Below, piece after piece: positions 1 through 64,000 of a stretch of DNA of 64,000 nt. Position numbers and translations under genes: made by a program. The stretch comes from Rhynochetos jubatus. Lineage: Eukaryota > Chordata > Aves > Eurypygiformes > Rhynochetidae. How positions within the stretch are numbered: position 1 is the stretch's first letter; every line of letters starts with the position of its first letter. Under the pieces are notes generated by a model. That model was not told the origin of the DNA, made no database searches, and saw only the letters and a program-made list of their open reading frames with translations. Location: the NCBI GenBank assembly GCA_027574665.1, contig CM050656.1:6323001-6387000 (forward strand), written 5' to 3'.

Positions 1-362
1 TGACCCAAAATTACTGGAACTCTCTATTAAACTATTATTAGCGATATCTGAAATGTGTGCCCCCTGTAAAAGCCTGACCTCATAAACTGACTTCATACTC
101 CTTCGACGCTGAAGGCATCAGCGGCAGTAAAGCTCATGAAGAAGTTAATAACAACTTCTTCAAACACATCAGGGGCTGGAAGCTTGGAAAAGGGCCGGTG
201 AGGTTGCAGAACCTGCTGCTGCAGCGGAAACTCATGGAGAGTATGGTTTTAATTCTGCATACAGCCTTGATCTTCCCATCTTAAAAAAAGGCCCCATGCA
301 ACTAGAAAAGTCACTGAAAAGGTCAACAAGGATAACTGAGGAAGAGTTTACATTTTTCAAAG

Positions 363-1163
363 CTTCAGCTCAGAAAGACACAGCTGAGAGGACGTACGAT
401 ACCTACACAGGAGATCGTTAACAGTGCCCAGAAAGCACTCGGCCGGCTAAGTATCCAGTACTCGCTGCCATCAGCTGGGAGATGGGGTACGTGGAGTTAG
501 TCTGATCCAACGTGCCAGTCCTGATGATCAGGTGGGTGATTTCTCATTTGCTTGTCTGTCTTTAGTCGTTGCCTTACTGACTGCGGAACAGGGACATTTT
601 TGGAGAACACACAGTAACCGAAGCTTATCGGACAAACTGTGTCCGTATGAACAAAGCAGCTCACGGGCCTCAAAGGCAGCGCAGGTTCCATGCACAACCA
701 CACCGATGACACACCTTTCCTCCCTTTACCCCTTAATATTCACAGGAGAAGGAAAACCCCTGCAGTTCACCTCTTTCAGGCAGCACCTGACCCAAAGCCT
801 TGTCTCTGGGCTGCCCTTAGCGTCACAGTAGCCCTTCTACAGCTGGGCCAGCCTTCCCGTTCCTCCCTTGCCTCCCCTGGTTCTTTCGGAGCACCTTTCT
901 CCACCAGACGCCTCGTGTCCCTTGTTGAAAAGGCAACATTCAGTAGTCGCTTTGACCACGCAGTGTCATTAATCACTCCCCGCGAGCTGACGGAGAAAGA
1001 TACCCTGGCTGGGGTGTTTGTCTCCCGCTCCTCCTTGAAGACCGCCCTGCGAAAGCGCAGAAGAGACAGCGGCCTTCTCCAACCAGGAGCAGCCTCACCC
1101 AAAAAGACACGCAGAGTTGCTCAGGCACTAAAACCAACAGTGCTTAACAAACAGGGGTTTTAA
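363..1163 (+). CDS. Candidate 3' end of an unrecognised + strand gene
   Basis: Three candidate exons chain in phase: 363-486, 746-827 and 908-1163, ending in TAA. Each acceptor has a pyrimidine tract (TTTTTCAAAG, AATATTCACAG, TTTCTCCACCAG); the donors are GTACGT (good) and GTAGCC (weak). The last exon gives 84 residues with a basic tail that includes SSLKTALRKRRRDSG and SPKKTRRV, a look common in chromatin or cell-cycle proteins. I do not recognise the family; the sequence is not the LRP8 C-terminus expected from mammalian gene order. The region is GC-rich, so long open frames also occur by chance, and the opposite strand is open over 776-1102. No AATAAA follows within 150 bases. Earlier exons would lie left of the window. 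Confidence 0.3.
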
Positions 1164-1229
1164 AAAGCCCATCACGTTAATCTTCTCAAAATAGGTATTT
1201 TATGAGGCTTTGTTGTTCACACAGACCTT

Positions 1230-1235
1230 TTTATT
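1230..1235 (-). terminator. Poly(A) signal AATAAA of the candidate minus-strand gene
   Basis: TTTATT on the + strand reads AATAAA on the minus strand, 82 bases downstream of the candidate TAG stop at 1318-1320. The spacing is typical of a short 3' UTR. It supports, but does not prove, a minus-strand transcript ending here. Confidence 0.35.
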
Positions 1236-1317
1236 ATCCATATCTGAATCCTACGTAGCAAAGGGGAACGGCAAAATTTTAAGGGCAATGGCCTCGAGGA
1301 AAAGAGAAATCTACTTA

Positions 1318-4300
1318 CTAGAAGGCATAACGCAGCAGACGCCACCAGTCTGCAACCTCCACATCGCGAAACATGGCTGAGTACACAGCGGGGATTTTAA
1401 AGACCCGTGTAAAATTATTTTAATTTCAAAACTGGCAGAAGAACACGAGCCGCAGCACTGTTCCATACATACAAGCACTGTAAGAACAGGTAATGTTACA
1501 CCGTTCAGCCAGCTGGGCGAGCTCATTCCGAGAAAAAGGCGGTTCTCTCGACCGCAGAGATGCCCCGACAGGCTGGCATTTGCGAGCACTGGTCTTTTGG
1601 CAGGAAAGGCCAAATTTCAAATCCTTTTGCCCTTTTGGGGTTAAGCAGATGTGAGCTCCATCCCAGCGTGGTGAGGCATCAACTCCCCAAACTACATCAC
1701 CCTTCGTTTCCTCCTTGTTTTCACTGGTGGTGATGTAAGAACTCCCAGTTCAGACTGGGACCACGAACACCCACTCAGTCTGACACAGACTGAGACAAAA
1801 CCTCAGGGCTTTGGCACACAACCCCAAACAGCAGTCGAGGTGTTCCTTAGGGACCACTCTTTGCCCAGGACATTACACAAATGACCAGCGATGTCTCTGG
1901 CGTTACCACTTAACGTGGACAGCCACCAAACACGGAACAGTTTGGCTGCCCACGTTACCAGTTTCTCACAGCTCACGTAACCAGTACACACGGCACTAAA
2001 CCAGCTGGAGAAGGTACGATGTCTGCAGCGCGACCGCCAGCCGACGTTCTGACCCCCAGCAATACAAACCTACGCAGCCAGGGGCGCACCCCAAGCCCAA
2101 TCTACACGCAGCCCAAGGCAAGACCATCTGCAGGGCTAGGTAAATGAACTAAGAAGCTGTGATAGAAGCATCTAGTGATGATGTTGCATTTGTTTGTAGT
2201 ACATTACCCTAGAGTTTCAGCTACACTGTTTCAGGAATTAGCTACAGGTATGGTTTCCCATAGCAACAAGGTACATGGGACTAATTGTTCAGGAAAACAC
2301 AGCTGAACAGGAGCTACACCTCCGCACAGCTGCAGCTTGTCCCTTGGTTTGCAGGAAACTGAAACAGGTGCACCTGAAACACAGCTTGGGTTCAGCCCAC
2401 ACGTACTCCTGTTCACAGCAAGGCAGTGTTTGGCCATGCTCACGCTGTTTCAGACCCTGTGGACAAGCCTGGTCAGATCAAGTAAGAATGAACTAAACCC
2501 ACTAAACTTCCCCCCCCCGATTTAAGAAGAAATGAGCACAGGTAAATCTATGTCTCTGCAACAGGCTAAGACAGGAAACAGACCTGCACAAGCACATTTT
2601 ATAACAACAATGCTTATTAAGTGAAACAGTGCACTGCCAAAGAACCACACCTGGGCAGTTGCGGGTGCTTACACCACAGAAGCGCTAGTAGGCTGCCACA
2701 CGTGCATGTGTCAGCAGAGTTATGACCTTATCTTAACACTAACCATTATTTTTCCAAGTACCAAGCGTCACACAGTAGGTATTTGCAGCCTACACACACC
2801 CCGACAGGCATTTAAGATCCGTTAGGAATGGTCAAAACTTCACACAAGCAACCCCGTAAGACGACATTCTCTTAAACTGCTCACGCCAGCCTAAACCAAA
2901 CCCCGCCTGGATGGACTTCTGCAGTAAATTCTCAGTAAGTTACCACGCAAAACAACAGTCCAGCAATTCCTGGATGTTCGCTGTGCCTTCAAAGCAGAAA
3001 GCAAAGGGTTTCATTTGGGATCTGCTGCGGAGGTGGGAAGACTATCTTGAATTAACTGAAGGGGGAAGAAAGCATCAGCTGGTAAGAAAGGCAGGAAAGG
3101 GGACAAAAGCCAAGCGGTTGGCATATGGAAAGCAAAAGATACACATCCAAAATAACATAAGCTGTAATTTCATCAAGGATTTAATGTCCTGTGCACAGGA
3201 AAATACAAAATCACTATCAGTGGGTTCACTCTCCTTGCACAGCGCTCATGCAGACTGGCTCTGGATTGACTGCACTTTAAATTGTGACGGCACAGCGACC
3301 TCCTACAGGGAACACAAACACCTACGTGCACAGCTCTAGTACCTCACCTGACCATACCCCGTCACTTCAGCACTGGTGTTACGTTTGTTGAGGGTTTTCA
3401 CCTTACAGAGCAGATGCGTGTTCGGCAAATCCACCACCCGGAACTGAACAGGGCAGGGATGGGCCAGGGGAGCGAACTGGAGCTTTCTGAAGGGAGCACA
3501 GACAGCAAAGCACCAAACACCCGCTCACAGCTTCACCGAAACACAAAAATGTAAGAGTAAACGCATTTATTTGGTGCACAGTTACCTCTCTGTCCTGAGG
3601 GACCTCTGCACTGTTTGTGCTACCTATACAGCAGCCTGTAAAAGACTCAATTTAATCCTAAATACTGGAGCAGAGCCTTCTAATTAGCAGATAGGCAGAA
3701 GCCTTTTAATTTCAGTTAGTCGATTCAAGGCAAAATCCTAACGAAGACAACACGTTTTGTAGTGTCAATAGCTATCAGCACTATGAAGGCTACAAAACAC
3801 CCTGAGCTTTGATTCAGTGTCTCCCCTTCAGAGCGCACTCTCCCTTCGTAACAAGAATAGGGCCAAGGAGGAGTAACCTGCTGCTCTGGCACACTCAGGA
3901 GTCCACAGCCATATATTATTCCGATTAACATTTTCTCCGTTGAGAAAAATCACCACACAGTGCTACCAGAATATTTCTGTCATCAGGTGCAATGAGTATC
4001 AAATAAGATGTCAGATTCTATTCATACTGTACTAGCTACCGTCTTTCCTCGAGAGCCTTAATGTGGCATCCCTCGGTCTGCTGAAGAAAACTCCAGGTTT
4101 CTGGGCAGCAGAGAAGCTGACCCCAGTAAGCCCTCCTTTCCAAATCAAGCAGAAATGTTGCTGGTTGACACTGGTGTTATGCAGTGCCAGTTTTGTCTAC
4201 TTACCCCCATCTCTGCAGCTCCAGGCCTCAAGGATCTCCTCTTCACTACCAAAACTTTAAAGAAGAAAGGAAATTAAAAGTGTCCTAATGATAAAGCATA

Positions 4301-6530
4301 AATAAAGCTTGCTTCCAGAGAGGAGAGGAGCTGCTAAGGAAAGAGCATGAGATGTGAGTGATGAGAGACCAGTGGCAATTAGAAAGAAGCAAAGGGCAGC
4401 TGGGCTGAACTCTGGGCGGGGCATGACCCCAGCTGACACTTATTCAGAAGATTTGCTAATCCTCTAACCTGGAATTTTAACCTCCAAGTTAAAAGCACAG
4501 AGGTGCTGCTGACAGAAGAAACGCAACTAGAAGAAAAAAATACACCAGGTAACTTTTTATACGTGAATTCCTGTCAGCCTCTGGCACCTGATCATTAGGG
4601 GCAGGACTGAGTATAAAGCAAAAATATTTGGCAGTTTGAAAACGGTGCTCACATATAATTATTGTGCTGGCATTCTCTGTATTCAACGAGTCGATGCAAA
4701 GAACTGCACGGTAATTTCTGATAAGAAGACAGGCAGCTCCTCAAGCCACTACTTTTCGCTACTATGACAACACAGGAAGAACAAAGATGATTGCTTTATT
4801 TTCCACCGCTACCCTAGAATTAAGCCTTTCCCCAGTGACACTCACTTGGCTAACTCCTCTGATTTGATGAGCACACTGAAGTCTTTTTCAGTCCCTCTTT
4901 CATCACCTCAAAGACTGCTGGAGTAAAGGTGGTCAGACAAACGGTCACTGATGAGCTGACTGTAAAGAAAATGCTATTTCCTTTGTAGAAGAGTCACGCT
5001 ATAAATTTCACATCAGACCTCGGTATTTTTAAGCATTCTCTTTTGATTTTCTTTCTTACTCCATGCAAAAAATGTTGTCTTCATCAAATACCAGTTGTTT
5101 CGTATTTAGCCTTCTTTACTCCACACTCATTCTTTTTCTAATTCATGTCATGAAATCTCCACCCTGAACCACAAGTCTTCAGCTCACTAACCTTACGGTT
5201 TTTGAGGAACTCGGCAAAAAATGTACATGGTTCTTTAATATACACAAAGCCATTATCCCTCTGTAGCCCTTAAAGCCACGTAAAACTACGAATGAAGAGG
5301 TTGCAACGCAAAGCCAAGCATTTCCGGACTCTGATGTAGAAAATAACGTTCAAACATACGATCTGTTGAGCTCTACAAGGACGACGTGCTGTCAGCACCT
5401 GCAGGTCTCTTGTGCTGTAATCTGCCCACTCTCATGACCAAACCATGCTCTCCAGCCACCCGTCTGTACGGCGGTTCAGCAATATCAGCTCCCTGTGCTG
5501 TTCCCGACAGGTTCAGAGAGAGGATGCCTACAACAGCATCCGGGAGCACCACGCTGCATGAATGAAAAAGGATGTTAGAGTGGGACCCAACGTAGAAAAG
5601 AAACAAACATTCAAGTCAATAGTTCTAAGAACAAGATGTTTTTCAGGCTAAGACCTTGAAACACCTAGTTAGGTATTACTTTTGCATTCAGATGATACAC
5701 AAGGGTGTCTTCTAGCTTTTCTGCCACAAGACTTAGAAATTTTGTATGCCAGAGACAAAGGAAAAAAATCAGTGTATCAGTGTATGATCACCTGCAGCAT
5801 TCTCGAGTGTAACAACCACCTTGCATAAAGAGTTCATTTTCAAGCACTGCATTAAGTCTCAGGAAAATGTGTTTGCTATGCATTAACAATGCTAAAAAAG
5901 AATGTGTTAGCGGTAGCTGCGGAGAAGACGTTGGGAAGATTCATAACTTTATCTGAAATGGAAGTGGCGGTGATAAAGGCAAAATAGGTTTAAATGCATC
6001 TTATCAGTTTAAAGAATTTTTCTTAATGGTTAAACATTGTGAAATGCCCCAGAGTATTAAAATCAAGCATTTCTATTAAAAATTCAAACCCCGTACAGTT
6101 AAGGCCTGATGAAATACAGGCTTTTAATGATATTTCAAATAACTGCCTCTCCCTCTCATGAAGCCCTTCAGTGATGCTACAGCAGAACTGCTACCCCATT
6201 TCTTACAGCAGACAGCCTGGATCGGAGGTGAGCGGCGTGCTACGGGGGGGTGTAATACATCCACAGGGTTACAAGCAGAGGACTGTGTAATACACACACA
6301 CCCCACTGCTGCTCCACATCAGTTTCTTCCAGGGCTACACACTAGCGAGCCCTCAGGTTGCTGGATGTGCTGCCCACGGCTGATGGCCCACTCCAGCAGA
6401 GGCTCCGAGAGCTTCCTGTTCCAGCAGGTTATTCTGACCACCGTACGGGTTAAGTCACTTTCATATTGAGCCGCCTGCACCTTGCATGGTATGCAATCCC
6501 GTTCCGCAAAAACAGGCCAACTCCCACCTC
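1318..6530 (-). CDS. Candidate unrecognised minus-strand gene, C-terminal part
   Basis: Candidate exons in transcript order: 6530-6481, 6239-6207, 5846-5792, 5553-5399, 5268-5197, 4906-4846, 4254-4205, 3635-3586, 3482-3348, 1521-1500 and 1376-1318 (TAG). All borders are GT-AG and the phases join throughout (for example CC|S, FLKN|R and ELA|N across introns). The longest, 5553-5399, encodes 51 codons starting VVLPDAVVGILSLNL. The exon 3482-3348 contains FRVVDLPNTHLLCKVKTLNK. Both are clearly richer in G+C and CpG than the flanking sequence, as avian coding exons usually are. The C-terminus reads FRDVEVADWWRLLRYAF. Some acceptors (3482, 5268, 4906) were picked among alternatives because they keep the frame, so the chain is partly fitted. 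No domain is recognised. A non-coding transcript with chance open frames is the alternative. Confidence 0.38.
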
Positions 6531-6689
6531 CTCAAAAAATAACTACCAGATACAGAGAAAATTAAATGAAAGAAAGGAAGTCCTAATTTTAACCAGCGCT
6601 GGACATTTCAGTTGGTATTACTTTAACACAGACTTAATTTTCTGTCTTGGTCCGCAGATTACAGGGAGACGTTCTTACCTCTCTGCAGG

Positions 6690-6945
6690 CCTGTGAGGAA
6701 ATCCTGTGGAGATGTACATAAATGGGGGGATGGACAACTCCAGGCCAGTCAGCATCACCTCCACGCCCGGCAAGATCATGAGGCAGATCCTCCTGGAAAC
6801 CATGCAAAGGCACATGGAAAACGAGGAGGTGACTGGTGACAGCCAGCATGGCTTCGCCGCGGGCAAATCATGCCTGAGGAATATGGTGGCCTTGTACGAT
6901 GGGGTCACGGTGTTGGTGGATAAGGGAAGAGGAGGACTGCAGAGA
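6690..6945 (+). mobile_element. CR1 LINE fragment (reverse transcriptase region)
   Basis: The + strand reads PVSITSTPGKIMRQILLE, then a motif like HGFAAGKSCLRNM and a YDGVTVLVDKG stretch. This is the CR1 ORF2 reverse transcriptase segment (usual form PVSLTSVPGKIMEQ / HGFTKGKSCLTN). It is a 5'- and 3'-truncated piece without a CR1 tail, so it is inactive. It lies just upstream, in transcript order, of a candidate minus-strand exon at 6530. Confidence 0.85.
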
Positions 6946-7511
6946 CACTGTCGGCTTCAATCCCAGTATGCAAATACTTTACTGTTCTGGTTTTTCACCA
7001 ACTTGCGTACTTACAGACTGCATTTAAAACTAAAGAGAACTTGGAACTGTAGTCACGTTGCATTAAGAACAGAAACAGGTACCTGTGCTGGGGAAAAAAG
7101 ATTTGGTGTTTATTCCGTTTGTAAATTGCTCAAGACTGGCATCATGTCTTTATCTGTTTCATTATCTGTATAGATGCTAGTGCTACCCTCTGAGTCAGAA
7201 GCAATAAAAAGGCCTCTAAAATTATAACCAAAAAATCCTCTTACAGTATATAAATGCTACATCACAAAGCTTCTCAATGAGCACTAAAGCGTCATCCTAC
7301 AGAATATCGTCATATTAATAAAGGTAATTCAGTTTGATTTTGTACTGTGTCTCTGTGACTCCAGAGAGCATTTTCTGAGTATACAAATATGAAGGTTTGA
7401 GGAGAGGGAGGAGTCACAAGGTTTCGGGTTGGGGTTTCTGACTGGTTTGGTTTGGTTTTAACTAGTACTGGTCTTGCAAACCCCAAACTGGTTCCTTCCT
7501 CCCAGATGCTT

Positions 7512-8250
7512 TCATAGAAACACCGACCCGTTTAGGCTGGAAAAGACCTTTAAGGTCATTTGCGTCCAACCGTTAACCCAGCACTGCCCAGCCCACTGAA
7601 CCATGTCCCTCAGCACCTCGTCCACATGTCTCTTAAATCCCTTCAGGAATGGTGACTCCCCCCACTCCCTGGGCAGCCCGTTTCAATGCCTGACAGCCCT
7701 TTCCAGGAAGAAATTTTCCCTAATATCCAATCCAACCCTCCCCTGGCACAACTTGAGGCCGTTTCCTCTTGTCCCATCGCTTGTCACCTGGGAGAAAAGA
7801 CTGACCCCCCTCTCTGCACCCTCCTCTCAGGGAGTTGTAGGGAGCGATGTGGTCTCCCCTGAGCCTCCTCTTCTCCAAGCTGAACCCCCCCAGCTCCCTC
7901 AGCTGCTCCCGACAGGAATTGTGCTCCAGCCCCTTCCCCAGCTCCGTTCCCTTCTCCAGACACGCTCCAGCCCCTCCGTGTCTTTCCTGCAGTGAGGGGC
8001 CCAAAACTGACCCCAGGATTCGAGGTGCGGCTTCCCCAGTGCCCAGCACAGGGGGACGATCCCTGCCCTGGTTCTGCTGGCCACACTGTCCCTGATGCTG
8101 GCCAGCATGCTGTCGGCCTTCTTGGCCACCTGGGCACACGCTGGCTCATATTCAGCTGCTGTTGACCAACACCCCCAGGTCCTTTCCCGCCGGGCAGAGT
8201 TCCAGCCCCTCATCCCCAAGCCTGTATGTCGCACGGGTTGTGAGATGCAC
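7512..8250 (-). mobile_element. CR1 LINE, 3' part, minus orientation
   Basis: The block starts with the CR1 3' tail in reverse (ATAGAAACACCGACCCGTTT-like, normally ATCATAGAATCATTTAGGTT) and continues through the well-known CR1 stretch on ACCATGTCCCTCAGCACC and CTGGGCAGCCCGTTTCAATG to a GTCCTTTCC..GGCAG section. About 740 bases of the ORF2 end and 3' UTR remain. Open frames at 7603-7995 and on the opposite strand are parts of the element, not genes. Confidence 0.93.
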
Positions 8251-9595
8251 TCATATTGTTTTGGTTAGATCTCTATTCGAAATTGGAGGGTATTAAAGAA
8301 TAACAAGAGGCAGTCGTTTGAGTTGTTAGAAAGGCTTTCAGTTCCTGGAGCAGCTTCACGTTGAGAAGTCAGGGGTTAATGACACAATAAGAATGTCAGT
8401 ACGCAGTCACCGTCTTCTACCAACACCCGTTTTGAGACACCTACTGCAGTTCACTCCCCTAAGGAAAGACACTGAAGTGGGAATCTCTTGCATAGTGAAC
8501 AAACGAGAAACATCTACGTGAACGTCACTGGTGTACGAGGCTAGCGCAGCCAGGGCGTTCAAGCTTCTCTAACTCCAATAAAACAAAGATGTAACCATGT
8601 GCAGGCACCTGAGGTACCAGACTGCAAGACAAAGCGCCCAGCTGGAGCTGGTTGACTTGGGATAGGTGAAGTTAGGGGAAAGACAGACAGACAGAAGAAA
8701 AAAAATGCAAGGACTGAAAGAACTTCCGCTTCAGCAGAAATAATGCAGTCCTAATGGACCATGGAGTACTGCATACCCACCAAGAAGATGACCTTTTCTC
8801 CAGTACTGCAACAACAAAGCCACAGAATGCAAACGGTGATAAACCAACTCCAACTTTACAAAATCAATTTATGTGAGAATGAAAGAACAAAACACATGAC
8901 CTTTTCTTTACTATTAAATAAACCAAATCCATTCTACTGAAGTCTTCTTTCAGAACAGAAGTTATTGCCTGACCTTTCTTATTCCACTGCAGGATGTAAA
9001 GCGATTGGGCAAGCATTTCACCTCTTCTGTTCCTCCTAAATCAGAGTTTGTGCCACCACAGAGGAGAAAACATGCGCTCCTTTCCTAACCTCAACACTGG
9101 AGCTTCTGTAGGTACCATCGGAAATCTGTAACACCTCCCCCACAGCCGGGTCAGAGACCCACTGGCTAGCAAGCCATAAAGGCTGTTGCTAGAATAGGAG
9201 TGGCTGTTTGGGCTAGGGGCCCAGAGGCCAAAGGCAACAAAGGCTGGGATATCACTGGCCGTCCAGACCAGCCCTGTACCTCAGGAGCCCACAGCACACA
9301 AGCACCAGTTGACAGCCTGTACAGTGAAGATCATTAGAAGTGAGGTATGTCTATGTCAGCACCGAGATACTACCCCTAATCCTGACACTGCTTTGTATGC
9401 TACTCTTAAAGAATCAGAAGCACAAAATAGATTTCCTGAAATTATCCTTTTCTGTGGCATTACCACAAGATGAGGTCTTGATCATTTATTGGATTCTCTA
9501 CACAAATTGTTTTATAAACAGTATGAAATCAAAATATAATGTAAATTAATGATAATTACATAATTAATTTTATGATAGTTGGAATATCACTTTAC
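8251..9595. other. No gene seen between the CR1 element and the next candidate exon
   Basis: A/T-leaning sequence with short open frames only. I see no convincing exon, RNA gene or repeat family. If the minus-strand candidate is real, this is intron. Confidence 0.5.
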
Positions 9596-12500
9596 CTGTG
9601 ATTTTTCTCTTCAGGGGGGCGTGCCCAAGGAATGTTCAGTGATGGATGCTGCGGACTGGGATAACCGCAAAATAGGTCTATTCACTGAAGATTGAGATGT
9701 GTTGTTGTTTCCAGTCTTTTTAATCCCAAGAGCCGTCTGTAGGCAAGGTATTTTATTTGATGTAGAAAAAAACCATGTCCATATGCACTTGCACATCTGG
9801 AAATATATAGAATATCTACATTAATTCATTAAGCTGCCCTCCACCACTCGGTTAAACCATTGCCAACAAGGCACTGCTTATGCACCATCCTCATGGTTTA
9901 ACTGATAGACCTGTAGGCACAGTAATGACTGACTGTAAATCAACAATCATTTGCTGAGAGAGAGTCAAATCACTTTATTAGGAGACCTACACGCAGAGAA
10001 ATAACTCCCTCACTTCTGGATTAGTTTATTACAGTCAGCATCATCATTTGCATCTCGGTTTGGGTTTGCATCCTCTTGTGGGGTTTTTTAATCACTGAAA
10101 AATTGCCAGTGACATGAAAAAGAACCAATCTGATGACTCCTAGACACAGGAGAGCAGCTATGCACAACAAAGTAGACGGGGAAAACATGACCAAGAGCTC
10201 TGTGAGATGAGGGAAAGTGGACAGCAGGACAGAACTGCATCTCCTAGCTATAAAAGTGCTCAAAACCCAGACTCTGAAATGATATGCCTCCATGCAGCGT
10301 GGAAGGGACAGTCTTTTGCCACAAAAAAACCCATAGAGAAGGTGGAGGGAATAAATACTGGTATACTTAGAGATGAAGGATAAAGAGCATTAGTGAGCAA
10401 AGATGCACAAGGGGGCCTATGACACGGCTAATTCCAGGGCCCGCCTACCTACTGCTTCTAATAGCTACGAGCCCCTGAACAGGTCACAGGGTACTGTGAG
10501 AGGGTATGTTTACTGATCAAGCAGTCTTTTTCTGAATAAAGAAGAAAAAGGTTGCCATGGCAACTCTGAATGAATTCAGCACATCTCCTGCACATAAAGT
10601 CTATCTACAAGGGCTGTCTTGAAAGTTGAGGGTTTGCCTGCTTCCTGACAGGTATCCCTGGAAATCATACAAAGGTTTTACAAATAAGGATCGCACAGGA
10701 AACGGATGGTACTTTTGCATTCACCAGACCAAAGACTGCTCGAAAGTACAATTACCTATGTAAAAGGAAAGCGGTGTAATTTTCTTGACATACGTTTTCA
10801 AATGGCTGCAGCATTGGAAAAGCTGATGCATGTAGGGGACAAGTAAGGCCTGGCAGTTTTCTGTGAGAAGACAGCACATGCCAGAGGTCTCTACCTTTTT
10901 TGCTAACGGAGCCTTACCTTTGGATCTCCTGATCTCACAGACTAGTTGCATTCCTTATAGAATAAGGGAAAAGCAAAAAAAAACCCCCAAAAAATCAGCA
11001 TTAAAGATGTTGAAACAGCATGAGTTGTTTAGAGAGGAGAGCCATGAGAAGAAATGAAATGCAGAAACAATTTAAAAGTATGCAGAAACCCAGGTTAAAA
11101 TGTTAGAAAGAAATAAAATTCAATTCAGCTTCCTGTCAAAGCGTAACAGAGAATACGAGGTTCACTCAGAGCAGCATAAACATCTCTCTAAAGGTCAAAT
11201 GTAAAAGTTTCTGTTATATATGCACTGCCCCAGGCCTCTCACCTCCGTAAAGTTTCTGAAATTCTGGTGTGTCAAACAGGCTCTGTCAAGCTTCAAAACT
11301 GATCAAAACATGGATTTGGTCATGCACTTCATATAGAAGAAAACATACAAAATCAGGACAAAGCAAGGCCACGTGGAAGCCAGCAGACGTTGCTTTCCAA
11401 GTCTGAATATCACCCTGAGCAGCTCGACACAACTAAGACATCCTTTCGCCAGAACCTGGACACTCCAATGAAAGATGGAAAGTGTTCAACACCCCTTTGA
11501 TTACTTCCACAGACATGCAGCCCTTTTGTAGGCATAACCCTCCCCTACAGGAGGTCATGGGCTAAAGGTTAACTAAATATCTTTGCTCCCTGCCGCTTGG
11601 GGAACCGTCAAATGGTTTGGCAGGTTGGTTTAAACAAAATCAGCCTCCACAGCAATGCAGAATAGAATACAGCACTTGGCTAACTTCTGAATGAAGAGCT
11701 TCAGGCACGCAGTGACGTAAGACGCCTCGTTCTTACACAACACCAACATTTTGGGGAACTACTTCAAGGACCATTCACAAAGGCTAATGTCAGTCAAGAT
11801 GTGCCAGATTCTGCATGTCAGAAGAAACCACTGGAGACAAGCTTCCCCGTGGCAGCCTCCTAAATACGTCTGTAAAATTCTGAAGTGGGAATTAACACAT
11901 ATCTCTCTTTAAATAAGAGTAAATAATATTTTGTGTAAGTTGAAGCCACGGTTCTACCATGAAAAAAACCTCGAATTTAAATAAGTAATTTTTATTTGTA
12001 ATTATTGATGGAAAGAAACTATAACGAGGTGGATTCATCTGTACTGCACCCCTGTTACTCTTCAAGGCTGGCGGTTCTAATACACCAGACTACACACCAA
12101 CTTCCAAACCGGTTAAAATCCCACAGATTCATATGGGGGCTGACTTTTCAAATGAGAAAGTACATTATAAACTTGCGTTTGCCACAAAAACAACCTATAG
12201 AAAAAGCAGAGAATCAAAATCAATCAAAATCAAGAAGCTTCATTAAAATACACAAAAAGATCCATGAGAGCACACTGGTCTGGTCTGAGGACAGGGGGAT
12301 GAACATGGAGACTATGACAGTCCCTTCCTGTTCTGTTTTCTAGTCATTTCCATTAATCCTTCCCCCTTTCAGACACTCATTTGCCCATCTCAGTCTACAC
12401 CAGGCATAGGCGTCTTTTCTTCTAACACAGATGTCAATACACCGCATTTTTGTTTACTTAGTCACCTCCAGCAAGTATTGTCTTGTGAGCAAAGAACGTC

Positions 12501-15087
12501 TCTCAGCCAGGAGCCGGCAACAGCAGCCTGGCACAGCAGGGAAAACCGTACCTCAGGGTACTTAGTAAGTAATAAGGTCACGGCACCAAAACAGATGATG
12601 TTACTTCTTACAGAGCCATACTTTTAATCAAGTAGATACAACTTATCCATATCACAATTTCAAGATACAAAATGGGATGTCTTTTCTAAACGGCGTATTA
12701 GGATGCACAGCTTAGTATTAACACAGAAACCCACAGTCAGCTCCACTCTAACGGCCACAACAGACTGCCGACTCAGCGATATTTTGATACTAATTATCTT
12801 TCACACAATGCAGAGGCACAGACATTAACATTCTTCAAAACTAGAACATAATTCTCTACCCAGCAACTGAAGAAGTAACACAGGTGTAACAAGGATCTGG
12901 AAAATCCACACCGTGGAGCACATTAAATGCTAGCAAACACACGTTAAAGAAACATGTTATGCATTTGTTAACTTTAAAAGAGTATATTGTCTTAATTTAG
13001 TCAGTGAACGTAGTTGCTTTGATAGGGGAAGCAGTAAGAATTAAAGCCTCTGTAGATACAAGGGAAAAGCAGTTGCATAAACCCTCATGTTTAGAACAGT
13101 TTCACAACTTACAGATATGAAAAAACATCAGGAGAACACCTGACTTATGTGGAAACTGTGGAAAAAAATTCTGTCACCCAATTCTCCAACATCTCTAGTG
13201 AGGAGAAAAAAATAGCAGAAATACAACTATTGCAACGGCAGGAGCAGGTTTTCAGGAAAACAGAAACAATTCATAAATCTTGCAACTTTAAAATGAAATT
13301 AAATTAGGGATCCAAAGGAGGTTGATTTATTAGAGCTTTCTGACAGCTTTCACTTACACGTGAAAACAAACACAAACAAACAATAGAAACATTCAGAGCA
13401 TGTTTATCTGGTTTCTCCCATTTTGCCAAGTCCCACAGATCCGCAGTGAATATCTTGTACATTTTGCTCTTCTCAAGACAACAACAACAACAAAAACCTT
13501 TAGACCAGTGTCAGTATGGAGATTTGGTATGCACACTGTTATATCACAGTCCTTCTATCATAGCTAAATATGCTACAAATGTGTATTTATAGAGACACTT
13601 TCTTCAGAGACAGAAGGATTACTGTTGTATATGCTTTTAAGCAGAATGAAAACAACTACTGTCCACACATTTCTGCCCTTCACAACAGAACCATAAGCCA
13701 AGGCATTCAAACGCAGCACGGCTTTTGCTTATAAATGTGTCACGATAACCCAAACACCACCCTGGTAGCAACACCCTATCCATTGTCAAGCCATCAAACA
13801 TGACATTTACTTTAAGAAGACCAAAGAAACTAATACACAAACAGAGCAAAGAACCATGTTTATCTCACCCATAATATGCATTCATCATAAAATAGGTTAG
13901 AATTAGTATACAGAGCTCAAAGACAGTTGACAGCTCCAGATATTCATCCCAGAAATGCAGGTTCTCAAGGTAACTCGTATTCCAGGCTGCTTTTCCTTCC
14001 AACACAGTAATTTAAACAGTGCATTAAACACCGATATTCCTGAAAAGGCTTATGAAACAATTTAGCCGATTACAGTAGTCATTCTCTTATAAAAACACAC
14101 CTGTTGGGGTTTTTTGTTTGTTTGTTTATACCTGGTATTACCTTCAGATTGGACAACCAAGCCCATGTAATAAGCAGGGTAATAGTTCTGCCAAAGCCCC
14201 TTCGAGCTGGTGTCAATGTGAAGGTTACTTTGCTTAGGCTCATGTTTTAATTCCTCTGCCCTACCTGTAAGAGTTCAGAAAGCAATTGGTTAGCTGTTTC
14301 TCTATCAGTTGACTCTTGTACTGAAGGGCCAACTTTGAGATATTTTACAGAAGGGAAAATCATTAAGAATGCAGAATTCAACTGTCAATATTCAAACTCG
14401 AAGACATGAAAGATAATTAACCCTTTTTTGCATTTATATAGCTACTACCTAGAGTCTGCCTAAACTCGGGAAATCACGGCCAAGAATTCAGTGGTTTTTA
14501 ACCACTTGTTTTAATTACAAGCAGCTCTTTGAGATCCAGAACATGCTTTTCTTGAATGAACACACTCTGGATACTATCTGTGGCCAGCTAAATTGTGAGA
14601 GGACTGGAGACAAACCCACAGATTTTACCAGAAGGGTGCTGTAAGTGACAGAATGCCAGACAGGTAGGTTTGTTGTGATGGGAAAGACATGGGGACCTTT
14701 GATTCAACAAGCCCAGCAGGACAGGCATGACCTTGTCCCAGTCATTTAGGCAGAACTCACCCCAGAAAAACTTTCTCAGCAGGTCTGGCAGGGCTTCCCA
14801 GCGGTAGCTCCCTCTGTTTGCGTCAGAGGGCTTTGCTAGCTGGCACTCTTCGTTTTAAAGAATTAGAACTGCATTAAGTGCTCAGTATCGAAACAACATT
14901 CCTGTAAAATGACAAGCTTATTGAAACAAAGTCCCACACCCCAGATCGAGTGGCACTGAAAGTTCTTCTTACTGGATAGACCGAACAGCACTGAACCACA
15001 CCAACATCCTGTAAGCGCTAGAAGTGGGCAGACGGAACGGAGTAAGGCGGTACAACCACATCAGATCTTTTTTGTGCGGAAAAACTC
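9596..15087 (-). CDS. Candidate unrecognised minus-strand gene, N-terminal part
   Basis: Candidate exons in transcript order: 15087-14973, 14847-14761, 14264-14142, 13809-13761, 13466-13358 (acceptor could be 13471), 13155-13113, 12620-12552, 11282-11243, 10953-10918 and 9677-9596. Strong sites include donors GTAAGAAG (14972), GTGAGTTC (14760), GTAAGTG (13357) and GTAAGTTG (13112), and acceptors such as TTTCATCTTCAG (15087) and TTTTTTTCCACAG (13155). The 123-base exon at 14264 gives 40 codons containing GLWQNYYPAYYMGLVVQSE and joins in phase to YRWEALPDLLRKFFWG before it. Two junctions do not agree in phase (14973 to 14847, 13113 to 12620), so exons are missing or misplaced there. A further candidate coding block, RLSLAIFAVVICAEIAELL, lies at about 15679-15600. 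The family is unrecognised. Confidence 0.33.
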
Positions 15088-15099
15088 CTGAAGATGAAA

Positions 15100-16290
15100 T
15101 GGAATAAAAAGACATTAAGTGTTTGATCCTTAAAAGCTGTGGAAGACTGCAACTCCAATTTACTTATTACAGAAAAAAAGGACTCCCAACATTTCCTGCG
15201 AAGCACTGCGCCTCTTCTTGCGCATACACTTAGGACAAATATGCAGAACAGGCTAAGTACGAACTTCTTGGAATTCACAGAAGTTGACAATTACTGAATT
15301 GCCTCTCACTGCAATAATTTGTGTTAAGAGAAATCAACCACCAATCCCAACACGTTTTGCTTTTGAAACACGCTAGTGAAAGCTTAGGGCTCCCACATAG
15401 TCCGAAGAGGAAGCTAGATCACAAAACACACAGAGCTTCTGAAAAACAAACTACAGCCAAGTCTGACCTATTGATGGGTCAGTTTACGTATGAATTATGT
15501 CCAGATGTGGACACCTACGGCTTTCCTCCACGCAGAATTAACTGAGATCAAACGGTCTATTTGATTGTTTACACAGTACCATACCAAAGACTGTTATTTC
15601 CACGGACGGATTAGATCTGGAAGCAGTTCAGCTATTTCCGCGCAGATCACAACAGCAAATATTGCCAGACTTAACCTTCCTGCAACTCCGAAGTAAGCAC
15701 AGAGCGCTTCATTAGCCCTGCACTAACTGCCTACACCTGGGACGGGACACAGCCCCACCTAAACGACACAAGTTCATCAGTGTAAAATCCATTTTCAGTA
15801 CTACCACAGTACAAAACGTCCTCCCCCATTCAGTGTCCTCAATAAAAAGTGTCCTTTCCAGTGACCAGCACAAGAGACACCCTATTTCTCAATTTTTCTT
15901 TCAGAAGGGAGCATTTTACAACAGGACACATCTCCAGCTATGTCCCTTCTCTGAGCAGTTCCCCAAAGATGCACATTACCACCAGTCCCTTTACTCTCAA
16001 GCTTCAGGCCACCAGTGATGAGGGCAACCCAACAAACCAGTACACCGGGAAGGAGGCGCAGGGGTGCGCTGGCTGCAGGGGGGACAAACGCAGCCCAGAA
16101 CAGCCCGGCTGGGTTACACCTTCACCCCAGGGAGGCACAGCACTGCCTCAAACCCCAGCGCAGGAACGCTACGCGCTAACGGCTGGACGCCTGGTGAAAG
16201 GCCAGCTGCACCTCATCTCCCTTCTATCACTACGATGTCTAATTATTACAAGAAAGCCTTTATTAGTAACGAGTGACTAGTTTTCGTATT
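15100..16290. other. Spacer between candidate exons and the MAGOH CpG island
   Basis: Apart from the possible short coding block near 15600-15679 on the minus strand, nothing is seen. Plus-strand open frames at 15833-16280 lack splice or family support. Confidence 0.45.
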
Positions 16291-17060
16291 ACGCCTGGGG
16301 CCAAACTCGCGGCGCGTCCTTCACCGCCTGGTCCCGACAGACAAGTCAACTCCCACGCGGACTTCGGACCGCTCTCTGCTTCAGCGATGGCCCCCAAGCT
16401 GCGCTGTGGGGAAAGGGGAGGTGGGATCCAGCACCAGGCTGAGGTTTTCTGCCCAACACTGCAAACGTGACCACGGGAGAACAGCTTGGCGTCAGGCGCC
16501 CCACGGGGAGCCGCTGCCCGAGGCCCAACCTCTGCCCAGGGGAAGGCGGCCCAAGGGGCTGGGGGCGTGAGGCGGCGCTCCTCACCTCTAGGCCTTCGCG
16601 TCGCTCGGCGATGTCCGGGCCGCCGCGGTGGGTTTGGCTGAGGCGCCGCCCCCGTCCCGCCGCCGGCAGAGGGAGCGTGAGCCGGGGCTGTAGTCACCGG
16701 CGCCCGCCAGGGGGCGGCCGCAGCGGGGAGCACGCTCCGCCCCGCCCGCTCGCCGTGACCCGGTTCCGGCGCGCCGCCGCGGTGCATGCCGGGACGGCGG
16801 CGGGACCATGGCGAGCGACTTCTACCTCCGCTACTACGTGGGGCACAAGGGCAAGTTCGGCCACGAGTTCCTCGAGTTCGAGTTCCGGCCCGACGGTGAG
16901 AGACGGGGAGGGAGCGGGAGGGAGCGCGGCGGGGCCCGCTCGCGCGAGGATGTGGGGCCGGGCCGGGGGCCGCCGCGGAGCGGTGCCGTGCCCGCCTAGC
17001 GCCGGCCTGGCCCGGGTTTGACGTCCGCCCTGTCCCTCCAGGGAAGCTGCGCTACGCCAA
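16290..17060. promoter_or_regulatory. CpG island, likely bidirectional MAGOH promoter
   Basis: About 770 bases are GC-rich and dense in CpG, in sharp contrast to the AT-rich flanks. The island covers the MAGOH start codon, its first exon and, on the other strand, a strong splice donor (TAGAG|GTGAGG at 16586/16585). No TATA box is evident, as expected for a housekeeping gene. Long open frames across it (16263-16787, 16467-17021) are by-products of high GC. Confidence 0.8.
16586..16790 (-). ncRNA. Possible first (untranslated) exon of a transcript divergent from MAGOH
   Basis: On the minus strand the CpG island holds a consensus donor, exon base 16586 followed by GTGAGG. The transcription start would be near 16790, within 20 bases of the MAGOH start codon on the other strand. 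No good start codon leads into this donor, so the exon is read as untranslated. From memory, human MAGOH also has a divergent non-coding transcript. This exon could head that kind of RNA, or the candidate minus-strand gene described above. Confidence 0.35.
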
Positions 17061-18361
17061 CAACAGCAACTACAAGAACGACGTGATGATCCGAAAGGAG
17101 GTAAGGGGGTGGCGGTGCCGTCGGGACAGGCGCTACGGCAGCGCTAGGCAGCGCTCGGGGCTGGGTTTTCACGCTGGAGTGTCGCTTGTAGGCCTACGTG
17201 CATAAGAGCGTGATGGAGGAGTTGAAGAGGATAATCGACGACAGTGAAATCACAAAAGAAGATGATGCTCTGTGGCCTCCTCCAGACAGAGTTGGGCGAC
17301 AGGTCGGTGTACAGCGTCTCCTCGAATCGCTGCTTCGGTTTTTGTGTTAGCGCCTTAGGAACATAACTGAGCTCTTCCTTTAAGTCCGCGTTGTTTCTGG
17401 CCAGGAGGGAAACAAGCACTGGTTTGCAACCCGTGCAGTGCCTGAATGGCAGCTCAGTTGTGAGAGGTCGTATGATTCCCAGGCCTGCTGCCTTAGTACC
17501 TTTGTAATGAAAACAGAATAGCCATCGCCTCAGTACTGAAGTATGTCTGTAATTAAACTGTAGAGCAGGAGCTTGACTTCCTATAATCTGGTATTTTTCA
17601 GGAGCTTGAAATAGTAATCGGTGACGAGCACATCTCCTTTACCACATCAAAAATCGGTTCGCTCATTGATGTAAATCAATCCAAGTACGTACTTTGCTTT
17701 CTGACGTTGCTGCTGGTTTTATGTAACAATCTGTTTTAGAACTTGCTGATTATTAGGTATTTTATATTGTTTCAAAGGACATATCAGTTCCTGGGGGCAC
17801 AAGCGCTTCGTGTTCCAGCGTAATGTACCGGAAGCTTTTGGGCCGTGTCATTACACTGTACTCTGGAACTCGCCGAGCAGCTAACCTTGCTGTAGGAACG
17901 CCCGTTAGGTGTATTCACCGTCTGAACTAAACTGTCAGTGGCCTGTCCACACAGAGCCAAGGCTTCTGTATTCTACCTAAGCTGAAAAGCCTGGATGTCG
18001 TGTTTTATAAATCCAGAGTGATGTTGCTACTTGCCCTCATGATAAAAATGCACATTTTGTCAAGACTTACAACTTGCAAACTTGGACCGCAGAACGTTTT
18101 ATCAGTCCATGCAGGATGAAACAAATCCGTTCATGTCTAAGATGACCTCTGAAAAGTCTCCCTGTAGGCTTCGGGGTTTTCTCCAGTAAGTTAGTTCTAT
18201 AAACTGCTCGTTTAAAATATTGATCTGACCTTTTTTTCCATCCTTCCATTGTGCACTGCAGGGATCCAGAAGGCTTGAGAGTGTTCTACTACCTGGTCCA
18301 GGACCTTAAGTGTCTAGTCTTCAGTCTCATCGGACTACACTTCAAGATTAAGCCAATTTAA
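16808..18361 (+). CDS. MAGOH: Protein mago nashi homolog (exon junction complex subunit)
   Basis: Coding exons 16808-16895, 17042-17100, 17192-17302, 17602-17684 and 18262-18361 give 441 bases, 146 residues plus TAA, the same length as human MAGOH. All introns are GT-AG and phases agree. The protein starts [18 protein letters not shown] and ends [11 protein letters not shown], nearly identical to mammals; residue 2 is Ala here. It is a single Mago domain, a six-stranded sheet backed by helices, that binds RBM8A/Y14. The heterodimer locks EIF4A3 on spliced mRNA about 20-24 bases upstream of junctions and acts in mRNA export, localisation and nonsense-mediated decay in nucleus and cytoplasm. 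The start is in a good Kozak context (GGGACCATGGCG) inside the CpG island. Introns are short (91-577 bases). Confidence 0.98.
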
Positions 18362-18495
18362 ATGAAACAAACTGAAGTTTGTACTGCAGTGTCTGGGTGG
18401 GGGGAGGGGAGCGCTGTTTCAATTCCTCGCTGTTGCTGGGCTGAGGGTTTTATGTATGTTAGACATTTTTTTTACAAACTGTCGGTGACTGTCGT

Positions 18496-18501
18496 AATAA
18501 A
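18496..18501 (+). terminator. MAGOH: Poly(A) signal AATAAA of MAGOH
   Basis: AATAAA lies 135 bases after the stop codon and is followed by a GT/T-rich stretch. It gives MAGOH a short 3' UTR. Confidence 0.8.
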
Positions 18502-19000
18502 ATGGTGAGATCCGTATTTTTAATTTATAAGTTCTGGTGAGAAGCTGACTCGCTAACACTTCCATGGAACGTTGGGGGTGTTTTACTTCGCTTCTGTTAC
18601 ACAAAGCTGAATTCCACGTCTGCAGCAGCAGAAAATGGAATTAAGTCTGGCTTTGTGAAGTGAAACTTCTGCCAGCTGTCAAGATAAACTTTTGTTACTA
18701 TGCCAAGCTGGATATTCTGTTGGCCACCTGAAATACTCAAAACTGAAGCCCTGCCTGCACATGAAAACCGGCAGCAGCGAAGGCACGTGTTATTCCCAAC
18801 AATCTGCTGCTGTGATCACCTGTGTGCCTCCAGAGCAGGAGCAGACAAGGGGCTGCCGGGGGCCTTGATACTGATACTCCCACCCAGCTTTAGAAAAACT
18901 GAAATGGAAAGCAAAGTAGAACGTGTTTAGTTAAGTTCTGGACTAGCAGACTACTTACAAGACCAAGTACGTCTCAGCCTTAAAGTGGTGGGTTTTGCAG
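18502..19000. other. Short spacer between MAGOH and CZIB
   Basis: About 500 bases without a recognisable gene or repeat. MAGOH and CZIB are in tandem on the same strand, about 1.1 kb apart from signal to start codon. Confidence 0.6.
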
Positions 19001-19009
19001 AGACGCCGC

Positions 19010-19800
19010 GGGGCTCGGAGGGTGTTCCCCGCGCCAGCTCTGCCGAGCCGTGCTCTTGCTTCCTCTCGCACCTCTCCGGTTTCCCTGAAACGGTAGCCAC
19101 CGCGATTAAAACCAGATCGCGGTGAAATGACTTGCTAAAGGTGAAAACCTCCAGCTCCTCTCACCCGTGCCAACACCCCCTCCCGCCACGGGCACCCCTG
19201 CTGCGCACCACGCCACGCCTGCCCCGTCCCACCCCCGCCGTCCCGCTCATCCCCTGCCGGCGCCGTCCCGCTCCGCGGGGCCCAGCCCGCCGCACCCCGC
19301 TGCCGGCGCCATCTTTGTTGAGGGTAGCGCCGGCGTCAGCCCAGCAGAGCGCACTGGGAGGCGCCGCCAGCTTGGTCGAGGGCAGCAACGCAACGCCGCG
19401 GAGCGTGGAAAAAACCCAACCCGACCCTAAAACCACGCAGGAGCGGCTTGAAACCCACAGCGGCTCCCGCGAGAGGCGGGACCGGGTGGAGGGGGGCCGC
19501 CGGCCGTGAGGGGTGTCGCGATAGTGCGGCGCCTCCGCGGCCCCGCGGAGCTGCCGGGCACCCTGCGAGGCCATGGGGGTAGGTCGGAGGGGCGGGCGGG
19601 CCGAACCGGAGCCGAGCCGCGCTGACGGCCTCTCTCGCTGCCTCTTGCCTTGCAGAGGATCGGACTGCAGCTGCGCGCCACGCTGGAGAACATCACCCGC
19701 CTGCGGGCCGAGGGCGAGGACTTCCGCTGGTACCTCAAGGTGCGGCGGGCGGGGGAGTTGCGGCGGCGGGTAACCCGACATCCACCGCCCCGCAACCCAG
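19010..19800. promoter_or_regulatory. CZIB: CpG island promoter of CZIB
   Basis: This GC- and CpG-rich block spans the CZIB start codon, the tiny first coding exon and exon 2, with no TATA box. Long open frames on both strands (19161-19781, 19427-19795) are by-products of the base composition. Confidence 0.75.
19308..19315 (-). promoter_or_regulatory. Possible YY1 site
   Basis: GCCATCTT on the + strand reads AAGATGGC on the minus strand, the YY1 core. It lies about 260 bases before the CZIB start codon within the CpG island, a common position for YY1 in housekeeping promoters. It is a short motif, so chance is possible. Confidence 0.3.
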
Positions 19801-22800
19801 GCGGATGGCGAGAGGCGCTAGTCCCCTCTGTTGTTTAGCGACCGTGCTGCCTAACACCTTTTCCCTCCGCCGAGCCCCTCTGCCGTGGGCATTCCCGCCA
19901 GGCTGAGTCGGCTCGTGGGCCTGTCGGGATAGATGGCAACGGGTAGCTGCCTCCAGCTCCTCTCAGTGTGAAACTGGAGGGCTCGCATCAGCTGCCTCAG
20001 CTTTTTAATCCCTAATTACTGACAGCTTAAAATTCTCTGATTTGTGTTTATTTTTCAGCTGAAATGTGGGAACTGTGGTGAAGTTTCTGAAAAATGGCAG
20101 TATCTGCGACTGACGGTAGGTTCCCCCGCTGCAACCCGCCTCTTACGCTCCAGGAGTATCAGCGTCACGGATGTGACGACTTGCGCTTCAGATGAGCTCG
20201 TATCTTAACAGCTGTATGCCTTCAGCAAATGCTGTCATACTCCATAATTAAAATACATTTGGAGACTGTTAATTGAAATACGCCATTGGAATGGTGACTG
20301 TTGGCGACACAATATTTGTGGCTGCTTTGAAAAGCTGCCTTTCTGTAAAAATATCATTTGAAAACAAATTTGGAAGTGATATCAGCATAAGGCTGTGCCT
20401 TACTGAATTTCTCTGATGCTGGTGGAATCTTTTTGGAGAAGTTTATTTAAATCAGGTGGAACCATTATTGTAAAAAGCACCTTGGCTGCGGTTTCCGCTG
20501 GCTCAGCTAGAGTGACGTTAAAAACGATGTCTCTCTTGTCGTGGCTTCTAGGACAGTGCTCCCCTGAAAGGAGGCAGAGGAAGCGCCACTATGGTGCAGA
20601 AATGCAAGCTGTGCTCCAGGGAGAACTCCATTGGTAGGTGCTTAGAACTTCAGAGGAATCATCCATTTTACACTTTTTCTCCTCAGTTTATTTTTTAGTC
20701 CCCATTTTTGCTTGACAAGGTTTGTAAAGGGCATTCACCAGGGGTTTTTTCATTGCACACTGATGCTTGAGTTCGCAGGTTCTTGTCATCATGCTCATGC
20801 AGGAGACAGCAAGGCCTCCTGGCAGGTTCAGGTTTCTGCATGAACAAAACTCCTATCTGTAACGTCATTTTACAAGAGCACGCTGCTGCTTTTTTTTTTT
20901 TTTTTGCATCGGTAGGGTAACAAAATGTAAACTTCTCAGGAGAAGTGAGAAAAACTGAATTCCACCTGTTGAGGGCCAGCTGCGGGAACTGCTTGGTTAC
21001 TTTCTTTTGCTTTGTATACAGAAATTTCTTCAAAACACAAAGCTGGTGCTTGGTTTGTGCTGAATAAAACTGAAGACGTAACGCCACTCACTTCTACACT
21101 TCTGGTTTCTTTTAGATATCTTAAGTCAGACGATCAAACCTTACAACGTAAGTTTGTTTTCTCTTGCATGTGACAAGTGAAAGATAAATAAGCATTAATA
21201 ATATTTTGAGGCTTTGCTTTATCATCACATTGCTCTTTCAAGAACACAAAGAGCTGGTACTCTCCTCTGACACAAAATTGTCTCTTGGAGGCTCCCGCAC
21301 AGTCTCAAGCGTACAATAGTCTGTGATATGTTTCATAAGCAAAACACAAAATCGCATCACTCAGAGGCGATTATATAACGCCCGCATTAGTTTCCTTTTG
21401 AAGGCCTCCTTGTAGCAGAGTAAGAAATTGTAGTTCATTACCAGCTTTCATATGAGCCGTAGGATTTTGCTGTCACCTGGGACATCAGAGTGGCGAGTAC
21501 TGCCTTTGAAGCAATTCATTCCTAACGCTTCTCACTGTTGTTCCCTATCAGATGAGAACTAACGGTGTTCTGACTCAATTATAGGCTGAAGACAGCGAGA
21601 AATTCAAAACAATAGTGGAGTTTGAATGCCGAGGTCTAGAACCGGTTGACTTTCAACCACAGGTGAGTTCTATTTGTTTCTGAGTTTTTAAGAGTGTGTC
21701 TTACAAACCCTAGAGTGACAAAATACGCACGATTTGAAACAGTACTGCTCTTCCTGGAACGTCCTACACCTCCCCAGTTTTCCACCTCTTAACTTCATTT
21801 GACCCATAAGAAAACCTGCAAACAGCTAACACTAGCAATGCTGGTATTCCTCGTGCCAGTAAAATCCCAAACTGAACACGCCTTGGAGTCGTATTCGAAT
21901 TGCCTTACAGGTGACTCAGCCCTGCTCACCTGAAGTCACTTGAAAGGTCTTCCTTGCGCAGGTTACTGCAAAAGAGAGCCTTTCCCAGAGGGGAATCGCA
22001 AGAGCGCGTCATTAGACAGCCACGCTCGGGAGAGCGCCACTTCGCTGCTTGGTGTAGTTTCAGAAGGTAGATGAAGTTCAGGTTATGAACAGTCTTCCGT
22101 CTATGGCCTCTAAAATAAATCAGGTTTTCTTTGAGGTTTGACATCACCAAAGCCATAGGAAATGAATATTGACGTTTTTCCGTGTGAAACTTGCCCAGAC
22201 AAAGACTGAAGATCAACGGCAGTTAAAGACTGTTGCAAAGCACACCTCGAGGTTTAGAGTTAAAGGATTTCTTCTGGGCCAAGCCAGTCTTTGGTGATTC
22301 ATTTGCTTGTGCATGGTCATGCTGTACACAAGCTAACTCCCTGCTATATTTAACCTATTATTCCAGTCGGATTAGGTGTAAATAGACTGACAAATACAAA
22401 CCTGTCTTATCCTTCCCTGAGACTGTGACACTATGCTAAGAAACAGACAAAAAAAAGCTGATCCTATGAAGAATTCAGTATCATCACCGCTGCAGCGTGC
22501 TGCAGGAGGTCCCCCATGTATTTAAGTGAAGCTATCTTTCTGAGGAAAAGATCAGTTATTAGTTTATTCCTGTTTGACATTTTTGCAGCCAGACCTAGGA
22601 ATGTGCACTTCAAGAACAATCTGTGAGAAGACTGCAAAATGCAGGAGATGTTTATAGCTCGGCACCCTAGCTGTCAGTTTTATTTTTATCTGCAGAACAA
22701 AGACTTCGCAGCGGTAATAAAACTTAATATTGTCAAGGTTCAGTCTGTGCACTGTATTGGAGAGTACACTTGAATCTGAGCAGATAGTTCAGTGCATTTT

Positions 22801-25800
22801 CTGATGCCTAAATGAGTAACTGCATAGACTGCTGCAGTTCCAAAGAGTTCTGTAAACTGCCTTGTATTTGACATGATCCAAGCCAGCCCGGCTTCTCCAC
22901 AACCTTACATCTGCCTTTTGATTAGCACCAAACAGGACTGGCCACAGCATTACTGTATTTTCTCAGTGCTTTTTGATAGACATAATACAACTATACCTGA
23001 AGTCAGTTTAGAGTGGCTTAATATTTGCGTGTCATATTTAAATTATAGCAGTTTTCTTAAAAAATCAGCTGAGCCTGAACGAGACAGAAGTATCCTTTGA
23101 TTCTCTGCTGTAAACCCTCCTTTCCTACCTAGTAACGACAAATCAAACTAGGTACTTGTGTGTTCCATAATGGGCAAGGACATTTTCTTTTCTCCCAAAT
23201 ACTTTTCTTGTTTAATGTGCTTAAGTAGACAGATCTACTGCAAGTCTGATACATAATTTCTGGTTTTACTTGAGGATAGTTCAGCTCCTTTCCTGTTCTT
23301 GTCCCTCAAGTGACTGCTTCAACTAAAAAACCTGAGGTTTCTTTATAAGATTTCTCTGAAACCTTCTTAACCTTTGCTTTGTGGCACAATCAGTAGTTTC
23401 ACTGGTGACAAAAGCGTGGTAATTCACCCTGTTGTAAGTCAGTAGGCCTTTTCGCACCATGGCGTGTTTATGCTTGTGCTGCTGACCGCTTGGCAGTCAG
23501 CAGAGCGCAGTCACTGCATGGCCCTGCTACCTTCGCCCAGATTAGAGTCTGCTCTGACGCCAAAGCTGTAAGAACGTGAGTCCCGATGAGTGTGTGCTAC
23601 AGGAGCTGTAATTCCAGTCACATGCCTGCTTTTCCCTTGGAGGGCTGGTGAGTATCTCCAGGTGGCAAAAGCTGGGCTGCTTTTATTTTTCTAGTGTTTG
23701 TTCTGTACTGCAGCTCTGCGTTTTTGTTCCACAGTGCTGATCTTCCTCTGCACCCCTAGCAGTTCCCTCGAGATGGGCTTCTGGGCTGTGTTCACACTGT
23801 GCCTTGCAGCTAGCTCTCCTTGTTACATCTGCCACGCTTCGTGGTCTGTTTAACTCCCAAGTGCTTAACCTTCCATTCAATCCCAAAGTATTTTAAAGTC
23901 ATGTGGCTTGCTTCACACGTTCTTACACAGTTAATGTCTGACTGGCACTAGCGGGGATTCCTTTATCAAAAATGCAAGTGTAGGTTGCTCACAGAAAACC
24001 AGGAAGAAGCTACCTTTGCTCTGTAGCCACTTCTTAATACATTCTGTAGTTACAAATGGCAGCATAAGAAACCTTCCTCTATGCTAGAGGCCGCTGAGGT
24101 TTTTAAATTTACTTTTAAAACTAATAAAACTTAATTTACAGCTTGATAACTGTGAACCCTAAAACGAGAGAGCTGTTCCTACAGACGATAAACCGTAACA
24201 CCTTGTTCTCATGTTATACGCCACTGATGCAATTTCCTTCCTAGTGCTATCCTTTCCTTCAGCTCTTCAAAAACAGCAACAGTAACAGCGAAGGAGTGAT
24301 TGATTGGGTATCCTAATCTCTTCATTCGGCCAGCTGACCCTCCTTTCACGTAAAGCTCCCCAATCGCTTCTGTACCTAAACCCAGTACAAGACGCTCCTT
24401 CTCTAGACTATCTTAGATTCTGACAATATTTAAGCCAAAACTATTAATTCTCTTCCACATTTTCTTTCTATTGTTTTCCTGTAGTGCAAGTTTATGATGA
24501 AGCTTTATACATAATGCCTGTGTGGTTTCTCAACACAAAGATATTATAGTTGGATACTGCTACATGAACTTAGAAACTCAGGTTTAACATTATCTAGAAT
24601 ACTTGGAAATACGTTTTTGGCAGGAACAATAGCAGAGCAGTGTTCCTTCACTTTACTCTGTGGTTGCTGAGATTGAATTTTCCCATTCACAAACAAGGTG
24701 ACCACCTCATACAGACCTTTAACCAAGAAAAAGCTTGGCCATTCTTTCTACCTGATTTAAAAGAAATACAATAAAATATTGCACTGGGTTACTTTTTTAA
24801 AACATGTTTCAATGATCATACTTTATCTTCTTGGTACAATTTACTCTTAAAAGCTTACTGCAAATGTGTTTGCAGGCAGGGTTTGCGGCTGAAGGTGCAG
24901 AATCTGGCACACCTTTCAATGACATAAACTTGTTAGAAAAGGTACGTTGTCTTAGTTTCATTAGTAAACCTAATTAACTATGTTTCCTTAAGTCACTAGT
25001 CCAAAAAACACACCCTACACATGCAAGAGACTAGATTTGCTCTTTTACACAGGCACAGGAAGGTCATAGCTGGAGAAAGATTTTAAATCAACTATGAACA
25101 ACCAGCATTACTAACAGTGTCATTTTAAAAGTACGCATTTGATAGCTTAGCAGCTGACAAAGGCAGAAATGCAACTCTTAATTCAGGAATTCCAGAGGGC
25201 AAACACCTGGAATACTAAATGGCTGGGGTTATTCAGAGTGGTAAACTGATTTTTCTAGGAAGATGCCCGCACTTTTTCCTGTGCGCAGAGATATTAAAAA
25301 GTAATGTAAAGACACTGTCCTTCAAAGCTCAGGATAATGACTCCAGCATTGCAAATCTTCCTTGGGTGTGAGCAGGAATCTCAAGGTCAAATCTGTTCCC
25401 TGGTATCCTACTTGGCAGGGATCTGCTTGTCTGCTTACCCACCTGACTAGGGTATTGTAAATGATAGATAATCCTTTCATCTGCCAGGGTTGCTGTCTTG
25501 TCCACTGCAGGCTGTGGACTACATATGAAAAAAAATAATCACTGGTAAAATAAAATCACTGGGACTGAAGCTCATTTAATTTCAGGTCAGTTCTCTTGCT
25601 CCTCTCACCTATCAGAACTTAGCTTAGTGACTGCACAGTGCTTTCCACTAAGACCCAAACTTTGAATAAGGCTTAGTTTCAGTTTGAATTCCAGCCTGTG
25701 TTTTAGACACGACTGCATTCTATCCTCTTGTGACTAATACTGTGAAATCTTCTTTCCTATAGGATTGGAATGACTATGATGAAAAAACAAAGGAATCCGT

Positions 25801-25840
25801 TGGAATCTATGAAGTTACCCATAAATTTGTAAAATGCTAA
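19573..25840 (+). CDS. CZIB: CXXC motif-containing zinc-binding protein (C1orf123, UPF0587)
   Basis: Coding exons 19573-19578, 19656-19739, 20059-20115, 20552-20633, 21116-21147, 21585-21662, 24876-24941 and 25763-25840 give 483 bases, 160 residues plus TAA, the human length. The first exon holds only the codons for Met-Gly before GTAGGT. The protein continues [16 protein letters not shown] and ends [10 protein letters not shown]. Two zinc-binding CxxC pairs are present: Cys33/Cys36 in KCGNCGE and Cys67/Cys70 in QKCKLCSRE. The fold is a small zinc beta-barrel-like protein; its role is poorly known, with reports of copper-chaperone (CCS) and heavy-metal-associated domain binding. Intron 6 is 3.2 kb, the others are short. 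All junctions are GT-AG and in phase. Confidence 0.97.
20890..20905. repeat. Poly-T run (16) in CZIB intron 4
   Basis: An uninterrupted run of 16 T between CZIB exons 4 and 5. Confidence 0.8.
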
Positions 25841-25918
25841 AGTTCGTACCCATGATAAATCATTACTGTACTTCAGAAATGGAAATCTAAGTTGTACTTG
25901 CTGTCCCCAGCTTGCCCT

Positions 25919-25924
25919 AATAAA
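25919..25924 (+). terminator. CZIB: Poly(A) signal AATAAA of CZIB
   Basis: AATAAA (in CCCTAATAAAATATTTT) lies 79 bases after the CZIB stop. Confidence 0.8.
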
Positions 25925-26776
25925 ATATTTTCCACAGAGCACTTTGAGATGGCCTCAGTACAAACTGAAAAGAGTGTATACGCTTCGCCGAACTGTGCCA
26001 TTTTCTTAATGTTCTTTTTTGGAATTTATATGGTCGTGGTGGACTGCAGCCTTTCTACTTTATCACCAGTAACTACTTAGACAACTCACAGCCTTAAAGT
26101 TTTTAATAGCCTACTACCAAAAAGTACCCACGTTTGATGAGCTGACATAAGCAAATGAGGTCTTTTCACTTACCACTCTGACCATCAGGAAATGGCTACG
26201 AGTGTTAGTAAAGGGACTGTGTTAACTGCTCAAGGGAAAAGGTACATCCTGAGTAGCTTTCTGCCAGTTCAAGTAAAGACACTGAGGTTAGTTTACTGAG
26301 AACACTAAGTTTGACTGACACTTACACGAAGCTGTTAGTCTTCTGAAAATCAAGTTATCTTTTGGAGTATGTCATGAAGTAAACCTCACTCATTTCTAGT
26401 TGAAGAGATGTTCTGCTTCTTGGCAGCTGCTCTCACACTCTTGCCAGCTGTTCTCATGTTAAAAAAACCCAAACCAACCAACCCACCAAAACCACCCAAA
26501 ATCATCTTTAGTGAATATAGTTCAAAAACTTTTGGTCTGATTATTGTTTCCTCGTATATTATTTCCTTCACCCTCACCAATGATCACCTTCCTTTCCTTG
26601 TTTAAGTGAGCAAGAACAATCGTGGTAAGCTTTAAAGCTTTAAAATAACCCTTTTCAGCTGAGAACTAGAACAGCCTATTACAGGCTGCAGAGCAAACAG
26701 CACTGACTAGGAAAAGTCTGTAAGCCTTCGGGCTTACCTAGTTAAAGCATGCCTCTCCCGTTCCTAGCCCCTGCAG

Positions 26777-27982
26777 TTCATACTTCGAGACAGGGTATTG
26801 CTTACACTTACTGTGATGAAGAAAAAAGAGACTGGGAGAACGTGGAAGTTGAGATATCAAATGAGGAGTAAAGGCAAGTAGGTCTCTGAACCTGATCTGT
26901 CACATCCCGCCAACATGCTGAGTTTTGTGTTCCGCTAACGTATTTTGTCCAGGGCACAGTGGGTTGTGCTGAACGACATGAGCTGCATTAGTTTTACACA
27001 GAGCTACAGAAACAAGCACTACCCTGCTATTCAGCTCCAGAAAGACTCGTCTTCCCAGAAGAAAAGTGGAAGACAAGTTTAAAAGGCAGAGGAGTTTGAG
27101 TTACACATACCATAACGAATTTGGGGCAAAAAGGGGTCTCATGACCAGGGCATCTGTGTTGTAACTTTGAGCACCTTTGGCTTCTTAACTGGCAAAGGCC
27201 ACTTCCGCTTTTGCAATCACCCACTTTGTAGTTGGCAGAGTCCCAGCTCTCAAGGAATTTGGTGATGCTGTGAACGCGAGATGAAACTGATGCAGACAAG
27301 TTGTACTGACGTCTGTGCTCAAGGTGTCCTGCAATCTTTCAGAGCTCTGGTAAGCCTTAGTCTTCACAATTTCTGCAACAAGGCCCAGTGCATTACAGAT
27401 GGAGCGCTAGGCGCTAAGACTGAGTAATGTCAAGCGTTCTAGCTGACAGAACAAGGAGGGAACAGGAAAATGTTCTGTTGAGGTTACTTTCCCACAGTAA
27501 GAGGAAATTTGGAAAGAAAGAACCCCAAAAGCTAAAGTTCAGTGATTTTTCACTGTTAAGGCACAAGAGCACAGGTTTATGTAGCAAACCAAAAGCAGAT
27601 TATTGGCCAGACCATGTACGGCTGGGGAGAGCCTACACTGCAGAATGCTTTCAGTAGCATTCTTTTCAACCCTTGTCAGAAACGCGTGCTACTGATGGAC
27701 TACCCATACTGTACAATGCTGATATGGCGGTAAGAGAACTCTGTGGTTATTAGTAGTTCATTTTATTACAATACAGTCTTTTCCAGTTAATTTAACACCA
27801 CAGTTGGTGATTGCAGGTTACTTAAAGCCTCCCACTTCATTGTTTTGTTTCTCAAGAAGCTGTTACAGTGGAAAGGCTTCAAGCAGTTGAGGCACAATCA
27901 GTTTCGATATCGATTCAAGTTTAAGAAGAAACGCAAGTGTGACAAGTTAGTAAGGAAGCTTACGGCAAGAGTGCAAATGTAA
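26777..27982 (+). CDS. Candidate small basic-protein gene between CZIB and CPT2
   Basis: Four candidate exons chain in phase: 26777-26877, 27435-27496, 27680-27729 and 27857-27982 (TAA). Acceptors at 26777 (TTCCTAGCCCCTGCAG), 27680 (TTTTCAACCCTTGTCAG) and 27857 (TTTGTTTCTCAAG) are strong; the one at 27435 is weak. Donors GTAAGAGG (27497) and GTAAGAG (27730) are strong. The last exon gives 41 residues, KLLQWKGFKQLRH then RYRFKFKKKRKCDKLVRK, which is very basic. Exon 26777-26877 also has a second plausible frame ending YCDEEKRDWENVEVEISNEE and stop. No family is recognised, no AATAAA follows, and the purine-rich sequence could mimic coding. The gene would end about 140 bases from the 3' end of CPT2, head-on. 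Confidence 0.25.
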
Positions 27983-28121
27983 CCACTCTTTCCTATTTAA
28001 GATTACTGCCTATATATTTTCTGATTCAAACAGTTTTAAGAGTGGTATCACAGTGCTGTTGTCTGTCTGAACACTCATGGAACACAGATGGGCTGAGTTC
28101 ATAAACTTGGGAACAAAGCTT

Positions 28122-28127
28122 TTTATT
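28122..28127 (-). terminator. CPT2: Poly(A) signal AATAAA of CPT2
   Basis: TTTATT on the + strand reads AATAAA on the minus strand, 287 bases after the CPT2 stop codon. Confidence 0.7.
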
Positions 28128-28413
28128 TTAAATAACGTGTTTCAAGAACACGTGGATCTGTTGGAACAGATGGATCTGTTACTTATTTTTGACGCTGCGA
28201 ATATCTGTATTTCCTGAAAAATGCATTCAAGGTCTGCCCTTGATTTCTTTAAAACAGATAGAAATTGTGTTGTGAATCTAACAGTATTCAAGTTCAAGGA
28301 AGATAAATGAAGCCAATTAAGGTAAGCAGTCTCAGCCACGTTGAACAATTATTAGTATGCCAATTAGTCTACAGTTTGTACTGCAACTGTAAAGTGTTCC
28401 AACATTTTTATGT

Positions 28414-31400
28414 CTAACTACTGATTTTCTTGCCCTTTAAAACATTAAAGATATCTTCTAATGACTTGTATATACACTGAAGGAATTCTTTACCGTTCCT
28501 AGTTGGGTAAGAGGAAACATTACAACCTATCCAATCTTCGTGTACCTGATATCCTACTCCAAAGCCGTCAGACACCACTGGGCCAAACCCTCCTAATTGC
28601 ACAGCCGGGCTAACCAATGTACTCGTAGAAATGATGTTGTGGTTAAGTCGAGCATAGGCTTGGTCTTGATAGAAATCGGGCAGTGCAACACCTCTGGATA
28701 AGGCTAAATAGCGCAGGCCAAAGAGATGTCGGTCAAATCCCTGCCCTGTTAAAATAAAACAACAAGTATTAGAAAAATTACTAACTTGGGTGGGAAGAAA
28801 ACATTTATTTTCACATCACATCATTGTCTTTCAGCCACCAAAGAGGAAGTCTAGAGAACTGCAGTTTATGTTTGTATTAGCAGGAATTACTCTTCAGAAC
28901 CTAGACATTTTGTACTTCTAATGCACGCATCCTAGGGAATGAGGGCTTTCTGGTTTACTGCTAGCCTCAAGCAGGAATCACGACAGCACACAAAACTGCA
29001 GTGTTAACAAAGCATTTTAATAATACATTCCATTCTTTGATTAACTATCTATCTGAAGTTGTTTAAAACCGAGAAAGGCATGCCTAAAATTTATGAATCT
29101 AAAGACAAAGAGGATCTTGCAACAACAAAAGGCGGCAAATTGTAGGCTCTACGGAGTAACGTTCAATAATCAATTTTCCTGAAACAATACAAGTTATGCT
29201 TCTGGGAAGGACAATTCAAAAGAAAGCATTTAGAAAAATACCAGGAGTAGCACAGCCAAAGAATCAGTTTGGTTTGGAAGTTGTTAAAGCCTTTATCCCC
29301 TGCAGGGATAAGACAGCTAACTCCTCAGACATAAAGCCAAAGTTCTTGGTTGCCCCGGGGAGGACAACACGCACTAAGTATTTATCAAATCTTCAAACAG
29401 CCCAGCTGTTACAAGGACAAAGACCAAAGTATAAGACATTCTCAACACCTCAGCAGTGAAGTGGGAAGCACAGAGGCATTGTCCTCCATCAAGAAACCAG
29501 CCCCAGAGAATGCATTTTAACCGCAGCCTTCTGCTACTGTTTTTGTCAAGTTTACACTTACATCAGACCTCCGTTAAAATTAAACTATTTAGTTGTGAAG
29601 TAAATGTTTACAGCAACCTTAATGGCATTTTAGTGCAAAAGCAAGAGTGTTTGATACTTACCCATAGCAGCTTCTTTCGTCAAACGGCCATGGTATTTTG
29701 AGCACTCCTCTATCAGCTTCTGAAGCTCTTCTGTGCTACGTTTGGACAGCTCATTGACAAAAGCTTCCGAACATTTCTTCGTATGGATGGAGGCAGGACG
29801 AATAGTTTCTGTACGACCATGTTTGAAGGCTGCAGTGCTGCAAGACTCGTAGGTAGCCACAGTCTGGTTGTGCTGTCGAAGGAAGGCCATCTGGAAGGCA
29901 AGCTGAGCCACAGCATCTGGGCTTACTTTCTTCTGCTTCAGAAGGTCCTTGCCGCCTTCATGGAACTGAATCATATTAAGAGACAGTGTTCCCACAGTGG
30001 CATCAAATTTTTGTTTGGCTTTGGTAATTCCTGCTTTTAAGGCATCATTCAGCTTAAAGTCAAGTTTCTGCACTGCTCCAGAACAGTCTACTGCAGCAGG
30101 CTGGGACTGGGGGCTGATGGCTGGTGACTTGGTGCTATCTTTAAAAATTTCATTCTGGAACCTGAGCACAGCCACACCATCTCCCCAGGAATGTTCAAAA
30201 TTAATTCCAGCAGTGCCATCCTTGGTTATAATAAGGTTAAAGGACTTGTCGTACCAGCGGTTAGCACCATCTCCATGCAACATTGTGTGGGACAAGTGCA
30301 CAAAGTCTTTAATGGGAAAGTCATCTAAACTTAAACAAAACAAAGCAGAGTCTACTTTTTGAAGAGCTGCTTCATTGCCGTTATCCAGTAGATTCTTTCT
30401 CAGCAATGCCCATGTGTCTCGGTTTTCACTGGAGAGGTAGCCAAGGGGGAAGGCTGGGGCTGGACTGTTGTCACTAAGGATGTATTTCAAGTGTGCTTGT
30501 ATTTCTGACGGTTTCAGCATATTTCCATCTCTATCAATAACATCAAATACATAAAAATTCCCATTCCGCAGTACTAGTAAATGCTTTGCCTTTTCATCTG
30601 TATAAAGCTCATCCCTGTTGAGCTTAGGCAGCCGCGTAGAATTGAAAAGCCTGAAGTACTGAGACATATCTAGGGGGTATGCATTGACCATGTAGGCACC
30701 AAACCAAGAAAGTGAAGAAGGCACAAATCGGATGATTTTTTTAAAGATCTCAGTGTCACTTTTTTCTGGATTGAGATGGAAAACCTCTGGTTCAAGATAA
30801 CCAGCCCTGAAGGTCTTCATAAAACGTATAGCAGAAACAGTCATGTTCGTAGCTCGTATGAGCTGGTCGTTATACTCAGATTTCGGATCAGGATGAAAAG
30901 ACATAAAGGCATTAAAATTCAGAACAACAGGTTCACGTGCTTTTAGGTACATGTCAAACCAGGGACCTGCAAGTGGAGAGTTGAGAAATAGGTCAGAACA
31001 TCAAAGCACCTTACTGGGTCAGACCAGAGGTTCATGTAGTCAATATCCTGTCTCCAACAGTGATCATGAATAAACACCTACTGAAATGCATACAAACAAG
31101 ACAAGCATGCAGTAATTCCCCCAAGGATTCTCCAAACCTCCAGTTACAAAGAACAGTACTGCTGGCTAATTGTAAAAATACTGTATTTGGAGTAATCCAT
31201 ACCAAGAGTGTCAATGTCATTAGCAATGAGGGCCAATTTCCATGTTTTCTGTGTGGCTCAGTGATAAACCGTAACTCCCACGACACACAATGCAGCTCCC
31301 CAGCATTATATTTTGGCACACACCTCACATCTGGAGTGGAACATGCCTTTACCTACTCTTAAGCTACTCATTTCTGCAACTCTGTCACCGAGGGCATGCT

Positions 31401-34400
31401 TCTCTCTATTTCTCATCCAGTGTTTCACTCACTCCTGGCACCATTTCTCCATTTACATTTGCTGTCTTGCATTTCCACCTCCGTCCTCTTTCTATCCACT
31501 AAAATGATCGGAACAGGGCAAAACTCTTGACACTGATGCATTACCATCGGTCTCTCAAGCTGGCAAAAAGACAAAGTTAGCGGCAACCTCAGTTAGTCTT
31601 CCAGGCCCAGAACAGACTTCGGAAAGCAGAATTACGTTTGATACCCACAGGTCTTTTAGACAGCCTGTCAGCATATCAAGAAGCATAAATGCAACCAGAG
31701 GTTCTGTTCGTGCCAAAACCAAGAGAATCAATCATAGCTCTAAAAAGCAGTCACACCTTTACACCTGCCTATGAGTAAACAAAAATCCAGGGGCATGGGC
31801 AGAGCAGGCATTTTTTTAATTAGGTTCTATTTCATCATCATCTTCAAACTGAGCAAGCTCTGGTACTGCACGCTGACTAGATCCAGACAAAGGAAGCAAG
31901 TGCACACCAGCTTCATCTCAAAGGCAGCTGATGTACTGAGAATTATTTTCTGGGTCAGTCCCAGGTAGAACCTTGTAGCTGCGCTGTATGAAGGGCAGTG
32001 GGTAACTCAAGGACCTAAGTCACAATTTTAATCCCAGGTCCCCACAGGTGAGTAATTAACATTCATCTGCAGTTTTAAAACCACACCCATCATCATGATG
32101 TAACCTTTTAACCTTGGACTTGAAAGTCCAGGGTGGAGGCAAGTACACATACTGCCAGAAACCAATTTCAAGCAGAACAGGTCTTTTATGAGGCCTATGA
32201 AAGAATACTAACTAAATAAGAAGGCGTACGAACACCCCACAGTTCACGGGCAAAAAACAGCATGCTGGTTAACACTGACAAACACCATAAAGCACCAGTT
32301 AAACCCCCAAATGTTATTCAAAGTGAATAGAAAGTAAAAGGTAACAGGCCAAACAGCAGCCTTTGTGAAATAATCTGGTATTCTCTACAGAATTTGTGGT
32401 AGCCAACACCCTTACAGTTAGTCTCAACAGAGAGAAAGGACAGAAAGTGCATTTGCTGGGCAACATGCAAACTTCTTTCACAAGTATTTGAATATTTTGA
32501 CCCCTGTTGCTATCCATCCAATACTTTCATAAGCAGACACTTGGATTTGGAAGTCAGTGGAAGCAATAATAAAGAAGAATAACCAAAAAACTATACACCT
32601 ATACTCTCTCTCCTTATTTGTTTTTATTCTCATCTTCCTCTTCCTGTCACTCCTTTTCATTTGCTCTTTAAAGAACACAAGTTCCTCAGAGGGGTCATAT
32701 TTTCTTGCTAAATAAACTGAAATTATCTGAAAATTATTGTTTTATTTAGGAGCACCAGTTAGGCTTCTCTAAACATAAATAGCAATGAAAATGAGAAAAT
32801 ATAAACCCTGTAAATTCAAATTTAAGTACAGTAACTCATGAAAAAATACTGTTTCTTCAATATCCATCTATCCAGAATTCTGGTAGATACAAATTAGATG
32901 ATGGCCATTCATCTTTCCACCAGAGACTCAGAATTTGCTCAAATGTGCTCACAGGCAGTACTCACAGCATGTTATTCCAAGTTTATGGAGTAGAGAACTT
33001 CAGCTTCAGCCTATTTAATTTGTAGCACTAGGAGCTGTTGTCAAGCATGACGACAGACAGACTCCCCTATCCAGCAGGCCAACGTACCTGTGATGTAACT
33101 AGTATGCTTGTTCTCACTGTCTTGAGCAACCAGTTGCTCATGTAACTCTCTTCCAACTCCCTTTTCAAACTGATGAGCAAGTTCTTCAGTTTTCCTACAG
33201 GAAGCAACCAAAAAGAGTCAAAATGTTGTCACAAGTCATATTTTTTATATATGCAACACTTGGCTTTGAAGCAGCACATGATACTGCAGTATGTGTATCT
33301 TCTTCGTCCATACCTGAACTGGTCATCGTTTAAAAGGGGTTTCTGGGCATTCAGGTATCTCCTAATTGTATCTTCTAGTTTGGGAACCGGCAGTCTGAAG
33401 GAAGGGGAACAGAGACATACACTTTATGAGCAGTGGTAGTAATGAAGCCTCAGTTTCTTACACAGGAGTCTCTCTTTGCCTCCCCTCTCCCCCATCCTTC
33501 CTTATACCCCATATTATCCAAATGGCTCAAAAGTTTCCTGTGGATGAAAAGCTGGAAGGGAATAGATGGACATAAGTCATCACCGCCTAAGGTTCTTGGA
33601 AAACGAGGTAGAAAACCAACTTGGCTGTCTTGTTACAAAGGTATTGCAGTGAAGGGTCTTAATGCCTTACAGGGAATGCCGTGACATGAACCATCACAGG
33701 GAGAGGCAGCTATACAGCTGGAAGGTTCAGTTTGGCAGACACCAGGCCTTTCCCTCGCTGCTGGGTGCTGAACATCCACCCTTTCTTGCACATTTCCTAC
33801 CCACTATCCTTGTCACCTTCCTCTCAGCCTGAACATGAAAGTGCTCTTCTTACCACAGAACAGCCCTGTTACACTCATGGGGTTACCTGGCAACCTAAAA
33901 GGATGTTTGAGGAGTAGGTTTATAGTCATATTTACGCTTTAACAAATACAATCATTCCTCCCCACTGCGATTTAGGACGAGCACATACAAGGAGCGAGTA
34001 GCACACCGCGAGTGCGGCTACACAGCAAGGCGAGGGAGGACATTTCCCCTCCCCTCTCCTCTCCTCACAGCGGACACTCTGGGGCCGCCGGCCCCACACT
34101 GCCACCAGCCACCACCGCCCTCTGCCCGCGTCCCCCCGGAGCCTGGCCCGCCGGCTGCCCTCGGCGGCCGCCCGGGGGCTGGCAGCGAGCTCGCCCCCCG
34201 AAGGACGCTACCTCCGGGCCTTGTCCCGGCCCCCGCCCGGCGGCCTCCTGAGGTGGCCGCGGAGGGCAAGGCACCCGGTGGGCGCCCCAGGGAGCGGGGC
34301 AGCGGCCCGCCGTACCTGGGCAGGCTCTTCTGGTAGTGCATGGTGGGCACGATGCTGCGGTGCAGGTACTCGGCAGCGCCCGCGCTGCTATAGCCCCGCC

Positions 34401-34455
34401 GCCAGCGCACCGCCGCCGCCGCCCGCCGCAGCAGCAGCTGCCGCCGCGCCGCCAT
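28414..34455 (-). CDS. CPT2: Carnitine O-palmitoyltransferase 2, mitochondrial
   Basis: Coding exons in order: 34455-34316, 33394-33314, 33194-33088, 30966-29662 and 28745-28414; 1965 bases, 654 residues plus TAG (human 658). The 1305-base fourth exon is, as I count it, the same length as in human CPT2. The N-terminus is Arg/Ala-rich ([20 protein letters not shown]), a mitochondrial presequence that differs from mammals and explains the length change. Then come [18 protein letters not shown] and the carnitine acyltransferase domain. The catalytic His is residue 368 in FEHSWGDG, and the substrate-binding STS is 584-586 in [11 protein letters not shown]. On the matrix face of the inner membrane the enzyme turns long-chain acylcarnitine plus CoA into acyl-CoA for beta-oxidation. 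Introns are GT-AG and in phase. Confidence 0.98.
31004..31075 (+). repeat. Old interspersed repeat fragment in CPT2 intron 3
   Basis: The stretch TTACTGGGTCAGACCAGAGG and, shortly after, ATATCCTGTCTCCAACAGTG resemble a repeat I know from many sauropsid genomes (GGTCAGACCAAAGGTCCATCTA-like). I am not sure of the family name. The copy is short and diverged. Confidence 0.45.
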
Positions 34456-34740
34456 GATGCCCGCGTCAGAGGCCGTGAGGCGCCGCCCGCGCTTCCCCCT
34501 TCGCCACCGCCCCGGGGAAGGAAGAGGAGCCCGGGGAAGAGGCGGGCGAGGGGTCGGCCAAAGGGCAGCCGGTATCCCCTGGTCCGGAGAGGTTTCCCCG
34601 AGCCCTGTCCTGCCCGGGCGGGCTGGAGGCAGCGCCGGCTCCTCCGCGCTGCAGGGCTGCCCGCGGTGGAAAGCCCCGGCTGCGGAACCGGGGGGTTGCA
34701 GCTGGCCTGGAGGGCGACGTGATTTCAGGAAGCGCTTGTT
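34000..34740. promoter_or_regulatory. CPT2: CpG island promoter of CPT2
   Basis: A dense GC and CpG block covers CPT2 exon 1 and about 280 bases upstream. The start codon (GCATCATGGCGGCGC on the minus strand) sits in the middle. There is no TATA box. Plus-strand open frames here (34012-35035) have no splice or family support. Confidence 0.75.
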
Positions 34741-36021
34741 ATTATTATTGCATTTGGAAGGTATATTGGATGGATGCTGCCGGGGTGGCAGTTACCCGGC
34801 ACTGGAAAATGTCTGGAGCGGGGCGGTGCAGCATCGCTTCAGTCCACGGGCGGTAATGAGGAGGGGACCCTCTTGTTTTGGCAGGGCTCTTGTTCAGCAT
34901 AGACACTCCGCTTTTTGGTTGGTTGGTTTGGGGTTTTTTTGGTGTGTTTCCATATATCTTACTGACCGTCAGTGCTCAGGTCCTGCCTCCAAAGGGAACA
35001 GTTTAATCTCTCACGAGCTTTTTTTACTCCTGTGAGCAGGTATATTACATAATAAAATACAATATTGTAAACACACTGTTTCGTTGTTCTGTGTGGACTG
35101 TTCTCCATAAAGCCACTGAATCTTCAAATAACCCAGAAACTACATAAATGTTTCAGTACAAACCGAATGACGTTACGGTGGTGTATTTTTGTCAGATCCT
35201 CACTAGCATAAAAATCAGCGTTGGGATTGAATGCGGACACGGCAAAGGAAAGGAAAGCAATCCCTGTGGCTTAGTCTGATAATCCTCTGAAAGTAAATTG
35301 GCCCTACTCTAATCAACAGAGTGGTTGGAAGAAAAGTGAAATCATTTCACTTCCAAGATAATAAACGCCAAATGTCGGAAGGTGTCCGTGCGTGTTCCAG
35401 CGTACAGCTCTTTTCTGTTCAATGCGTGTTTCTTATGCGACTCGCTCAGCCTTTCTTCGCCCTGAAAACAAAGAACCCAAGCCTGCTTTAATTAATGAAG
35501 TTCAGTTTCACCTAGCTTGCCCTGTTGTGATAGGCTAGTTGAAAATGTTACCTGCTCTGCCCTTTACAAAAACTCTGTGGTTACATTAATTTCACCCATC
35601 TAAGTGCATGAGTGGCACAGTTCCCTTTCGAGGTTTGGATGTCCAAACCCCAAACAGGGGAGACCGAGGAATGCACGCAAACACCGTCTTTCTCCCAGGA
35701 GTGTCACTTTGTTTTGAAGCAGTCTTGTTTTAGAAATACTACTGCATTCTGTTCTAATTTTCCAGAGCTCCCTAATCTTCTTCCAGGCTCTTAATGATGT
35801 AGTCGATAATAGGATTGTTGGTATTAATTTGGAACAATAATGCCAGCTGCTTGCTTGGTGGCTATTGGCAGAGGGGTGACCTTGCAGGTCAGCTAAGCAG
35901 AACTGGAAGTGCTTTGATCTGATCTATACAGAGGGAGAGATCTGTCCACCCAAACAAGAGGAGCGAGTGAATTCTCTCTCCATGGGATGCTGATTCTTCT
36001 CCAAAGAGCACAAAGGACAGC
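34741..36021. other. Spacer between CPT2 and SLC1A7, with SLC1A7 5' region
   Basis: About 1.3 kb separating the divergent CPT2 and SLC1A7 starts. The SLC1A7 end is not a CpG island, in line with tissue-restricted expression. CCTAATCTT at about 35770 resembles the CRX/OTX homeobox core, but the match is too short to rely on. No other gene is seen. Confidence 0.4.
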
Positions 36022-39000
36022 ATGGCGGTGGCTTTGGATGCAATCCTCGCTCGGATCAAGGATGTTTGTAAAAGAAATGGTTTGCTCATCCTGTCGGTGT
36101 TGTCGGTCACCATTGGCTGTCTTCTCGGATTCTTCCTGAGGACCAGACGGCTCTCCCAGCAGGTACGTGTGGCACGGCAGCCTATCTGCTGCACAGAAAA
36201 TACCACACTTACATAACAAAAGGCATAGCGAACTGTGGAACTTCAGGATGGACTTCTGAAGATAAAAAGCACATTTTTATGTGTGTTTGTTAAATTTGCT
36301 TAATTTCATTTGTTTATTAGTCTAAGATGTTCTTTGGGTCTTTTCACACATTTTCAATGTGGTTGCAAAGGGTTCTGGTCTCTAAGACACTAGTGTCTGG
36401 CATAAGCATATTATAATGTGGCAAGTATCTATAATAATAGCGGGTGTTTAAGCCAGATGAAAAGTAGCATCTAACGCAGGCCTGTTAAAAACTGGTAGTG
36501 CAATATATTCATTGGAATTTATATTACTTTGGAACCTGTATGTCTAAAGAAAACACTGGAAATATTTTTCATCATCACATGTACAGAGGTACAGGTGTTT
36601 GTATTACACAATGGTATTTTCTATTAATAAATCTGAGATTTCCCATCATTAACAGACCACGTTTTTAAAGTCAGTTGGGCATTTCTCCTCCAGCATACTT
36701 CAGCTAAGCTCTTTGCAGGTGCCCATTTCTTTCTGCTGGGTTCATCAGACAGAACAGAGAGGGTAAGGTGCATCACTGAATGTAGCCTTTGAACACAAAA
36801 TATAAATCTCAATTAAAAAATATGGCACTTCGTGAATGTGACTGAACTAAACCAATTCTTTGTTCTGCTGCTGCTAACTGCAATCTGAACATCTCCCGTG
36901 GCCAAGCAGTAGCTTCATACGCATCTAGCAAAGCACAAAAAATGCAGAATAAAGAGATTATTCAGGGCAACCTATTAACAGCAGTCCCCAAGGGATTGCA
37001 TATTTCATTTTTGTCTTTGTAAAGGAACGAACAATGTACTGTTTTTGTTGAATGACAACACAATATGTAATCTAATTAATTTTAAAACTATCTTTTAAAG
37101 CCTACTATCTTTGCCACCTTATATAGCTGCAGATTTTACCAATGTTGTCTGATCCACAACTCTAGCAGGACTCATGAAGACAGATAGTCTTTATCTCAAA
37201 ACAATAAGCATCTCTCCATGTATTTCTAGGAAATTAGTTATTTCCAGTTTCCTGGTGAGTTACTGATGAGGATGCTGAAAATGTTGATTCTCCCACTGGT
37301 TGTCTCAAGGTAAGTGAGGACAATGATTGTTCCAACAACTTCTGAAGTTTCCTGAATGAGACATGTAGTCACCACTATTTTGGGTTTAGCTGAATTGATG
37401 TCAAAGTGCCAGGACCGTTACTGACTGCTGTACATTTGTACTTGTAGTGGAGCTATGAACATATTTTTTAATCAATAGGAACATTTATGCAATACCTCAT
37501 ATATGTATTATTTTCTTGAAAACACTTTCAAAAAAAATTTATGTTTTCTTCTTTTCTTGTAATGGGAGGACTTTTTCCTTCAAGCTAACCAGAAGTTAAA
37601 TATATGGAATAAATAACACACCTTATCAGACAGCTTATCTTAAATCTAAACAATTGAAATAATATGCCATACAAATAAAATGAAAAAGCACAGCTAATTC
37701 TATAATTTTCTTCAGTATTTGGGCAGTTGTGCTGTAGTATGATGGATATTAGAAAAAAACCCAATAGTGAACTAATAATATATGCCTGGCTTCAGCTGGA
37801 AGTGAAAGTGATTTCTTAGTACATTAAAGGCAGAACCTTTAGTGGTGCCATCTTATTGGTGTCAGAATTAATGACCTAGATCCTAGTGCTGAGGAATGGT
37901 GCATGGTAGCTGCCTTTGGAGTGGGTGGACATAGTTTAGGATAGCTTTTTTCCTCCTCTAAATTTGTCTGAATTCCATCTGACAACAATCAGAAGTACCA
38001 GTTGGATGGCCAAAAGCTCTCAGCCCAGCACTGACAGAAGAGACAGGAGAGGTGGAAAGTAACAAAGCTGATGCCTAACAGATCTGAGAAAAAAATCTTG
38101 CACCCTTTGGTACCTTCCCTTAAAGCCTCAGCTTCTAGAACCAAATACATATGCCAAAAACTCACCTTCCATTTTAAGAAAAAGGTAAGTTTCTAGGCTT
38201 CAGATCGCTGAGAGTTGCTGAAAATAAACACAACCCAGCACTAACTTTATTTTAAAGTCATCTACCTTCTCATGGTTTTTCACGGAATGAAGCTGATGCA
38301 TGGTGCTTGCATGCCTAGAACTGGCTGTAGTATGATCATAGATGTATCTGGTTCTGTCCCACGCATCTAGAGAACATCAAGACAAAATAAGGTGAATTTT
38401 TTTTGAGAGGTGAAAGGAGAGTTTTCCAAGGATAACAAGAATCTCACATGAGGAAGTGACGTAGTAAGAAAAGAGTTGGAGCAGAGTCACATGCCCTTCC
38501 CTAAAATACATAGTTGTTTAAATCCCCTTGTTATGTAGAGATGCCAGGAGGAGAGGCAGTACAGTGGGAAGAGCTCCTCTGACACAGCCTGAGACACTAG
38601 CTCTGCGTTACCTGCAGATGTGTCAGGAGTGAATCTCTGAGCCGCCCTGTTAGAACTCCTGGACCCCATCCTCTAAGAAAGAGAAGAAACTTTACAGATC
38701 TTCAAAGGATTAGCTCTCACTGTAAGACAGCATGAGTCTATCTCCCTGTATAACAATCTAACTTGCTATTGCATACTGAAATTTCAGGTTATTGCACACA
38801 AAAAATACTCCAGATATAATTACATTCTTGTACAGTCCTTTTTTTTTCCACAACAAGCACAGTATATTCATATATATATTCATACATATATTTCATAAAA
38901 TGAGTAAACCCATGCTCTGTGTTTTTACCAGTCTGCACACACATTTAAACTGTATTTCTTTGTGGATTTGGAGTATTCTCAGCCTGTCCTGTGGGAGCAA

Positions 39001-42000
39001 TCACATTTAAATTATCTTCTAAATTACTCTGTATTATTGTTTACAAAAGCCAAGGGTACAGCACCAAGCTCTAATTATACTCTCCTAGTCGAAGTTACTG
39101 CAAGTTTTTTCTTGCACTAACAAGTAAAGGAAACACTTTAAAGAAACAGGAAGGTGAGAAAGGAGGGTTAAAAGAGACACTCCATGCAAAATACACCATC
39201 TCTAAGTCCAGAGTTTATCTTGAAGGGTTGTGGCAGAAGTAAAAGGTGGCCAGTGTGTGGCTCAGAAGACTGATAATAGACTAGGAAACCTTGCACTTAT
39301 AGGTCACTAGCACAAATCCAGCCTTAAACAGAAGTGGCTGAAAGTTTGTACTATCCCTCTTCTGACCAGATAGTTCAAGAATTAAAAAAGGAACTTTGCA
39401 GATTGTATTCATTAGGAAGGAGAAACTGAGGATATTGTTAGGTATCTCTGACTGAACTATGTTTATTTTTAAAGTTCCTGAAGGCAGAATAAATCGGTCA
39501 GACAGTGGGAGACACTGTTTCTTCAACACACAGTTCCTTGCCTTAGCCAACTCTGTCCCAGCACTTGGAAGTGCTGAATTCCAGAGCTCCTGTACCTGTT
39601 TCTGATCTCTTCTGTCACCTGTGGTCTTACTTTTTCTTTTCCTGCAAACAGAAAAATCTTGAAAAATCAACCACCAGTAGAGCTAGTCTTCCAGTTTGAG
39701 CCTTTCATGAGCTTCTTATTTGTGTTGTGATGTGGCCCTTCATTAAGGATAGGGGTTGATATTGCTTTAGTTCCTGGTTACATAAACAAGCTTCATAGCA
39801 TCATACAATGACTCTAAAAGAAGTATATATTGATTTCTTCCATCCTCTGCCTGAGGTTTAGCCCTCTTCATACCTATTAGTATCCACTCAGTGTCTCATG
39901 TTTAGAGTTTGCTTTTTTCGGTGATGAGAACAGATACCCACACAACAAAGGATGTTGGTTTTATTAGCAACATAAAGAAAGAAATGATAAGAAATGGCCT
40001 GACAGTTTGTATCTGCCCTAGGAATATTCAGTAGTGGAATGTTACAAGATCAAATTTTGGACCCTGCGGTTATCAGATGTACAGTACTTATTACATCTAT
40101 AAACATAGGATACTGCTTTTTAAACTGGGAATGGGAATATTAAGAGAGCTCAGATGGAATAGGAGACAAATCTGAATTCTTAGTTATACACTCCCACTGT
40201 GCCTGAGCTCTTACAAGCTGAGTTGGACAAGAGGATCTCCTCAGGAAGCCTGCAAGATTGTTTGCAGATCTGAATTTCCCTGATTCTCTTTGGGATAGAG
40301 GCCTTGATCCTCACCTGACAACTGCTGTGCAAATAATGTAATTTCTCCCTTATATGCAAAAGGTTTCAGCAAATACCCTAGGCTTTCAAGCAGGGACCCA
40401 CACACGCAGCAGTGATGGAGGTGAATCGCAGTGCATCCTGCCCTGAGTCCTCTGATACGTTTAAAAACACATGAGCTGGGTCTTCAGACAGACATCTGCG
40501 GATCAGCTGGCCCAAGGTGCTCAAATGCGTTCAGCCATGTCTCCTTCCATCTCCTGCACTCCCCGGCGTGGGGAGGCTCGGTCTCCATGCCACCCTCTAG
40601 CCAGGAGGTGGCTCTGTCTGGAAGCCTGAGGAGCTCCATCACGGCAGTGCAGGGACCTGTCCGTCTGGGAGGCTGTTCGTCCGAGGCGGTTTCTGATTGT
40701 GCTACCTACCCAGAACATAATAAAATCTCTACTCTCTTTCACTATGGTTAATTATAAACTCCTCCCCCAAACACACATGTATCCTTCACCTGCCCATAGT
40801 GCTTTCAGGACCAGTTGATGAGCAGAGATGCCTGTGCATCACTGCAGTTTCTCAACTTAAGTGTCTGAAATAATCAAATCTAATGTCAATGTCTTTGCTC
40901 CGTACGAGGCAAAAAACTGTGAGAGGAACAAACACCCATCATTCTCATTAATATCTTCTCACATTTGCTTACATAATATAAACCCTTTGACCAAACCCTG
41001 TCTGTGGCAGCAGTGGCGAGCATGGGCCCTGACTCGAGCCCAGGCCACCCACCCTGGCAGGTACTGTGCCATGTCTCATGTGCCGACCCCTCCCTCTGGA
41101 GCATCTTTGTTGCTGTGCCCGTTCCCTGCCCCATCATCTTCGTCTCATGTTACCAGTTTCATTCTGGTTGATTAGCAGTGGGTCACAACTGTGAATTTTA
41201 ATAAGTGTAACTGCATTGACTTAAGTTTTCTGGGGAGGCTGTTACTGAAACCTCATCTGTTAGAGCTTCATATCTTCTTGTGACTGAGGTTTTGAAGAAG
41301 CTTCAAACTCTGACTTAAAAGTTTACCACTGCTGAGGCATTTATAATGCTGCTTTCTGGCATGGATTCCTTCCAGGAGACAGAAAGCTTACACCATGGCA
41401 TTTACCCCAGGAAGGAAATTCAACTCTGTTCAAAACACAGAAGTGCCAGTGAGCCCGCAGGGAAGGAGGAGGTCTGGCTCCCTGCAGCTGCAGAGCTCTG
41501 GGCAGGCTGAACCCCACACGCACCAGACCTCCTGCATCTTCAAAGACTGGTTGCAAAATGTGTGTGCTGCAGACCAGTAAGGCAGGTAGGTTGGAGAACC
41601 AGCAGGGCTTATTTCAAGATAATACTAGAAGCGCGCAGATTATTTCTTTCCTGTATTCAGCCACATAGTTTCACAGACCTTCCAGGAATCTAATTCACCC
41701 TCTTGGAGCCTTCCATCCCCTCTGTGCAATATGAGAGAAAAGGGAATTAAAATGTTAGGAGTAAGGGCGCTCACACACACAGAGTTTGACTGCATAAGCC
41801 TTGCTCCTTCAGAAAAGCAGGCTAAAACCAGAGTGACACCTGTCTACACCAGCTGAACATATTGAGTTCTCTTTGTCTTATATTTCTACCTGTACATGTA
41901 ATAGAAAATTGCATCTTCTATTTCAACACCCTCCTTGTTTATATGATTAATTTTTTATCTGGTAATTTAGATAGGATCCAGTTTTCTAAGACTATGATTA

Positions 42001-45000
42001 TCAGTAAGAATTGAGACTACTTGTGGGAAGGAATTGTCAGGGCAAAATGGAACTGTTCAGCTGTCTAACAGGCGTGTAACCCCAGTGAATATTCCTCCTA
42101 GAAGAAGCAGTTTGCTCTGTTTAAGCTTAGGATAATTATTACATTTTGTGTTTTGTTTACCACTGACCATTTTCTAGATATTTAAGAAGTAATGAGTAGC
42201 AGAGATTTGATCCCTTTCCATGTGCTGAATCTGTTAAAGAAAGATTGTTCCCTTTATTGTCAGATCTAAATAACTGGTTTGACCTGTAATTTTGAAATTA
42301 TAAGACTTGTTTCTCTGAGTATGTTCTGCCTGATACAAGCAAGTGTATGCTAATTTATTTATTTGAAGATTCATTTGAGGGTAGTAATAAATACTTGTTA
42401 TTGTTGGGGTTTTGTTGCTGAATTAAATATGACATGTTAAATATAGAACTGTCTTTCTTTAAGGGGATTCCTCTCCATAATGCCATCAGTTTCGGTAATC
42501 TCTTATCCTTCTGCTCAGATTCCCTGAGTGTGTCATTCTTACTCATGCTGTTAAAGCCTAGTATTTACTTCGAAACTACTGTTATAGTACCCTTTTCCTC
42601 ATATCATTTTTTTTCCAGAGTTCTCAGATTTGGGGAATGCATTGAAATTTTAACAGGGCATTCATGAAAAATATTGCTCATTCTTTTTTATGGAATTCTG
42701 TCATTGTTCAGCTGTACTGTGCCATACTGAGTTTTGTCTCTCAGGACTCATTAATTACAACTGAAGAGCTGACAACCATATAAATGCTGCAGGAGGATGT
42801 GGAGATGCTCTGGGTGCAAGCAGATGTGAACTCACTTAGGCCACGAGCCAAAGTGGGCAAAACCAGTGCCAGATCCATGCCGGAAGCTGTATAGCCGCAT
42901 TAGCGTGGCTTTGCGCCCAAGCTCATACGAGAAGGACTAATGGGGCTATATGGCTTCCAGGCCAGCCTTGGCAGGTCAGAGCGAAGGCAGAGTGGGTTCA
43001 TGTCTGTCAGCAGTTATCTGTGCAGACATACCCTAAATAACTTCACAGCAACAGGATACTCTTTGGGAGTTTCGGGTTTCGTTGAAAACATGCTGTGAGA
43101 CAGACCATTAGCTTGGGCAAATTGTGTCGTGCACTGTTTTGCTTGCTGTCAGCTGTAGATGAAACTGGTAGTAGACCACAGACTGGAGATGATTTGTCTG
43201 TTTTACTATTTAAGCCTACAATTTGTTAGGACTGAAAAATTTGACCCAAACACTCAGAGGCCAGTACTGAAATTTGCAATCTAAATCTTCTGCCATGATT
43301 ATAAATAAATGCCTGATATGGTCAATATAATGTTTATTCAGAAGGAAAGTGCAGATGTCTAAAAGGCTATGAAATCTTTTTTTTTTTTTTTTTTTTAATT
43401 TATCATTAAATTTAAACCAAGGGGAAAGCCAAAATTAATTCACTCAATGATACTGGTTTATGTGAATGACAATATCTGCGGTACTATTCTAATCCATTCC
43501 CGTTACTGAGAGATACTTTCTATGTTGTCGTGACAAATTCACATAATTTAACAGAATACTGAATGGGTAAGGATGGGTAGCATAAGCTTCTGGTCAGTTC
43601 TGGCTTGATCTTGCCTGCTGTGTAAGAGTTAATCTATTCCCTCTGGTCGTTTCTTCCTGAATACCAGTCACTCTGTTCTTAATGCTTGTGCAGCTGCCAA
43701 ACTGGGGCATAATCAAGTGCAATCAAATTTATGTACTGTATTATCTAGCGAGGTGCTGAGGAGCAGCTGCAAAATGCTGCCTATGGCTCTCCGAGGAGCC
43801 TGTTCAATGTTTTGGAATGTACCAAAGTAGCTGTATTTTCCCATAGAATTAAATTGCTCTTGGAAACACAGGGCTTTCTCTTCACATTATTAAACTCTGG
43901 ATTTTTCCCTCCATTTCACCTGTGCTACCTTGCAATAGAAAAATATTGGCACTCAGGAACAGGTCTCCCCAACAGAGGAGGGTAAACCTCCTGCTGGGTT
44001 AGTCTGGGAAAATCTGTGGGTACCTGAAAGGTAATGTAAAGTGCGTATGCTGTCCCTTGTCTGAACTACCTGTCATATATCACTGTAATGTAAATAATAA
44101 TAAAAAAATATTTCAACCCAGTGAGAACAAGCCCTTTCCTGAGATCTGCAATCTACAGTCTTTATTGTGGAGAAAGTCTAGACATGTGAGTTTTAAGGAG
44201 ATAGAGAAAGATACATTTATTTTCAGAGTGAAATGCAAAACTGTACATGGATGAAACTGAAAGGGAAGGATTACCCAAGGGTAGGAAGAACTGGTCAGAG
44301 AGCAATCTCACTCGACACCATTATACTACTTTAAATTGTCCACATTGCTATTGTATTGCAGAACTGATGTCAGATTACCCCAGAAGTTCCCCAAAGGATG
44401 CTTTGAGACTCCCTGAACTTGTAGAGGAAAATTGCATTCTACCTTCTTAGGAAACCTTATTAAGAATCCCTCCTCCATGCCTTAGACATCTTCAGAGGTT
44501 TCACTGCATTGTCATCTGTGACATTATCGATGTTCTTAGCTGTGTTTAGGAATATGGACTCTAATGGTCAGACCCCATATTGTTTGCTAGTGTTTTCTTT
44601 TGCCTGTGCAACCTAGACTTCCAAACTGTTTCAGTGAAAAAATGACATGTTGCGGAATTATGCATGTCACAATGACAAAACTGGACCAATTCACTACCAA
44701 TTATTTAGGCAGTGTCAGTAGGGGTCTAATGATGTGCAGTAGATATCTCCAGTCGCACAGTGAGTGGGTACAGAAAGCACGATTACAAGCAGGGTATGAG
44801 CAGTTTGTGACCTGACAGAATTTGTCTGTCGTCCTCTAAGAGCTCCAAAATACTTAGTGCCTCACCACAAAAAAAAAAAAAGAAATGTGAAGCTTGAGGG
44901 GCTGGCTGGACTCCCTGTTTCCTGAGGGTAGAAACATGTAGAACTATAAACAATTGAATAAATCTGACATTTGTTTATAATCCAAATTTGTGTTTCAAAT

Positions 45001-48000
45001 CCTTTTGCCCTTTTCTTCATCTAAAAACACTTAAAAGAACTGACAAAACAGAAAATATTATTAAGATTCTTGACTCTTCCCACAGATGTAAAGCTGCACA
45101 TCCCTATTTAATAGATAATTTGGTTTTGTTTGTGTCCTGCCCTTTGAATTTAGGAAATACTTTATTCTTATCAGAACAGCTGAAGTCAACAAGCCTGCCT
45201 GAATTCTGCGTGAGCTATACCACCATGTCTCGGGTCTCCTTTATCAGTCAGTGGTCAAAGTTTGCTGTTCATCCCTTCGAGCATTCATAGGTGTGTTGCA
45301 GTAGCCTCACGTTTTGGGCTATTGGGAGGAAGCAGTGATGCAACAGTTGGACATTGCTCTTCACTGTGTGCTGTACAAAGTCCTGCCTTGTTTACATTAG
45401 CCCATAAAAACAAAACCTCAAAAAGCTGCATGTTATGATGTACTAGAAATGTAGGTCTGGTTTCTTTTGTAGATTTTAGTTTCTTTTCCACCAGCCTAGC
45501 TGTAAAATGAAACACAATCACTCCAGTGTATTGCAGACAGCTTGTTCTAATATATTGTTCATTGTTCAAAGATCAAGAGCCAGATTTTCCATCATGCCTG
45601 ACACCTTTGATCTTCCACTGTGTTAAGTAAAATAGCTATATACTGAGGCTCTCTGAAGAGTTAATTCACATTTCAAGTGCTGTTTATGGCTGATAATGTA
45701 ACCATACAGAAACTGCTGCAATAGTCCTATTTGTAAAATAGCTACCACTTCTTGTTTTGGTTTTGGGATTGATTGATTGATTGTTTGATTTATTTATTGT
45801 GAGCGTAGGTACTATTTTCATTTATATCAAGATATCTAAACTTTAAAAATGGTGTTCGCTATTACTTGATTTTCAGAGGAGACAAACCTTAGTAGCCCCC
45901 TGGATCTTCAGGAGGATTCTAGACTTACGTCTCCTTTGAAAATCAAGCTGTAATACTATGAACCTTTTAATAATACATGACACGGGATCATTCCACTGAC
46001 TACAAGTAATCATGATAGTTCCTGAGTTGTGTTCCGATCAGTGAAAGCCTGTTAGTATACCAGCAGTCTGCAAAACTATAAAAACCGAGTAAAATACACA
46101 GAGATCCTAGCTGTCCCTTTATTGCCTGTCTGGACTGTACACAAACACACGCGGAAAGAGTGCTCATCTGTACAAATGGGCCACCCTACTACAAGTGCAC
46201 AACACATACCTGATCCAGCTTAGTTCAGGGTGTGAGCACGGATTACTGCAGGATTTTATCTTCCTCCGTACTTAGACAAACGGATTCATGTCATATGAGA
46301 GGTCCTGGCATCTGTTACTAGTGGGCGGATGGGACTGCAGGTGAAGGGTGGCACCAGCCTCCAGCCCAGGTGCCACTTGGTTGCCTGTGATACGTGCACA
46401 GGCACACACCAACAGATGTGCTAACTCACTGTTTGCGCAGGTGGGGGCGGGAGGCATTTTTTTCCTATGCAGTGCTATATGATATCTGGAGGTGAAAAAC
46501 CTAAACTGTAACATATCACTGTAAGTTAGGGCAGACCATGTAGGGTGAAGCAGAGACAGGGACGGGCTACAGTTACCCCATCAGTACCACTGTCACTTCA
46601 GCATGTGATGAGAGCAGCAGGTTTCTCTATTGCAGCCATGGCAGTGTCTTGCTCTGCAGGTATTCTGTCATGTTAGAAGAAAGCAAAAGAATATCCTGGA
46701 AAGAAATAATCATTTTGATCCTTCTTTCTCACTGCTGAAATGATTTTTACTACACTAGAGACTAAGAGCAGAATCAAGCATCAAACTATAAAAAGAGCCA
46801 GAGAAGTTTCTTATCTCTTTCTCTCATTACTGCAGAGAGTCTTATTTTCTTTATTGCAAACTGTTCCTCCATAAATGGTACCTCCATGGAAGGGAAGCAG
46901 CCCATCCTGAAAGCTCAGGTAGTTGGTCACAGATGAGCTAAAGTCTCATGGTCCACTGCAACACAGAGATCACTTCAGGCATATCTTTCTTCACTGTAAA
47001 TTGTTTGTCTTTATTGAAAGTGCCTCAATTTCTCTGTTTCCTTGTCTGTAAAATGGAGATAGTGCCTTCCTGTATGGTAGTAGGTTATATTAGTACAGGA
47101 TTTTGAGATGATTAAATGGCTTCGGCTGTGGAAATGGAGATTATTACCATGTTGAAACTTGAAGGCACTGACCTTGACAAAAAGGTAAGCGACAGCCTGC
47201 CTGCATGATCAAGCAGCATTAGTCAAGCCAGCACTTCCCTTTCATGATGCTCAACTGTAATATAATCATCTCTAATGTAGCTGTTAGGGGAGCTTCCCAG
47301 CCTCACTGGGAGAACTTGCTTAGGAAGGTCTTTTCTACGGCGTGCAATTACAAAATGGGAATGTGAGGGAGGGTACGGGATGAATGAAAACAAACATGAT
47401 TCTAGGAACAACTGTTGGTGGTTAATACTTGACCATTACTTCTTGACAGGATTAATGTCTTTCTAATCACACTAATCCCTTCTGATAACTTTATCCATAA
47501 TCCATCTATTTCAAAGCAACATCCAGATGGCTTCTGGTGGAGAGGAAGACAAAATAAACATGCAGAATGGGGTCTTAGCAGCAGCTTCTTGTCTTTTCCA
47601 TTTCTGGGGATGTAGGGTTTGATCTTGAGACAGGTCAAAAAATATGGTTTTATCAGAGAGCAACAGAAAAAAAGTAGAGAATTGCAGAGAAGATAGAAAG
47701 TTCTATTTTCATTTGTACATAAAATACTTCATAAGTACTCTGATACTTATCAGTGACAGCCAGAACAAGCCTAGAGGTACTCATAAGGGTTTAGCTACTT
47801 GTTTGCATGGGACTAATTAGAGTTTCAAGATATTGAAAGAATTCCCTTCCTCATTATGTCAAAATTGCTATAGTGGTTTTGGAGAGTTTATGCAGATTTC
47901 TCCCAAAGCAGACATGAAACTTACTACTTAATGGTTTCATTCGTTCGTACTATTACCAGTATTTTAAACAACCTCTTTCCATTTTTTAATGTCACATGTA

Positions 48001-51000
48001 ATAATAGTGCCAGGGGTTGTTGAGGTCTTCCTCTTCCCTTCTAGTTTCCCCTTAAAAGCTTAACTTAGGTTTCATTAGATCTTCCACAGATCCTGGCTTC
48101 ACTCTTCACCCTCCTCCCTCAACAAGGCCTCCATAAAGAAATAATTTATTGTAACCTTCTGTAAATTACATGGAGACTATCTAAAAAAAGTAAACAAACT
48201 TTAATCAAGTCATCTTAGATAAAATAATTTAGGAAAATATACAAATCTTAGAAAGATTTTAAACCTGAAAATATTGTGGAGCCTCAGGTTTGCGTTGTGT
48301 AGAGATCTTCAGGTTATCAAAACACAGAGGACAGATATTTGCACAGATATACAGCAGATAAAACAGTTTTGGAAGCCATTCTTCAAATCATGTGTAGTCT
48401 CTGAGAATACACAAGTTCAGCCAAGATTTGTTGGATAAACAAGATAGAATTAAAAAAATGAAGCAGACTATTTTAGACAGCAGAAGGAAAATCCACAGGA
48501 AGATCATTTTTACATGTAATTGGAACAATCAATGCAGGAGATAAAAAGGTCATGGGGCTACTTAAGTTTATTATGGTGTCTGTTATTATATCCAGCACCA
48601 GCTGTTTCAAAGCAAGGTGCAAGAAATCATAGTAATCGGAGATTTCACTTAAATCCTGCACTACAAGATTTAATTTCCAAAAATCATTAGCACATATTTT
48701 GGGAGCCTTAGGCTTGACATAATTTTTTTCTATACAAACTATGAAATGGTCCCTGAACATGAAATTACTTTTTTTTTTTTTTTTTTTTTTTTTGCCAGAC
48801 TGATTAAATGAGTGAGATGCACTGAAATTATTCAGAAAAGCTGCAGAATGTTTTTCATTGTGTTAGCCCTGTTTTGTCCATTTGGCAATCATTAAAACAT
48901 GTTATGGAAGCTACACATGAAACATACGTGTGGAAGCTACTTAGCTACATAGTAAGTGAAATGATTTTAACCTATGAATCAAATATCTGTCCTGTTATTT
49001 CAAGCTTAAGCAGACTCTGAGGCTTGACAAGAATTAAAGGTACCTTGGTTTTCATTCCATTGTGTTTCATGAGAGTCTAGTAGCGGATGGCACAGTAACA
49101 TCTTTGTTCAGTCTTACAAGCAGCTTGAGAAACGATTGGGGAAGTTTTTATGTAGCCAAGAGTGTCTGATGAAAATTAGATTTAAAGGGAAAACCTGAAC
49201 ATGATACAGTGATCTTAAGTTAAACCATCTGGAAGTTTATTCCTCCTGATTTCCCTATTCCCTAGGATATAAGAAAAGTACTTTTTCTTGTCATTGTTTG
49301 GCTACATTATGTGAATGGCGGAGCTCTAGAGATCAATGGTGAGGAGCTCTTGTGGTGTAACTCTGTAGTACTTGTTTCATACAGTAACTGTGATAATCAA
49401 TGTGTCTCTTAATCTTTTTATCTTCTGTCCGGTTCCCTCTGACATCAAACATATGAAGTCAAATGAAAAACAGTTAATGAGTGATTACTGTCTCACACTA
49501 GTTACAGGCATTTCTTTCTGAAAATGGTTCTGAGCAATTGCTCAAAATGCCATGACCAGCATTACTCCCCAGCCTTTGGAGAATTGCTTCTACTGGTCCC
49601 TTCTGAAAACTGTGCATTGCAGGCCATAAAAACCACAGAGCATTGTCTGGACCCAGACCTTTGTTCATGCTTCTGTCACTTCACAGTTACGACTGTTGCA
49701 CCTCCATAGTTAATTACTTTTGAGAACTTTCTCATCACAGCATGAACCAAGCATGACTTTATCTGGTGACAGGATAATCTCATTACAGATGATGATCTTG
49801 TTAATGAATATCCCCAAGACAGAGAAATCTCATTATTAGCCCCCTCAGGATTTGTCACCTAAGAGCAAATGTATGATGAGATTCTAGCTGCACAACATCC
49901 TCCCAGATACTAACGGCCCTATATCTGGAGGCTGACGTAGCACCCCCAAAGGCACATGAACCACTGGACATATTTAATTGGGATTTGTGTCCCTCTACTT
50001 CTGGAGGTACTTCTCAGGAGCCTTCTCAGAGCCTTCTCTTCTCCAGGCTGAACAAGCCCAATTCTTTCAGCTTGTCTACATAGGAGAGGTTCTCAGTTCC
50101 TTGGCATTTCCCTTGGATGGGTCCATATGGAAAAATATTCTAAAATATTCCCTCTCCACTCTGTTCTCATGAGACCCCACCTGCAGTTCTGCACCCAGCT
50201 CTGGGGCACTTGACATAGGAAGGATATCAGTCAGTTAGGGTGAGTCCAGAGAAGGTTCACGAAGATGCTCAGAGGGCTGGAACACCTCTCCTATGAAGAA
50301 AGGCTGAGAGAATTGGACTTGTTCAGCCTGGAGAAGAGAAGGCTCCAGGGAGACCTTACTGCAGCCTTCCAGTACCTGGAGGGGGCCTACAAGGAAGCTG
50401 GGGGGAGGCTTTTTACAAGGTCCTGTAGTGACAGGACAAGGGGTAACGGGTGTAAACTAGAAGCAGGGAGATTTACATTAGATATCAGGACGAAATTCTT
50501 CCTGGAGAGGGTGGGGAGGCACTGGCACAGGTTGTCCAGAGAAGCTGTGGATGCCCCATCCCTGGAAGTGTTCAAGGCCAGGCTGGGTGAGGCTTGGAGC
50601 AACCTGGTCTAGTGGAGGGTGTCCCTGCCCATGGCAGGGGGGTTGGACCTAGATGATCTTTCAGATCCCTTCCAACCCAAACCATTCTATGATTCTATGA
50701 TTTCTGCTACTGTTTTTTTAATATGTAGTGCTGTGTTTTACACAGTGCTTTACAGACACTCAGGAAGGTGGATTTTTTATCAAATACAATGATAAAAGAC
50801 AGGGAAGAACAAGAGTTACAAGAGTAAGAGTTATCCAGATGCTTGTTTTCTCAATGCTCCATATTACAGTGCAACCAGTGTTTCCCCTTGCTCCTATAGT
50901 GTTAACAAAACCCATGCTAGATGGGAGATTGGCAACGCAGAAAAGCAATACATTTTCTTAATTAATCTAGTGGATAGCAGGAACCTGAGTACTAAATCCC

Positions 51001-52267
51001 ACCCATTTGATTTCATTAAATCTACTATAAAGGTTAAGCTGCACTTTAGCATTGGCTCTAGACAACCTCACTCAGCAGTGAGGTCAAGGAGATCTCATTC
51101 AAGGAGGTGCAGCTTAGTAAATTACTGTTTCTGAGGAAAGACCTGACAAACAGTTCTGTTTTGATGAAAACAGAGACATGGGACACACCAAATAGCAAAC
51201 GTGGTATTTTATTTCACCTGCAGTTTTCCTGAGATACATGCTTTGAAGAGTTTAGAGAGAATTATTCAAAGACAAATCTCAGTTTAAAGCCCCAAGCAAC
51301 ACTGATGTCACTGGAAACTCAAATCTCAGCCTCAGGTCGCTCGGAAATAGCATTAGAGTCTACGTCAGAGCAGCCTGGAGCAAGTTCCGGGAACAAACAG
51401 TGCCCTGTCTAATTTGCCTATGAAAGAGGGTCAGTGGGAGCTAAAGCATATGGCAGAAGCAAGCTATACAAGAGAATGGACACTGGTCACCCTCTGGCTG
51501 TGGTGGGCAGAGAGCTAAAGGGAAAAGAGAAAAGTGACCAAAGCATTTTCTGTGCTCCCCACTGTGCAGCACCTGCCCATGAAGGAGTTTCCTCTGCATG
51601 CCATACACTGTCTCCACTTCACCTGGAAGCACACTGAATCACAGCCCACTCCCCAGTGTACCCCCTGGTACATTCTAAAATTACGTGTAGAGTTTCATAC
51701 CTAAGTTTGTATGAGTGATTATTGCCACTGCTCCTGTGAACTGAGCCATCACACATGTAGGTTTCCCAAATCTTTCACTCAAGCCTCAGGAAACAGACAA
51801 TTGGATTCAGTCCCTATGTGTACAGCCTGAACCTCCAAGTTCCTTCAGTAGCCAGGATCTCACATGGCACTTGAGAAACATCCCTTTAGACACAGAGGCT
51901 ACAGCTTTAGTGTCACTGGCAAGGTTCTAAAAACACTGATATGGAGGCAGTCCTGAGAGAAGCAGGAAAATGGAATTATTAGGAAATGAGGTTTCCAGTT
52001 GCATTAACGTTATGCAAAAGATCCTACATGTGTTGTGTTTTCTTTCCACAGCTTAATGTCTGGGCTAGCAGCCCTGGACGCCAAGACTTCCAGTCGATTA
52101 GGTATCATAACCGTCACTTACTACCTGTGGACAACCTTTGTGGCTGTGATTGTGGGAATAATTATGGTCTCCATTATCCATCCCGGTGGAGCAGCACAGA
52201 AGGAGAGCACTGAAGAGGGTGGAAAGCCCATCATGAGCTCTGCAGATGCACTGCTTGACTTAATCCG
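36022..52267 (+). CDS. SLC1A7: Excitatory amino acid transporter 5 (SLC1A7), 5' part
   Basis: Three coding exons: 36022-36162, 37230-37309 and 52052-52267; 437 bases, 145 residues plus two bases. The frame then enters an intron (CG|GTAACG) and the rest of the gene lies right of the window. The protein starts MAVALDAILARIKDVCKRNG, followed by the first membrane segment LLILSVLSVTIGCLLGFFL; residues from about 48 (EISYFQFPGELLMRML) lead into the second, and YYLWTTFVAVIVGIIMVSII is the third. The extracellular loop follows with PIMSSADALLDLIR. Residues match EAAT5 better than other SLC1 members as I recall them. EAAT5 is a sodium-coupled glutamate transporter with a large chloride conductance, in photoreceptors and bipolar cells. 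The transport core (HP1/HP2, NMDGT) is in the missing exons. Intron 2 is 14.7 kb. Confidence 0.96.
43377..43396. repeat. Poly-T run (20) in SLC1A7 intron 2
   Basis: An uninterrupted run of 20 T. No retroelement body is recognisable beside it, so it is read as a simple repeat. Confidence 0.8.
44869..44881. repeat. Poly-A run (13) in SLC1A7 intron 2
   Basis: An uninterrupted run of 13 A. Confidence 0.8.
48769..48793. repeat. Poly-T run (25) in SLC1A7 intron 2
   Basis: An uninterrupted run of 25 T. It could be the reverse of a retro-copied poly-A tail, but no insert or target-site duplication stands out. Confidence 0.8.
50029..50105 (-). mobile_element. Short CR1 fragment, minus orientation
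   Basis: GAGCCTTCTCTTCTCCAGGC and the following AACAAGCCCAATTCT are the reverse complement of a stretch also present in the + oriented CR1 copy just downstream (about 50283-50345). Only some 77 bases remain. The two copies form an inverted pair. Confidence 0.8.
50155..50701 (+). mobile_element. CR1 LINE 3' part, plus orientation
   Basis: This is the CR1 ORF2 end and 3' UTR. It encodes [20 protein letters not shown] and a VGRHWHRLSREAVDAPSLEV section before a stop, and ends with the CR1 tail CCATTCTATGATTCTATGAT with its short 3' repeats. The body is 5'-truncated, as usual. The 115-codon frame at 50265-50612 belongs to it and is not a host gene. Confidence 0.95.
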
Positions 52268-55200
52268 GTAACGACATTCACTCTTTCTGCTTTCTGAAGG
52301 TAACATTTTGTACATAACTGCATGAGGAACTGGTGGCCTGAGGATAAATTCTGAACCTAAGGATGAACATTTTGTTTAAATCAAGAAAAAGAATCAAGAA
52401 AGTTTTAGAAGATGATTTTCAAATTATCAGATGTTTATACTGGCTGTTTCTAGTAAATGTAAATGAATGGCCACCAAGTGTATCAGAAGTACCAACAAGA
52501 CCGGGGTAGTTTGGGTTTTTTACCCCCATAGAATCACATGTAGCCTGTGGAGCTCATAATGAACTCTACTATTAAGGCCAAGGTAGTATTAAAAAGTATT
52601 GTTAATTTAAACAAGGGCAGACAATTGTAATAGGCAAAGCCTTAAATATAAGTGCTGAAATCCACATTTTTCAGGAAATAATTCTTAGAAGTGCTGTTTC
52701 AGCTACTCATAGCAACTCTCAGGTGAAGGGCACAATTAGAAAGACCACTGTTGTGATCTTTTTATTCCTTATTTTTATCACATTATTTGTTCTGCGTTGT
52801 GACTTTTCTTGTTTGTCTCCCTTTGTTTGGCAGGAGGGCTGTTCTTTTAGACCAGCATTAGAGCACTGGTGGTATTTTGGTAGCCTTGCCTGAATATCCC
52901 TCTTTGTCCCCACATTTCAGGTGCTAGTGGGATTAGTTTCCTGACTGAACAGAGTGTGTGCCTCAGATTTATTTTGCTCATGCAGAAAGACCAAGTTTTG
53001 CCTTTGGTTGGTAGTTTCTCAACCTGGTGATCTCATACTATATTGGGAAAGGATGTCTAGGCCCAGTGTATCTAAAACATGAAGAGTTCTCTTTGGAGTT
53101 TGTCTTATTAAAATTAAAAATGGGGGGTTTTTTGTTCCAAAAACCCAAATTCCTGACCCTGACAGGGTGACAGCACACAAAGTACTTTAATTAAAGTTAC
53201 TGGGACCTCAAATCAGATGGATCTGGGGTGAAAAGATTATAAAAATCTCTTTTTTCTCCTCCAAGTTGCACTTAGTCAGGCCATCTGAAACCCTCATGTT
53301 TTTCTGTCGCATCAATGTCTTACTGAGAATGGGCTAAATTACATTAGTCACGGAGCAGCAGCTGAGTGCGCTCTCTTTTGTGGGTTTCCACGAAACCCAC
53401 CATCTTCGTCTGCAATGGGAAGATGCCCACTGCATGGCATCCGTAGCTTCCCAGTGACTGTGCTGTGGTGTGTGTACAGTGGAATTCATGTGTGTGTATG
53501 TGATGTACTGTTAAGCCACATTAGTCCATTTCTGACATGTAGGGGACTATAAGGAAGGAACTGAGCAAGTTACTGGAGCTTTGAATCCCTTCGTATGACA
53601 GAGTAGCTCTGAGACTGACAGAATTAAAAGGGGATTTAAGAAACCTGTAATCTTAGTTATTATCTTCACAGTGGCAGTGTCTGGAAACCCTTTCTGGCAT
53701 GCTGAGCTGTTCTAAATTCTCACTCTTAGACAAGGAAATGCATTGTGAGACATATAGTGCAATGTTACACCCAAACTGACCGTACAGCTTTCTCTGGAAA
53801 GGGTCTCCCTTGCCATCCAATCCCTTCCTCACATCAGCCAAGTTGCTTTTTGAGACCCAGAGTAAACTAGTTCACAGAGATGAGTCAGATGAAAAGTAAT
53901 TTGGGCATGCAAAATTTAAATTAGCTTCTATAATACTACGTTTGCATAAAACGACTGAATGTCTGTATGACTGGAACCTGAGGCCTGAATTATGGTCTGA
54001 TCTCTCCATCTCTGTCTGCCTAGTCCCTCTACACCCCAGGTTAATGGTGAGGTTTGGAAACACTTTATCCTGCTGAACCTCACTGCAGGTAAAATACTAT
54101 GTCCTGTTCTTAAACATTTGAAAACATCATCTATAATTTCACTTCCTACAAATATTAACCTCAGCAAATTATAATAGTTTGTGGGCATACTTCAGGTATT
54201 TGTATTTCCAACCAGGCATGTGCTTTTAGTCTGCAAAACCTTAAAGTCTTCACTGGTTTGGGTGTCAGCAATGACAGGCCAACAAGCCACTCTCATTACC
54301 GAAGCTTCAAAGGAGAGAATAAAGCTCTCTCCTTCTGCTGTGCTAAGCAGCAATCACAGCTGCAATTTTTCTATCAATCAAGAGTGCACAAACTGATGGT
54401 TTTTATTCCTCCACTACAGAAATAACCCCATTGACTAAATAAATAAATAAGAGAAACACAACTGTGGGGAATGGGCTGTCAGCCTAGGCAAACACTATGG
54501 GTGAAATCCTGGCTCTGCTGAAGTCAATGGCAAAACTCCTAAATATCTATGTGGAAGTCTGGATTAAATGTAATGATGTATTTGCTGGTTTGAGCTAGAA
54601 AAGCTGATCCTTTAGCTCAGTGATAAATCACTTCCATTCACAGCTGGAGACCATCTTTTTAGGCCCAGATTGGCTTATCTTCTCAATTCATTAATTTCCT
54701 CTCAATTTATCAATTGCATATGTGCACAGAAGTTTACACAGGAAACATCTGGTATTCTGCAAATGAAGAATGCTAAATGTACAAGTGGAGAGATGATACA
54801 TGTGACATAATTGTGGGGTTTATTTTAAAAGCATGAATCTTGGCATGACGATACACATATTCACCCTCACTTTATTTCAGATTTGAAGCCACTTTGAAAT
54901 AACGAAATACATTCTTATTTCTTGTGATGTTATATATGACATTATCAGGTCTGGAATTTTTGGCAGAGAGGATATTGCTAGAAATTGAATTTCTGGATTT
55001 TTTGGGTGAGGATTTTGCTTTTAGAAGTGGTTTTACTCAAAAATTAAAGAATGTACTGACTTAGCAATAAATGAAACCAAGAACTACTGCAGAGCCTTAT
55101 GGTCATCCTAAACACGTGCAACATTAATCAATAATTACACTGTTATTCTGCATTATTTTGCAGACGGTGCTTCCCCTGTATATTTGTCTGTTATGTAAAA

Positions 55201-57582
55201 AAAAAAAAAGCAATAAAACCTCCAATATATAGGACTTGATTAGGACATAACAGTGATGCTGTACTGCATAATTCTGAGATGGCTCTAAACCTCACACCAA
55301 GCAGGACGTACATAATTTCTTCAACATACTGGATTTCATGCCTCAAAAATTGTATCCACAAGTCAACAGGGTTTTGCCATGCTAAACAGAAGTAGAAAGA
55401 CTTCCTTTCTAAAGGGAACCCCAAGAGACTGGGGACAGGAGCTGTGGATGTGAATCTGCCCATACTGATTTTCTCCTGTATTCAGTCGGGACAGAGGGAC
55501 CACTGAATGCAGCATAATAGAAGTGGGTTTAGTATTCAGTTAGTCCTTATACCTAAAATCTTTAGTGCTGCTTTGGCCCTAAATGTCTGACTTTTTGATT
55601 TAATCTGATCCAGCTTTAAACCAAATGCAACTTCTGCTGCCTGTGGAAGTACCCGTTTAACTAGGTAGTTCACCTTCATACTTGTGCAGGAATCTCCCCT
55701 TCCATAACTTGCCCCCTCTATCGGGATTGTGCCAGGATCCAGGTTAAGGACAGGTAATTCAGAAGGCATTTGTGAGGGTGAAGCTGTGTAGGAGATGCTC
55801 TTCTGAAGATGCTTCTGTCTTTAGCTGCCACGTTATTACTACATTGAGATACACAAATCTGCCTTAATTATATTTAAGGTTTCTGGTGCAATCACCACAA
55901 GGCTCATGAAAGTATATTTTCTTCCCTATTTAAAACTATAAACCCTCAGGCTAAGGATCATCTTGTTCTCTTTAACACACCAAAGTACCTGGCGTTTTAT
56001 GAATTTTAATGGATTTATTCTCATGATGTGCGATACTTCTGTGAGGTGGCCAAGGACCATTTTCCTTTCTTACAGCTTGAGAACCAAGATGTATGGAAAA
56101 TAAATTAGCTTACTGAGGACTGTGCAGAAAAAACTGTGGTGCCAGGGTAAATATTCCCAGTTCCTATGAGACCTAGTAGGGATCTTGTTCTTGGAATATG
56201 ACTTCTGAGGAACTTCAATGGAAGTAAGAGCAATGAATCAACACACATCTTCACCTACTTTTTTTCTGAATGAATTATCAAAATTAACTCTGTACTATGT
56301 CCCCCAAAAGAAGAGTGAATTTTTAGTAGCCTTTTGTGAGTTAAGAAATGAAGAAAGGCAAGATACCAATTATTTAAAATAATTCAGGCTTTGAGTGTTT
56401 TATTCAAAAGGATTAAAAGGGACATACGGGAATAGCATTCAATTTAAACTGTTAGGCTTGTTTAATTCTGTGACATACACTTACGTGAGAAGCAGAATAG
56501 AAAATGCCTGTAATTTGGGGATGAACATTTCTAAAACAAGACATATGACTCAGGATCACACTGCTTACATTAGCAGTTAATATTTCCACCACATTCTGTT
56601 GCCGTTATCAAAATATGTTTGATTTTGAAGGGTAAATCTTGTTGCAACACTACTTGCTTTTGTCACCAAGGGAAACAAAATTTGGCCGATGAGATAAAAA
56701 CAAACAAGCGAACACCATAAGCATTCACATGAGGAATAAATCCCATCCAAACTGGGGGTTCACCCTCCTGTTTTATATAAGGCTGGCCGTGTGTGCAAAT
56801 CTGGGCACCACCAAGTGCAGGATTCACACACGTTTCGTCTTTCTCAAGTGTAACCAGACAGCGTGACATTGCAAGCTTGTTCAGATCAAAAGCTCCAAAT
56901 AGAACATTTCAATGAATACAATCAGGATCAAATCAGGCCTTAACCCATGACACAAATTTGTATATTTCTGAAGTTTACTGGAAGGATAAGTCAGAGCATT
57001 TTTACCACTGAATATTCAGGATTGCATCCAATTTAACAGCAGGTACCAGGAAGCTCAATCTGGCTTAACCAAGAGAGGGTTGGCTTTTTTTATACCATTA
57101 ATAGTTAGAAGAGGATATAAACATTGTAGAGGATTTATGTTTTCAGGGGAATCCTGAGCACTCTTTAATTTCCTTTCCCTCTTTGAAAACTAAGAGCTAT
57201 ATTCTATATTACAGAAATTGTGTTTCTTGAAAATAGGGCAGGTACATAATATCTGCTGTAGTGTGGAAAGAGGCCAGGCTGTGCAGAACCAGAAATCACA
57301 CTTTAAAAAGTTTACAGCTGAAGACTGAATTGTATATACACACAGTAAGATATTTAAGAGTGCATTAAATGATCCAGGGCTTAAACTATGGAAGAACTTT
57401 TTTTAATAACTTTACCCTACCTTTTGCCTTATGTTTTGCCAAATGCCACCATGTACTATGATAGAAATATTTATCAGTCCCCTATGGAAAACTACCATTT
57501 TTTACTCATTACAGATTGCCAATTTTCTTTTTTCTCACAAAACCAGTCTGGTGCTAGCACTGTTCTACACTGTATGTGACCA
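52268..57582. other. SLC1A7 intron 3, before the third CR1 element
   Basis: AT-rich intron without recognised exons. I looked for the next SLC1A7 exon (expected to start near N-M-F-P-A-N-L) and did not find it. Confidence 0.55.
53380..53400. repeat. Perfect 9-bp hairpin
   Basis: GTGGGTTTC, a three-base loop, then GAAACCCAC, in SLC1A7 intron 3. It is isolated, and no function is assigned. Confidence 0.6.
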
Positions 57583-58050
57583 CAGAATCATAGAATTGTT
57601 TGTGCTGGAAGGGACCTGAAAGATCATCTAGTTCCCACCCCCTGCCATGGGCAGGGACACCCTCCACTAGACCGGGTTGCTCCAAGCCTCATCCAGCCTG
57701 GCCTTGGACACTTCCACAGCTGCTCTGGGCAACCTGTCCCAGGGCCTCCCCACCCTCTGCGGGAAGAATTTCTTCCTGATATCTAAATCTCCCTGTTTTC
57801 AATTTAAACCCGTTGCCCCTTGTCCTGTCACTACAGGACCTTGTAAAAAGCCTCCCCCCAGCTTCCTTGTCAGCCTCTTCAAGTACTGGAAGGCTGCAAT
57901 AATGTCTCCCTGGAGCCTTCTCTTCTCCAGGCTGAACAAGCCCAATTCTCTCAGCCTTTCTTCATAGGAGAGGGTCTCCAGCCCTCTGAGCATCTTCGTG
58001 GTCCTTCTCTGGACTCGTTCCAACTGGTCGATATCCTTCTGATGTTGAGG
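57583..58050 (-). mobile_element. CR1 LINE 3' part, minus orientation
   Basis: It begins with the reversed CR1 tail CAGAATCATAGAATTGTTTG and continues with GGAAGGGACCTGAAAGATCA and TCTTCTCCAGGCTGAACAAG. The minus strand encodes [20 protein letters not shown], close to the copy at 50.3 kb. It is 5'-truncated and inactive. Confidence 0.94.
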
Positions 58051-61000
58051 GTGTTTCTGGTTAATTTTTAACAAGTTCAAGCTGCACAGAAGCCCAAACC
58101 TCAAGTATTTACAACAGACTCTGAAGCCCCTAAATGTGTGGTTCCTATTTAGCACAAAAGGAAACCAACAAAGAAAGAAGATAATTCCATGATGGAAACA
58201 ACGCTGGGGAGACGGACTATGAAGCAGTGTGTGCTTCATAGGTCAGGCAGCCTCAGTCACAAAGTGGGAGGTGCATGGAGGCCAGGAGTTAAAACTGCAT
58301 TAGGAAAGCTTCAACCCTGAAGGGGAATAAATTGTCCATCCTCCTGACAGTTGGCCTGGACATCTTCTAATGTAAACACATGCTTCTTGTGAGATAACTT
58401 TGCCGTCATGGAAACATAGAGGAAATGTGTTGGGCTTGTCATACTACCTTTGATGTGATTCAGCCTTTTCAAGATTCCTAAAGATGTGATGTACTTGTGC
58501 TCTTTCGTACTCCAAAGAAGGGCTTTTTCAGAAAGCCAGAGCTCTGTTAGGGCTGTGGCAGGACCTTTTCTTTCAGCAGGGTAAGGAGTTCACCCTCCAG
58601 ATCCCTTACTGGAACCGAAAGGCCATGCAACAGTGTCACCCTCAGGACAGAAAAAATGTCCATGTCTCTGGCAAAACAATTCCACAATATGAGTTCTGAT
58701 CTGATCTGCAAAAAGACAAGCAAGACAAAATGGCTTAGACCCGATTAGTGATTTTTACACTCTATTAATATCTTTTACAACAATTATGAGGATTTAAATG
58801 CCTCATTTGGCAATAAGGATTTAAATGCCTCATTTAAAAGCCTTCTTTGGGTAGTAAGAATGACACTGAGAAATGAGATGAGGCACTGGAGATGACTACT
58901 GATGTACGAGATGCATTCTGCTGTAGGCCCCGAGACAGGTCATTTGTTCAGTCTTGCTGAATTAAATTCTGCCCTTGATTTCAGGAGTGCAAACCCTGAT
59001 GGAGCCCACTGACACCAGCAGGAAGCTATTTCAGATGTCTACCTATATGACTGAGGGTAGGACTTGTGGCTCATGTGCTACAGTTACAGCAGACAGGAAT
59101 TTACACTGTTGATGATGATATCATGCAGAGGACCGCAAAAGCAAATCATATTTTGAGATTAAGACAATGTTGCTGACAAAGAAGAGGCATCTGACCTCAG
59201 CCTGTAGTAAATAGGAACCACAGTGCTGTTCATTCTTGTGAACAGCTGTAAAACCTGGAAACTTTGCAGTTGTCATGTCAAGCTATTCAGATTCCATTTT
59301 TTACTCTTCCTGTACCCTGGCTGTATAGTGACAGGGTCAGATTTCGAACACTGAAGTATCAGAATACTGTCAAATACCCTTCCTTAAAACAATGTTCTTG
59401 CAAGCTCAGCTATGCTAGTTCAAATCTGAGAGCAGCATGTTCAAAGCTGGTTTATGCCAACTGCAAATATAGGCCAATAAAATATTATGAGGACACGCAT
59501 GTAGCAAAAAACAGTCTGGTGGCTTTAATTCCACAGCGTGAGAGACTGCAGCCAAGGACTGCCTGGTGTGGTGGGGATTAGATACTGATAACATCAAAGT
59601 CTGAGAGCAAAACCAGATTGCTGCTGCAGAGCACAGAGTGCCCCAGAGGGAATGGGTGTTCTGAGTCAAGGAAACGACATCTGTCATACCTGTGGCTGCT
59701 CTTACGCTAGAGCCACTGGCCTAATTTCTAACTAAAAAGATCTGCAAGCGCTGAATGCTTTGAGTTAACAGATGTTGTAGTCAAGGACTTAGTGTATTTC
59801 AGATATTCAGTAGTATAACTGCAACCAGAATTTGGCCTATTATTTCTAATAGAAGTTATCCAGCAGCCATCAAACTGGCTGTCCCAGTAACTGTAGGCTA
59901 ATGTTCTGTGGACGATTCAGCTAACAGCATGAGCAGTGGAACAGTTTAACAGCGCTGATTCTGCATTACTGTAGTTCTCAGCCATCAACCTTCTAAAGAG
60001 AGCAAGAGGGCTCCCACGTCCTGGGGCAGTGCCAAGGCATGGCCTGAGTTGGAAAATGGCTTCCTAACACAGTTCAGCTTCCTAAAGCAGTGGAAAACTA
60101 GGGGAGCAAAACCGAGGGAATGGTGTTAATTGGTAGGTTAATTGCTGGGAGACGATGGAGAAGGAAAGAGGGCCTCCCACCTCAGGCAGTGGTAAGGTGC
60201 TAAGTAGTCCTACATGTAATGGGAAGCTGCGCCCTCAGAGCTGCCTCTCAGGCCAGGTGCTGTTTATACTTGATACAAGTCTTCAGGATTTTCTTCCAAC
60301 TCCATGGCTGGCAACTTGCAGAACACATGTTGCCTTAGTCATACATACACATTTCTAACTCAATACATCCTTGTGTCTGAATCCTCTTATCCCATGCAGA
60401 ATTAGGGAAGGACTCCAAAATGTGCTAGTAGAATGAGCCGGCCCATGCACCACAGCAGGATGTAGTCAAAGAAGGTGTTTAGTAGGTCACTTGTGCGTGT
60501 ATGCTGCTACCACAGCAAATGCAGGCCAGGCTTGCTGTGCCAGCTGTGGCTTAATAGCTCACGGTCTGTAGAAGGTTCACTGAGCTGACAGTGAAGTTTC
60601 ATGCACGTTAACTCTTTTAGCCTGTGTTGAATGCTCCTGCTCTATCTGGCAGAATTCCTGAAGCAGAAGATGCTCTGGGAAATGTTCTTCCTCAGGGCAG
60701 ACAGTATTTAGCTCTTAATTTTTTATGTAACCAGAAACCATATGTCTCAGCTTCTGTTTCACAATCATATCCTTGTCTTAGACCTAAATTTAACGACGTT
60801 CCACACCAGCCTCACTCACTGTTGTTCGCTATATTTAACTCCCTATTATTACATGAAATTATTTCTGCTAGGAAAGCTGAATTATGCCACTGAGGTTAGA
60901 GACAATGTTGCTTGTGCTAGAGAAATGAATCCCAGATGACTTTAAGTTTCCTGCACTATTATTTTGTGTTCTGCATCTTGTAAGCAATCTCAAAGTAATG

Positions 61001-62931
61001 CTGGAAATTTAGAATTATTGTATCTGCTTAGCTTTCTTAATTGAATAAACACAACAGCATCTGTAGGTGGTGACTGCAATCAGTAGCTCAGCTTGAATTA
61101 TTCCTTCGTAAGTACTGACAGTGTCTTTAGTTCAGTGTGTGTCTGTGATAAACCCAGTGCCTGTTCTGAGTAGAGAGACAGCCTCACTTTATGTTCCTGA
61201 CATCAGATCCATGTGTGTAGATCTTTGTTTTGTCCAGAATCTCAGTAAAGCTGGTAGAGAACTGGAGGGGCTGGCCTGATTGCGGGCTGGATGCCTAGAA
61301 CATAGGTGTGCAGAGATCGCCAGGCTGCAACACCCTGCCATTGATTTTGTAATATGTTTGGGCAAATGCAAGTGTCCAGATTTGGTGCTAGACTGGAGCT
61401 CCCACGCCAATGCTCAGGTTTGGTGGGTCAGACACCCGCAGGAGGGTGGCCCCCAGGCAGCTAGGCTGGCTGGCAGTTGTGAGGATCCCACCACCCTCCT
61501 CATCCTAGTTCCATAATAAAAAGTCAAATCCCCCACAACCTGTCTCAGTTCAGTCTCTTGTTCTGGAACATTCCCAGGAGATTGCTGCCAAGCATCCAGC
61601 TCATGCCTGGAAATATCGACGTGCAGCAAAACATACCCCTACAGTAAGAATTTCTCAAGTGTTTCTGAAGAGACCTGACTGAAGCAACAAACACTCCCAG
61701 TCATCTCCCAGCTCTAGGTGACAGTATCATACTTTCTTCGCGTCACTTGTTTTTAGTCCATTAGAATTCTCATCCACCAACTGCTCACTTGAATGTTTTT
61801 AATTAACAAAACTAAATTTTGGCTAATACTGGATTTTTTCAATCCAAGTAAACCAGCTTAAAATGAAAAATAAGCCGAAGCTCTGGCAAAAACATTCAGG
61901 TCAGCCCTTCACTAGATAAATTGTGTAACTTTGGTAAGGCTAGTCTCAAAGACTGGATCACAGTGCATAATATATTAAAAAATATTGGGAGAATTCCAGC
62001 ATCCAGTATTAAGTGGGTAGTTGTAATTCCTGCAGGATAAAGAATGATAAAGAAACAAAATGCTTTAATCCTCCACAAATTTGTCTAACATTTAATCTAG
62101 CTACTAACCATATGATATTTCCTTTCTCGAGCAGTCTTAATTTGTTCTTAATTCTACTAATTAGGACTATAAAACTAAGGGAGAAAGTTGAAATCATCAG
62201 CTATTAAATTCATATTTGTAAAGCTGTGGCTCACACGTGACATTCATGTTCAGAGCTGTGCAGGAATCCTCGGTGTGGATCTGTGCTTTCAGAGTAATTC
62301 ACATTCACACAGCAGGTCAGAGCACAATCATCACACTAACACTGTGCACTCCTTTCGTCTGATCATCTCAAACTGCAAAGCAAAGACAATTTAATACTCA
62401 TGAAGCTTCTAACAATCTGGAAGCAGAGTCCCTTATAAGGTAGTAACCATCTTTTCTCTCCAGTGCTTCCCCCTCCTATAAACATCCTCTCCATCCTCCC
62501 AGGTCCAGCTCCATCCAGCTGTTCTTCAGTCAGGCCCCTGTATCAGCCAAGGCCCTGGGCTCAGCCAGAAGGTTGTGTCTGCATCTAATAGGACAGTAAG
62601 GCACAGCTGGCTGTAGTCTGTACCTTGCTTTGGCTACAGATTTGACATTTGAGACAGAGAATCATCAGCCTTATGAACGATTTGCAGAGCTAACCCAGTG
62701 TTTGTGCTGTTATTACCAGGGTGAAAGCTCTGTTGATGGCAGCACAGCGCTGAGACGTACAGCACTGCTTACAATGGTCTAGTGAGTGTTGTTCATCGCT
62801 AGCCGCATCACTACACAGAGTCTAAAATGTCTTAAGCTACATCACTCCAGTTAAACGAAAATGTCTGCACAGGGACTGCATTCATTTAGCTGAACCTTGC
62901 TAACTTGTGATAGTTTCTTTATCTGGAAAGA
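58051..62931. other. SLC1A7 intron 3, between CR1 copies
   Basis: No exon or RNA gene is recognised. A small GC-rich patch at 61.25-61.50 kb carries a 78-codon frame without other support. Confidence 0.5.
58789..58835. repeat. Two-copy tandem repeat, 27-base period
   Basis: AGGATTTAAATGCCTCATTT occurs at 58789-58808 and again, identical, at 58816-58835, separated by seven bases. This is a recent local duplication. Confidence 0.85.
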
Positions 62932-62975
62932 TGGACTAGATGATCTTCCAACCCAAACCGCTCTATGATTCTATT
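62932..62975 (+). mobile_element. CR1 3' tail remnant
   Basis: ACTAGATGATCTTCCAACCC followed by AAACCGCTCTATGATTCTAT is the terminal CR1 3' UTR. Only about 44 bases are left, an extreme 5' truncation. Confidence 0.85.
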
Positions 62976-64000
62976 TGGTCAAAGCTGCTGTCCTCTGCTA
63001 TCATGTCCTCGTACATCCATCGTCACCCCATCAAAACCCCCTCATTTTCAATCTTCAGTTTTGATCCTTAGATTACCCTTTAAGCAAAATTCTTTTCCCT
63101 CTGCTTTACCCTGAAAAGGATAATTAATTATCAATTTGTATCAACTGCTCTCAGTGTCTGATGCTACTGAGACAGATTCTACCTCATAATTTTAAGTGCA
63201 ACCATAATGTCATGTTATGAACCCTTAAAATAGCAACATTTTTTTTTCTAAGCCAGCGCTGCACAGCATGCTCTTGTGTGACTCCGTTAGCAGCAAGCAT
63301 ATGCTGCTGCTGCAGAAGGCAGCTCTGGAAAACGTTTTGGTTCGGTATGCATTTAACTTCATATATATAGCAATTCCCTTTGGAATGAGAAGGTATATGA
63401 AAGCATGTAGTTGGGTCATAGGCTGTCACTGTCTTTGCCGCTAGGTTTGGAAGTTTTGGGCTGAAAATAAATTGGTTATGAAAATGGTCCTATTAGAATC
63501 ATTACACAAATCTTGATTCCCAAATGCTGCACAGAAATATATGACTTTTTAGCTTTTTTTTGCCCAATTATACTATGATTGCTCTTTGAAGCCTGTAGAG
63601 GGTGTGCTCTCCATTTCAAATTAGGACTGAATGTCTTTCTGCAAAGTAGGTATCTAGCTCAAACTGAAGTTATAAATTAGCTGCAGATACTACTGGGTGA
63701 AATGTTATGGACTGAGACACACAGAAAGTCAGAAAAGAATATGACAAGAGTCCGTTTGAATTAAAAATCTCTCGGTCTCACTGCAGCTCTCACAGTGTAT
63801 GGTCATTGTCTTCCTCTGTAGCTCAGCTGTGAGCAAAGCTGAAGCTGTTGGCCTCACTTCAGAGTCTTGTTCTGAACTCTCAGAACCGTATTAAAAAAAA
63901 ATGTAGCAGAGACCTTACAGCTCGATCTCAATTCTTTTACTCAGGAATGAGATCCTCCTTTTGAAAAGCCAACTGTTCTTGATCAAACCACTGCAATGTC
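62976..64000. other. SLC1A7 intron 3, right edge
   Basis: No exon, RNA gene or repeat family is seen up to the window end. Confidence 0.5.

Follow-up and report, generated by a model that had tools for sequence, protein, structure and literature searches.

Remnants of a duplicated NRDC gene, probably an unprocessed pseudogene, between LRP8 and MAGOH in Rhynochetos jubatus

In this paper we describe the minus strand beside MAGOH in Rhynochetos jubatus, within a stretch of 64,000 nucleotides (the window). At about 3.3-14.9 kb it carries what is left of a duplicated NRDC (nardilysin) gene. The most fitting reading is an unprocessed pseudogene, to which we assign a probability of about 0.9. The exon-like chain near MAGOH is a decayed copy of NRDC and not a new bird gene. 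The sequence-only reading had suggested a possible extra coding gene here. It was right in so far as a further multi-exon unit derived from a gene exists, with NRDC exons in order, but the unit is a broken duplicate. Its claim that the gene order does not match that of mammals was mistaken. Taking the human order around MAGOH as the mammalian reference, exons with C-terminal motifs of LRP8, which we take to be this gene, lie on the plus strand 6-7 kb upstream of the window, followed by MAGOH, CZIB and CPT2. Exon 1 of MAGOH (16808..16895, plus strand), which lies within a CpG island, marks the boundary of the region.

The parent gene is found on the same contig as the window, 0.57 Mb away (C11:6.87-6.90 Mb), and seems intact, with 26 exons seen and its 5' end outside the stretch covered. 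We name it NRDC because a partial human NRDC sequence aligns with its individual exons at up to 100% and because Pfam finds Peptidase_M16_M there (E 2.8e-18, 4e-14 and 4e-6), with an additional M16_C match below cutoff. Minus-strand segments of the window, joined as a peptide chain, match C11:6893797 (80%) and C11:6890378 (47%) in matching order. When NRDC is compared with the window as DNA, the minus strand gives eight exon matches and one match between CR1 repeats (window 7513-7937, left out of the exon count), all collinear, and the plus strand gives no match at E 0.1. In peptide scoring against five control stretches, on both strands, 8 of the 26 NRDC exons are recognisable, each scoring above every control and all collinear on the minus strand in parental order. 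For 16 of the 26 exons the peptides were run genome-wide by tblastn at E 1; apart from NRDC and three exons in the window, they hit a single place, on C8 at 41%. The comparison rests on one genome.

All eight remnants lie on the minus strand, and their peptide scores are given here with the control maximum. The exon EYQLARPSDANR...KFFWG is found at 14759..14854 with indels of -1 and -8 (70 against 42; DNA E 3e-12), and the exon NADTLKHEP...VVQSK at 14143..14265 with indels of +1 and -1 (112 against 37; DNA E 2e-17; whole-genome tblastn E 3.2e-4). At 13154..13210 the exon ETLDTLEKWVTEIF carries an indel of +1 (58 against 34; DNA E 5e-4); in the alignment its parental acceptor is deleted by a 9-base gap, with another AG a few bases further. 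The next two are the exon SGLP...FDTPEFHKLYR at 11238..11329, with indels of +9 and +1 (51 against 39; 84% DNA identity over 51 bp), and the exon VVPVRKVHSLSITWALPPQEQYYR with its flank at 9588..9681, with an indel of -1 in the exon (52 against 40; DNA E 0.001). The exon VLFDTFVNIL...GFNHKLP at 5399..5556 keeps an open frame with a 3-base loss at the donor (124 against 38; whole-genome tblastn E 7.7e-5; DNA E 2e-11). The exon LLFQLIIDYL...PETLAK at 4840..4959 has indels of -8 (at its first base), -2 and -4 (61 against 42; DNA E 2e-17). Finally, the exon KLQFAPL...VYYQ at 3348..3486 is open and gives the highest score (206 against 47; whole-genome tblastn E 3.5e-18). Two further matches are left out of the count. 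A ninth exon, of 16 aa, scores 34 against a control of 31 but out of order at 12969-12995, probably by chance, and a possible trace of the exon MHMEEPCFDFLRTK at 2343..2385 (peptide match 2343-2366) is weak, with 33 of 42 aligned bases identical around a 12-base gap and a score of 36 that is not above the control maximum of 37.

Pairwise alignment with NRDC, on which such counts depend, gives 10 frame-breaking indels spread over six of the eight copied exons; the other two (5399-5556 and 3348-3486) are frame-open. For 18 of the 26 exons examined there is no match in place. The HxxEH zinc-binding motif of functional M16 peptidases is missing from the minus frames of the window below 17 kb, and no continuous open frame runs across M16 domains. 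NRDC itself has the motif as HFLEH, in an exon outside the 26, and at E 0.05 the NRDC stretch with this exon finds nothing NRDC-like in the part of the window above 11 kb. The relic is predicted to yield no nardilysin-like enzyme. With NRDC it shares the order and strand of eight exons, the intron positions and several splice sites, and it differs in the indels, the missing exons and the lost motif; together these features point to an unprocessed NRDC pseudogene and not to a coding gene. As in other unprocessed pseudogenes, the introns are kept, the parent lies elsewhere in the genome and the frame has decayed. A processed (retro-) pseudogene does not fit, as the copied exons are not joined but spread across about 11.5 kb. 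Splice sites survive in several copied exons, and the indels compensate in 14759-14854 and 14143-14265, whose translations run through without stops; these observations, with the two open exons, count against the pseudogene reading.

We infer that NRDC, of peptidase family M16, was duplicated at the DNA level with its introns, by a segmental duplication within the chromosome, and that the copy came to lie inverted between LRP8 and MAGOH. It would then have lost large pieces, received a CR1 element and decayed with no selection acting on its protein, and gene conversion between the loci would later have replaced one exon region. Mismatches between copy and NRDC, in totals that omit the conversion tract, are 0.25, 0.19 and 0.45 at codon positions 1, 2 and 3. 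An excess at third positions would be expected when NRDC accumulates silent changes while the copy drifts; alternatively, it could reflect some period under selection before decay.

In the tract in question (3384..3543, minus strand), which is 160 bp long and covers most of exon 3348-3486 and about 57 bp of intron, identity to NRDC is 98.75%, whereas the remaining seven copied exons are only 64-78% identical. This contrast, which sets the relic apart from other unprocessed pseudogenes, suggests gene conversion between the two loci. In the simplest view the direction would be from NRDC to the pseudogene. The reverse, in which the decaying copy converted the working gene, seems unlikely; a pseudogene would then have altered a portion of an exon in a conserved protease gene. 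In the tract exon, NRDC agrees by eye with human NRDC at 22 of 34 residues inside the tract and 12 of 12 just outside it (34 of 46 overall). Near-identity between a relic and a parent gene separated by 0.57 Mb makes the tract a natural test case for gene conversion at long range and for its direction.

Compatible with the pseudogene is a divergent lncRNA that would extend from the MAGOH promoter across the region and may use old NRDC splice sites; we consider it possible, at rather less than even odds. It would be the positional counterpart of human MAGOH-DT, where DT stands for divergent transcript. The likeness lies in presumed position only. The CpG island is shared with MAGOH, and the base skew on 1-16 kb resembles that of minus-strand transcription, switching near 16.5 kb. 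The sense strand of NRDC is equally skewed, however (0.056/0.088 vs 0.075/0.099), so the copy may have inherited it; among 20 random 10-kb stretches, 5 show as much skew. We rejected the skew as a demonstration of local transcription. Passages from reviews term human MAGOH-DT a lncRNA without stating where it lies, and chicken lncRNA papers, as far as consulted, report many divergent lncRNA-gene pairs; in the main text of those examined neither "MAGOH" nor "LRP8" was found.

A fast-diverged NRDC-like coding gene that still works, with transcription starting in the MAGOH CpG island and exon boundaries that have shifted, is very improbable. Several exons are open with usable splice sites, and exon 3348-3486 resembles known exons in codon-frame asymmetry (+0.14/+0.13 against +0.11/+0.11). 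But this most coding-like exon sits largely within the conversion tract, the pooled asymmetry of 1-6600 is lower (+0.07/+0.06) and inside the random range, and besides the 10 indels and the lost zinc motif, the exons not found in place include some that are nearly identical between NRDC of this genome and human NRDC. The chain score of the minus strand also speaks for a working gene once CR1 pieces are removed: over 1-16000 it reaches z 5.4/8.8, above the maxima of 4.9/7.5 among 40 random 10-kb strands, which are shorter. By part, 1-6600 (6.0/7.9) tops both random maxima, and 1-7400 (4.9/6.4) and 8250-16000 (2.3/4.1) do not. This excess was the lead that produced the NRDC match. With CR1 included, none of 100 shuffles reaches the score of the minus strand, and the same holds for the plus strand and for two of four control strands.

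The chain alone is poor evidence for a coding gene. Many AG...GT-bounded open segments do exist on the minus strand, as the sequence-only reading had noted, but their number is uninformative: 200 block dinucleotide shuffles of 1230-16790 give best in-phase chains of 44.6 +/- 3.6 exons, and 28 of them reach the 49 exons of the real sequence. We therefore rejected a new coding gene inferred from the in-phase chain. The AATAAA at 1235-1230 is present but not singled out, being one of 11 on the minus strand of 1230-16790; the same shuffles hold 4.8 +/- 2.2, and 2 of 200 reach 11. Pieces richer in GC and CpG than their flanks were likewise noted, and their excess is above the random means (GC +0.113 against +0.058, CpG +2.4 against +0.58). 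This is largely a selection effect, since picked pieces are GC-richer than their flanks in 39 of 40 random strands and the pooled excess, with CR1 and CpG-island sequence removed, falls inside the random range, so we rejected it as gene evidence. The warning against over-fitting was apt for many other chained segments, which are chance or repeat; that over-fitting explains everything, with no gene-derived unit whatever, is hardly credible, for although the piece number resembles shuffles and the GC enrichment is mostly selection, the NRDC matches are collinear, above controls, on one strand only and found at both DNA and protein level.

The same-genome comparison alone revealed the relic, and domain searches by themselves would miss it. 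Pfam at E 1 gives no match in the three minus frames of 1-17000 or the three plus frames of 1-9000, and the same method detected MAGOH and CZIB. On the remnants it finds no M16 match, its only hit being a weak RRP40_N below the family cutoff (5379-5609, E 0.006); in six frames of the 10 kb before the window there is no match at E 0.1. Rfam gives no match in the window at gathering scores, and a PDB search with the three minus frames of 1-7400 returns only two weak BRE1A matches (best E 0.029). In the literature, judged by titles and the start of abstracts, none of the papers retrieved on nardilysin-like genes concerns a bird gene, none among the matches listed for nardilysin or NRDC, pseudogene and gene conversion is on this locus by its title, and no paper joining LRP8, MAGOH and chicken was found. 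A plausible bird-only gene is here resolved as a gene relic, and annotation pipelines may well call a false nardilysin-like gene at the locus.

Inside the decayed gene lies a CR1 retroposon (7512..8241, minus strand). Elsewhere in the genome at least 39 further copies match most of it at 85-93% identity, and a partial copy does so at 68%. The strongest chain "exon" outside the MAGOH CpG island (7788-8129) falls within it. Two well-scoring minus-strand segments (792-1046 and 1473-1723) have no NRDC match and are not accounted for by the relic. On the plus strand, the open reading frame 651-1163 has no match elsewhere in the genome at E 0.001 and weakly matches PI3K regulatory subunit 6 (E 0.046).

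We read the minus strand between about 3.3 and 14.9 kb as a decayed, intron-keeping duplicate of NRDC (nardilysin, peptidase family M16), in a window that is C11:6323001-6387000 of a 1.33-Gb assembly. Minus-strand peptides of 1-6600 match the bird's own genome, in the correct order, at C11:6893797-6893943 (80%) and C11:6890378-6890554 (47%), in a locus containing Peptidase_M16_M. Because human NRDC matches this locus exon by exon, with six matches at 92-100% identity, we name it NRDC. Our set comprises 26 of its exons, with the first exons and sequence beyond C11:6899500 lying outside it. These were aligned in three frames to the minus strand from -6000 (upstream of the window) to 17000, with both strands of five 23-kb stretches as controls. 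Eight score above all of these controls and follow the exon order of NRDC without exception, at 14759-14848, 14143-14265, 13154-13210, 11247-11276, 9595-9642, 5403-5555, 4880-4930 and 3348-3485, all on the minus strand. This count leaves out a ninth exon of 16 residues, which breaks the order at 12969-12995 and is slightly over the controls (34 vs 31), as well as another that ties with them at 44. Between -6000 and 17000 on the minus strand the remaining exons, including the one directly following the zinc-binding motif, do not rise above controls; some unfound exons are nearly identical between the bird's NRDC and human NRDC. DNA comparison agrees: on the minus strand it recovers those eight exons and one CR1-to-CR1 match, all collinear, and on the plus strand no match at E 0.1. 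Searched genome-wide, peptides from 16 exons in the set of 26 find NRDC, three window exons and a weak 41% match at C8:23095467-23095640, perhaps another M16 peptidase gene.

By our own pairwise alignments, six of these eight exons are hit by indels that break the frame, ten in total. Some compensate each other (+1/-1; -1/-8), and since such cancelling keeps translations readable, a chain of in-phase segments can convince by eye or program. The exon at 13154 has lost the parental acceptor. NRDC has HFLEH, whereas the copy has no HxxEH in minus frames below 17 kb. In recognisable exons, leaving out the near-identical tract 3384-3543, mismatches to NRDC at codon positions 1, 2 and 3 number 61/240, 45/239 and 109/240, and 51/208 in short aligned intron flanks. 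This pattern fits a drifting copy compared with a conserved parent that has silent-site change of its own, although the copy may have been under some selection before it decayed.

The tract at 3384-3543 (minus strand) is 98.75% identical over 160 bp, about 57 bp of it intron, to NRDC at about C11:6893742-6893901, against 64-78% for the other seven copied exons. Gene conversion between copy and parent would be the simplest reading, with an assembly error as the alternative. NRDC agrees with human NRDC at 22/34 residues inside the tract and 12/12 outside it in the same exon, a hint, short of proof, that conversion may have run into NRDC.

The sequence-only reading had proposed a possible gene at 1230-16790 from at least twenty splice-bounded segments, most of them joining in phase. 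A long in-phase chain does exist, but our exon-chain finder, which scores splice sites, open frame and codon usage, gives 49 exons there when run without codon usage, against 44.6 +/- 3.6 in 200 shuffles, so the count is no evidence. The GC and CpG richness of the segments is largely a selection effect: GC enrichment of chosen pieces appeared on 39 of 40 random strands, and the pooled GC/CpG excess without CR1 and the CpG island is inside the random range. The AATAAA at 1230 is present, but as one of eleven on the minus strand of the interval (4.8 +/- 2.2 expected, an enrichment) it is not special.

The minus-strand chain score was reached by 0/100 shuffles; the plus strand of the region also beats its shuffles, as do two of the four control strands. 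The strongest chain 'exon' outside the MAGOH CpG island lies in a CR1-type repeat at 7512-8241 (minus strand), most of whose length is covered by at least 39 other genomic copies at 85-93% identity; a peptide at 6697-6921 (plus strand) presumably resembles CR1 ORF2. Once the CR1 pieces are removed, the minus strand of 1-16000 reaches z 5.4/8.8, higher than any of the 40 random strands (maxima 4.9/7.5), which are shorter. The signal sits in 1-6600 (z 6.0/7.9) and not in 8250-16000 (z 2.3/4.1). Third-order Markov sequence as background gives z 3.3/6.1, the stricter score being reached by 0/100. Two long open splice-bounded segments at 792-1046 and 1473-1723 (minus strand) score well and find no relatives at other genomic loci (E 1). 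When these two and the exons at 3348-3486 and 5399-5553 are all masked, z falls from 6.1 to 3.2, a level again reached by 0/100.

A divergent lncRNA like human MAGOH-DT, classed as lncRNA in three reviews, may also be made here and would not conflict with a pseudogene. Base skew over 1-16 kb resembles minus-strand transcription and reverses at about 16.5 kb (90% bootstrap interval 16.3-19.9 kb). In PMC2927911, the introns of mammals show an excess of T and G, and in two mammal groups the skew upstream of genes with CpG islands is close to zero. However, the NRDC sense strand has the same skew, so the duplicate may have inherited it from its parent; in addition, skew as strong occurs in 5 of 20 random stretches.

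Gene order had been thought unlike that of mammals, but plus-strand exons that lie 7.3 and 6.1 kb before the window starts carry NPVY, SLEDDGLP and a stop, the C-terminal motifs of LRP8. MAGOH (start 16808) and CZIB, 3' of it, follow on the plus strand and CPT2 (last coding exon 29630-31000) on the minus, and the order is thus LRP8-MAGOH-CZIB-CPT2, as in mammals, human included. Downstream of LRP8, 651-1163 (plus strand) holds a 170-aa open frame with no other genome match at E 0.001. CpG observed/expected is raised (about 0.4-0.9) from about -12 kb to +3 kb, over the 3' part of LRP8 and its downstream flank.
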